Shown: positions 1 to 64,000 of the stretch, piece after piece
How positions within the stretch are numbered: position 1 is the first letter of the stretch
Layout of the letters: each line of letters opens with the position of its first letter
DNA from: Chondrosia reniformis
Taxonomy: Eukaryota; Porifera; Demospongiae; Chondrillida; Chondrillidae
NCBI GenBank assembly: GCA_947172415.1
Contig: OX359199.1
Coordinates: forward strand, 1-64,000
Length of the DNA: 64,000 nucleotides
Direction of reading: 5' to 3'
Made by a program: the position numbers and the translations under genes
Notes under the pieces: model-generated
Database searches by the model: none
Seen by the model: only the letters and a program-made list of their open reading frames with translations
What the model was told of the DNA's origin: nothing

Positions 1-2064
1 ACCTAAACCTACCTACCTATACCTACCTACATATACCTACCTACCTATACCTACCTACCTATTCCTACCTTCCTATATCTACCTACCTCTACCTACCTAC
101 TTATACCTACCTACCTAAACCTACCTACATATTCCTACCTACCTAAACCTACCTACCTATACCTACCTACATATACCTACCTACCTATACCTACCTACCT
201 ATTCCTACCTTCCTATATCTACCTACCTATACCTACCTACTTATACCTACCTTTCTATACCTACCTAACTTTACCTACCTACTTATACCAACCTACCTAT
301 ACCGACCTACCCTGACCTACCTACCTATGCCTACCTACCTATACCTACCTTCTTTTACCTACCTACCTATACCCACCTACCTATACCTACCTACCTTTAC
401 CTACCTACCTTTACCAACCTTCATATACTTACATTCCTGTGCTCACCTACCTAAATACACCTACTTATACATACCTACCTATACCTACCTACCTATACCA
501 ACTGACCTATACCTACCTAACTACCAATTCATACCTTCCTATACCTACCTACCAAACCTAGCTACCTAGACCTATCTTCCTATACATACCTACATATACC
601 CACCTACCTATACCTACCTACCTATACCTACACACCTACACCTACCTACCTATACCTACCTACATATACCTACCAACGTATACCTATCTACCTATACAAA
701 CCTAACTAAACCTGCCTACCTTCTTATATCTACCTACCTATACCCACCTTCCTATCCCTACCTCCCTTCCTATACCCACCTACCTATACTCATCTATCCA
801 ATACCTACCTACCTATACCTACCTCCCTATACCTACCTTCTTATATCTACCTACCTATACCCACCTTCCTATCCCTACCTCCCTTCCTATACCCACCTAC
901 CTATACTCACCTATCCAATACCTACCTACCTATACCTACCTACCTATACCTACCTACTTATACCTATCTACCTATACCTACCTACCTATACCTACCTTCC
1001 TTTACCTACCTACATATACCCATATCTAAACCAACCTATCCATACCTGCCTACCTATACCCACCTTTCTATACCTACCTGCCTACACACACCTTCCATTA
1101 CCTATATAACTATACTTACCTTCCTATACCTACCTTACTATATCTACCTTCCTATACTTACCTACCTATGCCTACGCACCTATACCTACCTACATATACC
1201 TACCTACCTATACTTACCTATCTATACAAACCTTCCTATACCTACAATTCTTTACTTACCTACCTTAACTTCCTATCCTTTATCTCCCTTCCTTATACCT
1301 TCCGACCCATACCTTCCCACTTATAAGTCCTTTCCTATACCTACCTACCTACCTTACTATACCTACTTTCCTATACCTAACTACCTATACCTACCTACCT
1401 AAACCTACCTACCTTCTTAAATTTACCTACCTATACCCACCTACCTATCCCAACCTTCCTTCCTATACTCACCTGCATATACCTACCTACGTTTACCCAT
1501 CTACCTATACTTACCTTCCTATACCTACCTACCTATGTCCACCTACCTATACCCACCTATCTATACCTACCAACCTACCTATACCAACCTTCCAATACCT
1601 ACTTATTTACCTATAAATACCTGCTTATACCCACCTACCTATACCTATATACGTATTCCTCTCTACCTATACCTACATACCTATACCTACCTACCTATGC
1701 CTACCTACCTATACCTACCTACCTATACCTACCTACCTTCCTAACACAACCTGCCTAAACCTACCTACCTATACCTACCTTCCTATACCTACCTTCCGCT
1801 ACCTATCTACCTTCCTTTACCTACCTACCTATACCTACCCACCTATATTTACCCACCCATACCTACCTACCTATACCAGCCTAGCTATACCTACCCACCT
1901 AAACCTAACTACCTTCCTATATCTACCTACCTATACCCACCTACCTATTCCTACCTCCCTGCCCATACCCACCTGTATATACCTACCTACCTCTACCTAC
2001 CTACCTATGCCTACCTTCCTATACCAAACTGCTTATACCTACATTCCTTTACCTACCTACATAT
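1..2064. repeat. CCTA-rich 14-nt satellite, C-rich strand on top
   Basis: Degenerate tandem array built on a 14-nt unit of the form ACCTACCTACCTAT, with many point variants and local 4-nt slippage. Long open frames run through it only because a 14-nt unit repeats every 42 nt and contains few stops; the translations are Tyr/Leu/Pro/Thr periodic peptides with no domain. No gene is supported here. Confidence 0.93.
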
Positions 2065-5000
2065 ACTAGGTAGGTGGGTATAGTTAGGTAGATATAGGAA
2101 GGTAGGTAGGTTTAAGTGGGTAGGTGTAGGTCGGCTGGTATAGGTAGGTAGGTATAAGTAAGTAGGTATAAGTAGGCAGGTATAGGTAGGTTGGTAAAGG
2201 TAGGTTGGTTTAGATAGGGGGTATATGTAGGTGAGTAAAGGAAGGCAGGTAAAGGTAGATAGGTATAGGTATGGGTACGTGGGTATAGGAAGATAGGTCT
2301 GGGTAGCTAAGTATAGGTAGGTAGGTATAGGAAGGCAGGTATATACGTATAATAAGGTAGGTATAGGAAGGTTTGTATTGGTAGTAATAGGTACGTAAGT
2401 ATAAGCAGGTAGGTTTAGGTAGTTAGGTATAGGTAGGTAGTTACAGGTAAGTAGGTATAAGTAGGTGGGTTTAGGTAGGTGAGCAAAGGAATGTAGGTAT
2501 ATGAAGGTAGGTGTAGGTAGGTAGGTAATGGTAGGTAGGTATAGGTAGGTAGGTAAAGGTAGGTGGGTATAGGTAGGTAGGCATAGGTTGGAAGGTATAG
2601 GTAGGTACGTATAGGTGGGTAGGTATAGGTAGGTAAGTAAAGGAAGGTAGATAGGTTCAGGAAGGTTGATATAGGAAGGTAGGTAGGTATAGGTAGGTAG
2701 GTATAGGTAGGGGGGTATAGGTAGATAGGTGTATGTACGTAGGTATAGGTAGGTGGGTATAGGCAGGTATTTATTGTTACGTAGGTAGGTATTGGAAGGT
2801 AGGTATAGGAAGGTAGGTAGGTATAGATAGGTGGGTATAGGTAGGTGGGCATAGGTAGGTAGGTATAGGTAGGTAAGTATAGGTAGGTAGGTAAAGGTAG
2901 CTAGGTATAGGCAGGTAGGTATAGGTAGGTGGGTATAGGAAGATAGGTCAGGGTAGCTAGGTATAGGTTGGTAGGTATAGGAAGGTATGTATTGGTAGTT
3001 ATAGGAAGGTAGGTACAAACAGGTAGGTTTAGGTAGGTGGGCAAAGGAATGTATTTATATGAAAGTAGGCATAGATAGGTAGGTATAGGTAGGTAGGTGT
3101 AGGTAGGTAGGGTTAGGAAGGTAGGTATAGTAAGGTGGGTAAAGGATGGTAATTATAAGTACATAGGTAATGGAAGGTATGTATGGGTAGGTAGGCATAG
3201 GAAGGTGGGTATAAGTAGGCAGGAAGAGGTAGGCTGGTTTAGATAGGTGGGTATATGTAATAAGGTAAACGAAGGTGGGTATAGGTAGGTAGGTATAAGT
3301 AGTTTGGTTTAGGAAGGTAGGCTAGGTAGGTAGGTATAGTTTGGTGGGTATAGGAAGGGAGTTAGGGATAGGGAGTTGGGTATAGGTAGGCAGATACAGG
3401 TAGGTGGGTATAGGAAGGGAGGTAGGGATAGGTAGGTGGGTATAGGTAGGTAGATATAAGAAGGTAGGTAGGTTTAGGTGGATAGGTATAGGTAGGCTGG
3501 TATAGGTAGGTGGGTTTAGGTTCGTAGGTTAAGGTAGGTCGATATAGGTAATTAGGTATAGGTAGGAGGTATAGGTAGGTTGGTATAGGTAGGTTGGTAT
3601 AGGTAGGTAGGTAAAGGTAGGTAGTTAAAGGAAGGTAGGTATAGGTAGGCGGGTAGAGGTAGGTAGGTAAAGGAAGATAGATAGGTATCTGAAGGTAGGT
3701 ATAGAATGGTAGGTATAGGTAGGTAGGTCTAGTAAGGTAGGAAGGTAGATATAGAAAGGGATTTATAAGTGGGAAGGTAAAGGATTGGAGGTATAGGAAG
3801 GTTTGTATAGATAGGTAAGTATAGGTAGGTAGGTATAGTAGGGTAGGTATAGGGAGGTGAGTATAGGTATATAGGTAAAGGAAGGTATGTATTGATAGGT
3901 GGGTATACGTAGGTGGATATAGGTAGGTAGGCATAGGTAGGTAGGTATAGGGAGGTAGGCATAGGTAGGTAGGTATAGGTAGGTATGTTTAGGTAGGTGG
4001 CTATAGGAAGGGAGGTAGGGATAGGTAGGTGGGTATAGGTAAGTAGATATAAGAAGGTAGGTAGGTTAAGTTGGGTAGGAAAAGGTAGGCTGGTACAGTT
4101 AGGCAGGTTTTGGTAGGTTGGTATAGGTAGGCTGGTATAGGTAGGTAGGTAAAGGTAGGCTGGTATAGTTAGGTTGGTATAGGTAGGTAGGTAAAGGAAG
4201 GTAGACATGTTTCGGAAGGTAGGTATAGGAAGGTAGGTATAGGTAGGTAGGTTTAGGAAGGTTGATATAGGAAGGTCGGTAGGTTAAGGTAGGTAGGTAT
4301 AGGTAGGTAGGTATAGGTAGATAGGTATAAGTAGGTAGGTATATGTAGGTGGGTATAGGCAGGTATTTATAGATACGTAGGTTGGTATTGGGAGGTAGGT
4401 ATAGGTAGGTGGGTATAGGCAGGTATTTATAGGTACTTAGGTAGGTTTTGGAAGGTAGGTATAGGTAGGGAGGTAGGTTTAGATAGGTGGGTATAGGTAG
4501 GTGGGTATAGGTAGGTGGGTATAGGTAGGTAAGCATGAGTAGGTTGGTATAGGTAGGTAGGCATAGGTAGGTAGGTAAAGGTAGGTAGGTATAGGTAGGT
4601 AGGCATAGGTAGGTAGGTATAGGTAGGTAGGTAAAGGTAGGTAGGTATAGGTAGGTAGGTATAGGTAGGTAGGTATAGGTAGGTAGGTATAGGTAAATGG
4701 GTGTAGGAAGGGAGGGAGGGATAGGCAGGTGGGTATAGGTAAATAGATATAAGAAGGTAGGTAGGTTTAGGTGGGTAGGTATAGGTGGGTTGGTATAGGT
4801 AGGTTGGTATAGGAAGGTAGGTATAGGTAGGTAGTTAGGTATAGATAGGTGGGTATAGGTAGGTGGGCATAAGTAGGTAGGTATATGTAGGTAGGTAAAG
4901 ATAGGTAGGTATAGGTAGGTAGATATAGGAAGGTGGATATAGGTAGGCATGTATAGGAAGATAGGTCTAGGTAGATAGGCATAGGTAAGTAGGTATAGGA

Positions 5001-5535
5001 AGGCAGGTTTATAGGTATAGTTAGGTAGGTATAGGAAGGTGTGTATTGGTAGTTAAGTATGTATAGGTAGGTTGGTAGAGTTAGGCAGGTTTAAGAAGGT
5101 AGGTTTAGGTAGGTGAGCAAAGGAATGTAGATATATGAAGGTAGGTATAGGTAGGTAGGTAAAGTTAGTTAGGTATAGGTAGGTAGGTAAAGGTAGGTAG
5201 GTATAGGTAGGGAGGTGTAGGTAGGTAGGTATAGGTAGGTAAATACAGGCAGGTGGGTATAGGTAGGTAGGTATAGAAAGATAGGTCTAGGTAGCTAGGT
5301 ATAGGTAGGTAGGTATAGGTAGGTAGGTATAGGGGGGTTATAGTAAAATGGGTATAGGAAGGTAAGTAAAGGTATATAGGTAATGAAAGGTATGTATAGG
5401 TAGGGAGGTATAGGAAGGTGGGTATAGGTAGGAAGGTATAGGTAAGTTGGTTTAGATTGGTGGGTATATGTACGTAGGTAAAGGAAGGTAGGTGTAGGTA
5501 GGTGTGTATAGGTAGGTAAGTAAAGGTAGGTATAG
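2065..5535. repeat. Same satellite in opposite orientation (G-rich strand on top)
   Basis: The same unit continues as its reverse complement (AGGTAGGTAGGTAT type) up to about 5535, where unique AT-rich sequence begins. The polarity switch near 2064 is abrupt, with CATATACTAGGTAGG at the junction. Long minus-strand open frames (for example 2053-3018 and 4099-4950) are periodic shadows of the repeat, not genes. Confidence 0.93.
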
Positions 5536-6443
5536 TGCAAATCAGCATAAAGTTCCCAAAAGGTAAAAATCAATTACTAAGCGATGACAGCGATGAATGG
5601 CACTTTAGGGGTTACTTTCGGCTAGTTTTTGTACCTTAATTTGTAGAGTAAGCTTAGAATATCTCAATTTGAATGCGACTTCCTGTTGCCATGGCGATTA
5701 ACGGTTGCACAATCAATTTTTAGAAGAAGAAGAGAAATTGAAGTGTTTTGCCGTTTTTGGAAATTTCAAGCTTCTGAGTTGATGAATTTCAACCCAACGT
5801 TCTGGAGAGATGGGTAGCTATATTATCTAAACTTTTAAGGATGAAAAATGCAATTCAACAGTTTAAAGGTGAGATATTGTGTTTTTCCGTAATATCGCAC
5901 CCTTTAATCTCGGAGAAATTTCTCTTGTTAATATAGTGGTTTCGGTAAACTAAATACATTTTCATTAATAGTTTTAAAATATCTAAAAATTTAAGGATGT
6001 TCATCGCGATATGTGTTTTCTTAACTAAGAAAACGGCTTTTAGATTTTTACTTATTTTTTTATTCTATAGTTGTAAACCTTTATGTAGACATCGGTATAG
6101 TTGTAAAATCTATAGTTTTAAACTGTGTGTGGCTTAAAGTAAGCTAATAGTCCTGAAATGTAAGTATAATCACTAGAGCATTTTAGGAAAAAACACCTAT
6201 TGCCTATTATATCTGTTATACATTTTCCTAAGCTGGCTGAGCCAGCAGCATGCCTAAAACATGATTCAATATTATTATTGAAGATAAGAAAAGGTGATTT
6301 AGTTTTTGGAGGGAAAAGGTAAAAGTAAAATACACTTACAAAGCATAAGTGAGCATGAATATGGCAACATTTTTATTTTTATAGTGCCCAAAGCTTTGTA
6401 TACAACAATGCTAAATTACCTAAGGGGCACAGGGCTATACCTG
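5536..6443. other. Non-coding spacer between satellite and transposon
   Basis: AT-rich unique sequence. I see no coding exon, RNA gene or clear repeat in it. Confidence 0.6.
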
Positions 6444-6478
6444 CACTGTTAAAAATTTGGAGTGAGGCTCACACCAAA
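6444..6478 (+). repeat. Left terminal inverted repeat
   Basis: 35-bp terminus starting CACTGTTAAAAAT and ending in TCACACCAAA. It pairs with 22112-22146 with four mismatches. It is preceded by TG. Confidence 0.82.
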
Positions 6479-6580
6479 TGACACTCACACCTATGGTGTG
6501 AATTGTCACACCATCCATTTGGTGTGAGGGTCACACTGTAATATGGTCAAGCTGTCAATTTAGTGTGAGGATCACACCCT
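6461..6580. repeat. Left subterminal palindromic repeats
   Basis: Four or five copies of a short dyad of the form GGTGTGA-nnn-TCACACC within 120 bp. Clustered subterminal repeats bind the transposase accessory protein in plant CACTA elements; a similar role here is inference. Confidence 0.65.
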
Positions 6581-7755
6581 TTTATCTTTATCCTTTATCA
6601 GTTTAAAGTACATGTGCATGTAGCTATATATGTTAAGCTTGTCCTATATATGGAGATTTTCAATGCCTAGATGTTAAGTTTGGTAGTTTTCCTATTCATG
6701 TGTGCACATGAAGGGCTTCAAAAATAGAACAGTAATCTAAGCTATAGCTAACTATATAGTTAATGGGTATAGCATTGACAATTAAACGGTTTTGTCATAC
6801 ACACTTATATGGCTTCTCTGTTTAAACAGTTGTGGTTTTGAAATATGTGATATTAATTGCATGAAAAATAAGAAATGATGCAATTGATTAATCAAAGGGT
6901 CAGAAGTTTGCTTACATCTGTAGACTTATATGGCTTCAGAGGCACAATTAGTGAAAAAATACAAGCCATGTGCACCAAAAATAGCATGTACAATATAGCA
7001 GGCCAATTCCCTCTCATATATGCATCATCTGAATTGATATGGCTTCAGAGACAAATCATTTTACATTTATGTTACCATGTTAAATTGGGGGAGGAGACAT
7101 TAAATGATTTTGCACATGTATATATGTGTAAGGAATTGTAGTTGTATTGGTCTGTACATGTATGGTGTTCCATATATGGTTCACTTTTGGGACCAGCACC
7201 AAAGAAATTGGCCATTAAAGGACATTTGGTGGTGCTCCTAGAAATGAAGCCATATGGAGAAAAATTTTAGGAAACCATACTTTGCATGTGAATGCTATAC
7301 TTATAAATCTGACTTATACAACTTTAAAGAATCCTCATACAAATGCAATCTTTCTAATAAGCTTTAACTATTAATGTAGTTCTTTGCAAGTTTATTTATT
7401 AGAAAATCTCTTGGATTTGAATAAGAGATGGCAGAGAATTACAAAACACTATCATTAGGATGCAATTCCCATGGGAGTATAGTGACATCAACCACATTGT
7501 TCCTTTGTCAAGGAAAGGTCTTGGTATGACCTATAAATTGTGATTGTATACAAAGTAGGTGGTGTTGTGGCAGGAGCTGATCATGAATACAATTATAAAG
7601 AGTCTGAAATGTGTCCCCTTATAATTCTTCATAGTCAATTCATAAGTGGGTAACACCAACAAGTGATTAACAATTGAACCTGTCTCTTATATCACTTATA
7701 TAATAGCTTAGGAGGCATTATAAATCATTTTCACTGCCTGCTCTGACTTCAGAGA
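6581..7755. other. Transposon left arm, no supported gene
   Basis: AT-rich. An 88-codon open frame at 6875-7141 (plus) has no recognisable domain, and part of it is a short internal duplication around the string ATATGGCTTCAGAG. I do not call it a gene. The sequence just before 7756 (CTGACTTCAG) could be a splice acceptor for an upstream non-coding exon of the phosphatase ORF. Confidence 0.4.
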
Positions 7756-8514
7756 ATGGATACCACAGTTGATCAAACAGACTTGATCCCTGTAGCAAAA
7801 GAATTATCCATTGAAGTGTTTGCAGATGCAAACAAGGGCAGCAGAAAACACATGGAAGATGTCATTGGTATAGAAATGGACTCAACAGTTAGGAGACAGG
7901 TGTTTGTCGGTATATTTGACGGGCATGGAGGGAAGGAAGCTGCAATGTACGCAAACAAGATGTTATGGAACAACATTAAGTCAAGAGAGGGCTTCAACAT
8001 GAACAATGGGACACCTGTGAAGGAAGCAATTATTGAAGGGTTCAAAATGACGCATGAGCAGATGTGGGGAGAGAGAGATCAATGGAAGAAATACAAGCAT
8101 GGAAGGCCCAGTACATCAGGGACCACAGCCTCAGTTGCCATTATTAGAAAGGATCGCATGTTTGTAGCCAATGTAGGTGACTCCACTGCTGTGCTTGCAG
8201 TGAGTGATAAGGTGAAGGTGTTTGATCATGGAGAAGGAATTAAGGCCATTCAACTGACCAGTGATCACAAGCCTGAATACCCAGATGAAAGGATTAGAAT
8301 TGAGAACATCGGCGGTAAGGTTTTAAGATCAACAGATGGAATCATGAGAGTTGCATGGAAAAGAGAAAAACATACAACAGGTTCTCCAGAATTTGATCAC
8401 ATTCCCTTTCTAAGTATTGCAAGAAGCTTAGGAGACTTCTGGAGCTACGCTGAGGATCACAATGACTATTTCGTGTCTCCTCTTCCTGATGTCTCGGAGT
8501 ACATAATTTCATAG
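7756..8514 (+). CDS. PPM1D/Wip1-like PP2C phosphatase, C-terminally truncated
   Basis: A single-exon 252-aa open frame matching the PP2C fold of the PPM1D (Wip1) group. Motifs in order: SRKHMEDV near residue 30, FDGHGG near 54 (metal-binding Asp), SGTTASVAII, VANVGDS, SDHKPEYPDERIRIE, a Wip1-like VAWKR segment, and SIARSLGDFWSY followed by SPLPD. The frame stops just where PPM1D proteins continue into the GSDGLW motif, so the last third of the fold, including the late metal-binding Asp residues, is missing; catalysis is therefore doubtful. PPM1D enzymes dephosphorylate stress kinases and p53-pathway proteins in animals. No intron is visible, compatible with a retrocopy or a captured fragment. 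A 30-bp minisatellite begins 12 bp after the stop and may mark the truncation point. It lies inside the transposon termini. A dominant-negative or pseudogene role are both open. Confidence 0.75.
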   Translation: MDTTVDQTDLIPVAKELSIEVFADANKGSRKHMEDVIGIEMDSTVRRQVFVGIFDGHGGKEAAMYANKMLWNNIKSREGFNMNNGTPVKEAIIEGFKMTHEQMWGERDQWKKYKHGRPSTSGTTASVAIIRKDRMFVANVGDSTAVLAVSDKVKVFDHGEGIKAIQLTSDHKPEYPDERIRIENIGGKVLRSTDGIMRVAWKREKHTTGSPEFDHIPFLSIARSLGDFWSYAEDHNDYFVSPLPDVSEYIIS

Positions 8515-8525
8515 GCGTAAGAAAA

Positions 8526-8925
8526 GTGAGTGTGGGGAGTGGTTGATCAAGTGAGTGTGGGGAGTGGTTGATCCAGTAAAGTGAGTGTGGGGAGTGGTTG
8601 ATCCAGTAAAGTGAGTGTGGGGAGTGGTTGATCCTGTAAAGTGAGTGTGGGGAGTGGTTGATCCAGTAAAGTGAGTGTGGGGAGTGGTTGATCCTGTAAA
8701 GTGAGTGTGGGGAGTGGTTGATCCAGTAAAGTGAGTGTGGGGAGTGGTTGATCAAGTAAAGTGAGTGTGGGGAGTGGTTGATCCTGTAAAGTGAGTGTGG
8801 GGAGTGGTTGTTCAAGTGAGTGTGGGGAGTGGTTGATCAAGTGAGTGTGGGGAGTGGTTGATCAAGTGAGTGTGGGGAGTGGTTGATCAAGTAAAGTGTG
8901 CATGGGGAGTGGTTGATCCAGTATT
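8526..8925. repeat. 30-bp minisatellite after the phosphatase ORF
   Basis: About 12 units of 30 bp (GTGAGTGTGGGGAGTGGTTG plus ATCCAGTAAA-type tail), with some 25-bp units lacking the tail. Every unit carries GTGAGT, a good splice-donor core. Minus-strand open frames with a repeated Asn-His-Ser-Pro-His-Ser motif are shadows of it. Confidence 0.93.
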
Positions 8926-9018
8926 GATTGATTGATCTATTGAAATCGTTCAATTAATGAAAATAATAATACAAATTAAAAACACAAACGAATATCATCA
9001 ATCATCTGTTCCATAAAG

Positions 9019-10569
9019 TTACAATTTTTTAATGGTGGCATAGCTACTGGGTATGTTGGTATCAGATTCTCTGCTTGCTATAATCACTACTGACATGTCT
9101 TCATAAGTGTCCCTCTTTGGTGGGGAGAGTGATGTCCTCATTTCAACATAGCCAATTTCTTCTCTTTTGACAATTTCCTTTCTCCTTAAGTCAGTATCAT
9201 CATCAATGTTAAAAGTTGCAGCCATACCAATGGAATGCTGGCTGTACTGTCTGGAAGGCAAGGTGTGAGGACTGCTGCCATGCTCAGCTTCAATTGGGTC
9301 ATCATCAGTTTCCAATCTTGTGCAATGGTCTTGTCTGTACTGATAGTTTGGAGAGTGATTCTTCCTCCTCAAGGAAGGGTGAGAGTGGAGATTAACCGGA
9401 GGCCCAACACAGCAGGGAGACTTGGGGAAGACTGAATCACGGAAGCCGATGGAACTAAGAGTACTGTTGCTACACTCTGAAAAGCTACCTGCATCAATTG
9501 ATGTGCTGTCTCTGCTGCTTCGAGCAGATGAAAGAGATATCTGTGATGTATGGCAAACATTCTCAATGACCATTCGACATCCTTTAAAAAGAAACCTATA
9601 AAGCAAAACAATAAAAAAGTCTAATTTACATTCCTCCTAGGACAGCAATCTCACTTACATGTGCAAGTTGTCCTGCAGACTATGAATGACCTCAGGAAAA
9701 GCATACATCCAAAGCAGTCCTGCCCCAAAGGTACACCTCCGCCCTGCCTCCAGAAACACCAGCCCTCCAATACTTCCACTACGCCTCAACTTGTCTCTGT
9801 CCCAAACAATGATCACATGACTGGTAACATTATGCGGAAAGAGTTTGATTTGCTCGGTTGCTGTGATTACAAATGCACAGCATGCCTGACTAATGCCAGC
9901 CTTGCTCCCAATACCTTCTTCCAACACATATATGCCCCAAGCTATCACTACACATGCAGTAGCAAGTTGTCAATTATCATTTAAATGTACACAGAGACTA
10001 GCAATAACATACCTCCTTGTGGATCATAATGCCTTGGATCCAGATTAGATTTGAATTCAGGGGGCAGCTTGTTCAGCAAAGACTTCGGCTCCACAGGGAT
10101 GGGGTACATGGGGATGGTAAGCAAGAGGCCGATATGGTTTGTCCACATGTGCCATGAGTAATCATCTTCTAATATCATCTCGACGGTGGAAGAATCATTT
10201 TTTTCAATCAAGATGCTGCGAGTAGATTGCGTGGGATTGATTCGCTTCATTGTGTCACAGTTTACTTGATGCATCGGAGGTCCGCCCTCGTTGAGACTTA
10301 AAGTCAAGCAAGCAGGTTCTATGCGTTCGTTTTGTGCCACAGTGGCACTCCAGGACTCCGTGAAATATCTCCTTTTCTATAAAGAATGTAAACGAAAGGA
10401 GTCATGCAACCAATTCTGGTATTTTACTGTATTTCTGTGCTGAAAGACGTATCAAAGAGTATGGTAGACTTCTCTCAGTATAGGGACTGTCATGTGTATA
10501 TCTTACCTTCCCGGCTCCAGAGGTACTCTGTCCTACGAGAGCCCAACCACTGTTTGTACGTCTGTACAT
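9019..10569 (-). CDS. DOK-like PH-PTB docking protein
   Basis: Four exons (10569-10507, 10376-10013, 9947-9659, 9595-9019) join in frame to a 430-aa protein; the start is the first ATG upstream of the PH-like segment. A divergent PH domain spans about residues 8-105 (ends near SWHMWTNHIGLLL). An IRS-type PTB domain spans about 135-240, with its signature LRRSGS, FLEAGRRC and the closing helix VIHSLQDNL. The roughly 190-aa tail is Ser-rich and unstructured and ends with two YxxM motifs (GYVEM near 388, TYEDM near 403) and SSYATI near 425, which fits an ITIM-like site. This PH-PTB-tyrosine tail order is that of DOK/IRS membrane adaptors, which dock SH2 proteins below receptor tyrosine kinases. 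YxxM is the PI3K p85 binding consensus. All junctions are GT-AG and no stop interrupts the frame. It lies inside the transposon termini, transcribed away from the transposase 5' region. It could be a captured host gene or host sequence between two separate elements. Confidence 0.78.
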
Positions 10570-11923
10570 AACCTTCGGCGAGTTGAGTTCTCGGCGGCCC
10601 AACTGTCACGTTGCAGATATCGATATATCTTCCCAAAGCAATCATAATATCGAGGTCTCTAATCAATTAAAAGGAGAGCTTAGGAGGTTACTACGAGACA
10701 AAACCAAGCTGTTTACGAAATTACGACATACGAAGCTTTTATTACGTCACGCTCATAGGAGGCTTGGTATTGCTCTATCAATTTTTAAATCCCGAACGGC
10801 CGCAGCCACAGATTGTAACTTGCGCAAAGATCTAACCGTTTGCTGTGGCGCAAAGGTCTCGGACAGCAGACAACATGGACCAACTCTAACTCGAAGTTTT
10901 GTAACGTTTCCCTCTCATTTGATTATTTGAAAGAAATCGTTTAAAGGTAAGTGTTTTTCTTCTAAATTCTTTGTACTGATAAATGAGCGTGTTTGTAAAA
11001 GAGTATTAATCTTTATCATGCAAAGCAGCTACCTATATAATGGGATGTTATGGGATTCTACAGTTACGCAACCGTGCCCTGCCCTCTGCTCGTTGCGCAA
11101 ACATTGCGAGCACGTATCCTAGGTAACGAGTTCTTTTTAGAGAATGGCTACCGACTGAACGAGTGGACGGTTCAGGAATTGGTCGTTTGTGTCAGAGTAC
11201 ATACGGTTCTAGAGGCAAATAAAGACAACAAAGGTACACTGCATGTGTTACACACTATTTAAAGCCATTTCTCAGTTTTCGTTCTCGCGTAAGGTAAAAC
11301 GGGGTAACTTAGAACAATATTTTGTTTTCCGTACCTTGTTTTCAGACAAATTTTGCTGGATGTCCGATAAGCTGTTCATATATGAGGTTCACCTTGCCTA
11401 GTCACAGTACAGTAGACAAACCTAGATTTCGCGTGCATTTCAAGGCGCACGGGGAATGAAACGGCGGCCAAGTAACAAAATGGCGGATGGGGTAACTTGG
11501 AACGCTGTTTTTAAAGATGTGTCGCTTCCCCCATGAGCCGCCAATAACCTGAATGGAAGGTTCGGCATGCAGGTAGCAATTATAACTTGCTATGTAATTA
11601 CTCGTGTGTATTTTGGCGTTGTGTGAAGTCAAGCAAAACAGATTATTTTATTACTTTAAATCGTCGTAAAAGTTGCACCGAGCTTCTCAGGATGCCGAAC
11701 GAGGAACAGTGAGTTGTAGGCAACTCAGTGACCATCGTAGAAGGAGGTTCATTGCAAGATATGGCATTATCACTGGTTTCGCGCCTGTTTCAGAATTTGA
11801 TTTCGTTGTATTATCGCTAGCGTGTCACACTTAGCTATTAACTTAACAATGGTGAACACCAATGAATCTAAAGATCATGAATAATAAAATAAGATGGTGA
11901 GAAAGTGAATACAACATAAAAGG
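10570..11923 (+). other. Divergent region with weak plus-strand exons of unknown gene
   Basis: Upstream of the DOK-like start. A plus-strand open frame at about 10634-10930 is basic and helix-like (GELRRLLRDK, TKLRHTKLLLRHAHRR) and is followed by a good donor (TTTAAAG then GTAAGT at 10948). A second open stretch, 11050-11220, looks codon-balanced and also ends before GTACAC. They do not join into a recognisable protein and neither has a convincing ATG. An AAAATGGCGG string (YY1-like) occurs near 11478. The rest up to 11923 shows nothing I can name. Confidence 0.25.
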
Positions 11924-12476
11924 TCAGATGTTAACTTCAGCAATTTCCTCAAGTTTGACCAAGTAGCCCTGCAGGTAGTAGAGAATCAATACGTACATGC
12001 AGTTAAGCTACGCATTCGTGCATACACTGTCACTTGCAATACAGACAAAATACCACTCACAAAGCCAGCCTCCTCAGCCCTGGATATTTCACCAGGAAAC
12101 TTAATGTGGAGGATTCTTTCCACCTGCCACGGGAATATTATGTAGGCACTTTTGCTGATTGCCAGCTCTTCCTTCTCCGGCATCGTGTTCTGTATGTAGA
12201 AAGTAAATTAATAACTTATGTTCTTACATGCAGGCCATGTGATTGCAAACTTACAAAAAGGGCAGTCTCAAAATTGTCCTCGAAGGACTCCCGGCCAGGC
12301 AGTGGCTCCTGTAGGAGCTCCAGGAACTTCGGTGGACACAACAGACTATCAAAGAACAACTATGGTAAGTCACGTATGCAGTTGTACATATTAGAAACTG
12401 TTGGTCCTCACCCATGTTCTTGAAATGATTGTTCGAGGGCAACAATGGCCTCTTCAAATGCACTTAGTACTGGCAT
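11924..12476 (-). CDS. Orphan 109-aa protein, four exons
   Basis: Exons 12476-12412, 12345-12255, 12189-12061 and 11968-11924 join with consistent phases (2, 0, 0) and canonical GT-AG sites to a 109-aa frame ending in a stop. The peptide is acidic and helical at the start (VLSAFEEAIVALEQSF), then has PPKFLELLQEPLPG, an aromatic segment (SAYIIFPWQVERI) and a Lys/Glu-rich end. I recognise no family. It could be the 3' part of a longer gene whose 5' exons I did not find, because the first exon lacks a strong 5' context. It sits between the DOK-like gene and the 3' end of the transposase, on the same strand as both. Exon continuity over three introns argues that it is or was a real gene. Confidence 0.5.
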
Positions 12477-12718
12477 CCTCTCAGAAATGACTGCTTTCTT
12501 TTTTGTGTAGAGTACTGTACAGTTTGGGTTGTATGTGCTAATTGCAAGGGCACAATGGTATTACCCTGGTGGTAGTGTGTAGATTAGTACTGTCTGTCTG
12601 GAGTGGTTAGCACAATTCTGTAGCAGCCATACCAGGTTAATTGAGTGACACCCAGATATACCTATATTATGTAGTCAAGCCACTGGTATGTCAGAATTTG
12701 GAATAATTGTCTTTAAGG

Positions 12719-12746
12719 TGCGTGTGTGTGTGTGTGTGTGTGTGCG
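12719..12746. repeat. GT microsatellite
   Basis: Alternating GT/GC-GT run followed by looser TG-rich sequence to about 12850. Further TG-rich runs occur at 13097-13122 and 13404-13434. No gene is supported between 12480 and 13565. Confidence 0.85.
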
Positions 12747-13567
12747 TGTGTGCCGTAAGTGTTTGTGCTAATGTACGTATGTATGTGAGTGGATGATGTG
12801 GGTATGGGGGTGTGGGGGTACATGTGTACATGTGTGGGTGCAAGTAGGTGTGTCACTGTAGTGTGCGTGTGTAGGAGTCTGTGGACTATATATCTGAAAT
12901 GCGTCATGCATGTCTAACAAAAGGCCGTGAACTAGGTGTGCATGTGTCAGTGTGGGGCTCGCTCAGGCTTGCCCCAATCACTATTGTACGTATGTTGGAG
13001 TGGGGTACGTTGCACTGAAGAGGCCCAATGAGGCCGAAACAGTGGCTTACCGGCTTACTGTCTGCAACTCCCTACTATCTACATACAGCTTGAATGGTGT
13101 GTGTGTGCATGCGTGTGTGTGTGTAATTTGGCATCACAGGGTGTTACAAATGAATATAGCCTAGCTAAAGCCTATACTTTTATATCAGTATCATCAGGGA
13201 AACATGCGATTACACATACGTTGTTGGTACATGTGTACATATTATTATACGATATATTGTACCAATTTTGCCCCATTCTTGCCAGGTTCAGTCAGCAGTG
13301 TGGTGGACACCAAGGGAGCTGGCTTTGCATGGTGATATGGGCAGTATCTACAATCAAATCAAGTTAATCTGTGTAACTTCTGTGTAGCACTTTGTTTTCA
13401 TGGTATGTGTGTGTGTGCGTGCATGTGTGTGTGTCTATATTAATATTATATATATATATATGTTGTCGACTGATCATTCATGCTCATGCCTGCAGACCAC
13501 ATGGAGATATGTACATGTGTACATGGTGTCATTCTGGGCAAGCATAATACAGAAATTTGGAGCAATG

Positions 13568-16500
13568 TCACAAAAAATGTTGTTTCAGACATACAAACTG
13601 TGACGTGGCTAGTGAAGGTGAAAAACAAGTGTGTGTGTTGTGTGGATGAAAGGAAAGTAGTCTGTCAGGTGTTGTAACTATGGTACTGCCTGTGCCTACT
13701 ATTTCATATGCATTGTAGTGTGGGTGAAATTCTAATAATATTAACTTTGACACAAACAAACATTGATCTTCATCAATGAAGATCTTGGTGATCCTCCCTA
13801 AGACAGGTAGATCGTCTGTCTTGCCGAGAACCACAATGTCCTCCGTCGTGTATTTCGTCCCAGATACTTGCACTTGCTTGATTCTGATAATAAAACAATG
13901 ATGATATACAAAATTTAAATAACAGTACATTGTTGTGATATTTAGCGTGTGTGCACATTTCAGTTTACTCACAAGCTCAGTGTGTTCTTGGCTGTTAGCC
14001 CAAGTCCAGCACCTTGCAGCAGCTCGCCCTCTGGCACCTTCCCCACTTCAACTGATGTTACTGCACATGCATGATGTAAAGTACGTACATAGGAGTAGAT
14101 ATTCTTGGATATAATCAAATGAGCAGAACTATTGGTGTCTACATATTGCACAATATAGAGATATATACATAATATCGAGTGTGACGAATGTGATAGGAGT
14201 ATTGCATATATTCATACGTACCTTTCCCAAGTTGCACATCTTTGTGCAGGAACTTTGCGGGACAGATCATCCTATAGCATTGCAAATGCTGGTGCCGCTT
14301 TGCAAGTGTCAGCGGTAAGTTGATATAGTTGCCTATAATCCTAGACAAATTCTTAAAGAAGGAGTGTTTAGCCTCGTACCTCATGCACCAATAATTCACC
14401 AGAGGCCCATACCTACATACGGATATAACAACATTTTTAAAGGAGGAAGTGGTTATGTACAATGTGCACATACATACCTAACAAAGTGGGCTTCTTAATT
14501 AAGTACTCACCTGGCTGTCCATGTAGGCAAATGCAACAAATAGTGCATTTTTGGTGTCAAGGTTCTTGAAGGGTACAGTTCCACCCAGGTGGAAAGAAAA
14601 GCCTCAATGAGGATTGCCATGTGTTCTGTGGTGGCCATTGAAACCTTCTGGGCGAACAGAAACTCCATGATATGGAGGAGCATGAGGAAGTGTTCCCAGT
14701 GAGCACTATCCTCAGGGACGACGTCTCCCACTAGGAGTGGGAGGAAACGCCCTAGGCACCACATTTCTGTAGCTACAATGTATAATGGAACATATGTATA
14801 AATAACATTAGCTATAGGACAGACTTGTACATAATAAATGCAATGGAGGTAAACTTGTCACAGCTATATATGTAAGTGTACCTGATTGCTTTAAATCCCC
14901 CGATTCCAAGTGGGTGGCGGCAATGTTCCCTCTTGGCCTGTTTGAACCCTCAATTGGTCCAAATTGGTAGGACTCAATCCGCCGGTTCAACTCAGTGACA
15001 CTTATTAGCGAGCTGTCAATGAGATGACTAAGCAGGTGCTTCACACACATTGGCAGCACTCCTTCTAGGACATCATGCATAATGTCTGGTAGTAGCCCCT
15101 CCGTTGTGTGGAAATACCTAAGGGTGTTTAGTATCGGATCCCTCACTACACCATAGGTAGTAGCCATGTGGTCATGGAGGGGACCTCCGAGGCTGGCACA
15201 ATGTCTCTGATGTGTGTCCCTGGTTCGTGGCTGAAACTCTCGCTCGTGAAACTACACATAAACCAATAATAATACAGTGTATGTTGTATCATGTACAGAT
15301 GCAAGTGTATGTACACACAAGTAGATACACATCCAAACACAAAACACACCTTCTGTTGCATCTCGGCATCTGTAGCCATGCAATATCGGCATTTTCTGAA
15401 GGCAGAGTTGAGTGCCTTGTAGCCTCCAATGAGCTGAGATGCAAGGTTGTCGGCAGACACTACAGTGACGGTTCCCCTAAATTTTCTTTCAGCTCCATCA
15501 AACTGGAAGTTGTGTCCCTCATCCTAAAAAGATTAAAATTAATCATCACATGCAGATTTAATAACCATGCACGATCAAACAGGCATGCCAATCTTATATC
15601 TCTATATATGTACCTCCAGCTTCTTCACAGCTTCCACAAAGGGCTCTAGAACAGCATCTATACCATGGGCCTGGATGACTGACACTTTCACAATGCTGAG
15701 GAGGCAGATGCTGTCAAGGGTGGAACGGAGTTTGGGGTCCAGGTTTCCCAATGTGTAATAGAATAGCCCTGTATATAGGACATATATGTTTACGTAAACA
15801 TTGATAATGGGTAATAATGTATAGATAGCATTACATACATACGTACCAAGCTTGTGCACTTTAGTATTAGATCCCAGTGGGTTGACAGCTTCAACGTCGT
15901 CATAATACAACTGAATTTGCAGAGCTGATTTGTCTTCCCGGAAAAGTGAGTTGTCCTTGTATGCCTGACTGTCACAGAAGTCCCCCATCACTCCCTCCGT
16001 GACAGAACAATGAGAGTTGCAGATCTACACACACAAGGTAATTAATTGGTATATTGTTTTCACATAATCAAAGTCAGTTTAGAAATTATGCAACCTACCT
16101 GGTCTCGAACAACCTCCATGTTCATGAGGTTCTGAAGGGACTCTATGATGGGGATGTCATAACACATGTCCTTTTCCTCCTTCATTGTTCCACCTTTTTG
16201 CACCATACGTGTTCCAACGACACGTCCAACAGGCTCCTGTAAATAGATGTGGATAAACATCACAATTGATAATTGACGTCATCATCCAATTAACATTCCT
16301 TCGCTTACATGCAAATGGTCTATTGCACATCTTCCATAGGCTGGACTGATATGCATGTGTATACAAACATAGTCTGTTTGTATAGTTGAATACTTACCAA
16401 GTAGCTGAAGTTTTCTTTGTAGTACTGCACTTGTTTATATTCTGTCATCAACCCTTCAAAGGGGTTATGGGAGACACCAGCTGAAGCTAATCTGCTCAGC

Positions 16501-17189
16501 ACCGTCTTTGTGTCTGCTTCTGGTAACCCGATGTCCTGTAAGGCTTCTCTAATTTCTCCTTTTACGTTGTGTATCACATCTTCACACAGGGATGATGCAC
16601 TCTGCACAACTTGGTTCAACGTTTTCTGTGTGAGACGTCCTTCCTCCCTTGTCTTGAGGATGAAAAGAGCAGCTGTTCTTTTGGGATCAGGCTCTTGGAT
16701 GGACACTGCACTCTCATCAGCATGTGTGCACGTGTAATCCAATTCAGCAGGCTCATGCTCGTAGCTATGGATGAAAGACACATCATGCAGATGTTAATGG
16801 TTTAATAATAATTGGTCCCTATACTGTAACACAGAAGCTGATGCATTGCAATATAGTGCACTATAGCGAATTATGCAATCCTATTACGCAGGTCCAAAGG
16901 GATATTCCCGTTTGTATTGCAGTAGAACGTATGCATGCATCACTTACTTTTCCGTTGGGGGAGTATTCTCGTCGCAAAATGGGAGAGGATCGCCAAGTAG
17001 ATGGCGGTGCTTCCTGTAGACATGTGATCTGAAGGATCCATAGACATTATACCTCATCGAACACCCTTCCACTCCACATTTCACTTGAAAATTGGGCTCG
17101 TACTGGTGAACCTCGCCGATGTGTCTTATCACTCCGCGCAAACTTGGCGCAGAATAATGAGTACAGAGCGAACACTTCCACTTAGACAT
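13568..17189 (-). CDS. EnSpm/CACTA-like transposase with N-terminal C2H2 fingers
   Basis: Eleven exons (17189-16948, 16764-16398, 16236-16099, 16024-15847, 15768-15614, 15523-15350, 15251-14882, 14766-14511, 14412-14222, 14060-13973, 13883-13568) join in frame to 824 aa. Residues 1-70 hold two C2H2 zinc fingers (CSLC..HIGEVH and C..C..HVYRKH). The core shows family marks of animal EnSpm-like transposases: YYDDVEAVNPLGS (probable first catalytic Asp), TVVSADNLASQLIGG, KCRYCMA, EGLLPDIMHDVLEGVLP, MWCLGRFLPLLVGD, HWEHFLMLLHIMEF, LTPKMHYLLHLP, YGPLVNYWCMRYEAKH. A small beta-rich C-terminal domain (VSGTKYTTEDIVVL) closes it. No stop, frameshift or missing block is visible, so it may be recently active. 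It is transcribed away from the partner ORF across a shared 1.7-kb interval. Catalytic residue assignment rests on similarity to Transposase_21-type motifs and is inference. Confidence 0.85.
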
Positions 17190-17390
17190 CGTCTTACATA
17201 GCGGCCAAACGTCTAGAAGAGAGATTACACCTACTGTGGAATGCTCATTAGCAAACTTTGGGTGTTACCTTATTCCTAGTCTACACTACTGTAGTCGGTC
17301 GCCGCTTAATCGAGCGCTAGACTCCAGGCAGTACTTCAGCTCCAGCAGTGAGCAAGCGGTTGCATTTGTGCTTCGTTCAGAACGTTAACC

Positions 17391-17620
17391 ATGGCGACTG
17401 CTTCTACGGGTATTAGAATTTTTGTCGTTCACGACCTCCAACGTGGTGGTCGACAGTACATGGCGGCCAGGAGGCTGCAGTCTACGCAAAGACCCACCTG
17501 TGGGCCAATATCCAGGCCGAGCCTGGATTCGGTGCGGAGAACAGCAAGGAGACAAAGGAGGCAATTATCCAGGGCTTCCTTCGCACTCAGCGGGACATGC
17601 GGACTGTGAGAGGTGAATAA
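17391..17620 (+). pseudogene. PPM1D-like fragment with internal deletion
   Basis: The opening frame reads from ATG through TGIRIFVVHDLQRGGRQYM, which aligns with the start of the phosphatase ORF at 7756 (LSIEVFADANKGSRKHM). The sequence then jumps, in another frame, to HGGQEAAVYAK, LWANIQAEPGF and KEAIIQGFLRTQRDM, the segment just after the DGHGG motif. The stretch between, including the motif-2 Asp, is gone. The junction is CATGG, a string present at both corresponding places in the 7756 copy, so a microhomology deletion explains both the loss and the frame change. A possible donor (GAGAG then GTGAAT) ends the similarity. It lies in the intergenic control region between the two divergent transposon genes. 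Confidence 0.7.
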
Positions 17621-17924
17621 ACCAACCAAATGAGAGCCAACTGACACACACAAGAGACCTGGAGACCACTAGAGTGCTCACACACAACTTATACACACTT
17701 ATGCTACTTTCAGAACTGCGTTAATGCAATACTACTTGACTATGGATTGATTACTTATGTGAACTTATTTAATTATATTGACTCTTCAGAATCTGTGTAT
17801 ATCATCCCATGTGCATGTGCATGTGTGTTTTGTTTTGTTTTGTGTCTTGTTTTGTTGACTGTATACAATGTCAGGTCCCCCATTCATACCAGCCTTGTGC
17901 TGAAGGGGTAACCTTAATAATAAT

Positions 17925-18715
17925 ACTATACACAAGAGACCTGGACTCCACTAGAGCGCGCTCACACAACTTATACACAAGAGACCAGGACTCCATTAGA
18001 GCACTCACACACAACTTATACACAAGAGACCAGCACTCAACTAAGCGCTCACACACAAGAGACCAGCACTCCACTAAGATCGCTCACACACAACTTACAC
18101 AAGAGACCTGGATTCCACTAGAGCGCTCACACACAACTTACACAAGAGACCAGCACTCTACTAGAGCGCTATCACACAACTTACACAAGAGACCAGCACT
18201 CCACTAGATTGCTCACACACAAGAGACCAGGACTCCACTAGATCGCTCACACACAACCTACGCAAGAGACGAGCACTCCACTAGAACGCTCACACACGAG
18301 ACCTGGACTCCACTAGAGCGCTCACACACACAACTTACACAAGAGACCAGCACTCTACTAAAGCGCTGACACACAACTTACACAAGAGACCAGCACTCCA
18401 CTAGAGCGCTCACACACAAGAGACCAGCACTCCACTAGAGCGCTCACACACAAGAGACCAGCACTCTACTAGAGCGCTCACACACAAGAGACCAGCACTC
18501 TACTAGAGCGCTCACACACAAGAGACCAGCACTCCACTAGAGCGCTCACACACAAGAGACCAGCACTCTACTAGAGCGTTCACACACACTAAAGACCAGC
18601 ACTCCACTAGAGCGCTCACACACAAGAGACCAGCACTCTACTAGAGCGTTCACACACACTAAAGACCAGCACTCCACTAGAGCGCTCACCACAAGAGACC
18701 AGCACTCTACTAGGC
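17925..18715. repeat. 34-bp minisatellite
   Basis: About 22 units of a 34-bp core (CACACAAGAGACCAGCACTC plus CACTAGAGCGCT), with longer variants that insert CAACTTA. It separates the PPM1D-like fragment from the promoter of the partner ORF. Open frames in it are periodic shadows. Confidence 0.92.
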
Positions 18716-18822
18716 ACAACAGCCTCAATACTGCTTACTGGGAAGAGCCTTTGGCGAAGAAGACGCCCATGGTCTTTGGAACATGTACTTAATGATATTC
18801 ATTCTTCCATACATCACGCACT

Positions 18823-18870
18823 GATCTCATTGGCCAAGGGACAGCCAATGAGATCTTTAATGTGACGTCA
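18823..18870 (+). promoter_or_regulatory. Probable promoter of transposon partner ORF: inverted CCAAT boxes and CRE
   Basis: A perfect 12-bp inverted repeat (GATCTCATTGGC at 18823-18834 and GCCAATGAGATC at 18844-18855) places two CCAAT boxes head to head. The palindromic cAMP-response element TGACGTCA follows at 18863-18870, 60 bp upstream of the ATG. Confidence 0.6.
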
Positions 18871-18930
18871 CGTGCACTGGTGGGAAATTTGAAGGTGAGA
18901 TATCTTGAACCTGTGATATTTTGAGAAGAG

Positions 18931-21802
18931 ATGGAGAGAAAAGTGTTGTTGTCGTTTAGTGGAGAAAAGCGGGTCGCAGTACTACCGCACGAACCTACTG
19001 GAGACTTAACTGACATCGTACAACAAGCGAAGACATTGTTCGTCGATCTAGCGGGCAAGGACACAGGAGACATATGTGTTCGAAGCTTCGATGAAGACTT
19101 CGAAGAGTGGGTTGATCTCGATCCTTCATTTGTGGCCAAGTCTAAAGAGAAGGTCCAAGTGGCGCTTCGCCAAATAAAGGTAAGTAACATTCTACGCACT
19201 CTCGATAGGCAATAGCTGTCTCACTGTGCTAGACAGTATGCACCCAGCTAGGAAATAGCTAAGTGCCCCACCCCCCTTTAGATAGTCCAAGATATTATCA
19301 TACATCTACAGCGTCATTCATGCATATCAGCTCAGCGCGTATATATACATACATTGATACATGTAGCCCATGCATCTTATTTCATGTCATGGCTATTTTA
19401 TGGCTGTTTTTTGGACATAATTTTCTGAGCTGACTGCCTGACCCATAGCTACCCACATTGTTTTCTGTAATACATTTTCTATACTATCTAGGAACCACTT
19501 GGTATTGCCACCAATGTGCCTTTGCAACCAGAGAGTGAACCTGAAGCAGAGGTAGGTTTTGCAAAATATTGTAATTAAACACAATAATGTAGAATTATAC
19601 AGGTATCCATAAGTTTAATTGAAAGCTAGCTCCCTATGTTACTATTGCATTATTCACGTTCACTTTGTTTCCCATGGGAATTGTAGCTCTACTCAAGATT
19701 GTCATCCAATAATTAAAAATTAATTATTATTTGAAGAAACCCAAAGCATATTGTAGAATATTCATGTTCTTCTTATCTGTTTATTGCTGGCCCTATATAT
19801 TCTGCAGGACATGCCACAAGCCAGTAGCTCCAGTGTCTGCCCAGCAGCCCCACTGTCTTCTGCTCCCAGGAAAAGACCCTTGGAAAAATCCCTCCCGGTT
19901 CCCTTTGTGTTACCGACTAACTTTCCCCCAGTAGTAGCTGCAGGGATACAAAACAAGCACCTCACCGGAAAGGCAATGGTGAAATTCATCACTGCTATTG
20001 CCAATTCCATTTTTCACCACAAGTCCTACCCGACGAGGGAAGAAAGAGAACATGTCGCGCGGCAATGTGTGAAAGCCTTCCCGTTCTTGGAATCGAACTG
20101 TGGGTCAGGACATGTAAGTGGAATTTTTAGTAAGTAAATTGCTACAGCATGCTATACTGGTCTTAAATATTACTCCTAGTACAGTACGTGTATGTGGTAT
20201 ATAATATATATGTCAGTTAAGTATACGTACACATTGTATTGAGTAAGCAACATGTGTACATTGATAACTATATTTGCATCTTTATCACTTTATACAGGGG
20301 TACCTTGTGATATGTCTCGAAGAACGAATGAAGTACCTGAGACGTCCTCATAAGTGCAGTCGGGTGGCTGAAGATGGAGCTAGTGCTCCTCCACCAAAGC
20401 GACCAGTCAAACCAGTCATGCCACAAGTGGCCCCAGTAGGAGTGAATGCTGTCGGGGAAGACAATGCCAGCCATGCCAGGAACACAAAGATGCTCCAGGC
20501 ACTCTACAAGCAGGTACGTATAGTGACATGTGTGTTATATCAAATTAAATCAATGTACACGTGTTGCTTACGTAATACCCAGTGATTGATCTTTGATATA
20601 TCAAAGGTATATGCAGTTATAGACATAAAATTCTTTCATCTAGCTCCTTATGCATGTACACACTATTGTATTATATGCAGTGCAAGCCCCATTACTTTAT
20701 TATATGTAGAGCATTCTACTGTCTCACTGAAATTACTGTACTCTGTCACTTTATTCACAGCTTCATCCAGATCCAGTGAGTGTGCAGGACCTGATGTCTA
20801 GAACTTTCTCTGCCAGGAGGACTATGCTGCAGGATCCTGGCCAGGTATTCAGCATCCATGGCTTTCTCGAGATGTATCCATTCTTGACCAAGTATGATCA
20901 AGTATGTTCAAAAAACTGTATAATTTTAATTATATTCACACAACAGTTGGGTGTATGCACGTGTGCATATGTGTAATGTATATATACAACTTTACAAATG
21001 CAGATCCAGCAAGAGTTTGATCGTGTGGTTGCTGAACAGTATGCGACCTTCCTTTCAGTTAAACTGCGTTGGCTAGAGTTACAGCCGCAGTTTCTAGAAC
21101 TGGCTACATCTGAACAAAACAGGCAGCTAATTTCAATGTTGGACAGACCTACAGATGAAATGGATGAAGGTTAGCCAATTTCTGTATACAGTTTTACAGT
21201 GCTAGTTTCTATGCAAGTACATACATGCAAAAGCCTTTTTAATTTTGATTCTTCCAATCCACATCCAAAAATACAGGAACTCTGAGTGTGTACTGCCTGG
21301 TGTTGATTGCGTACATGTTGCCGGACCCACATTCCAAACCTGATCACACAAAAGTGGTCAAGATTGTGCCAGTGAGTTGTTTGCTAATTATTTTACATAT
21401 ATATGGGGATGGTGTAGCTGTGTGCATGAGCATACATGCAACGGTATATATATAATGCATGCTTTATCTGATGTACTTCTCCTTAACATATATACTACGT
21501 AGGTGAATGCAGACCTGAAAGCAGAAGCTGCCAGCATGATGACTAAACAGTGCTGTCTTCTGGCCACTGGCTCAGTGGCTGCCATCAATGAGGTTTACCT
21601 TGTTGTGGAAAGACAAATTCTGTGTGCAGTTGCAAAGGGGACACAAGCAGTGGCAGCGTTATTTGCCTCCTTTTTTGTCTTCAACATCAGCTACCCAATT
21701 GGCACTACGTCCCTTTTTCAGTTCCTAGAAACTGTGTTTTTGAAAGCCAAAGTACCAAAGAAGCCAAGGCTTCAAAAGTTTATTGCCAGACTTGCTCTTT
21801 AA
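18931..21802 (+). CDS. Transposon partner protein (second ORF of EnSpm-like element)
   Basis: Eight exons (18931-19179, 19492-19551, 19808-20113, 20298-20513, 20761-20901, 21004-21169, 21277-21371, 21503-21802) join in frame to 510 aa. The N-terminus (residues 1-83) looks PB1-like: VLLSFSGEKRVAVLPHE then RSFDEDFEEWVDLDP. A Pro/Ser linker follows. The middle has the helical block TGKAMVKFITAIANSIF, YPTREEREHVARQCVKAFPFLE and GYLVICLEERMKYLRR, a pattern seen in accessory ORFs of animal EnSpm-like elements and in some SAM-domain-annotated fish proteins. The later part (LMSRTFSARRTML, IHGFLEMYPFLTKYDQ) is conserved in the same group. No catalytic motif is evident. A DNA-binding or regulatory partner role, like TnpA in plant CACTA elements, is inference. 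The frame is intact and divergent from the transposase. Confidence 0.75.
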
Positions 21803-22008
21803 TATTATTTTTGTATCATTCACTGTACTGCTTTTACTATGCTGTATCTATCCTTCACATGTGTTTCTTATGATGTGTGTCAGTCTACACTAAACTGCAA
21901 TTCAGCTAGAGGCATGCATGCATGGAAAAGTCAATGCATGTGTATGTAAACTGCATGAGGTTGTGAGAATTTGAACTGGAACCTGGATTTGTGGGATTAT
22001 GTTCTGGT

Positions 22009-22135
22009 GAGGTTCACACTTTACAAAGAGTGATTCTCACACCATTATGCTAGGAGTGACTATCACACTGAAATCTGGTGTGAGCCCTGTAGCAATCAAT
22101 TCACACCAATTTTTGGTGTGATCGTCACCCCACAT
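22009..22135. repeat. Right subterminal palindromic repeats
   Basis: Several copies of the same TGTGA/TCACA dyads as at the left end, spaced 15-35 bp, just inside the right TIR. Confidence 0.62.
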
Positions 22136-22146
22136 TTTTAACAGTG
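22112..22146 (-). repeat. Right terminal inverted repeat
   Basis: Ends in ATTTTTAACAGTG, the reverse complement of the left terminus, and is followed by TG. Confidence 0.82.
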
Positions 22147-22164
22147 TGGACACGTATAAACCAT

Positions 22165-22254
22165 CGCCACTTAAGGCTACCAGGCCGTCCGCCCAGGTAC
22201 ATAGCCCGACTGCCTGGGCGCATTAAGCCCTCGCCACTTAAGGCTACCAGGCCG
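22165..22254. repeat. Short direct repeat with hairpin, right flank of transposon
   Basis: A 23-bp string (starting CGCCACTTAAGGCTACC) occurs at 22165-22187 and 22232-22254, separated by a segment with the inverted arms CGCCCAGG and CCTGGGCG. The origin is unknown; it may be the end of another element. Confidence 0.6.
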
Positions 22255-22481
22255 CACTTCCCAGACAGTCACATACACAAGTACCAAGTTCGGAGGTGGT
22301 ACATTTGTTGCCATATAGTTGGTGTTGGAGTGAGGATGAGCTGCATTAGCTTGGAAGGGGAGGTCTTCGATGTGATTTGTAGACCTTGACCTATATAAAT
22401 GTAGATTTGAATTAATATATATTAAATTAATCAATGGGTACATTATGACACTATATACATGAATTAATGAGCACGCATATT

Positions 22482-24891
22482 TTATGCTGTAATTTGTGAT
22501 GTTATTACCTTTGAATCTGCTTCTGAGCCAGATTTCATCCCTTCTAGGTATGCTCTATGATAGTCACGCACCTTCCTGAAGAACTGCCTGATTAAGTCTG
22601 TATTAACCGCATCCAGGGCATTTGGGACAGTAACCCTCAATCCTGCTAATGTGTAATTACAGTTAGCTCTTGCATACTGCTTTGCTTTTGCCCAACACCT
22701 CTCAATGGGGTTTAATTCAGGATGGAACTGCAAGCAAAAGAGGTGAGGAAGTTAACATATTTGATATATTGAGCATATACATAGACATTGAATGGAGTTA
22801 TGCATGCAATACTCACCTTAGGACAGAATAAACATCTGTGATTTTTTGCCTTTAGGTATGCTTCTACGCTACTGATTTCATTTCTAAAATCTTCAAACTG
22901 CTCCATTCTCTTTACCATATCTTTTTTTGTCATTCCCAGCGTATCCACTCCTCTTTCTCTCAGAACTAGATCTAAGCCTTTGGGAGTTCCATCCTGTAGT
23001 GTCATTTTTTGAGGGGCTCCATTGGGCAGTCTACCATCACGCATTTTTGGCTGACTCCCTCCTGGTTTTACGTTCATCCTGGCAGCTACTAATGCATTCT
23101 TTTCATAGGCTTGGTGACCACTGCTGTGATCAAAAATCCACACCAGATTGTACTTGTCCCTCGGATATTTGAATTCTGCTACCCTAACTGCTTTCCTAAT
23201 GTTGGCCATGAACTTGTCATTGTCCCAGTAGCCATCCCGTTGATGTTCAATTATTTCCCTAGCCTCTTTAGGATAGAAGGCATATAGTCGTCTAGCTGCT
23301 GAATGTTCTTCATCTGTTAATCGGAGATAGCCTGAAAATTCCTCAATAAAATCGCTCACCATAATTCCTTGCCCTTTTCCTTTAGGACGAACTGCTCCAC
23401 TGCCACTGGGATCCACCCATACTCTGGAATGGGCATCATTTGCATTAAATGTGGACTCGTCGTGATATATGAAGACTACATGCTTGGACTTGGAAGTATC
23501 GCCATTATTCCAGGAAGGTATAGCATCTTGACATGTGGGCGGAGGCAAGTGGGAAGCTTCCAAAACCCTAATTTTATTTAAATATAGCATCCTATATTGT
23601 AATACATCATCACGGTCATGCCCATCAGCGTAGCCCTGCTTGTATTGCCTATTTGTGAATCCTAACCTCTTCATGTATCTTAATGCCGTCATTTCTGAAA
23701 TTGTATTTTGAAAAGAACTGGGTAGCTGTAGTGTCGTTAAATAATCATTAGGGTTAACCCTAACCCTAACCAGATTTGGAATTTTTTTGCTGTAAGATTG
23801 AATTTCCTGTCGTGCACCTTTTCCCTGAGCCATTTGACTGACTTTCTTGTAATATCCTCCTGATCAAGTAGTGTGTTACGTCTATACTTCCCTCGTGTAC
23901 TCCTTGAAAATTCACCTTTGTTTTTGCTGAAATCACCAACCCATTTAGAAATTGTTTTCCTGGAGTATCCTAGGGCTTGACCTGTTGTTTCTGCTGCTGT
24001 GGTCTGGTCTGTCTGGTGTGTTTGATGTTCATGACGATACAAGAAAATTCCAAGCATCTTTCGTTCCAAAGTAGGCATCTTTTTGATCCAGTCCTCAATA
24101 GAAACTGTCCAATCATCCACAGAGAAATTATCTTCAGTAGCATTGTCTTCAGTAGTACTGTCAGTTCCTTGTTCTTCGTCACTGTCCTATAAATTATAGC
24201 ATATGTATCATAATCATGTTTATATATGCTAAATATAATCTTTCTAAAGCAGTCTTTATGTGTTTAGCTATGTTTTAAATTGTATGCATGGCATTAAAGT
24301 CCTTTAGAGGATTGTGCTTGTATACATTTAAAGTATAATAAAGCTATTCATAGAGGCAGATCCACGAACAAGAATGAACAAGAAGTCAAGAAGAACAAGA
24401 ACAAGAATGCCAAATGCTTATATGGATCATTTCTATGCATTCATGCATGTATGTGTATAATTTATTTATTGGTGAAATTAATTATTTTAAATATTTGTAC
24501 TAACGTCAAACTCTGATTCCAAATCTGAAGTAGTTAATGGATCATGTGGTAGCAGTAAGCTATCTTCAACTCCCTCTGAAGTAGTTGTCACTGTGCTATT
24601 CTCCTGTGCAGATCTAGAAGTATTTTCTTCACTATTTCCGCTTGCCCTTGATTGAGACGTACTAGTTCCCAATTGTGACTGCCAACGTTTTGAAGACATT
24701 TTAAAGGCTCTATCTGAACGAAATCGTTTTCCACGCCAGGGTTTTTGAGATGAAAGACCAACTAAAACATCTGGCGAGGAATTAGACTCTTTGCCTCCTT
24801 GATTTGAAAGAATATCGGGTGAATTCGTCGAGATCGAAGCTTCGATTTGACGATCGCCGACATTTCTTCGTTCCTCGGGGGTATTAGACAT
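22482..24891 (-). pseudogene. IS630/Tc1-mariner-like DDE transposase, frameshifted
   Basis: Exon 1 is 24891-24505 (129 codons, Ser-rich, low complexity), followed by a phase-0 intron. Exon 2 is 24186-22817 and exon 3 is 22727-22482. Exon 2 starts with a helix-turn-helix-like stretch (ALGYSRKTISKWVGDF) and then a second DNA-binding block. The DDE fold follows with FIYHDESTFNAND (first Asp), LVWIFDHSSGHQ (second Asp) and, at the exon 3 start, FHPELNPIERCW (Glu). This arrangement is typical of IS630/Tc1-mariner relatives carrying an HDES motif, also seen in fungi. The frame breaks once, at 23750-23766, where a 17-bp telomere-like insertion shifts it; everything else reads through. The copy is therefore probably inactive in its present form. 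The element's own TIRs were not identified. Confidence 0.72.
23750..23766. repeat. 17-bp telomere-like insertion in transposase frame
   Basis: AGGGTTAACCCTAACCC: a head-to-head pair of telomere-type units. Removing exactly these 17 bases restores a continuous transposase frame through IWL-NDYLTT. Confidence 0.7.
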
Positions 24892-25401
24892 TCTTTAAGC
24901 TTTAAAATAGCTTTAAAAAACTTTAAAAATATCGTTATACTCTCAAACAAAGCGTGGTGTGCTTTGCAGGCTTGCGTATAACAAAAAAGCCAATGTTTGT
25001 GGGTGTAATCGATTTTTATAGGAGGCGTCCATGTTAGTGACCATAGAAACTCGCGATGAATGTGCGTGTTACCTAGCTTGTGGTCTCATTAAGTATGCAA
25101 ATGTGACCAAATGAACTAATTTGATTGGTCAAAAATATTTTGTTCGTATATTTGATCGTATCTCAGTTTCTGAATTGAATATTTAAAATCCGAAACGAGC
25201 ATTGACGAGCCCATGAAATTCTCTATATTTTGGTATATAACAAAGCCAGCGTTACGGCAACATTGCGTGAGTTTTTTAATCGAAATATTTGGGAACTTTA
25301 TGATGATTTGCACTATACAAATTTTAAGTATTATCAAGCTTATAATGTTGTTTATTAAATGCGACTTTATACAGTGACTCCTTAAAATGATAAAAATTGC
25401 C
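24892..25401. other. AT-rich spacer
   Basis: No supported gene. It may include the unrecognised right end of the DDE element. Confidence 0.4.
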
Positions 25402-25417
25402 CCCTAACCCTAACCCT
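25402..25417. repeat. Interstitial telomeric tract (CCCTAA)
   Basis: Two and a half CCCTAA units. It faces the TTAGGG tract at 25521 across about 100 bp. Confidence 0.85.
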
Positions 25418-25520
25418 TTAGGTTGAATAGGTGTGAAAATGTCATTAATTGTGAAAAAACCATTGGGAAGCTCCGGAAATGACCTCAGGAACATTTTTGA
25501 AAATAAATGTTTTTGGAAAA

Positions 25521-25572
25521 TTAGGGTTAGGATTAGGGTTAGGGTTAGGGTTAGGGTTAGGGTTAGGGTTAC
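25521..25572. repeat. Interstitial telomeric tract (TTAGGG)
   Basis: About eight TTAGGG units with one GATTAGGG variant. This is the vertebrate-type telomere sequence used by most animals. It is interstitial here. Confidence 0.92.
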
Positions 25573-25799
25573 AGGGATGTCCCCGAGGGGTCATAGTGTC
25601 AAATCCTAATAAATTATGTATCATCGGATAGCACTCTTCAAGATCTATCTTCTAACCTAAAAAAACCTAAAAAAGTTAATTGGTTTTCGAGATAATCGAG
25701 AAAAAACAATCAACTTTTTCAATGCTTTTATCCAATACGAAACCATATAATTCACTTATTTATGAATTGTAGTCCTTAAATTTAAGGAACTTTTTCGAG

Positions 25800-26400
25800 A
25801 CCACGCCCACTAATTTAATTCGATCAATTAGCGTTGAACGTAAGCCCCGCCCCTAATCAGTTCCGGAAAACCCGCCCACTAATTAGTTTCCATCAATTAG
25901 TTTAGAAGGTAAGCCCCGCCCCCTAATTAGTTTCGTAAAACCCGCTCACTAATTAGTTTCAATCAATAGCTAAGGACGTAATCCCTGCCCCTTAATTATA
26001 TTCAGAAAACCCGCCAATTAGTTTCGGAGAACCCGCCCACTGATTAATTTCAATCAATTAGCTTAGAACGTAAGCCTCACCCACTAATCTGTTTCGGAAA
26101 ACCCACCCACTAATTAGTTTCAATCAATTAGCTAAGAACCTAATCCCCGCCCCTTAATTAGTTTCGGAGAAACCGCCCACTAATTAGTTTCAATCAATAA
26201 GCTAAGAACATAATCCCGGCCCCTTAATTAGATTCGGAAAACCCACCCTCTAATTAGTTTCAATCAATTAGCTTAGAACGTAAGCCCCACCCCCTTATTA
26301 GTTTCGGAGAACCCGCCTACTAATTAGTTTCCATCAATTAGCTTAGAACGTAAGCCTCACCCCCTAATTAGTGCCGGAGGACCCGCCCACTAATTAAGAT
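25800..26400. repeat. 70-bp satellite, about nine copies
   Basis: Diverged tandem units of about 70 bp alternating a GC-rich CCCGCCCACTAATTAG block and an AT-rich CAATCAATTAGCTTAGAA block. Consecutive CCCGCCCAC-type cores fall near 25871, 25941, 26101, 26171, 26241, 26311 and 26381. Confidence 0.85.
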
Positions 26401-26929
26401 TATCCTCGCTCTTATAGAATTAGTTCAGTCACACCCATTAAGTCTCTATTTGTATATATAACTATTACCTTTTATATAGTTTTATATATAGTTTCAAGTT
26501 TTATCAATTAATTTTATTATTTATTTACTTATATTTCCTTTAAATTTTAAAATTTTTATTATTTTACATTATATTTTAATATTTACTATCCTATTATATC
26601 AGAATATCACTTAAAATATATAAAGAATAGGGCAAAACCAGTCAACATTCACATCAGTGAGCAAGATAGAAGAAATGGAGATAGACCTGGACTAAGCCTA
26701 ATTGTACGTATAACAACAGAACAATTATTACAGTAACTAAGTAAAGTCCATATATATATATAATACAAAGGATTGGCAGAGTTGTCCTTAGGATTTGGTA
26801 ATACATATAGTCTAGGGTTGCGCTATCTGGAAGGGTTGTGGTTGGGGCCTTAGGGTTTTTGGTCCAGGCTAGGATCATCGTTAGTGGGCAGACAAGGGTT
26901 GTCCAAAGATGTGAGAAGGGATGAGCTAC
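26401..26929. other. AT-rich spacer
   Basis: No coding exon seen. An AT-rich run (26440-26620) is followed by unremarkable sequence. Confidence 0.5.
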
Positions 26930-27020
26930 AGCGTTAGGGTTAGTGACAGCGTTAGGGTTAGTGACAGCATTAGGTTTAGTGACAGCGTTAGGGTTAGTGT
27001 TAGGGTTAGGGTTAGGTGCT
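26930..27020. repeat. 18-bp telomere-derived repeat
   Basis: Four units of GTGACAGCGTTAGGGTTA type grading into pure TTAGGG at 27000-27016. A minus-strand open frame through it (Asn/Pro/Thr/Ala repeats) is a shadow. Confidence 0.85.
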
Positions 27021-27124
27021 TGTCCGTCCATACATTAGAATAGGGAAATGTAGCTGAAATGGCCCACTAAAGGAGCTTCCCTGCAAACGACCAAAGGCAA
27101 TATTTGAAAACATATATCCATATA

Positions 27125-27620
27125 CAGTGGAACTTCACAAATGCGACTACCTATGGGACCACATTTTTTGGTCTTAATTTTGAGGTGGTCCTAATTCTGA
27201 AATTATTACGTACACATAGGAAATATCTGTCAACAAAATGGCGGACGCTTGGCTGGCTTTCGTTTCCTACCTTAAAAATAAGCTTTTTTTTCCTTAACGT
27301 CGAGCATTAAACCAGCAAAAGGGATTTAGAAAGCACTTTTACTAAGGTAAAGCTTGCACAAACGTTTTCTATGCGATATGGCATTGGCGACGACCGGAAC
27401 TCAAACTTTCTTTTCACACCTGGTCGTTATACCGAGGTTATTTGCCGGTTATTTTAATAATATCAGTCCGAAAATAGTGGTCGTAAAAGTGAGGTGGTCG
27501 CTTTTCTGAACACCTAAAGTACAGCGCAATATACAAGAATTACTCGGGACCAAAAAATGTGTTGCAATTTTGAGGTGGTCTTAATACTGCATGAGGTGGT
27601 CGTTAAGCGAGGTTCCACTG
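27125..27620. mobile_element. 496-bp pogo/Tc1-mariner-type MITE
   Basis: Terminal inverted repeats start CAGTGGAAC on both ends (right end read on minus: CAGTGGAACCTCGCTTAACG). It is flanked by TA on each side, the canonical Tc1-mariner/pogo target duplication. Internal GAGGTGGTC motifs recur. There is no coding capacity, so it is non-autonomous. Confidence 0.85.
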
Positions 27621-27946
27621 TACATTTTATATATATGTATAATGAGCGCACAATTCTTATCGGGTTGTATGTCATAGTTCGTTATTAATTTCTTTGAAAA
27701 CGACCGATGAGATCATTCTCTATAGTTATAGAGCTCTTCTGCAAATGATTATTTAGTATATATATACGGGCTTCCGTTTAGTAATCTCAATTATCTATTT
27801 ATACCCGTAGTTTAAGTGCTGATAATCGGCGGCCGATAATTTGCAGTTTACACTATAGAGCAGTTTCATGTGATGTCACAAGTCATGTGAAAATTGTCTT
27901 CGGCCATGTTGGTGTACAGCTGAACAGTATTATCGTCGGAGCGAAT

Positions 27947-28102
27947 ATGGTGTTATACGTAATGATCGGCTGTTCCAAGCGTTCTGGTCGCGATAAGGAC
28001 GTATCCTTCTACAGAATTCCCTCGGTACTGACGCACTTGGGCAAGAAGGACTACGAGTTGAGCAAACGGCAAAGGGATGGATTCCTACAATTAAGTAATT
28101 AA
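27947..28102 (+). pseudogene. THAP zinc-finger fragment
   Basis: About 50 residues resemble a THAP domain: GCSKRSGRDKDVSFYRIP followed by ELSKRQRDGFL. The first zinc-binding Cys expected at the N-terminus is Tyr (LYVMIGC), and the frame ends before the conserved Trp and the C-x2-H half. It is a single decayed exon from a THAP gene or a THAP-bearing transposon. Confidence 0.65.
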
Positions 28103-28441
28103 GCAACTAAGTAATTTGCTCTCTACCTAAATTCATATTGTTGCTGCTTGTTATTGTTACCTACTACAAGTGTTTGTTAGAGATATTTGTTTGTTTTGGC
28201 AAGTCCATAACTAGTTAGTCTTGTCTAATGTACATCAGTCTCTTGTAAATAATTGTAATATATAGTGCGTGTTATATGGGTAGGTACATGGGTAGGTCAT
28301 AATATTTGAGGTATATAGTCTAAGAGTTATTACCTTACACACCTAACTACGTACGGGTGTAAAAATTAAAAATTCATACTACTTATATATACACATAATG
28401 ATAGATATTCACTATTTCAGTTTATGTATAAGTATGTATAA

Positions 28442-28609
28442 GCTGACCCAACCTGTGTGGCTGGCTACTACTTGATCTCTCAAAATGGTGGGGACCCTGT
28501 TCTGACGTACTGTAAGAACCACCTCTGTGAGTTGACTGGTCCATGGAAGAGAGTGGCTCACTTCGACAGACATGGATGGTTTCATAAGAATGTACTTCTG
28601 ATGATATAG
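28442..28609 (+). pseudogene. Fragment of a secreted fibrinogen-C/GPGGW-like domain
   Basis: A 55-codon open stretch reading TCVAGYYLISQNGGDP, TYCKNHLCELTGPWKRVAHFD. The GYY...YC..C..GPW.RVA pattern is that of short Cys-rich, fibrinogen-related segments of extracellular proteins. No flanking exons are seen and it stops soon after. Assignment is by pattern only. Confidence 0.4.
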
Positions 28610-29274
28610 AAGTCAGGTGGCGTTGTAATCATCCTCGTAAAGCAGATGTTCTGACTGACCTAGTTTATAGTTTATGAAGGTTGGAATTACCAGAAACACC
28701 TGTCAAGCTAAGTAAAAAAGAAGAAAACTATAAGGAGAAATCTTTTCTATCCTCATCCAAAGTGCTCTCACTAGATTTATTTCCCTATAGAGCAGTTTAG
28801 TAAGACACTAAATCACTGGCCTCTACTGGTGGTACATGCAGTGTCTGATGGTCCTTCAGGACATCCTGCAAACGAATCCCGGCCATTTATCAAGGCGATC
28901 TTCTCTCTGTACCTAGTCTTAGCTGTAGGTAGTCCGCGGCGCTGTCAGCTGTGCTCCAACATGGCCGACAGGTCTACGCTTACGTCATTACGATCACGTA
29001 TGAAAAAGCTCTATACTTAAATAGAAATGTATTTCCAAAACTCTAGCTCCTTGTATAATCAGTGGAGCATTTAAATATATAATTTCCTGACTGGATGCAG
29101 AAGGAGTGGGAGCAGTGTTGGTGTAAACCAGGCTGCGTATGTAGGGGATGAATAAAGTTATTTGCTTGGGCCATTTTGTAGGCCGAACCGATAGGCCGCC
29201 CACGCGAATAGGATGATAGCGAGACAACAGTGATTAATCGATGGACTGACTGGTCAGGTGATAAACAATGCAAG
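28610..29274. other. Spacer and INSIG 5' region
   Basis: No other gene seen. GC-rich, promoter-like sequence begins near 28930, and an in-frame GTG precedes the INSIG ATG without changing the call. Confidence 0.45.
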
Positions 29275-30472
29275 ATGGAGTTTCTACGGAAGTCTCCGGT
29301 TGTGAGAAAAGTGTTCGTTCTGTATAACATTGGAGTGCTTTTTGCCTTAATTAATCTCTTTCAAATTCAGAGACCTTTTGTTGCATCAGAGTTTTGGGAA
29401 AAGTTATTCAGTTGGACGATTCTCCTCGTGCCTGGTAGCGGAGTGGTGGCCGCACTCATTGGTATATTGTTTCCGTACGTCGACCAGGCATTCGGTGTCC
29501 TGCCCAAACTACGAGCTGAATGGAACGCCTTACGATGTGTGTCGATATTTGTGGGAATAAATCAGGCCTGCACTGTATCCTTAAAATTTTGTTTTATATT
29601 CACCCATACATCCATCCATCCATCCATCCATCCATACATCCATCCATCCACCCATCCAGGCATCCATCCTTCCTTCCATCCACCCATCCAGGCATCCATC
29701 CTTCCTTCCATCCATCCATCCAGGCATCCATACATCCATCCATCCATCCATCCATTCATCCTTCCATCCATCCATCCATCCATCCATCCATCCATCCATC
29801 CATCCATCCATCCATCCATCCATCCATCCATCCATCCATCCATCCATCCATCCATCCATCCATCCATCCATCCATCCATCCATCCATCCTTCCATCCATC
29901 CATCCATCCATCCATCCATTAGTGACAGCCCTTAATGATTTTTCACTAGAAAATCATATTTGACAATGATCTGGAGTTGGCTCTGACACTTTCAGGTCTT
30001 TCAATTGGTTTGTGGTACATGTTTGATCGCTCACTGGTTGGCTTCATTGTCGGGTTCATCTTGTCATTTGCTGGTACTGTTTTGTCAGATGTGTATGGAG
30101 CCTATGGACCTCTCAGTGCCTACTCCTCACTCTCAGAAATGGGCTTCATGTATTATATGCGACTTGGCTGTATATTCTTTTCTGGCAGCATAACATTTGG
30201 ACACATTGGAAGGCAACTGTCACATGTAAGTGAATCTTGGTTAGTATCGATAAGTGGCAGGTTAACCCTTTAAACTGCACAGGTGGCAGGTTAACCCTTT
30301 ACACTGCACATCAGGTGGCAGGTTAACCCTTTACACTGCACATCAGGTGGCAGGTTAACCCTTTACAAAGGGCCTGTTACATCTTAATGTACAAAAGCTG
30401 TATGTTTTACATGTGCCATTCTTTTCACGTTTCCAGGATCCTGTATTTCGGGAAAAGGAACATAAAGAATGA
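29275..30472 (+). CDS. INSIG: INSIG, ER sterol-sensing regulator
   Basis: Three exons (29275-29574, 29950-30225, 30437-30472) give 203 aa, close to vertebrate INSIG2 (225 aa). INSIG is a six-pass ER membrane protein that holds SCAP-SREBP in the ER and links HMG-CoA reductase to its ubiquitin ligase when sterols are high. Family marks: [20 protein letters not shown] (TM1), [36 protein letters not shown], and [17 protein letters not shown] near the end. The tail [11 protein letters not shown] is short and charged, as in the family. ATG 29275 is chosen because it aligns with the start of TM1. Intron 1 is filled by a TCCA tetranucleotide array and intron 2 starts with a 32-bp minisatellite. RUVBL2 begins only 66 bp downstream. 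Confidence 0.9.
29600..29920. repeat. TCCA/CATC tetranucleotide array in INSIG intron 1
   Basis: About 80 tetranucleotide units with local TCCT variants. Open frames on both strands (His-Pro-Ser-Ile or Met-Asp-Gly-Trp repeats) are shadows. Confidence 0.97.
30247..30362. repeat. 32-bp minisatellite in INSIG intron 2
   Basis: Four units of GGTGGCAGGTTAACCCTTTA plus CACTGCACATCA, starting about 20 bp after the splice donor. Confidence 0.9.
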
Positions 30473-30538
30473 ATTTTAATTGATTTACTGTATATTTTGA
30501 TCCCTTCACAAGTAAAATCTGTTACGTAATATCAAAAC

Positions 30539-32539
<2,001 letters not shown>

Positions 32540-32725
32540 AATGAGCGGAACCTATAGCAAACTTGTGTAGGAGTTATAGTCTTAATGTATTCATTGTAGC
32601 CATTTTCCGTTAACTTACGTGTTCCGTTCCGGTTACTGTTAACGCCTGTGAGGGGGGTTGCCGAAAAGTGGATTCCTGTGGTGTATTGTTCTCGTTGACA
32701 TAGTTCAGCCGTACTTTGCTGTTGA

Positions 32726-35700
32726 ATGAGGGTCTCCGTGGCCTTTCACACAGTCACGGTACTAGTGCCGTGCGGAGACGGGACTTGTACAGTTGCAGAA
32801 CTCATTGAAAAAGCAGTGACGAGATATAAAAATTGTGTTGGCAAGGTAAACCATACATCTGCTCCGACTGAATTAAGTTAATTAACCCATTAATTCGAAT
32901 TGGTTTCTCGTCTTGCGTATAGCCGGCAGATCACGAAATTAAAGTAAAGAATCTCCGTTTGGCCAACGGTAGCGGATATATTGACAACGAAGATCAAGTC
33001 GCCGATGTCCTGGACGACAAGGAATTAGTGAGTCTTACAAGTGATGTTCATATGCACTCAACAGAGGAAAGGCGAGGGCCAAGTGCCGGGGGTCGGTAGG
33101 GTGAGGGCCGGGGGTCGGTAGGGTGAGTGCCGGGGGTCGGTAGGGTGAGGGCCGGGGGTCGGTAGGGTGAGGGCCGGGGGTCGGTAGGGTGAGGGCCGGG
33201 GGTCGGTAGGGTGACATGCATGTATTGTTGTCAAGTAAAGTGCAGTTTCAAGTGGAAATATAACATTACACCTGAGGTACCTTTTAAGACCTGCTAGTAG
33301 GTTTTGACTTGTAAAGTTGGAAGGTGGCACCTTGTTGAACTGACATTACATGTGTTCCATTAGCACTATCAAATTTAGGCAGTTTGTTGCATCATATCAT
33401 TATCAACTATTTTTGTTGTTGAACATTCTATCAAATTGAACTGTGATTGTATATACTAAAGGACCCTCTCTGTATACTAAAGGACCCTCTCTGTATACTA
33501 AAGGACCCTCTCTGTATACTAAAGGCCCGTCTCTGTATACTAAAGGCCCGTCTCTGTATACTAAAGGCCTGTCTCTGTATACTAAAGGCCTGTCTCTGTA
33601 TACTAAAGGCCCGTCTCTGTATACTAAAGGCCCGTCTCTGTATACTAGAGATGGTCATTTATGAATGCTTATTCAGTTACATTTGAGGAGGATCCAACAC
33701 TTGTCCATTGTAGGTTATCGTCATGGTAACACCTCTTATTTGAAACAGTATACACATCTGTGTTGTTATACAAAGTCCTTTGAATTTCTTTTAGTGACCG
33801 CCTCCATTTTATTAGGTCATAGCAGACTTTGAAGAGCCTGGGGTATTTGACACTTCCAGTATTACATCATATGACTCTGTACCCAACTTTGGTAGTCATG
33901 GTAACCCAACTGGAATTCCAGGGACTGCTCCCTCCCTGACAAGCAACGACAATGACGATCCTGTCCTAGACCGACCCACTCTGTGGGAGGAAGCCAATCT
34001 GGGTCGGAGGAGATGGAGTGGGTCACAAACAACTGACAGTGAGAACCGCCTCCCCTCCCCTAGCAGAGAGTCCCTCCCACTGGACCTGACTAGTCTGTAC
34101 TCGGGCAGAAAAGACTTTGACCCCACTTTCATGAAGGTCCGGGGTGCGGCCGGGGGAGGGGGGAGGATGGACCCGGGGAGCATGCGGAGCAGATACCCTG
34201 GACCCTCTAGGAGAGATATTTTGACCAAGAGGTCCAGACCTAGTTGGGGCAGTGGTATGAATGACAGCCCAACTCACGATCCCAGCCTCATAAAGACGTT
34301 TGGCAGGTCTCCACTGATACCACGATCGGGAGGCATATACAGACCACGCAGTCACGACTTTTTGGACATGGATCCTGATTCTGATCTCTTCAACAGCCAC
34401 CTACCAGACAGCTACTACCTCTCCCAGCCATCCTTCTCCGCTGTCAGCTATGAGCATTCCTCAAGGGCCAACGGCCCCTCCGGGTTCTCCCTCTCCCAGC
34501 CTACCGGGAGACATGTCTCATTTCTAGACCGCCCACTGGAGCTAGGTCCTCGTGACAAGCATGACAGACCTAGCTCCTCCCATGCAGGGGGCGGGTCCTC
34601 CATGATCCCCCTGAGAGAAGAGCCTGGGGAACTACGCTCTTCAGAGGACGAAGTGAAGAAGCTGGATGAGGAGGCCCGTGTGAGCGAGACAGAGTCCACC
34701 GTCAGTGACAAGGAGTATGGAGGATTCTCCCGTAGCAACAGGAAGAGCATTCGTGATGGAGCAGTGGCTGAGCAGTGGGAGAGGGCAGTGGAAGAGGGCG
34801 CCCTGGTGAGTTGCTGTGGTCATGTGACCAGTCACATGACTAGCAAGTGTACTTTGTTCTGTTAAGACGTACATGCTTTGCTGTGAAGTGTAAAGTGTAA
34901 AAGTGTGTTTTGAGAGAAATATGTTGTTTTGTAGTTAACAGTATTTTTCATAACTGTTCCTTTTGAAGTTGACTAGTGGTTGTCATGGTAACTGTCTGTA
35001 GGATGGTCATGACTCTGAGTTGACTGTTAATGAAGATAGTGACCACAGTTTTGTGGTAGATGCACTTGCCATGGACCACCCCTCCTCCCAGACATCTGAT
35101 TATGCAACACTGCGACCCTCAGATCCATCCCTCACTTTCACACCAGATTTTCAAGGTGCCAGCCAGTTGTCTTCAGATGTACCTTCTGACGTCAATACTG
35201 ACATTGTGCAATCCCTTGGCAGAATTGAGTCACATGAGGAGAAAAACAGTCCCTTGAACACCTTAGCCGATGTAGTATCTCCTTCTAGTGAGTTAGTACA
35301 TCTCTAGTGAATTAGTACATCTCTAGTGAATTAGTACATCTCTAGTGAATTAGTACATCTCTAGTGAATTAGTACATCTCTAGTGAGTTAGTACATCTCT
35401 AGTGAATTAGTACATCTCTAGTGAGTTAGTACATCTCTAGTGAGTTAGTACATCTCTAGTGAATTAGTACATCTCTAGTGAATTAGTACATCTCTAGTGA
35501 GTTAGTACATCTCTAGTGAGTTAGTACATCTCTAGTGAGTTGGTACATCTCTAGTGAATTAGTACATCTCTAGTGAATTAGTACATCTCTAGTGAGTTAG
35601 TACATCTCTAGTGAGTTAGTACATCTCTAGTGAATTGGTACATCTCTAGTGAATTAGTACATCTCTAGTGAGTTGGTACATCTCTAGTGAATTAGTACAT

Positions 35701-38700
35701 CTCTAGTGAGTTAGTACATCTCTAGTGAATTAGTACATCTCTAGTGAGTTGGTACATCTCTAGTGAGTTAGTACATCTCTAGTGAGTTAGTACATCTCTA
35801 GTGAATTAGTACATCTCTAGTGAGTTAGTACATCTCTAGTGAGTTAGTACATCTCTAGTGAGTTGGTACATCTCTAGTGAATTAGTACATCTCTAGTGAG
35901 TTAGTACATCTCTAGTGAATTAGTACATCTCTAGTGAGTTAGTACATCTCTAGTGAGTTAGTACATCTCTAGTGAGTTGGTACATCTCTAGTGAGTTAGT
36001 ACATCTCTAGTGCATTAGAATCTCTTAATTGTGCAGGTGATGTAGTGGTGGAACCTCAGAAAGAAGTAATAGGAGACGAAGAAGAAGAAGAAGAAGAAGA
36101 ATTGAGTAATATTCAGATAATTGAGCTTCATAAAGGAAATAGTTATCTGGGAGTGCACTTGAAGAAAGTGGTCAGCAGACATGGAAGGTAACCCTCACAC
36201 TGCATCTTCATAACCTAAGATTTCAGTTCTGCATGCTTGACTATCTATTGCAGAGATGCTGGAATTTACATTTCTAAATTGGATCCAAATGGCTTTGTGG
36301 CTCAGTCTGACAGTAAGGAGGTGAGTGCCTTCCGCAAGCAGATCTCTGCACTGCCTCCATTTCTCTGGCATTACAACTATGTGGCACTCCTACATCACAC
36401 TTTATTTATATACTAGTGAGTGAGGGGGCGTGTCTGGTTTGCTGGATGACACTCCCCCACTGCCCTTGTATATACATGTGTTGTAGTAGTTAGGGGGTGT
36501 GACCATCTGGAATGTCATTTCTTTATTTCCATTAATGTACGTAGCTAAAAGTTAATGACAGAATTCTAGCATGCAACGGAGCAGATTTTACCAAATTGCC
36601 AAACAGCAAGTATGTCTTTCTCTCTCTCAAGTTTGTCTCTACTGAACTGACAATATGCATATGTTTGCAGAGCTGAACAGGTATTTTGTGAAATGATGGA
36701 CGATCCATTGCTGAGAATTGCAGTGTCCAGACCTCTTGCTACTAATGAAGATGTTAGTGAGGAGGACCCTGGTAATAGTGAAAAAGAGGCATCTGCTGCT
36801 GCTAATAGTGGTAAGTATGTTCTCAGACTCTAAAGGTGTGATTCTGTGACCATCCCTACCTCTCCTGCAGTTCTGCCGAATGCTGCTCGCAACACCTTCA
36901 CCAACACCAGGCAGCTTGGGAGGATCCACGTCATCATTCTCAGGAAGGGCGCTCAGAGCCTAGGCTTTGCCTTGACCAGCCGGGATATTGCAGCCAATGA
37001 TGGAGAGAGGCTGATATACATAAAGTCAATCACTCCAGGAGGCGTGGCTTTTGATGATGGCCGCCTGAAGATTGGAGACAGACTGCTGAAGGTGAATGAG
37101 GAGGACATCACTGGCTACAGTCGTCAGGAGGTGGCGGAACTGCTCCGAAGGTCCCAGGGTTCTGTGACCCTCTCTGTGTCACGACAGGAGCAGGGGGCAG
37201 GGGAGGAGGAGGAGGAGGGCAGCGTTGCCATGGAAGCACCTATTGCCATTGGCAAGTCAGTGATGACTCTGAACATTCCTATGCAGGACAGCGGTCCAGC
37301 TGGCCTGGGGATCACAGTACATGGGCGTGTCAACCCACCCAACTCTGCCCACTCTTCACACTTCTGTGGAGATGCTGGAGTCTACATCAAATCTATAGTC
37401 ACAGCTGGAGTTGCTGCACTTGTGAGCTGATATATCCCTCACAATCTCACATATATACCCTCCCACTCTGCCCATCCAGGATGGAAGGCTACAGGTCAAT
37501 GATCAATTGTTGAGTGTAAATGGACAATCTTTAGTTGGAAAAAGCAACGATGAAGCCATGGAAACACTGAAGAAGGCTCTTGGCCAAATAACCAAGCAAG
37601 TACAGCTGGTAAGTGTACCGCCCACGCATGTCTGCAGGTCCGCCTCTACACATTTCCTGTTGACAGGTGATAGCTCGTAAAAGTGGTTCCAAGCTCAAGA
37701 GAACTGACTCACAATGCACCAATGAAGAGGAAGAAGGCCGACCTCAAAGAGAAGTTGGAATAGACATTGGACCCTCCCAGAGCTCACAAGGAACAAGTTT
37801 CATTCCAAGTTGCAGTCAGGAATCTGGAATGGGAAGCAGCTACACTCCTCAGACCTACCGAAGAGGTGATGTCAAGCTCTCGCAGAGCTCCACCCTAAGT
37901 GACCTTGAAGTGGTGCAACTCTCTCTTGGAGATGAGGAGGGCCACATGAAGGGGCGAGGGGAATACCCTGGTCCTATGAGGAGTGGGTGTGTCCAGAAGA
38001 CCAATAGCAGCAATTCACTTAGCCAAGGAAGTGACAAGCATAGAATGGCTTATGTACCTGAGGGATCTTCCCCCAGCTCCTCCCCCCGACACATGGTCTA
38101 CTCCCCAAGGCATGGGGAACTGCCCTCTAAAATAGGCTCCCCAACTTGGCACTCTCGGGGGCAGTTCCATCATGGCGGCCACACCCGACATGGTGAGTGT
38201 GGAGGAGTCACTGGTGTACCCTGCATATTTCCAGTCACGTGATGCATCTTTAAATATTAGGTTCTCTTGAGCCTGACCTGCACAGGAGGAGCCCCGCCCT
38301 CCCTGCCCACCCCGCCCACCCCAATCCCAAGAGCAAGTACTCACCTCGGACAACCCCATCACCGCTGACCTCTCCACAATCTAAGACATCTCCACCAATC
38401 CACTGTCAAGAGGACTTTCACACTCTCCCAAAGACCAAGCACAAGTCTCATGAGGTAACATTATTACTGTCTCTCTTTGTAAAGCCTATTTGAGGGACCC
38501 GCCCCCTTTAATGACAGGGTCACACCGAAGATAGCTACGATGAATTGGAAAGTGTCTCAGATTCTGAGGTCTCCAGTGTCTTTCAAAGAGATGCACCCGA
38601 GAGAATATCCATTAAGAAAGGTACCTGGCCCTGCCCACTCTTGAACTGCCCCACCCACTCCTCAAGCTCACATTCACTCTTACGTGTCTTCCTTATTAGG

Positions 38701-39514
38701 TAAGGGACTACCCAAGTCACTCCAAAAGATGAGCAACAATGAATCAAAGTTTTCAGATGAGGTACCAATGATAGGAGGTAAGTCATGTGACAGGAAACCC
38801 CACCCACAGGAATTACTGTATTGTGTGTCCTTCAACAGAAATGTCTCACTCCATGGATGAACTGATGACACAGGAAAGCCGAGACACTGGAATTGACATG
38901 TCATTCTCTGTTGACAGTCTCAGAACAGCTGTGACATCCCAAGCACACTACATGGAACACTCTGGAGCAGCAAGGTATGACCCATCACATGATTGTCACA
39001 TGATTGTCACATGCTTTTCATTGTCACATATGTCTGTAGGTCTTTGCAAGATTCTCGTAGTCAGCCAATCAGCCATTCTGGAAATGGAGACGTTAAAGGA
39101 GCCAAAGTTTCTGACACAAAGTCCAGGCAAAATGGTGAGGGTTTAACCCTGTAATTATGTGAAAGGTTACTTGATTGTCTTGTACTCTGTGTAGTGGGCA
39201 GTTTTCAGGAACCAGATGAAAGGAAAAAGAAGAAGAAAGGAATTTTTAAAGGAATTTTCAAGCAAGTTTCATTGCAGTTCTCTAATTTGCTATTTGTTCA
39301 AGTATAAATCTTTAATTTTAGAAGAGGAAAGAAGGGAAAACCCCGTCTCGAGTCCTTTGATGATGACTTGTTACCACCTCTTGAAGGAACGCAGGAAGTG
39401 CCTAGGAGAAGAAATTCTGCCTCTCAAGTGTCCTCAGCTCATCAGCGGTTCAGTCTCTCTGTTTTGGATGCTTACGATGATGGCACCATTCCTGAAGTCA
39501 TGGCAAATGTATAG
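32726..39514 (+). CDS. PARD3: Par-3 cell-polarity scaffold
   Basis: Eighteen exons (32726-32845, 32923-33027, 33816-34805, 35002-35287, 36037-36187, 36254-36320, 36545-36609, 36671-36810, 36871-37421, 37480-37608, 37667-38192, 38261-38454, 38518-38620, 38700-38777, 38839-38974, 39040-39134, 39195-39261, 39322-39514) close in frame to 1331 aa (human 1356). Par-3 organises the Par-6/aPKC polarity complex at junctions. Residues 1-83 form the CR1 oligomerisation domain (VSVAFHTVTVLVPCGDG, DVLDDKELVIADFEE). PDZ1 is about 521-610, PDZ2 about 655-750 (SLGFALTSRD), and PDZ3 about 770-868 (GLGITVHGR, YIKSIVTAGVAAL). Between are Ser-rich linkers and an acidic run before PDZ1. Near the C-terminus a polybasic KKKKKGIFKGIFKKRGKKGK matches the lipid-binding region of vertebrate Par-3. 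The last intron uses a GC-AG donor. Three introns carry minisatellites, one starting on the splice donor. Confidence 0.93.
33068..33215. repeat. 22-bp G-rich minisatellite, PARD3 intron 2
   Basis: About six units of CCGGGGGTCGGTAGGGTGAG GG, starting roughly 40 bp after the donor. Confidence 0.92.
33464..33650. repeat. 21-bp minisatellite, PARD3 intron 2
   Basis: Nine units of CTGTATACTAAAGGMCCBTCT type. Each has the self-complementary core GTATAC. Confidence 0.93.
35286..36012. repeat. 19-bp minisatellite built on a splice donor, PARD3 intron 4
   Basis: About 38 units of TAGTGAGTTAGTACATCTC, roughly half with GTGAGT and the rest GTGAAT. The first unit contains the actual exon-4 donor (CTA then GTGAGTTAG at 35288), and the array fills almost the whole 749-bp intron. 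Confidence 0.95.
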
Positions 39515-39810
39515 ATCTAACCTCACTCCAATTTCTATGAACTTCTCATTCTTCAGTATACATACCGTCTGATGTCCTGTCCCCAGTGTATGTAGCTATG
39601 TGTACGTCAATGTATCACTATACTGGCCTCTCACACTATTATGTATATATAATAACACATCTTTATTTTAATATGAATCAACTTTATTCTTGTACTGCAA
39701 ACGTGTTCTGTAAATACAACAAATGAACTGTTAAAGCTGGTGTTCTGTTAGTACTTACGTATACGTGCGTAGCTAGACCAACTGGATTATAAGGGAAGTC
39801 ACCTTGAGGG

Positions 39811-39857
39811 AGTGACTCATGACGTAATTAATAAAATGTCTTCCCGAAGCTGACTCA
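39811..39857 (+). promoter_or_regulatory. CAPN7 promoter: AP-1 and CRE-like sites
   Basis: TGACTCA at 39813-39819 abuts TGACGTAA at 39820-39827, and a second TGACTCA lies at 39851-39857, just upstream of the ATG at 39880. These are consensus bZIP (AP-1/CREB) sites. Use in this organism is inference. Confidence 0.55.
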
Positions 39858-39879
39858 TCATCGATTGGGAAACAGTTTA

Positions 39880-42800
39880 ATGGACTTTTTATCGAGTGAT
39901 CCGCTGCAACTGGCCCATGCGAGTCAACAGGAAGGCCTTACATTTGCCAAACAGGCCATCCAGGCCGACCAGGAGGTGAGATCGTCCCTCGCGTGCTAAA
40001 GTGCGCGTTAATTGTGACTATACCATAATATAGAATTAAAATATACATCAATAATGTGAAGTACTAGTACTTAAGTGCCTTCCACTAAGTTGTACTCGTT
40101 CGACTTGTCAAACTCGTATAAAGTGAATGTATTTTATGGGACTATATAGCCCTAACCATATGTCACGTGATCTACAGGGTCGCCAAAGTGATGCTGTTAT
40201 ATTCTACACTGAGGCCGTCAATGCTCTGGGACGTGCTTGTTCGTTGAACCCCGCCCTTTCCTCCTCCATCATGCCACACCTCCAGCAATACAACTCAAGA
40301 GCGTCCCAACTTCGGCAAGAGACATCAAAGATGAGATCTCAATGTGCGTACGGTCCAATTGTACAAGCTGCACTATGCTCCACTCCACACACTCCACTAC
40401 AGTAGTTGGTGATATATTCACAGGAGAGACTCATACAATAATTGCAACAATACTGTAGTTGTATGACTGTCATGTGTATGTTTGCTACATCTCGTACGCA
40501 GTGTACCGGCGACAGCAAAGTGAAGATGATCGTGTCAGCAAGGTATGTTGCAATAACTTCAAACTGCTCCACCCACTGCCACGCCTCCTTTCATAGAGTG
40601 TATTACGTAATTTGGAGTATCAATTGGAGCAGGCTTGTGTGGAAGATGAGAGAGGACACATTGACACTGCCATAGCATTGTACACTGAAGCGGTTGAAAC
40701 TGCACTGGGAAAAGTAAGTATATGACTCTTTCAGGATCACAAATTTACCCTCTGCCTCTCCATCAGCTGAAGTCTGTGAGCAATAAGGAGATTACTGGCA
40801 AGGTGAAGAGCAGAGTGAAGCTTGGACTGGACAGACTGGACCATTTGAAGTTGACTAAGAAGAAGAAGAAGACGAAATCTTGGGAAGATCTTCCAGGGCC
40901 ACCAAGCTTTGATCCAAACAAGCCACCAGGTCAGCCTTACCTCACTCCACCCACCACTCCACCCACCACTCCTCCCACCACTCCTCCCACCACTCTACAG
41001 GTAGGGCAAGTGAGACAGATGAGGTAGATTTGGATGATAGACTAAAGCAAGCCCTCAGGCTCCGCCCTCTTGCTGGTTACCTGGACACCACAGATGACCT
41101 CTCATCAAGAGGTGCGGCTGCTAACCCCAAGCCAGTTGGCGGAGGTGGAGGAGGAAAGAAGTCATCTGGAGGAGGAGGAGGAGCAGGCTTCACTGAAAAG
41201 GAAAAGAAGATACTACAGTACGTATGGTCCTAATGTGTTGCCATGGTTTCCATTGCTATTATGTAATATAGCATACCATAGTTGGTTTCCAACCTTATAC
41301 GTAGTTACACTGGTTTTGTTAATGGCAAGATGTTTGTTCCATGGTTGGATGCGGACATTGAAGAGCTACGAATGGTCTCAAAACTTCCCGGCTCCTTCAA
41401 AGGTATGTCCACTGCACCAGTTTGCAGCCCTAGTCCGTTAGTCCCATACCTCCTGTTACAGATCCGGATGGCCTGCCTGCACTGGCTGAGAAGCAGAAGA
41501 CACACCTGGATGGCTGGGTTCGACCGGACGACATTTGTGACGACCCAAAGATCATTAAAGTGGTTTCTAGCATGACTGTCAAACAGGTGGGTGTGGTACC
41601 TGTGATAGGGGGTGTGGCATCCCGAAGGGGGTGGTAGGGGGTGTGGCATCCCGAAGGGGGGTGATAGGGGGTGTGGCATCCCGAAGGGGGGTGATAGGGG
41701 GTGTGGCATCCCGAAGGGGGTGGTAGGGGGTGTGGCATCCCGAAGGGGGTGGTAGGGGGTGTGGCATCCCGAAGGGGGTGGTACGGGGTGTGGTATTTAT
41801 CCTCTCCTCTCCCTCTACAGACACTGATTGGTGATTGCTCATTTGTGGCTTCCCTGGCCATAACAGCAGATTATGAGCGCAAGTTTAGAGAACACCTAAT
41901 AACAAGTATCATATTTCCTCAGAACAGACATGGACAACCTGTCGTGAGTGCCTCCGGAAAGTACCTCATCAAACTGTGGATCAATGGCTGCAAGAGAAAG
42001 GTAAGGTTCTCCATCTCCACTTCCTCCACCTCCCCCTCTCCTCCACCTCCCCTCTCCTCCACCTCCCCTCTCCGCCACCTACCACTGTACTGATCATGGC
42101 AGGTCATGATAGATGACCGCCTTCCTCTTGGGAGAGATGGACAGCTGCTCTGCTCCTTCTCAAAGCATGAAGACGAGTTTTGGATAAGTCTGATTGAAAA
42201 GGCTTACATGAAAGTGATGGGGGGTTATGACTTTCCCGGATCCTCTTCAGTGAGTTTACTATTTGTTAGTTTAATTGTAATTGCTGAGGGAATGGCTTGT
42301 AATGTTGTGGGCGTGGCTTGTAATGTTGTGGGCGTGTCTCTCTTATCCTCAGAATATTGACTTGTATGCACTAACTGGTTGGATACCAGAGCGTATTGAA
42401 CTGAAGGACAGAAAAGACAGTGAACTAGATGCAGTTTTCAGGCAAATTGAGCACACTCACAAAAGAGGTACATCTGATCCTGTTGATCACTATTCAGCTC
42501 TAGAAGAACTTGTCTCTACATTGTTACTGAATACAATGCACATCTGTAGGGAATGCTTTAATCACGGTTGCCACGGGAGACCTGAGTGCTGCGGACAAAG
42601 AGAGAAGTGGACTGGTTCCTTTGCATGCATACGCATTGCTTGATATTAAGGAAATACATGTGGGTCATGTGACTATCATGTGACTATCACATAACCGTCT
42701 GCTACTTTGTGCATGCAGGGCTACAAGTTGCTCCAACTGAAGAACCCTTGGAGCCATCAGAGGTGGAAGGGAAACTTTTCTGAAGGAGACAGCAATTGGA

Positions 42801-44288
42801 CTGAGGAGCTACAAAGGTCTCTCAACTACAGTCAGACCCAGGCTCTCAGAGAGGACAATGGTACTCCTCCCACCCCTCCCTGCTCCACCCCTCCCTGCTC
42901 CACCCCTCCCTGCTCCACCCCTCCCTGCTCCACCCCTCCCTGCTCCACCCCTCCCTGCTCCACCCCTCCCTGCTCCACCCCTCCCTGCTCCACCCCTCCC
43001 TGCTCCACCCCTCCCTGCTAACTTCATCACTACCCTCCAACTCCCTACCACTCTCTAATCCTGTTCGTAGGTGTATTTTGGATTGACTGGAAGTCCTTGT
43101 ACCACTTCTTTGATGTTTTGTATGTTAACTGGAATCCAAAGTTATTTGAGTATAAATCTACTTTTCATGAGTGAGTTCTTCATGTGTGCAGTATTAATAG
43201 ACTTTTAATATTGTATTTATACATGTTTTAGTGTGTGGGATCCACCTAAAGAAGAGTACAAAGAACAGTATTCTTACAAGCTCAGTACGTACATCACTCC
43301 ATTGCCAAACTCTCTCCATTCTGCTGTATTACTCCACTTAATTCTTCACTAGCTACCAATCCTCAGTATCGATTGACAGTCAAGTCCTCCAAACCAGGTC
43401 GAGTGTGGGCTCTTCTAATCCGACACATCACAGAAAAGGTACTCTATACACTGATGGGTAAAGGTACTGAGATTAAGTATTGACTTGACCATATCGACCC
43501 ACTTTGTAGGATGACTTTGCTCACAATAAAAAGTTCATCTGTTTACATGTGGCTGAAGCAAGGGGGCGTGGTCTGAAGCACTTTCCGGGGGATTACCTTG
43601 TTCAGGGTGTCAAAATTAACACTCCACACTACCTGGCCAAGTTGGATGTCTCCTCTGGTGCACACTCGTACAACGTGGTGGTGTCCCAGCTAATGGAACT
43701 GCACAGCAAGATATACTACACGCTCAAGGTCTACGCCACCGTACCCTTCTCACTGGAGCCAGTGAGGGTGTCCTACACGCATCGGCAGAAGGTAGGTCTA
43801 CCTTAGTGGGCTGATGGAATGGTGATAGTGAGGTGGGTGATGAGGAGGTCCCTGTCTATGTAGGTATCTGGTAAGTGGGCGGGTCCCACAGCTGGAGGAT
43901 GCAGGATGCATTCCACATACCTTAACAACCCAAAATATCGTTTAGTGTTAGATCCAGTGGCTGCAGCAATGGTCAAAGTTCAAATTCAGCTGGAAACAAA
44001 ACTGTAAAGCTCATGTCAGCTAATTACTTCCTGTTTGTCATTATCTTGTGTTTCCATAGCAACGAAGGTGTGGGTATTGTGATGATAGCAGAGAGTAAGA
44101 GTCTGGGAGGAGAGGGTTTCAAAGAGCACTTTACACAGACCTACAGGAGTCACTATATAGCTGAAGAGGTGGAGGTCCCTGGTGGAGCCTATTACATAAC
44201 GCCAACAACATTCAACCCAAATAAGGAAGGTGCCTTTGTCCTGACAGTGTCCACGGATTGTGTAATGACGCTCAACAGAACTCAATAG
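39880..44288 (+). CDS. CAPN7: Calpain-7 (PalB-type cysteine protease)
   Basis: Nineteen exons (39880-39975, 40178-40343, 40502-40542, 40597-40713, 40767-40929, 41001-41217, 41305-41402, 41462-41586, 41821-42000, 42103-42249, 42353-42467, 42550-42659, 42719-42860, 43071-43170, 43232-43284, 43353-43438, 43510-43791, 43864-44003, 44060-44288) give 868 aa (human 813). CAPN7 is an ESCRT-III-associated calpain; its MIT repeats bind CHMP1/IST1. Two MIT-like helices bundles occupy about 1-140 ([37 protein letters not shown]). The protease core has [10 protein letters not shown] (catalytic Cys), [22 protein letters not shown] (His) and LKNPWSH (Asn), so the triad is complete. Two C2-like calpain beta domains follow to the end. 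A Gly/Lys/Ser-rich linker near 215-235 is an expansion. AATAAA at about 44575 precedes the convergent ARL5 stop by some 20 bp. The exon 6-7 join (phase 2) is the least certain. Confidence 0.92.
41596..41800. repeat. 30-bp G-rich minisatellite, CAPN7 intron 8
   Basis: Seven units of GGGGTGTGGCATCCCGAAGG plus GGGTGRTAGG, beginning about 10 bp after the donor. Minus-strand Pro/His open frames are shadows. Confidence 0.93.
42865..43020. repeat. 15-bp minisatellite, CAPN7 intron 13
   Basis: Ten near-identical CACCCCTCCCTGCTC units that begin within about 10 bp of the splice donor. Open on all frames (Cys-Ser-Thr-Pro-Pro or Arg-Gly-Gly-Ala), which is a repeat artefact. Confidence 0.95.
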
Positions 44289-44600
44289 TTCCCCAATTAA
44301 GTTGTTCACATGCACAATATTGAATACAAGATGAAACTAAATGTACAAAAGTTGTTCTACAACATTTCTTGTTCAGAGGTGCGGCATTGGCGCATTGTTA
44401 AATGTGTATATATGTTACATAACCATTCTCATTGTACATTTTATATATCCTTCATAATGTCGTTCCATGCAGTGTTATATACAAGTGTCTTGCTGCTAGT
44501 AAATAAAACAAATTGTGAGTGTCGCACGTATGTACAAACAACACATAAAAATTTAAATGAAGTAGTCTTTGGGTTTAAATAAACATCCTTGTGAAGACGA

Positions 44601-45948
44601 CTATCGGGTGAGTTGTGTTGCCATCCACTCCAGTCCTTGTTGTAGCCTGCCAGCAGAAAGAGGCGGATCACAAATTAATCATTAGATACAGACCAGAAAT
44701 TTACAAATTTAAAGTAGCAAAGATACACCTTAAAATTGCACAAATATTTACTGCACATATAATTACAGGGACTTACCCTTCTCCAGTGAGGGCACAGCAG
44801 GCTTGGATGTGCCAACCATGGTCCTTTATTGAAGTCAAATTTAGTTGATGGGAGATCTCAGCAGCTGTCATTGCTCCTTTGACATCTTGCTTGTTGGCAA
44901 ACACTAACACGCCTGCTTTCTTTAGATCCTAGTAAAAGGGGGCGTGGCAACAGGGATTGAGGGGCAGAGGGTGTGTACAGAGAGAGTGGGAGGGGCAGAG
45001 GGTGTGTACAGAGAGAGTGGGAGGGGCAGAGGGTGTGTACAGAGAGAGTGGGAGGGGCAGAGGGTGTGTACAGAGACAGTGGGAGGGGCAGAGGGTGTGT
45101 ACAGAGACCGTGGGAGGGGCAGAGGGTGTGTACAGAGACCGTGGGAGGGGCAGAGGGTGTGTACAGAGAGAGTGGGAGGGGCAGAGGGTGTGTACAGAGA
45201 CAGTGGGAGGGGGAGAGGGTGTGTACAGAGACAGTGGGAGGGGCAGAGGGTGTGTACAGAGACAGTGGGAGGGGGAGAGGGTGTGTACAGAGACAGTGGG
45301 AGGGGCAGAGGGTGTGTACAGAGACAGTAGGAGGGAACTAACTTCATGTCCCAACATTTTGTACAATTCCTCTTTATTAACAGACAGCCTCTCTCTATCC
45401 GTGCTGTCCACCACTAGAATGACTACTTTAGAACTTATGTAGTAGGTTGACCAGGCCTGCCGCAAGGACTCCTGACCGCCAATGTCCCACATAACAAACT
45501 TGAAGTTCCTCCAAGTAATCTCCTCCACATTACTGCCTATGGTCGGCGAAGTGTGCACAACTTCGTTCATCAGACTATTCATTCAAGAAATGTAAACAAT
45601 ATATGCAGTACTTACACGGAGAGGAGTACCATCCAACTACATTATGAGGTTGGTTAAGATCAAATGGATCGCTAGTGTGCGATACACTCGCTGCCATATT
45701 CACGTAAAAATAAAATTAACTCAGTCGATCCACATGCACAAATTACTACTTAACAGTCGCACTTCTGTGACAACTTACAATTGGTACAGTATTGTCGTCT
45801 TCCCCGCATTATCTAAACCTACGATAATAACTTTATGTTCTAAAGGAAGAATAAAATTCATTTCAAAATCTCTATCACTAAGTACGTCCACTTTCGCTTT
45901 ACCTTCTTTTCCAAACAGGTTCCATAGCTTAGCCCAAATCAGACCCAT
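44601..45948 (-). CDS. ARL5: ARL5 Arf-like small GTPase
   Basis: Five exons (45948-45903, 45839-45779, 45574-45343, 44928-44777, 44646-44601) give 178 aa, the family length (179). ARL5 is a trans-Golgi GTPase that recruits the GARP tether. Marks: [12 protein letters not shown] amphipathic N-terminus with myristoylatable Gly2, P-loop GLDNAGKTT, switch 1 [13 protein letters not shown], switch 2 [27 protein letters not shown], and the family signature [13 protein letters not shown] with LEWM. The first 63-bp intron could be read through in frame, but splicing reproduces the conserved [13 protein letters not shown] junction. Intron 3 holds a 31-bp minisatellite. The gene is tail-to-tail with CAPN7 and head-to-head with the espin-like gene. 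Confidence 0.95.
44955..45335. repeat. 31-bp minisatellite, ARL5 intron 3
   Basis: Twelve units of GGGAGGGGCAGAGGGTGTGT plus ACAGAGASNGT, ending immediately beside the splice donor at 45342 and starting about 25 bp from the acceptor. Long open frames on both strands are shadows. Confidence 0.95.
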
Positions 45949-46128
45949 TAGGTGAAAATCAAACGATTCTGAACATAAAAATGGCTACCAACATGCATAC
46001 GCAATGATATTACGTCATAACGCAGTGTCCCTCCCTCTTGGAGTATCCGCCCAGAGAATTTGTTTTGCAGGAGTTCCTGAAATTTTCACGCGTAAAGGAC
46101 GATCGATCTGCTTTAAAGCGTCCTAGTA
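45949..46128. promoter_or_regulatory. Bidirectional promoter, ARL5 / espin-like gene
   Basis: Only 180 bp separate the two divergent start codons. The interval holds AAAATGGCTACC (YY1-like) and TTACGTCA near 46010 (CRE-like, TGACGTAA on minus). No TATA box is evident. Confidence 0.6.
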
Positions 46129-49100
46129 ATGTCCAGTCCAGATTATAGTGTCATTCGGCACACTTCGGCCAACTCTATAGCCTCTCCCCCGCGCCTCCCT
46201 GCTCACATTGCAGCCTTCAACAATGATACCATCGAGTTAGCAAACTTGATAGAAAACGGAGGCGATCTGGTGGACGAAAAGACGGGCGAGACCCCGTTCC
46301 ACGCGGCCGCCCGTACCGGCAGTATTAATGCTATTCAGTGGATGTTGGAAAACTGTCCCAACCTCTCTCCGCGGGACAAGGCGCACAACGGACACACTCC
46401 AGCACACGTAGCAGCAGTATACGGACACATGGAGGCTTTAAAGGCAATTTTGGAGTACAACAAGTCGAAGAAGGGACTCATTGCAGCGGAGCAGGACAAG
46501 AACGGTTTGACCATCCTGCATCTTGCGGTGCTGCAGGGAGATGATCAGATGGTCAAGTATATATTGAAGCAGTGCCCTCACCTCGGCTTCTGCAGCAACG
46601 AGCACGGCCAGTATCCAGTTCACTTTGCTGCCGCCTCAGGTAGGGACCATCCTTCACCAGTCTAGCAATCATCTGCCAGGGCGGATTCAGTCCCTCATTT
46701 TGTGCATTGCTGAGTAGTGAATAGTCACAGATCGTAGCATCTTTTGCTATGTCTGCAACTTGTGCATGGAGTGCAGTTACAGTACTTGTGTGATGTATGC
46801 TAATTTTGTAAGTAACTTTGAAAACTACCTCTTGATGTAGGATTTTTGAACATTATCAAGATCCTTGTAGAAGTGTGTGGTGGAGACATAGTCAAAGAGA
46901 AGGACACAAATGGTAAGCCATATCATTATTATGGTCGGTGGCTGTGTTATTATCAAGACTTAATTAGTTACACTCTATCTGAACCCCTGACACTGAAGTA
47001 ACATGCAAGATCCAAAGAATTATAAAATATGTTGACCTTGTAACCTTGGATTGGTTTACTTCCACCAGTTATTGATATATGGCAACCACATTTTTAATAA
47101 CATTCATGACTTAATGATATTCATAAATGTGGTATCTAAGCTTGTTTACTGAATTCCTATTTCATACCAGACATACCTCAATGTGTTGTTGTTCCATGCC
47201 ATATAAGGAAGTAATTAGCTTGTGGACCATGATTTAATGAGCTACTATTTTTAGCTACAATTCCTTCACCTTTCCTCCCCCTTTGGATTCCACTCCTATT
47301 TATCTCTCTCCATGTGACCTTTGACCGTAGGCACAACTGCAGTGTATTTTGCTGCCCAGGAGGGTAAGTTGGACTGTCTTCTGTACTTCCTCGAGGAGCT
47401 CCAGGCAGACCCTATCTCCAAGGACAATGATGGAATGACTCTACTGCATGCAGCAGCACAAGCCAACCACATGGAAATTGTCCAGGTAGAATAAGTGTAT
47501 TTATTGGTATTTAATGATATTCATAGCTAGGTACTACCTGTTCTGTAGTATCTGGTGTCCATGTTAGATCCAAGAGACATTAAGGCTGTCACTAATGATG
47601 GAGCTACTGTCATACACACTGCCACTGGTATGTTGCCTTGGTAACCTATTTATACTGTATCTTAGTGACCCACTCCTCAATGTAGACGAAGGTTCCACAA
47701 CTTCAGCTGCTCTTTTGAGCTTTCTCCTGAGCCAACCAGGTTGTGACGACCTCGTGAATGCTCAAGACATCAACGGCTACACACCCACTCACGATGCTAT
47801 TGAGTTCAAGTTAGTTTTCCGTATCCTTAATGCACTGTATGTCACATGAGAAACTACCTGCCACCCCCACCTGCCACACCCACCTGCCACACCCACCTGC
47901 CACACCCATCCACTACACCCATCGGTCATACCCCTACCATGCCTACCTGCCTCACCCAATTACTATGCATATTGTCCTGTGAGTCTTGATTTATATTTTT
48001 GTTTTGTTTCCAGTAAAGTGGATATCTTGGTGGTGTTGCTGAAGAACGGAGCTGACCTCACTCTGAGGAATACTGATGGCAAGACTCCCATGGACTATGC
48101 CAATGATGCTACAACAGTCAAACTTCTTGAAGACTTTCAAAACAAAGGAGAAACCATCTTGAGTCAGTACAGTGGACTTCCCAAGACAACTGACCACCTC
48201 GTGGGATTTTCACTAGGGAGGCGTGGCTCCCACACAAAAGCCTCCATCCACTCGCCACCCAACATCATCCAGCAATCAAGGACTTTAGATCATGTCAAAG
48301 TAGACATTGAACATGCTAAAACTGCTGCCTCAGAACTGACAGCACAGCGAGAACTACGTCAACAGGAGTCCAAAAAGGTATGTCTTTTTAGGAGTAAAGA
48401 TGAAGAATTGTACAAATCCTCACAACAAGCTCTATATTTCTCATCCACTCTACACATCAGAGAATGTGTTAGCCAATTTAAATGTATGTGCATGGGATAT
48501 GTTGTGTATGCAGGCCCTAGAGAGTGCTGGGATTGCAGGCAGTGATGAGGAAGACCCTATAATAATGCAGAAACCTGATCCCCAAGTGTCCTCTGGTGGA
48601 GTGAACCGTTACATAACTGATGATGGTGCAGTCTACTCCATGGTACAAAAGTCCAAAGTGTCCAAGGGAGGACGACTTATGGAGAGGAAAGTGTCTCCCA
48701 AAAAAGTGTCCAAGCCAAGCTCTGGAGGACAGGGAAGTGATTTTAGTGACTTCAGCTCTCCTCTCTCACAGCAGCTCAGCGCGCAAGGTCGCACAAACAG
48801 AACCTCCAGCCCCCATCTTGTCCACCAGAATGGAAGTGTCTACAGTGATGAAGATCAGTCCAACTTTACAAGTGTCAGCCAACAGATGAACAGGCAGAGT
48901 GGCAGTCGCTCCAACATCTCTGGCTACCGTAACCCCAGTGGAGCCTACCCAGGGGTGGGCAAGTACCCTCCCATGGGCTACCCCCCGGGGTACCCTCCCT
49001 ACATGTACCCCGGACAGTATCCCCACCCTGGGCAGTATGCCCACTCCAGTATAGAGGGAAGGATGAGGATGGATGCCTTACAACATGGGCACCGCCCACC

Positions 49101-52100
49101 TTACCCACAACCATACATGCACTACCCTCCCCCCATGGGTAGGACACCTCACATGGTCCCGCCCCCTGGAGCTTACTATGGGCGTGGCTTTGACTACAAA
49201 GCATACAGGAACATGTATCCTGGGGGCTTTCCCTATTATGGTGGTCCAGTTCCACAGAAGAAGTCCCCACGAGCTCCTAGCAGCACTCCAGGAAGCAAAA
49301 TTGGCATTCCATTTGGAAAAAAGAAGAAATCTAAAGGGGAATCCCCAGGTGTTCCCCCTGGACTAATGAAAAGGTCGCACACAGACCAAGGTATGTAAGC
49401 CCTTTCCCAGTTGGCTGTCTGTTCATACAACACCTTGCTGCAGATATGGGATATGGTCCTATTGTGTCAACTGATGGACCAACCTCAAGTAAGAAGAAAA
49501 AGAACTACATTGATGGATCTACTGATGAGTTTCACCCAGCAGCCCCACCCATCACTAAAGGTACGCATACAACTTGTGTTTTTACCATGCCCCTACCACA
49601 CCCACCTGCCTCTCCTTCTCTAGATGGCAAAGTGAATGAGTACATAGAGCGTGGAGGAGGCAATGTCATCATGAGGAAGCCAACCAAGGACACTGCCCGC
49701 ACTATCGAAGCTTCTGGTACACTACTGCACACAGCAAAGAAAGACTACAATGCCTATTATGATGACTTTATTGAGGAAGACCCTTATCCTGAGGAGGCTG
49801 ATGAGCACTTCAACATTGCAGTGCTCATAGAGGCTGCAACTGTAGCCATTTTAGGTAAGACCCTTAATTAGTGTCAGAGTATCGGCTCTCATGCAGCTTA
49901 CCCAGGAGTGCTTATGTTGTAGGGTCTGTAGCTGGTGTGAAGGACCTGACAATGTCCCTGAGCAGCATCAGAGGTACCAAGTCTAAGCCACCGACAAAGA
50001 AAAGTACGTATGTCATTTGACTTGTGACATATACAGTGACACCTCTGTCATGTGCTGTGTGATATCATTTCTATATTTAGAGAAGCACTCAAAGACACAC
50101 TCAGTCCAGGACATGTGGAAAGATGACGTTTCTGCTGAGAAGGCTTCGATGAACTCTCATGATCCGATGGGATATAGCTATGCTGAGGATCAGAGGATCA
50201 AGAGAAGAGACAAGAAAGGACGACAAGTATGTCACATATATTAGTGGGCACTTCCTGTTTTAATAACATTACTTCCTTTTACAACAGCAGGAAGTATTTG
50301 ATGATGTTGACCCAGATGATGATGATCAGGGAGAAGGATTCATTACAGAAACCTTGAAAAGAGCATATTCTAAAGGCAGTTTGGCCCACAGTACAGCAGG
50401 TAGGTGTGGTCAGTTATCAAGGGGGTGTGGCTACTTGCATCTCCTATCTTTGTTAGGAATGAGTATTGGTATCAGTGACAGTTTGGTGAATCAGTACCGC
50501 TCTATGACCAACCTGGCCCCCTCTAGCCTCTTTGCCTCCTCACATTACAGTGATGGAAATGATGAACATTTTGGGGACATTGAGGACTACACAATTCCCA
50601 AACCTGGAGAGGAGGCAGGTAGCAGACAGGATCAGATGCAGAATATGGAAACAGATGAAAAGAGGGACTCAGAAAGTGAAAAGAAGGATATAGGTACTCC
50701 TGAAGAGATAAGGAGAGCCTCACTGGAGAAGGAATCACATGATGGAAGAAGTCCAAAGAGTAGGTCGCATGACAGGAAGGAGTCACATGACAGGAAGAAG
50801 GAACACTCACAAAGTCCCAAGACTGAGCCAAGAGGAAATGACTCATCAGAAGCAGTTTCACCCAAAAGAGGCAGGGCAGAGGAGCAGGTTAGCTATTTGC
50901 AGAGTACTCTGCTGAAGTAGTTGTGAGGTGTGTTTCATTGTGTCATGTTGTAGCGTGAGAATGCAAAGAGACAAAGTGAAGAACAAGAACTATCTGTAGA
51001 GTTCAAAGGACAAGCTATGAGTGATTTGTCACATTCAGAATCTCTGAACAGCTCTCTAGATGAGGTGGCCATGTTTGAATCCACTCCACTCCCTGGGAAG
51101 GACTTCCCTAAAAAGGAAAAGTCTGTCAGTGCCAAGTTGAGTTGGCATCCTTCTGATGTGCTACAAAGAGAACTCCATGTTACCAAGGGCAACCAGATCA
51201 TAGTGAGCCAGCCGGAGCATCTCATGGATGTTACCCTGGACACTCAAAAGAAGAGCTTGGGGGAATCCCCAGCTCCAGCAGACAGCTCCCAAGACACACT
51301 CAGCATCAAAGCAGTGCCAGAAGGACTAGTGACGGAGGAAGTTGTGATAGCAGCCAGTGCTGTTGTGCAGGAGAGGACACAAAAGTTTTCTGATGATGAA
51401 GACACACATCCTCAGCCCAAAACCCCACCCCCTGTAAAGCCCAAAGTAAAGAGACCATCTTCTGGCAAGGCGGCAGCTGGCACCAGCAAGTCAATGGAGA
51501 AGACAAAATCCTCCTCTTCTCACCATAAACCAAAGGAAAAGGCTCAGAGGACATCAGAAAAGCCAAAGAAGACATCTACTGCTGCAGCACCCAAGAAGGT
51601 ATCCAGTGGCGGCAGAACTACTCCTGGGGAGAAGACTAGGAAGGAGTCCACTGAAAAGATCAAAAGGAAATCTGAGACGGCTGCCACCAAAGCCAAGGCG
51701 AAGGAGGTAAACCCTGTTATTAAGACCAGCACTCAGCCTCAAAGAGACCAGCAGTCAACAAATGAGTTCATGAGCATGATAGAGAGCATGACATCTCAAG
51801 CTGCCCCTCCCCCAGACACAGGGGCATTTCTGGAATCAGAGTCAATGAGCAACATCATGGATGGATTGAGCAAGCAAATTGCAGAATTAGAAGGAATGGA
51901 TTTAGATTTTGGCCTCTCAGATACTACTACAGCACCTCCCCCAAAGAGTGAGCCCCTGTCATCACTAGGAGGCGGGATCCAGATAAAGCCTGAAAGTGCA
52001 ATCCCATCCTCATTTGAAGATGAGACACCTCTTGATGATGACTTTGAGGGAAATGCCTTGAGTGATTTGGCACAGGAACTGGAAAGGTTGGGAATTGAAG

Positions 52101-54741
52101 AGACCAGTTTTAAGGAATTTACCAAACCAAAAAAGGTTCCTCCAAAATATGGACTTCCACGACCTGTACAAGCTCAAAAGCCTAGCAACCTACTTAGCAA
52201 CAAGCCTGGCAACCTGCCTAGCAACAAGACAGAGCCCTTAGCTGTTAAGAGTTCTCCCTCCAACTCTTCCAGTCCCTGGGGACAGGCTTCCACTCCCAAA
52301 ACGATGTTGTCTGTGCAAAACACCCCTCCCCCTGCCACACCCCCCACCAATCCTGTAATAGACCAGTCGGTAGTTCAGCTGTTGATGGGAGTGAACAAGC
52401 AGCTGACAGGCAGTCAGGAGCTCTCCCGGAAGGAGCTCTTCCAATACCAGCAGCAACACAATCAGTTGGTGTCAGAGATCATCCGTCAGGTCCTGTCTGG
52501 TCGGGAGCAAGGTATAGACCACGAGCAGCTCGCACAAGCCATTGCTAAGGCAATCAGCCAACTGGACCACTTTACCATATCCCAAGTGCTGGCAGGAGTC
52601 AACCAAGGACGTGAGTTGGTCCATTGCATACTTTTAGTAGAGTATATGTTATAAAATATAAAACTAATGACTAATCTTTAACACTAGAATGCTACCTGTT
52701 TGTAAACTGGCTTGAGAAAAAGGAATGATTTGATGAAATACGTAGATTAGCTACTTTTGAGTATTTTTAACTCTCTTGGTGTTCCAGGTACGTCACCAGG
52801 GACCTTGTCAGATGTGCAGGAGTCTGGGCTGGCCTACTCAGACTCGTCAATCAGTTTGGCAGGAGACATTGAGAGTGCTATTCGCAAGGTACAAGAGGAA
52901 CAGATGAAGGAACAGCAGAAACACTTCAAGGTTCATTGATATACAGAGTTTTACTAGAGGTGTGCAAGTTTTACTAATCTTGTATTCTCACTTTAGTCTC
53001 AAGCAGAGTTCCAAAGATCACTTCAGAAGCAGATAGATGATCAAATGAATGTGTACCAACAGATGCAGGAGCAGACAAAGATATTTGTAGACATGCAAAG
53101 CAGACAGGCTGAAGTACTAGCACAAGCTCAGAGAAAGGTTATCTCCTTTTTAAGTAACTGTCTTTATATCTGTTCTGGTTGGTCTATTGTTCCTTAAATA
53201 TACAGTACCATTACCTGTAGTTTTATACATGCACTGAGTGTTTTACAGGTAATAATATTGATGTAGTGGATCCACAGCTGATTGTTTTCTTCCTGTTAGA
53301 TGGATGAGCAGAGCTTCCAGTGGAAGGAGACGGAACAGCGATTGAAGGATGAGTTGAGGGCCAAGGAGGACATTGAAAGGGAGAGGAAAGTCAAGGAACT
53401 GGAAACAAAACTCAAAATGTATGAAAATATGAAGGATGTGAGTGTCTCTATTTCTAATGGCCCTAAACAAAGACCAAATTTGTCTGAAACCACAAGTGTT
53501 TATACAAAGCTCCTAAGTTTAGTGTTATACCATTCTATTGCCTATGTACTTATATATGTGTTACTATAGCAACAACAGACCTACTATAAGCAACTGAATG
53601 AATATTATGAGCAAAAAATGAATGAAATGAAGGACTCCTTTATGGATGTTCAGCGTCAGGGAAGAGAGAATAGAGAGGAGAAAGTCAAGAAGGAAAAGAA
53701 ATCATCCACTGGTGACCTTGATAAGAGAAGCAAACGGTAATGATCAGCACAGTTCTATCATGTGACTGTCATGTGATTAGCATTTCAATTAGTAGTGTAT
53801 TGAATCTGTCCCACCCCTCCCCCCTTCTGCAGCCTCAAGAAGATTACAAAGGGTCTAGACCTCGATGATGTATCCTCTAGTGAAGATGAGATGGTTGCTC
53901 CTGCTCCTCCAGTGAAGCACGTTGTGCAGCAACATACTGTCACAAAGGAGCACAAGGCAGAGATATACAAGACAGCCATGCTGACGGAGCAGACACTAAA
54001 GGAAATCCTCGAGTCAAAGATTCCACAACCTCCTCAGCTCCCAAGCCAGAACTATCTTCTTGGGAAAATTAAGAGGTACTAGTCTTTCTAGTGGTCCAGT
54101 AGAGGATCATTACCTTGCACACATTTCCATGTATTTAGGACTGACACACAAACCAAGATTCACAATGTATACAATGCACTGGACAAGTTTGAGCACCCCG
54201 ACTACAGCGATGATGAAGAAGAAGATGGTGATGAAGAGTTTGTGCAGCCTGTGGCAACAGGAGGTATGAGGAAGGCCTCCCTGAGGAAGCAGCAGCCAGC
54301 TGGTAAGCAACAGTGCTCCTGATGATGTGAACACTCCAGTGTCACATGACCATCACATGACCATCACACTACTCTGCAGAAGTTTATTCCAGTGAGCGAT
54401 TGAAGTTGGATGATGGTTTGTCATCGTCTGGCTCTACTGCCAAACTAAAGAGAGTCAATCCAGTTGGATCTGCTCAGTCCTGGCAGGAAGAACGTCACAC
54501 AAGAGTGCAGCCACATAAGCCACAGAAGCATCTTCAACACAAACTTCAGGTGGACACTGAAGGTAGACAAGGATAGTAGACATATATGTACCTACCCCAC
54601 CCCTCCACCCACAGGCACACCTCCCTACCCCACCCCTCCACCCACAGGTACTCATGTTTTTCACCTCTCTTGTTAGGCACATCTGTAGAAGGTGCTGGTA
54701 GCGAATTGAAAGCTGCTTTATTGAAGAGACAGAGACATTGA
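46129..54741 (+). CDS. Espin-like ankyrin-repeat protein, 2066 aa
   Basis: Twenty-two exons (46129-46639, 46841-46912, 47331-47485, 47549-47627, 47686-47809, 48014-48377, 48514-49390, 49444-49560, 49624-49854, 49923-50003, 50081-50226, 50288-50399, 50457-50887, 50954-52610, 52788-52930, 52997-53137, 53300-53437, 53570-53736, 53833-54075, 54139-54302, 54380-54562, 54677-54741) close in frame. Residues 1-300 hold about ten ankyrin repeats (NGHTPAHVAAVYGHM, NGLTILHLAVLQGDD, HGQYPVHFAAASG, DGMTLLHAAAQANHM) in the order and style of espin, an actin-bundling protein of microvilli and stereocilia. A Tyr/Pro/Gly-rich stretch (about 585-680), long Ser/Lys-rich disordered parts and a coiled coil (about 1680-1850) follow. 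Known espins are far shorter (about 850-1000 aa), so the C-terminal two thirds are unlike them. Espin orthology is uncertain, and the fusion of all exons into one gene rests on frame continuity. Confidence 0.78.
47858..47915. repeat. 13-bp repeat in espin-like intron 5
   Basis: Four or five units of CTGCCACACCCAC type, about 50 bp after the donor. Confidence 0.75.
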
Positions 54742-54994
54742 GAAACATCTTATAATACTAAAGCATCAAATAATTAGTTCACTTTTGCAACTACTTATCT
54801 CTTTTGTAATGTTTTTGTGTGTTTTGTAAGTTTGTTCTGAAAGTGTCCCCCAATCTGCAGTAATATTCAAACTGTGTATGGGGAGATTGGAATGGAATAG
54901 AATGGCTTTTGTACACATGTACACAAAAACCTACGTGTACAAAAGATTACGTAACGTTTCTACAAAAGCGGAAGTAACTGATTAGAATAATAAA

Positions 54995-56844
54995 ATGGCT
55001 ACCGCCCATCCCCCGTGGACCAAAATTAACGCATCCATCTACTCTTCTCCTGTTGAGTATAAGGAGACGCCAATAACAGAAGACTACGATGTTCTGTGGC
55101 AGGACCATCTTGGGACCGGGGTCAGCGGACCCGTGCGCCTGTGCGTACACAAGGCTACGGGGGAGAAGAGGGCACTAAAGGTCCTCGTGGACAGAGAAAA
55201 GTCGCGTTCCGAGATAAGCCTGCACTGGTCCTGTAGCGGCAGTCCATACATTGTCAATATACTGGATGTGTACAAAAATGCCATTCAAGTCCCGGGAGAA
55301 GCGACGCAGGATAAACGCATTCGCCTCTTGGTTGTGATGGAGCTGATGGAAGGCCGAGAACTGTTTGAGTACATCAGTCGAAAGAGGCGGTTCACTGAGG
55401 ACGAAGCGTGCGGCATAGCCGTTCAGATCAGCAGGGCTATCGGGCGCTGTCACTCCAAGAACATTGCTCACAGAGATCTGAAACCAGAGAACCTCCTCAT
55501 CACTAAGGCGATCACCAACTACAACGACCCCGATCTGCAGGTCACCATTAAACTCTCAGATTTCGGTTTTGCCAAGATTGATAACGGGGACATGAAGACA
55601 CCACAGTTCACTCCTTATTATGTGGCTCCCCAGATCCTCCAGGCCCACCAGGTCCAGTCGGATCAGGCCCGGGGGCGCCTCCCCCCAGGGAGCCCCTACT
55701 ACTACGACAAGAGCTGTGACATGTGGAGTTTTGGAGTGATCCTGTACATAATGTTGTGTGGGTATCCGCCTTTCTACTCCGAGATACAGGGGCAGGCACT
55801 GTCCAATCGGATGAAAAGGAACATTCTAGCTGGTGATTATACCTTTTCTGGTGAATGTTGGAACAGCATCTCTGACGATGCCAAGGATGTGATCCGCAAG
55901 TTGCTGGTTGTCGAGGCTAGTGAGAGGATGAGGATTGAGGACTTTTCCAAACATCCCTGGGTAACCTCAAAGACTCCAATAGATGCCCGCCCCTTACCCT
56001 CCCCCGAGAACTTGGATGCTGAGAGCATAGAGATGATCAAAGAGGCTCACCAGAAGGTTCTTGCAGAGCTGAGGTCACAGTCGGACCAGTTTGTGTTGGC
56101 TCCGCCCTCCACTGTCTTCTCGAGCAATCCTCTTGTGCAGAGGAGGAAGGTGCAGCAGAAGATCCACTTGACTAGTCCTCTAGTCCCCAGTCCTCTCAAC
56201 GAGAAGACATCACTGAATGACAAGCTGTCGCGGCTGCCCAGTCCAATGGAAGTGAGTTTATAGCCTCAGTTTGTCTGGTGTATGTAAGCAGGTTCCCTCA
56301 AATAGCTGTCGTCAAATTCTAATGATCTTGTATGAAACAGTTCTTGATACATGTATAACTCAAATCTGCTGATAGTTAATTCATATTTCTCGCTCTCCTC
56401 CTTCTCCCCTCTCTCTCGCTTCTCAACCTTAAGGTTACGCTACCGTCTCCTCCATTGTTGAATATTCCTGAAAATGTCACATTTGAACAGAAAATCTGTA
56501 ATATTATTGATATCCTCAAGATGCCTCCACCAACTATAGATCCACCCACCACAGGACTTCCCCCCACCTCCTCTGGACCTCCCCCCACCTCATCTGGACC
56601 TCCCCCCACCTCCAAGGGACCTCCCCCCACCTCCATGGGACCACCTTCCCCAAACTCCTTTGATGCCACTTCTAATAAAGTGCTTTATCTGGCACTGGAA
56701 GATGCATTGAGCCGTCCATCGGAGAGGAGTGCTCAGTGCCTGTCTCTTCTGAGTGGGTTCTCCTGGAATGGAAAGGCCTTTACTGAACATGTTGACAGAG
56801 CAGAGCTAGCAACAAAGTTAAATGATTTTTTAGCAGATAAATAA
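54995..56844 (+). CDS. MAPKAPK5: MAPK-activated protein kinase 5 (PRAK)
   Basis: Two exons (54995-56251, 56434-56844) give 555 aa (human 473). MK5 is a Ser/Thr kinase activated by p38 and by ERK3/4. Kinase marks: LGTGVSGPVRLCVHK (Gly loop), ALKVL (ATP Lys), IAHRDLKPENLL (catalytic Asp), LSDFGFAKID (DFG), and the activation loop TPQFTPYYVAPQ, whose Thr matches the regulatory MK5 Thr182. CDMWSFGVILYIMLCGYPPFYS and HPWV close the kinase domain near 320. The C-terminal SGFSWNGKAFTEHVDRAEL matches the unique MK5 tail and separates it from MK2/3. A five-fold 7-aa repeat (GPPPTSS type) just before it is a local minisatellite expansion. The kinase domain sits in one exon, unlike its intron-rich neighbours. 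A GGAAGT ETS-like site lies about 20 bp upstream of the ATG. Confidence 0.94.
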
Positions 56845-56985
56845 ATATTTAATTGTAAATTACAGAAAATGTATTTGTAGTACACATCCCATCTTATGTT
56901 TTGAGTGGTTTATGGAATAGCCTTTCATTTTGACAAATTTAACCAGTCACTTCAGTTACTAAACGAAGTATTCGAAATTGCCGCC

Positions 56986-57121
56986 AGTCACGTGACTTAA
57001 CAAGGTGCGAGGCGTCGGAGCAGTAGATTTGGTTTGTAGTGTTAATCGCTATAGCGCAGTCGGCAAGTCGATCCCACAAGCGACCAGTGTCTCCCTCCGC
57101 CCGCCAAGAGATTGCTCAAAG
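56986..57121 (+). promoter_or_regulatory. Promoter and non-coding first exon of downstream gene
   Basis: GTCACGTGAC (extended palindromic E-box, USF/MiT type) sits at 56987-56996. GC-rich sequence follows, ending in CTCAAAG then GTGAGTC, a strong donor after 57121. The next acceptor in a convincing context is at 62583 before the ATG at 62586, so this is probably the 5' UTR exon of the SRCIN1-like gene. Confidence 0.5.
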
Positions 57122-57509
57122 GTGAGTCTACGATAGAGCGCATGCGTCTACTAGTGCAAGATTGGCCGGAAAATCGACAAGGCCGCAAGTTTGGGGCGTA
57201 TTGTAATTACATGTAGGCCGGCCGGGGAGCGGTAGTACTCACTCTAGTCATTTCATACTTCAGGCGATGCACGGCCCGAAGGCCCTTTAGCTTATTTGAT
57301 ATTTTTGTGTAAATACGATCGTGTTTATAATCGTAAGTTTCCGTTCTTTTCGTAGTAGTTTCACTGAACAACAGTTGAAGATCGGAGAACGCGCTCTGCG
57401 GGTGACGTGTGAGGTAAGCGTCAACCAGGAGCACCTGAAATGAGTTTTACATACAGTTGCTTCGTGGGAAGGTATTTAAGACATTTCCTTGTAACGTATT
57501 CAGAAGCCT

Positions 57510-57616
57510 AAAAGGGTTGTGGTCAATGGACATTTAGAGACATTGTAGTCTGACTACAATGTCTCTAAAAGGGTTGTGGTCAATGGACATTTAGAGACAT
57601 TGTAGTCTGACTACAG
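57510..57616. repeat. 56-57-bp direct duplication with perfect hairpin
   Basis: Two copies starting AAAAGGGTTGTGGTCAATGG. Between them AGAGACATTGTAGT (57536-57549) and ACTACAATGTCTCT (57553-57566) form a 14-bp stem with a CTG loop. Confidence 0.8.
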
Positions 57617-57959
57617 AGCAGAGTATAGTGGCGTCCCTTAGCAAGCAGGGCTGTCTGCCTTGCAGTAACTAGTTAACTATATTCATAGGCTGTGGTAGTC
57701 TCTGTGTTGGTCTATGAGTGCTGTTGGCAGCTCTTTGTACTAACAGTCAGAGTGGGTACTTTGCATATTACATTTACACCTTTAAGGGAGAACTATTGTC
57801 TAGCACTGTTCATTCATGTTCAGTGAGGTTGACATTACATGAGACTCATTTCGTCCTATAGCGTTTCACTGTACCAATCAAAGGTTATCAATGTTATACC
57901 ATCCTTTACATCATCACCTGATGTATGCATTCCACTACTTTATATTAATACTGTGCATC

Positions 57960-58410
57960 ACTCCCCCTCCCCCTCAGCCACTCCCACTTCACCTCCAGCC
58001 ACTCCCCCTCCACCTCCAGCCACTCCCCCTCCACCTCCAGCAACTCCCCCTCCACCTCCAGCCACTCCCCATCCACCTCCAGCCACCTCCACCTCCTGCC
58101 ACTCCCCCTCCACCTCCAGCAACTCCCCCTCCACCTCCAGCCACTCCCCATCCACCTCCAGCCACTCCCCATCCACCTCCAGCCACCTCCACCTCCTGCC
58201 ACTCCCCCTCCACTTCCAGCCACTCCCCCTCCACCTCCAGCCACTCCACCTCCAGCCACTCCCCATCCACCTCCAGCCACTCCCCCTCCACCTCCAGCCA
58301 CTCCACCTCCAGCCACTCCCCATCCACCTCCAGCCACTCCCCCTCCACCTCCAGCAACTCCCCCTCCACCTCCAGCCACTCCACCTCCAGCAACTCCCCC
58401 TCCATCCAGT
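57960..58410. repeat. 21-bp C-rich minisatellite (intronic)
   Basis: About 21 units of CCACTCCCCCTCCACCTCCAG with higher-order variants. All open frames here (Pro/Ser/His or Gly/Glu/Val repeats on both strands) are artefacts. Confidence 0.95.
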
Positions 58411-61099
58411 TTGATCTGGCTATAGTCAAACAATTAGTGATTGACAAAATGGTTAATTAGCCATATTTGGAGTGCCAGCAAATCTTGTATTTGGCTGAAC
58501 TTGTTAATAATTATTTCACAACAAATGTGTTTACTGTTACTAATCTTATCATCATCAGTGTTTGGTATCTCACGTCTCCAAGCTCTATTAGACTGACAGT
58601 GATGGGTGCCTGTGTGAGCTGATCTACTGTTGTTGAAAGCTCTTGTTTTGTTTGTAAAACTGTATCAGCTTATCATGTAACTACAAATATAGTGTTTCTG
58701 TTGCCATGACAATAGCACATTAGCAATGGATAGAATTACTGACAACTTTGGTAATATTGAGATTCTGTTTTATATCAATATTATGTTACATTGTGACAAT
58801 GTATTCTATCAACCCAATTGTATTATGTGTCATGACTTCCATGACAAGCTAACTTTGTTACTTCATTAAGGACTTGTCAATCAGTGATCTTCTGTCTGAA
58901 AGGGCTCAAATTGACTTGTGGGGATCCCCCTTACGAGACTATATAGTTCATCCACATGGACCTCATTAGATTGAATGCATTATTGTGGACACCAGTTAAC
59001 TATACCATGTCACATTCGTATATTTTATTTAATTTTACACAACCCACACTTGACTATATTTGTATTGTTAGAAAATTCGTCTTCTCATTCATTGAGGGTC
59101 AAAGGTTGCTATGGTAACCTTGGTTTTATTATTATTATTACTGACCTAAGGCAGGTAGGACCTAGGTTATAATTGTATTCATGGGAGATAATGATATTCA
59201 TAGCTATCCCAAACTGGTTGAGTAGGAGTTAGGACCTCCTGCTAAGAGTCCATGATGACATTCAGGGAGGTGTAGCTATATGTGTGTATGTAAGATACCT
59301 CTCCTACGTTCAGTACCTACACACAGGGACTAGCTCTCTATCCAGACTCCTGTACACAATATGTATACTCTCTGAAAACGTTCTTGTGTTTACAATTTAA
59401 ATAAATGTCTGACTGTTTACTTCAGCTGACACTGTAGGTCTCCCTCCAGCCCTGCATTCCAGGACACTGGTCAGTCAGGGGAGGCAACACAGTCTAGTCT
59501 CCTCACCTGTACACACCTGTACTGTAGTCTCCTCTTGTGCACAGTGCACAGTGCTGAAGGGATGATAGTGTGTTTACCCTCAGACCCCTCTCTCTTAATG
59601 GTTGTCAAACAGTATATATACACAGTGTGTATGTACTGCAGGGTATTGCATCTCCTGCAGTGTGTATGGATATCATTAGAGTACTTGTAGTGTTAGGTAC
59701 AGCTGTGCAAGAATGTGCTCCGTGTGCAGTTAGTGCTACAGTTGTCACGCTAACATGGAAACTTGTACTCTTCCCTGTCTTGTTGTTACTCTATCTCTGT
59801 ATTGGATGACCTGTTTGTGTGGGACGGCAGCGCATCACATCTCACAGGGCTTAACTGATGATAGGCGATGGTGGTACAGGCCCAGAGGGGCGTGGTCAGA
59901 GTGATGTGAGGGGTGTGTCAATATTGAGGTGTGGATGCCAGGAATTACATTTCATGTGACCATTATCAACAGTTCAAAATGTGTTATTAGCTTGTAAAGT
60001 GTTAATAGGTGTCTGGTTCAAGCAAGTTGGGATTGTGCTAATATCAGCTTGTCTTTATAGCCTTCACTCAGTGAGTGTTAATTTTGTGTCAGCTTTGACA
60101 GAAAGTCAAAGTACGTACCTATGGTGTTTTGGAAATGTTCTCAACTACTTTGAGACAACCTTATAATTACTATCAGCTTTTTAGATAATAAATCAACATT
60201 TTAATTCTAAATTATATTTTTGTAAAAGATTTGATGTGATTTAGGATCTGCATTCACAAACTGTAAAATATTGCTAAAATATTGAGGAATGAGAGATGTC
60301 TAACTGTATTACTGAGAGTATTCCATGAGGCTTTCATTATAGCGTGATTAGTTGCATTCCTTAGCTGGTGGGGGAAGCTTGGCTAATTGAGCACTGCAAT
60401 GCCACATTAATTGGTCAGTTAAATTACAATAATAATAAATTGAATTAGTTATAGTTTGTTGCCCATAGCAACCATTTGATACTTGTGAAAAAGTCAATAT
60501 ATTTATCTGAAAAGGATAGCTTAAACTAACACAATTATAAAGTGATTAAATTGAAAGACATTTTTATTTGCCAAATAACAAGCAATTACATCTGACGGGT
60601 CATGCAGCCAACTCGAAGACAACTAACTACAACAACGCATTCATGCATGCTAATATTGTAATTGTTGTTTCTTTAGATTAATATTTCAGGTACGACTTAT
60701 GACACTATGTTAGGACAGTGGTGCAGGTTGCTGTAATAATTGGCTTGTATAGATCTGATGTATTATGTAGACGGATTGTCTTATCGGGAAAATGATTTAT
60801 CTGGTTTATATTGCGCTGTGACTTGAGTAGAAAGGTGACACTGTCCATTGACCAACAATTGTCTCTTGTCTGAAGGACAGTTTGTGTTACTTGTCTGATA
60901 CAGTCAGAGGAGTATCATTTCAACCGCTGTTGTATAGCCCTTTGTACCCCTACATACGTATGTGTATCTATACACATCTCTGGTGTGACTTACATTAACC
61001 TGTTCCCTTTGAGAAGTAGTCACATCAGAATATGAGCTGCTCTGTGATATAAATGTAAAGACATTCTCTATATGAATGTGATATCAAACCACAAGTGTT
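58411..61099. other. Intron interior without supported gene
   Basis: AT-rich. It contains a few short open frames (for example 59570-59809) with no domain, and no RNA gene that I can recognise. It is interpreted as the middle of a 5.5-kb intron, the longest in the window. Confidence 0.5.
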
Positions 61100-61425
61100 T
61101 CTCTGTATGGGGTGGGGTAACTGATATTGTCCCTACTGTATGGGGTGGGGTAACTGATATTGTCCCTACTGTATGGTGTGGGGTAACTGATATTGTCCCT
61201 ACTGTATGGGGTGGGGTAACTGATATTGTCCCTACTGTATGGGGTGGGGTAACTGATATTGTCCCTATTGTATGGGGTGGGGTAACTGATATTGTCCCTA
61301 CTGTATGGGGTGGGGTAACTGATATTGTCCCTACTGTATGGGGTGGGGTAACTGATATTGTCCCTACTGTATGGGGTGGGGTAACTGATATTGTCCCTAC
61401 TGTATGGGGTGGGGTAACTGATACA
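61100..61425. repeat. 33-bp minisatellite (intronic)
   Basis: Ten nearly identical units of TGTATGGGGTGGGGTAACTG plus ATATTGTCCCTAC. A multiple of three, so a 121-codon open frame passes through it by chance. Confidence 0.96.
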
Positions 61426-61949
61426 ATCTGTAGTTAGCTATAGAGTGACTTCTATAAATAGAAGAGGTTTAACGATATGCATCATGTTCTGAAGGCTGGG
61501 TTTAGTAGTGACGTATATGTGTCATTGTTTACCTGTAGCCTCCCTCGTCATTCTAAACATGTCATCTTTTCTGAATAGCTACTCCCTATCGGAATGCATT
61601 GTTTAGTACAGAACACTCGTTTTTATTTGAATCTCGAATTACCTTTTAAGGAAGTTTGTGTGCGAGGGAGAGACCATTTTATACCATTTAATGTGACACT
61701 TTGCTGTGGGTGTTCTGAAGTATATATAGCAACATCTCTACTGGAATGTGTAGGGTAATATCATAGGACATGCCCCATCCAACAGTATAGTTACCTACAG
61801 CCAGTTAAGAGATTCAGTTGTGTCGATAGAGTAGAGTTGGGAACAGGATTTGTAGAGACTTTTTGGTAAGTTTTTGATTTGAGATTCTTCTCTGTTTTAG
61901 CAGTCCACACTCCACCTTCCTTTTACCTTCCTACCCCTAACTCCTTGCC

Positions 61950-62345
61950 TGCCTATCTCTCTCCTTCCTCCACCTCTCCCTGCCTCCTTCCTCCACCTCT
62001 CCCTGCCTCCTTCCTCCACCTCTCCCTGCCTCCTTCCTCCACCTCTCCCTGCCTCCTTCCTCCACCTCTCCCTGCCTCCTTCCTCCACCTCTTCCTGCCT
62101 CCTTCCTCCACCTCTCCCTGCCTCCTTCCCCCACCTCTCCCTGCCTCCTTCCCCCACCTCTCCCTGCCTCCTTCCTCCACCTCTCCCTGCCTCCTTCCCC
62201 CACCTCTCCCTGCCTCCTTCCCCCACCTCTCCCTGCCTCCTTCCCCCACCTCTCCCTGCCTCCTTCCTCCACCTCTCCCTGCCTCCTTCCCCCACCTCTC
62301 CCTGCCTCCTTCCTCCACCTCTCCCTGCCTCCTTCCTCCACCTCT
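61950..62345. repeat. 21-bp C-rich minisatellite (intronic)
   Basis: About 18 units of CTCCCTGCCTCCTTCCYCCAC. Polypyrimidine-rich on the transcribed sense, ending about 240 bp before the coding-exon acceptor. Open frames are artefacts. Confidence 0.96.
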
Positions 62346-62585
62346 CCTTGCATCTCTCGCAACACCAGACTTAAGTACCTTAGTTCTTCCCCGTCTCTAG
62401 CAGTGTGTACCAGCTTGGTAGTAGTCTATCACTAAGGACTGTGTGAGGTGTATATTTGCAATGTAATACGTAGGACATACCTTAGGTTAGGCTATTTAAA
62501 GTTTTGATCAGTACCACTGGTTTAATATACGTACTATTCTATTTTCTTCTATTAAGTATAATGTAACTCTTTCAACTTCTCAGAT

Positions 62586-63937
62586 ATGCCCAGTGTATTC
62601 AAACGCAAGAAACGTCGTCACACGGTCAATGACCCTGAGGAATCAAAGGCTGCCATCAAGGCCGCTCGCAAGCAAGTGACCAAACCAGAATTTGAACTCT
62701 GTCTCACACAAAGTTCTGAAAATTTGAAACATTCCAAATTTTTCCATGACAAACGAAAGCATGCTCAAATTCACATTGAGAGTTCAGAAGACTCTGGTTC
62801 AACATCATCTGCCCAGCAGGTAAGGGGAAAACCCTCTTATTTAAGTAATCCCTCTCCCTTAAATGGTGTGTGAATGCCTTACTGCATACGTACTTAAACT
62901 GAACTAGTACTTAGCAGATCCTTAGCCTCTAAAACTTGGAAATTTGAGGAATAACTCTCTCACTATATAAAGTTACGTACATGTACCTGCATAGATATTA
63001 GTACATAATGTACATACATAGAAACTATTTAGTGTCACTGTCCTGTATCTATTGTACATGTGCTTCTTCTCTCAGATGAATGGTCACGTTAACTCTTCTA
63101 TGTCGAGGAACAAGTCAGAATTCACAAGTGAAAAGAGACATGCCCAGAGCTCCCAGCTGAGTGCAAGTGACCTAGGGAGGATGCAGAGACGGAGCTCAGC
63201 TCTATCACTTAATGCTGGTCAGTGTCTCGGCTCTATTTAGAGCTCACCCTGGTAGAGTATTATCATTCCTGTTCTGTTACCATAGAGATTCTTTTCCTGC
63301 GCTGGAACAGCGAGGTCAAGCGTGCCCCTATTCCCTCCCCCATCACCATACCTTCGCTGAAGAGCCTCTTTGTATGTACTTTTGGAATGGATGTCGCAAT
63401 CAAGAGTGACCCGCACTGGGTCGTGTTTGTTCAGGATGCACAGACTGAGGAATGGATACCAGTCTCTAATGCACAGTAAGTCACATGACATTGGCATGAC
63501 TGCCATGTGATGGTCACATGACTTTTCTACTGTTAGTGCTATCCCAAGCAGAGCACTGGTAACTATTCAGCATTTTGAGAATCCTCCGACTCCGCCCCCT
63601 GTTCACTTGAACCATTCAAGAAACCACTTGTCTAACAGTACACCTCAAATAATGTCACGTCGGCCATCTTCTCGATTAAGGCGTGGTCAAAGTGGGTCCA
63701 TTCTCTCCCGCATCCAATCCTCCCAACATCACGATGGGATGACCAGCTCAGAAGACATGTCAGTCACCTCAAATGACCTGGACTTTGCTCAAAGAATTAG
63801 GTATGCAGACAGTTAATGTACGTAACAATACAAGTGTTGCATCATGTGTATACTTACTTGCAGCACTCCAGAGAAGAGGCTAATTGAATTGGAAGCATCC
63901 ATTTTACAAGAGAAACTGTGGAAATACCCTCGCAATG
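62586..63937 (+). CDS. SRCIN1/KIAA1217-like (AIP3-domain) protein, 5' part
   Basis: Five coding exons in the window (62586-62819, 63076-63217, 63286-63475, 63537-63800, 63864-63937) give about 300 residues; the gene continues past the end after a GTAAGA donor. The N-terminus is basic (FKRKKRRHTVND). Exons 4-5 encode LRWNSEVKRAPIPSPITI, SLKSLFVCTFGMDVAI and HWVVFVQDAQTEEWIPVSN, a pattern like the N-terminal AIP3/Bud6-type domain of p140CAP (SRCIN1) and sickle tail (KIAA1217), which are actin- and Src-linked scaffolds. A Ser/Arg-rich linker follows, then the start of a predicted coiled coil (TPEKRLIELEASILQEKLWK). The domain match is by eye and the paralogue is not resolved. The 5' UTR exon is probably at 57000-57121. 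Confidence 0.6.
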
Positions 63938-64000
63938 GTAAGAATCATGTGACTTGTAGAAGTAGTCATGTGACTTGTGGGATGGTCATGTGACTTGTAG

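Follow-up and report, generated by a model that had tools for sequence, protein, structure and literature searches.

The window analysed here is a stretch of 64,000 nucleotides from the very start of contig C11 in the Chondrosia reniformis assembly, and it is free of N; the assembly searched comprises 117,379,552 bases in 15 contigs. Between positions 6444 and 22146 it holds the exons of an EnSpm/CACTA transposase and of its partner protein, a truncated phosphatase reading frame, a DOK-like gene and several smaller pieces, all enclosed by terminal inverted repeats (TIRs). Two transposon families, A and B, are concerned. In order of position, the features are:

6421-6443, plus strand: opening 23 bp of the target repeat, on the left side of the insertion, the last bases being the duplicated TG
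6444-6478, plus strand: left TIR of family B type, 34/35 against the family B left TIR of C12 and 29/35 against a family A left TIR
6444-11055, plus strand: left arm derived from family B, with the cargo, in place of 65-107 bp in other family A copies
7756-8514, plus strand: PPM1D-like PP2C ORF, 252 aa, C-terminally truncated, the intron of the C5 gene being absent at 8075/8076
8523-8923, plus strand: 30-bp minisatellite, 14 copies, adjoining the truncated end of the phosphatase
9019-9595, minus strand: DOK-like exon 4 and stop, end of the open frame
9659-9947, minus strand: DOK-like exon 3, with a weak IRS-type PTB match
10013-10376, minus strand: DOK-like exon 2, open frame, splice sites as in the C7 (chr7) gene
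10507-10569, minus strand: DOK-like exon 1, open frame, splice sites as in the C7 gene
10819-11041, plus strand: fragment from a third locus, related to C2:7043573-7044031 (72-79%)
11056-22146, plus strand: family A EnSpm body, the right 11.1 kb of the element, aligned to other A copies
13571-17264, minus strand: transposase exon region, with CRYC, HYLLH and RYEAKH motifs
17459-17614, plus strand: older PPM1D-like fragment, ~50% amino acid identity, between the transposase and the partner gene of family A
18925-21802, plus strand: partner-protein exon region, exon ORFs compared with A copies
22112-22146, minus strand: right TIR of family A type, 35/35 against a family A copy on C2
22147-22300, plus strand: continuation of the target repeat, opening with the second TG

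The 35-bp termini lie exactly where the initial annotation had placed them, at 6444 and 22146. They are identical at 31/35 positions and form the longest inverted-repeat pair within 6400-22200; as background, at least 31 matches were reached by 34 of 1,987,439 random 35-mer pairs from the window. The ends read CAC..GTG, and the TG reported earlier is present on both sides of 6444-22146. According to an excerpt of PMC12730594, CAC..GTG termini and target-site duplications of 2-5 bp characterise EnSpm/CACTA (CMC) elements.

When the left flank was joined to the right flank via a single TG, the product aligned as the end of another dispersed repeat. The 37-base junction of this empty site was found uninterrupted at 159 places elsewhere (71 + 88, with at most 2 mismatches), against 0 for a reversed control, and the 154 bases to the right of the element match at 95-100% in 40 places, the window included (40/266 candidates scored). 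We conclude that 6444-22146 is a single inserted unit of 15.7 kb, located 23 bp inside a target repeat, with duplication of TG. The proposal of one EnSpm-like unit enclosing host-like genes, with empty sites that lack the whole interval and carry one TG, is thereby supported. The alternative that it left standing, in which PPM1D-like and DOK-like host genes lie between two independent transposon ends, fails, barring a mis-join in the flank match, since the flanks rejoin over one TG into a repeat found uninterrupted so many times. The left and right termini do come from two families, and both gene types are also neighbours at two loci on C4; against this, the phosphatase is attached to a family B TIR elsewhere in the genome, on C12, and the C4 locus, where the phosphatases carry a stop and the DOK-like genes are broken, itself holds transposon pieces (a portion of B left arm and a relative of the partner gene). 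We give this alternative practically no credence. The target repeat is dispersed, its end being present more than 150 times.

A search with the right-end sequence returned 8 matches, one of them the window itself. Three further copies (C2:20790, C4:4107079 and C2:5785568) match at 98-99%, and a last 4 at 76-94% over 35-133 bases. In the C4 copy and in the copy starting at C2:5778138, a 107-bp left end leads directly to the position matching 11056; in the copy at C2:20790-30754, a 65-bp left end leads to the position matching 11077. Positions 6537-11055, which include the cargo, are unmatched in all three, within the stretches compared, so that the earlier expectation of finding it at the same internal positions in other transposase-bearing copies was not borne out. 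It had also been held that left termini just 3' of the transposase in other copies, at about 12.5-13.5 kb here, would speak against one unit; the left ends observed come close to that situation, yet the single unit holds. Aligned blocks are 97-100% identical between these copies and the window, a minisatellite excepted. All three show internal deletions or rearrangements, and the fullest body is that in the window. Family A is a young EnSpm family. As for target sites, the copy at C2:20790-30754 is flanked by AA on both sides, the copy at C4:4105496-4107267 has AT on one side and TA on the other, with no 2-bp match, and the copy at C2:5778138/5785568 is rearranged, which makes its flanks uninformative on target-site duplication.

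The transposase motifs, C(2)C, H(3)H and E, lie within the open frames of the exon ORFs, on the minus strand: CRYC at 15391-15380, HYLLH at 14545-14531 and RYEAKH at 14381-14364 (unspliced ORFs). The first transposase exon appears C2H2-like by eye, and Pfam zf-C2H2_aberr was hit at E=0.0087, below the cut-off. Run on single transposase and partner exons, Pfam gave no match for 5 of 6, and one sub-threshold homeodomain. The 11 transposase and partner exon ORFs compared are open, and they are 95-100% identical wherever another A copy retains the exon, with the exception of 19784-20137, a stretch only 76% identical in one C2 copy (C2a). A 34-bp minisatellite at 18020-18713, inside family A, may vary in length among copies, as a C2 copy gave many overlapping alignments there.

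The left end tells of another family. Among 18 matches to it, 8 were long (the window, C6, C9 twice, C13, C4, C12 and C1), which places B-type left ends at 7 places beyond the window, over 126-157 bases. A further match, of 48 bases, lies on C7, and the others represent left ends of family A or match in the TIR alone. The B left TIR of C12 is identical (35/35) to the B right TIR at C2:3128548, and B right ends are also found at C1:3695758, on C6 at 3240169, 3254469, 3266019 and, in part, once more, and at C12:2314540 and C4:3020093. Of the 3 B right-end loci searched, 2 encode a relative of the last exon of the partner gene (44-53% amino acid identity), and the third gave no match. Given the identical left and right TIRs and this partner-exon relative, family B appears to be an EnSpm family sister to A; the A and B TIRs have their first 13 bases in common and agree at 29/35 positions overall. 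Comparison of left-end and right-end matches yielded no complete family B element with both ends paired. On C6, the B right end at 3266019 faces a B left end at 3362117, 96 kb apart. Also on C6, three full-length and one partial B right-end matches lie in the same orientation within 27 kb (3239404-3266296), suggesting local duplication.

Judged from these alignments, the window element is a hybrid with a B-type left end and an A-type right end, and not a standard copy. The junction region 10700-11160 is spanned in the window only, assembly-wide, and there is no second hybrid copy. The C2-like fragment is separated from family A by 14 bp of unplaced sequence (11042-11055), at a breakpoint of the sort where Pack-TIRs may show microhomology. 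A standard full-length copy with ancestral cargo was considered and rejected, as the other A copies are devoid of cargo and the junction is unique to the window.

The hybrid could also have formed in place. Under this order of events, a plain family A element inserted first with its own left end, and the arm was then swapped by gene conversion or gap repair on a B template with similar TIRs, so that the hybrid never moved. The 13 shared bases and 29/35 agreement of the TIRs, as well as the uniqueness of the hybrid in the assembly, are in keeping with such a swap, and an excerpt of PMC8277862 ascribes the single-copy Pack-TIRs of animals mostly to gap filling without transposition. It demands, however, that a 4.6-kb replacement stop precisely at the element's outer end, and a single insertion is simpler; we consider it possible, if on the unlikely side. 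With no second hybrid copy at hand, the joint movement of both arms is deduced from one duplication and its empty site.

Concerning the cargo, the Wip1-like phosphatase ORF noticed at first is indeed present at 7756-8514, with a Pfam PP2C match at E=1.7e-36, and it is truncated: the match covers profile positions 3-198 of 255 in the window versus 3-248 in the C5 gene, the stop falling within the PP2C domain, just before the minisatellite. The likely host gene, C5:6017147-6018089, contains an intron of 175 nt. The window and C4 lack it precisely at the splice junction, and C12 lacks it at the same place, which suggests that the phosphatase cargo is a processed copy. Compared with one of the C4 copies (C4b), the window phosphatase shows 20 nonsynonymous and 5 synonymous changes and a dS of 0.033, with a neutral dN/dS of 1.06 that was obtained from C4b alone, the second C4 copy being equally close. 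Against the C5 gene, dS is 0.51 and dN/dS 0.25. The C12 locus has a B TIR, flanked by other sequence, that continues without interruption into a broken copy of this phosphatase, which suggests transport of the phosphatase within family B; the right end of that C12 copy was not found. The second phosphatase fragment of the initial annotation was recovered at 17459-17614, in a part of family A missing from the other copies examined. It stops near the codon of the intron position, at a donor-like GTGAAT, a weak hint that the C5 intron may be ancestral. Another short PPM1D-like 5' fragment, at C5:2798462-2798876, has ~300 bp upstream in common with the transposon (7445-7846), unmatched in the C5 gene.

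The DOK-like gene (10569-9019, minus strand) has four open exons encoding 430 aa, and keeps three introns at the positions found in the gene at C7:8144948-8146638. The frame announced as intact is thus complete; its name is less firm. The Pfam IRS profile was matched at E=0.003 in the window and 0.009 in C7, below the curated cut-off and with exon 3 segments only, and the whole proteins from both loci had no Pfam match at E 0.01. PDB matches to FRS3, DOK5, DOK1 and IRS-1 came at E 0.45-1.6, ranked among unrelated AF-9 matches, and an AlphaFold single-sequence model of exon 3 alone was unusable (pLDDT 51). No PH domain was matched by Pfam in the N-terminal 108 aa of the C7 protein, a search in which HMMER filters may drop weak matches. 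The DOK/IRS identity is therefore a weak one, drawn solely from a sub-threshold IRS-type PTB match.

Between the window and C7 genes, the 430 codons give dS 0.80, dN 0.14 and dN/dS 0.17. Changes were then assigned to branches, as simple tallies of unique changes over the 330 codons, out of 430, alignable in the window, C7 and C4b. The window branch has 73 nonsynonymous and 59 synonymous changes (ratio 0.36; neutrality rejected, p=1.6e-7), the C7 branch 15 and 36 (ratio 0.12), so that constraint is looser on the window branch than on that of C7 (p=0.002). The C4b branch, broken and with a stop, has 63 and 35 (ratio 0.52); it too departs from neutrality (p=0.006), and no difference was seen between it and the window branch (p=0.18). 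As this broken branch is also non-neutral, the low window ratio reflects past rather than present constraint. In simulated neutral drift, the frame remained open in 1% of 2000 runs at 0.10 per site and in 19% at 0.035, so that a short neutral phase is allowed. The DOK-like gene would then be a predicted gene with long past constraint and, its frame having stayed open, one that may still be expressed. A reading in which selection keeps it as an expressed passenger within a mobile EnSpm lineage while sister copies decayed, with a possible arrival from another sponge along with the transposon, seems to us doubtful; if true, a DNA transposon would be shuttling a working signalling gene within an animal genome.

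Other DOK-like matches are fragments, or broken over the matched part (C4 twice, C1:4.86, C1:5.64, C1:2.79 and C2:6.59 Mb), and a piece of DOK-like intron lies at C5:1.65 Mb. The closest copy by dS is that of C1:5.64 Mb (0.20 over 51 codons, dN/dS 1.09), located ~0.9 kb inside a B-type left end, in opposite orientation. The C2:6.59 Mb fragment, with just 48-69 codons and synonymous distances of 1.03-1.96, gave no firm root for the tree of these sequences.

The left arm relates to three other loci, of which two are resident genes. It also contains an ORF of 115 aa with a TTG start (10583-10930), apparently the 109-aa orphan seen earlier. As in Pack-TIRs, non-transposon sequence lies between TIRs and parental-type genes exist, on C5 and C7, which at dS 0.51 and 0.80 are relatives and not the direct source; no intact gene nearer to the cargo was found in this assembly. 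These distances, together with the low dN, point to other functional genes as sources, and we infer that the cargo lineages were functional genes for most of the time since their split from the residents. They may derive from lost paralogues, from long-lived functional cargo or from another sponge; if horizontal transfer took place, the missing phosphatase intron may just be a trait of the donor. Recent capture from the resident C5 and C7 genes, the cargo being now inert, would agree with the neutral dN/dS of the window and C4b phosphatases and with the truncated ORF. However, an always-neutral lineage would have accumulated far higher dN than is implied by ratios of 0.25 (C5) and 0.17 (C7) at such synonymous distances. 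Direct recent capture from these two genes was rejected on synonymous divergence and low dN/dS, and we hold this reading to be very improbable.

At C4:4240000-4292000, two copies ~46 kb apart and 99% identical where compared each contain a PPM1D-like and a DOK-like gene, both broken; close to the first there is an apparent satellite array with units of ~250 bp. The family B left-arm sequence found there is a second piece, and the relative of the partner gene, at 39% amino acid identity, is at C4:4248087-4248293. One joint capture of the gene pair, common to C4 and the window, was rejected, the phosphatase dS being 0.033 and the DOK-like dS 0.81; this inequality means that the pairings were reshuffled or formed separately. 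Beyond the DOK-like 3' end, the window and C4 share ~40 bp at 90%, unaligned to C7 and partly recurring at C1:4.86 Mb, so that a common origin of their 3' side is possible.

Taken together, the locus is probably a cut-and-paste EnSpm/CACTA hybrid of Chondrosia reniformis, in which a family B left arm with host-like cargo and a family A body would have moved as a unit. Family B would have taken up host sequence when repair switched templates, the phosphatase by way of a spliced or intron-lacking copy and the DOK-like gene in its genomic form. An exchange at a later stage would have put the B left arm in place of the short left end of A, and the family A transposase would have mobilised the hybrid via one B-type and one A-type terminus.

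EnSpm/CACTA elements resemble this one in their CAC..GTG ends, short target-site duplication and CMC-type transposase motifs. They usually have a second protein and subterminal repeats, and the window element was likened to them on both; it departs from them in having ends from two families and host-like genes inside. In plants, the CACTA element Tgm-Express reportedly has CACTA-type ends around host gene fragments, and Pack-TYPE elements, described as non-autonomous, are likewise said to hold host gene fragments inside such ends; those cases differ from ours in being from plants and in carrying fragments. By analogy, the closest precedent is that of the animal Pack-TIR elements. An excerpt of Tan et al. 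2021 (PMC8277862) reports 370 of them (208 hAT and 115 TcMariner, TE consensus median 374 bp), describes the capture of host sequence by animal TIR transposons as mainly a matter of hAT and Tc/mariner, and calls it fragmentary. As here, a TIR transposon surrounds duplicated host sequence, and nearly all are single copy in that text; the present element differs from most of them in superfamily, being an EnSpm, and it further differs in its own transposase exons, its hybrid ends and a complete multi-exon cargo frame. Excerpts of two other papers mention EnSpm with extra ORFs, namely enlarged families in the red alga Chondrus (PMC6431247) and fungal EnSpm carrying TET/JBP (PMC12730594), where the extra genes are family-wide, in contrast to a single-copy hybrid in an animal. 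The former, a review, calls full-length gene acquisition by Helitrons, as in Pack-MULEs, exceptionally rare. Among the open-licence papers listed on EnSpm capture in animals and sponges, none named a sponge case. We conclude that the observation is real. One assembly displays several steps, with a cargo-bearing donor family, a transposase-bearing recipient, and the hybrid, with its open multi-exon gene, in a target with an empty-site record. The mobility of a hybrid-ended EnSpm and the expression of transposon-borne signalling genes become testable.

Finally, to the right of the insertion, two minus-strand ORFs were noticed at 22712-23833, for which Pfam gave no credible match, and 23737-24120; by eye, they look like bits of another transposase-type protein.
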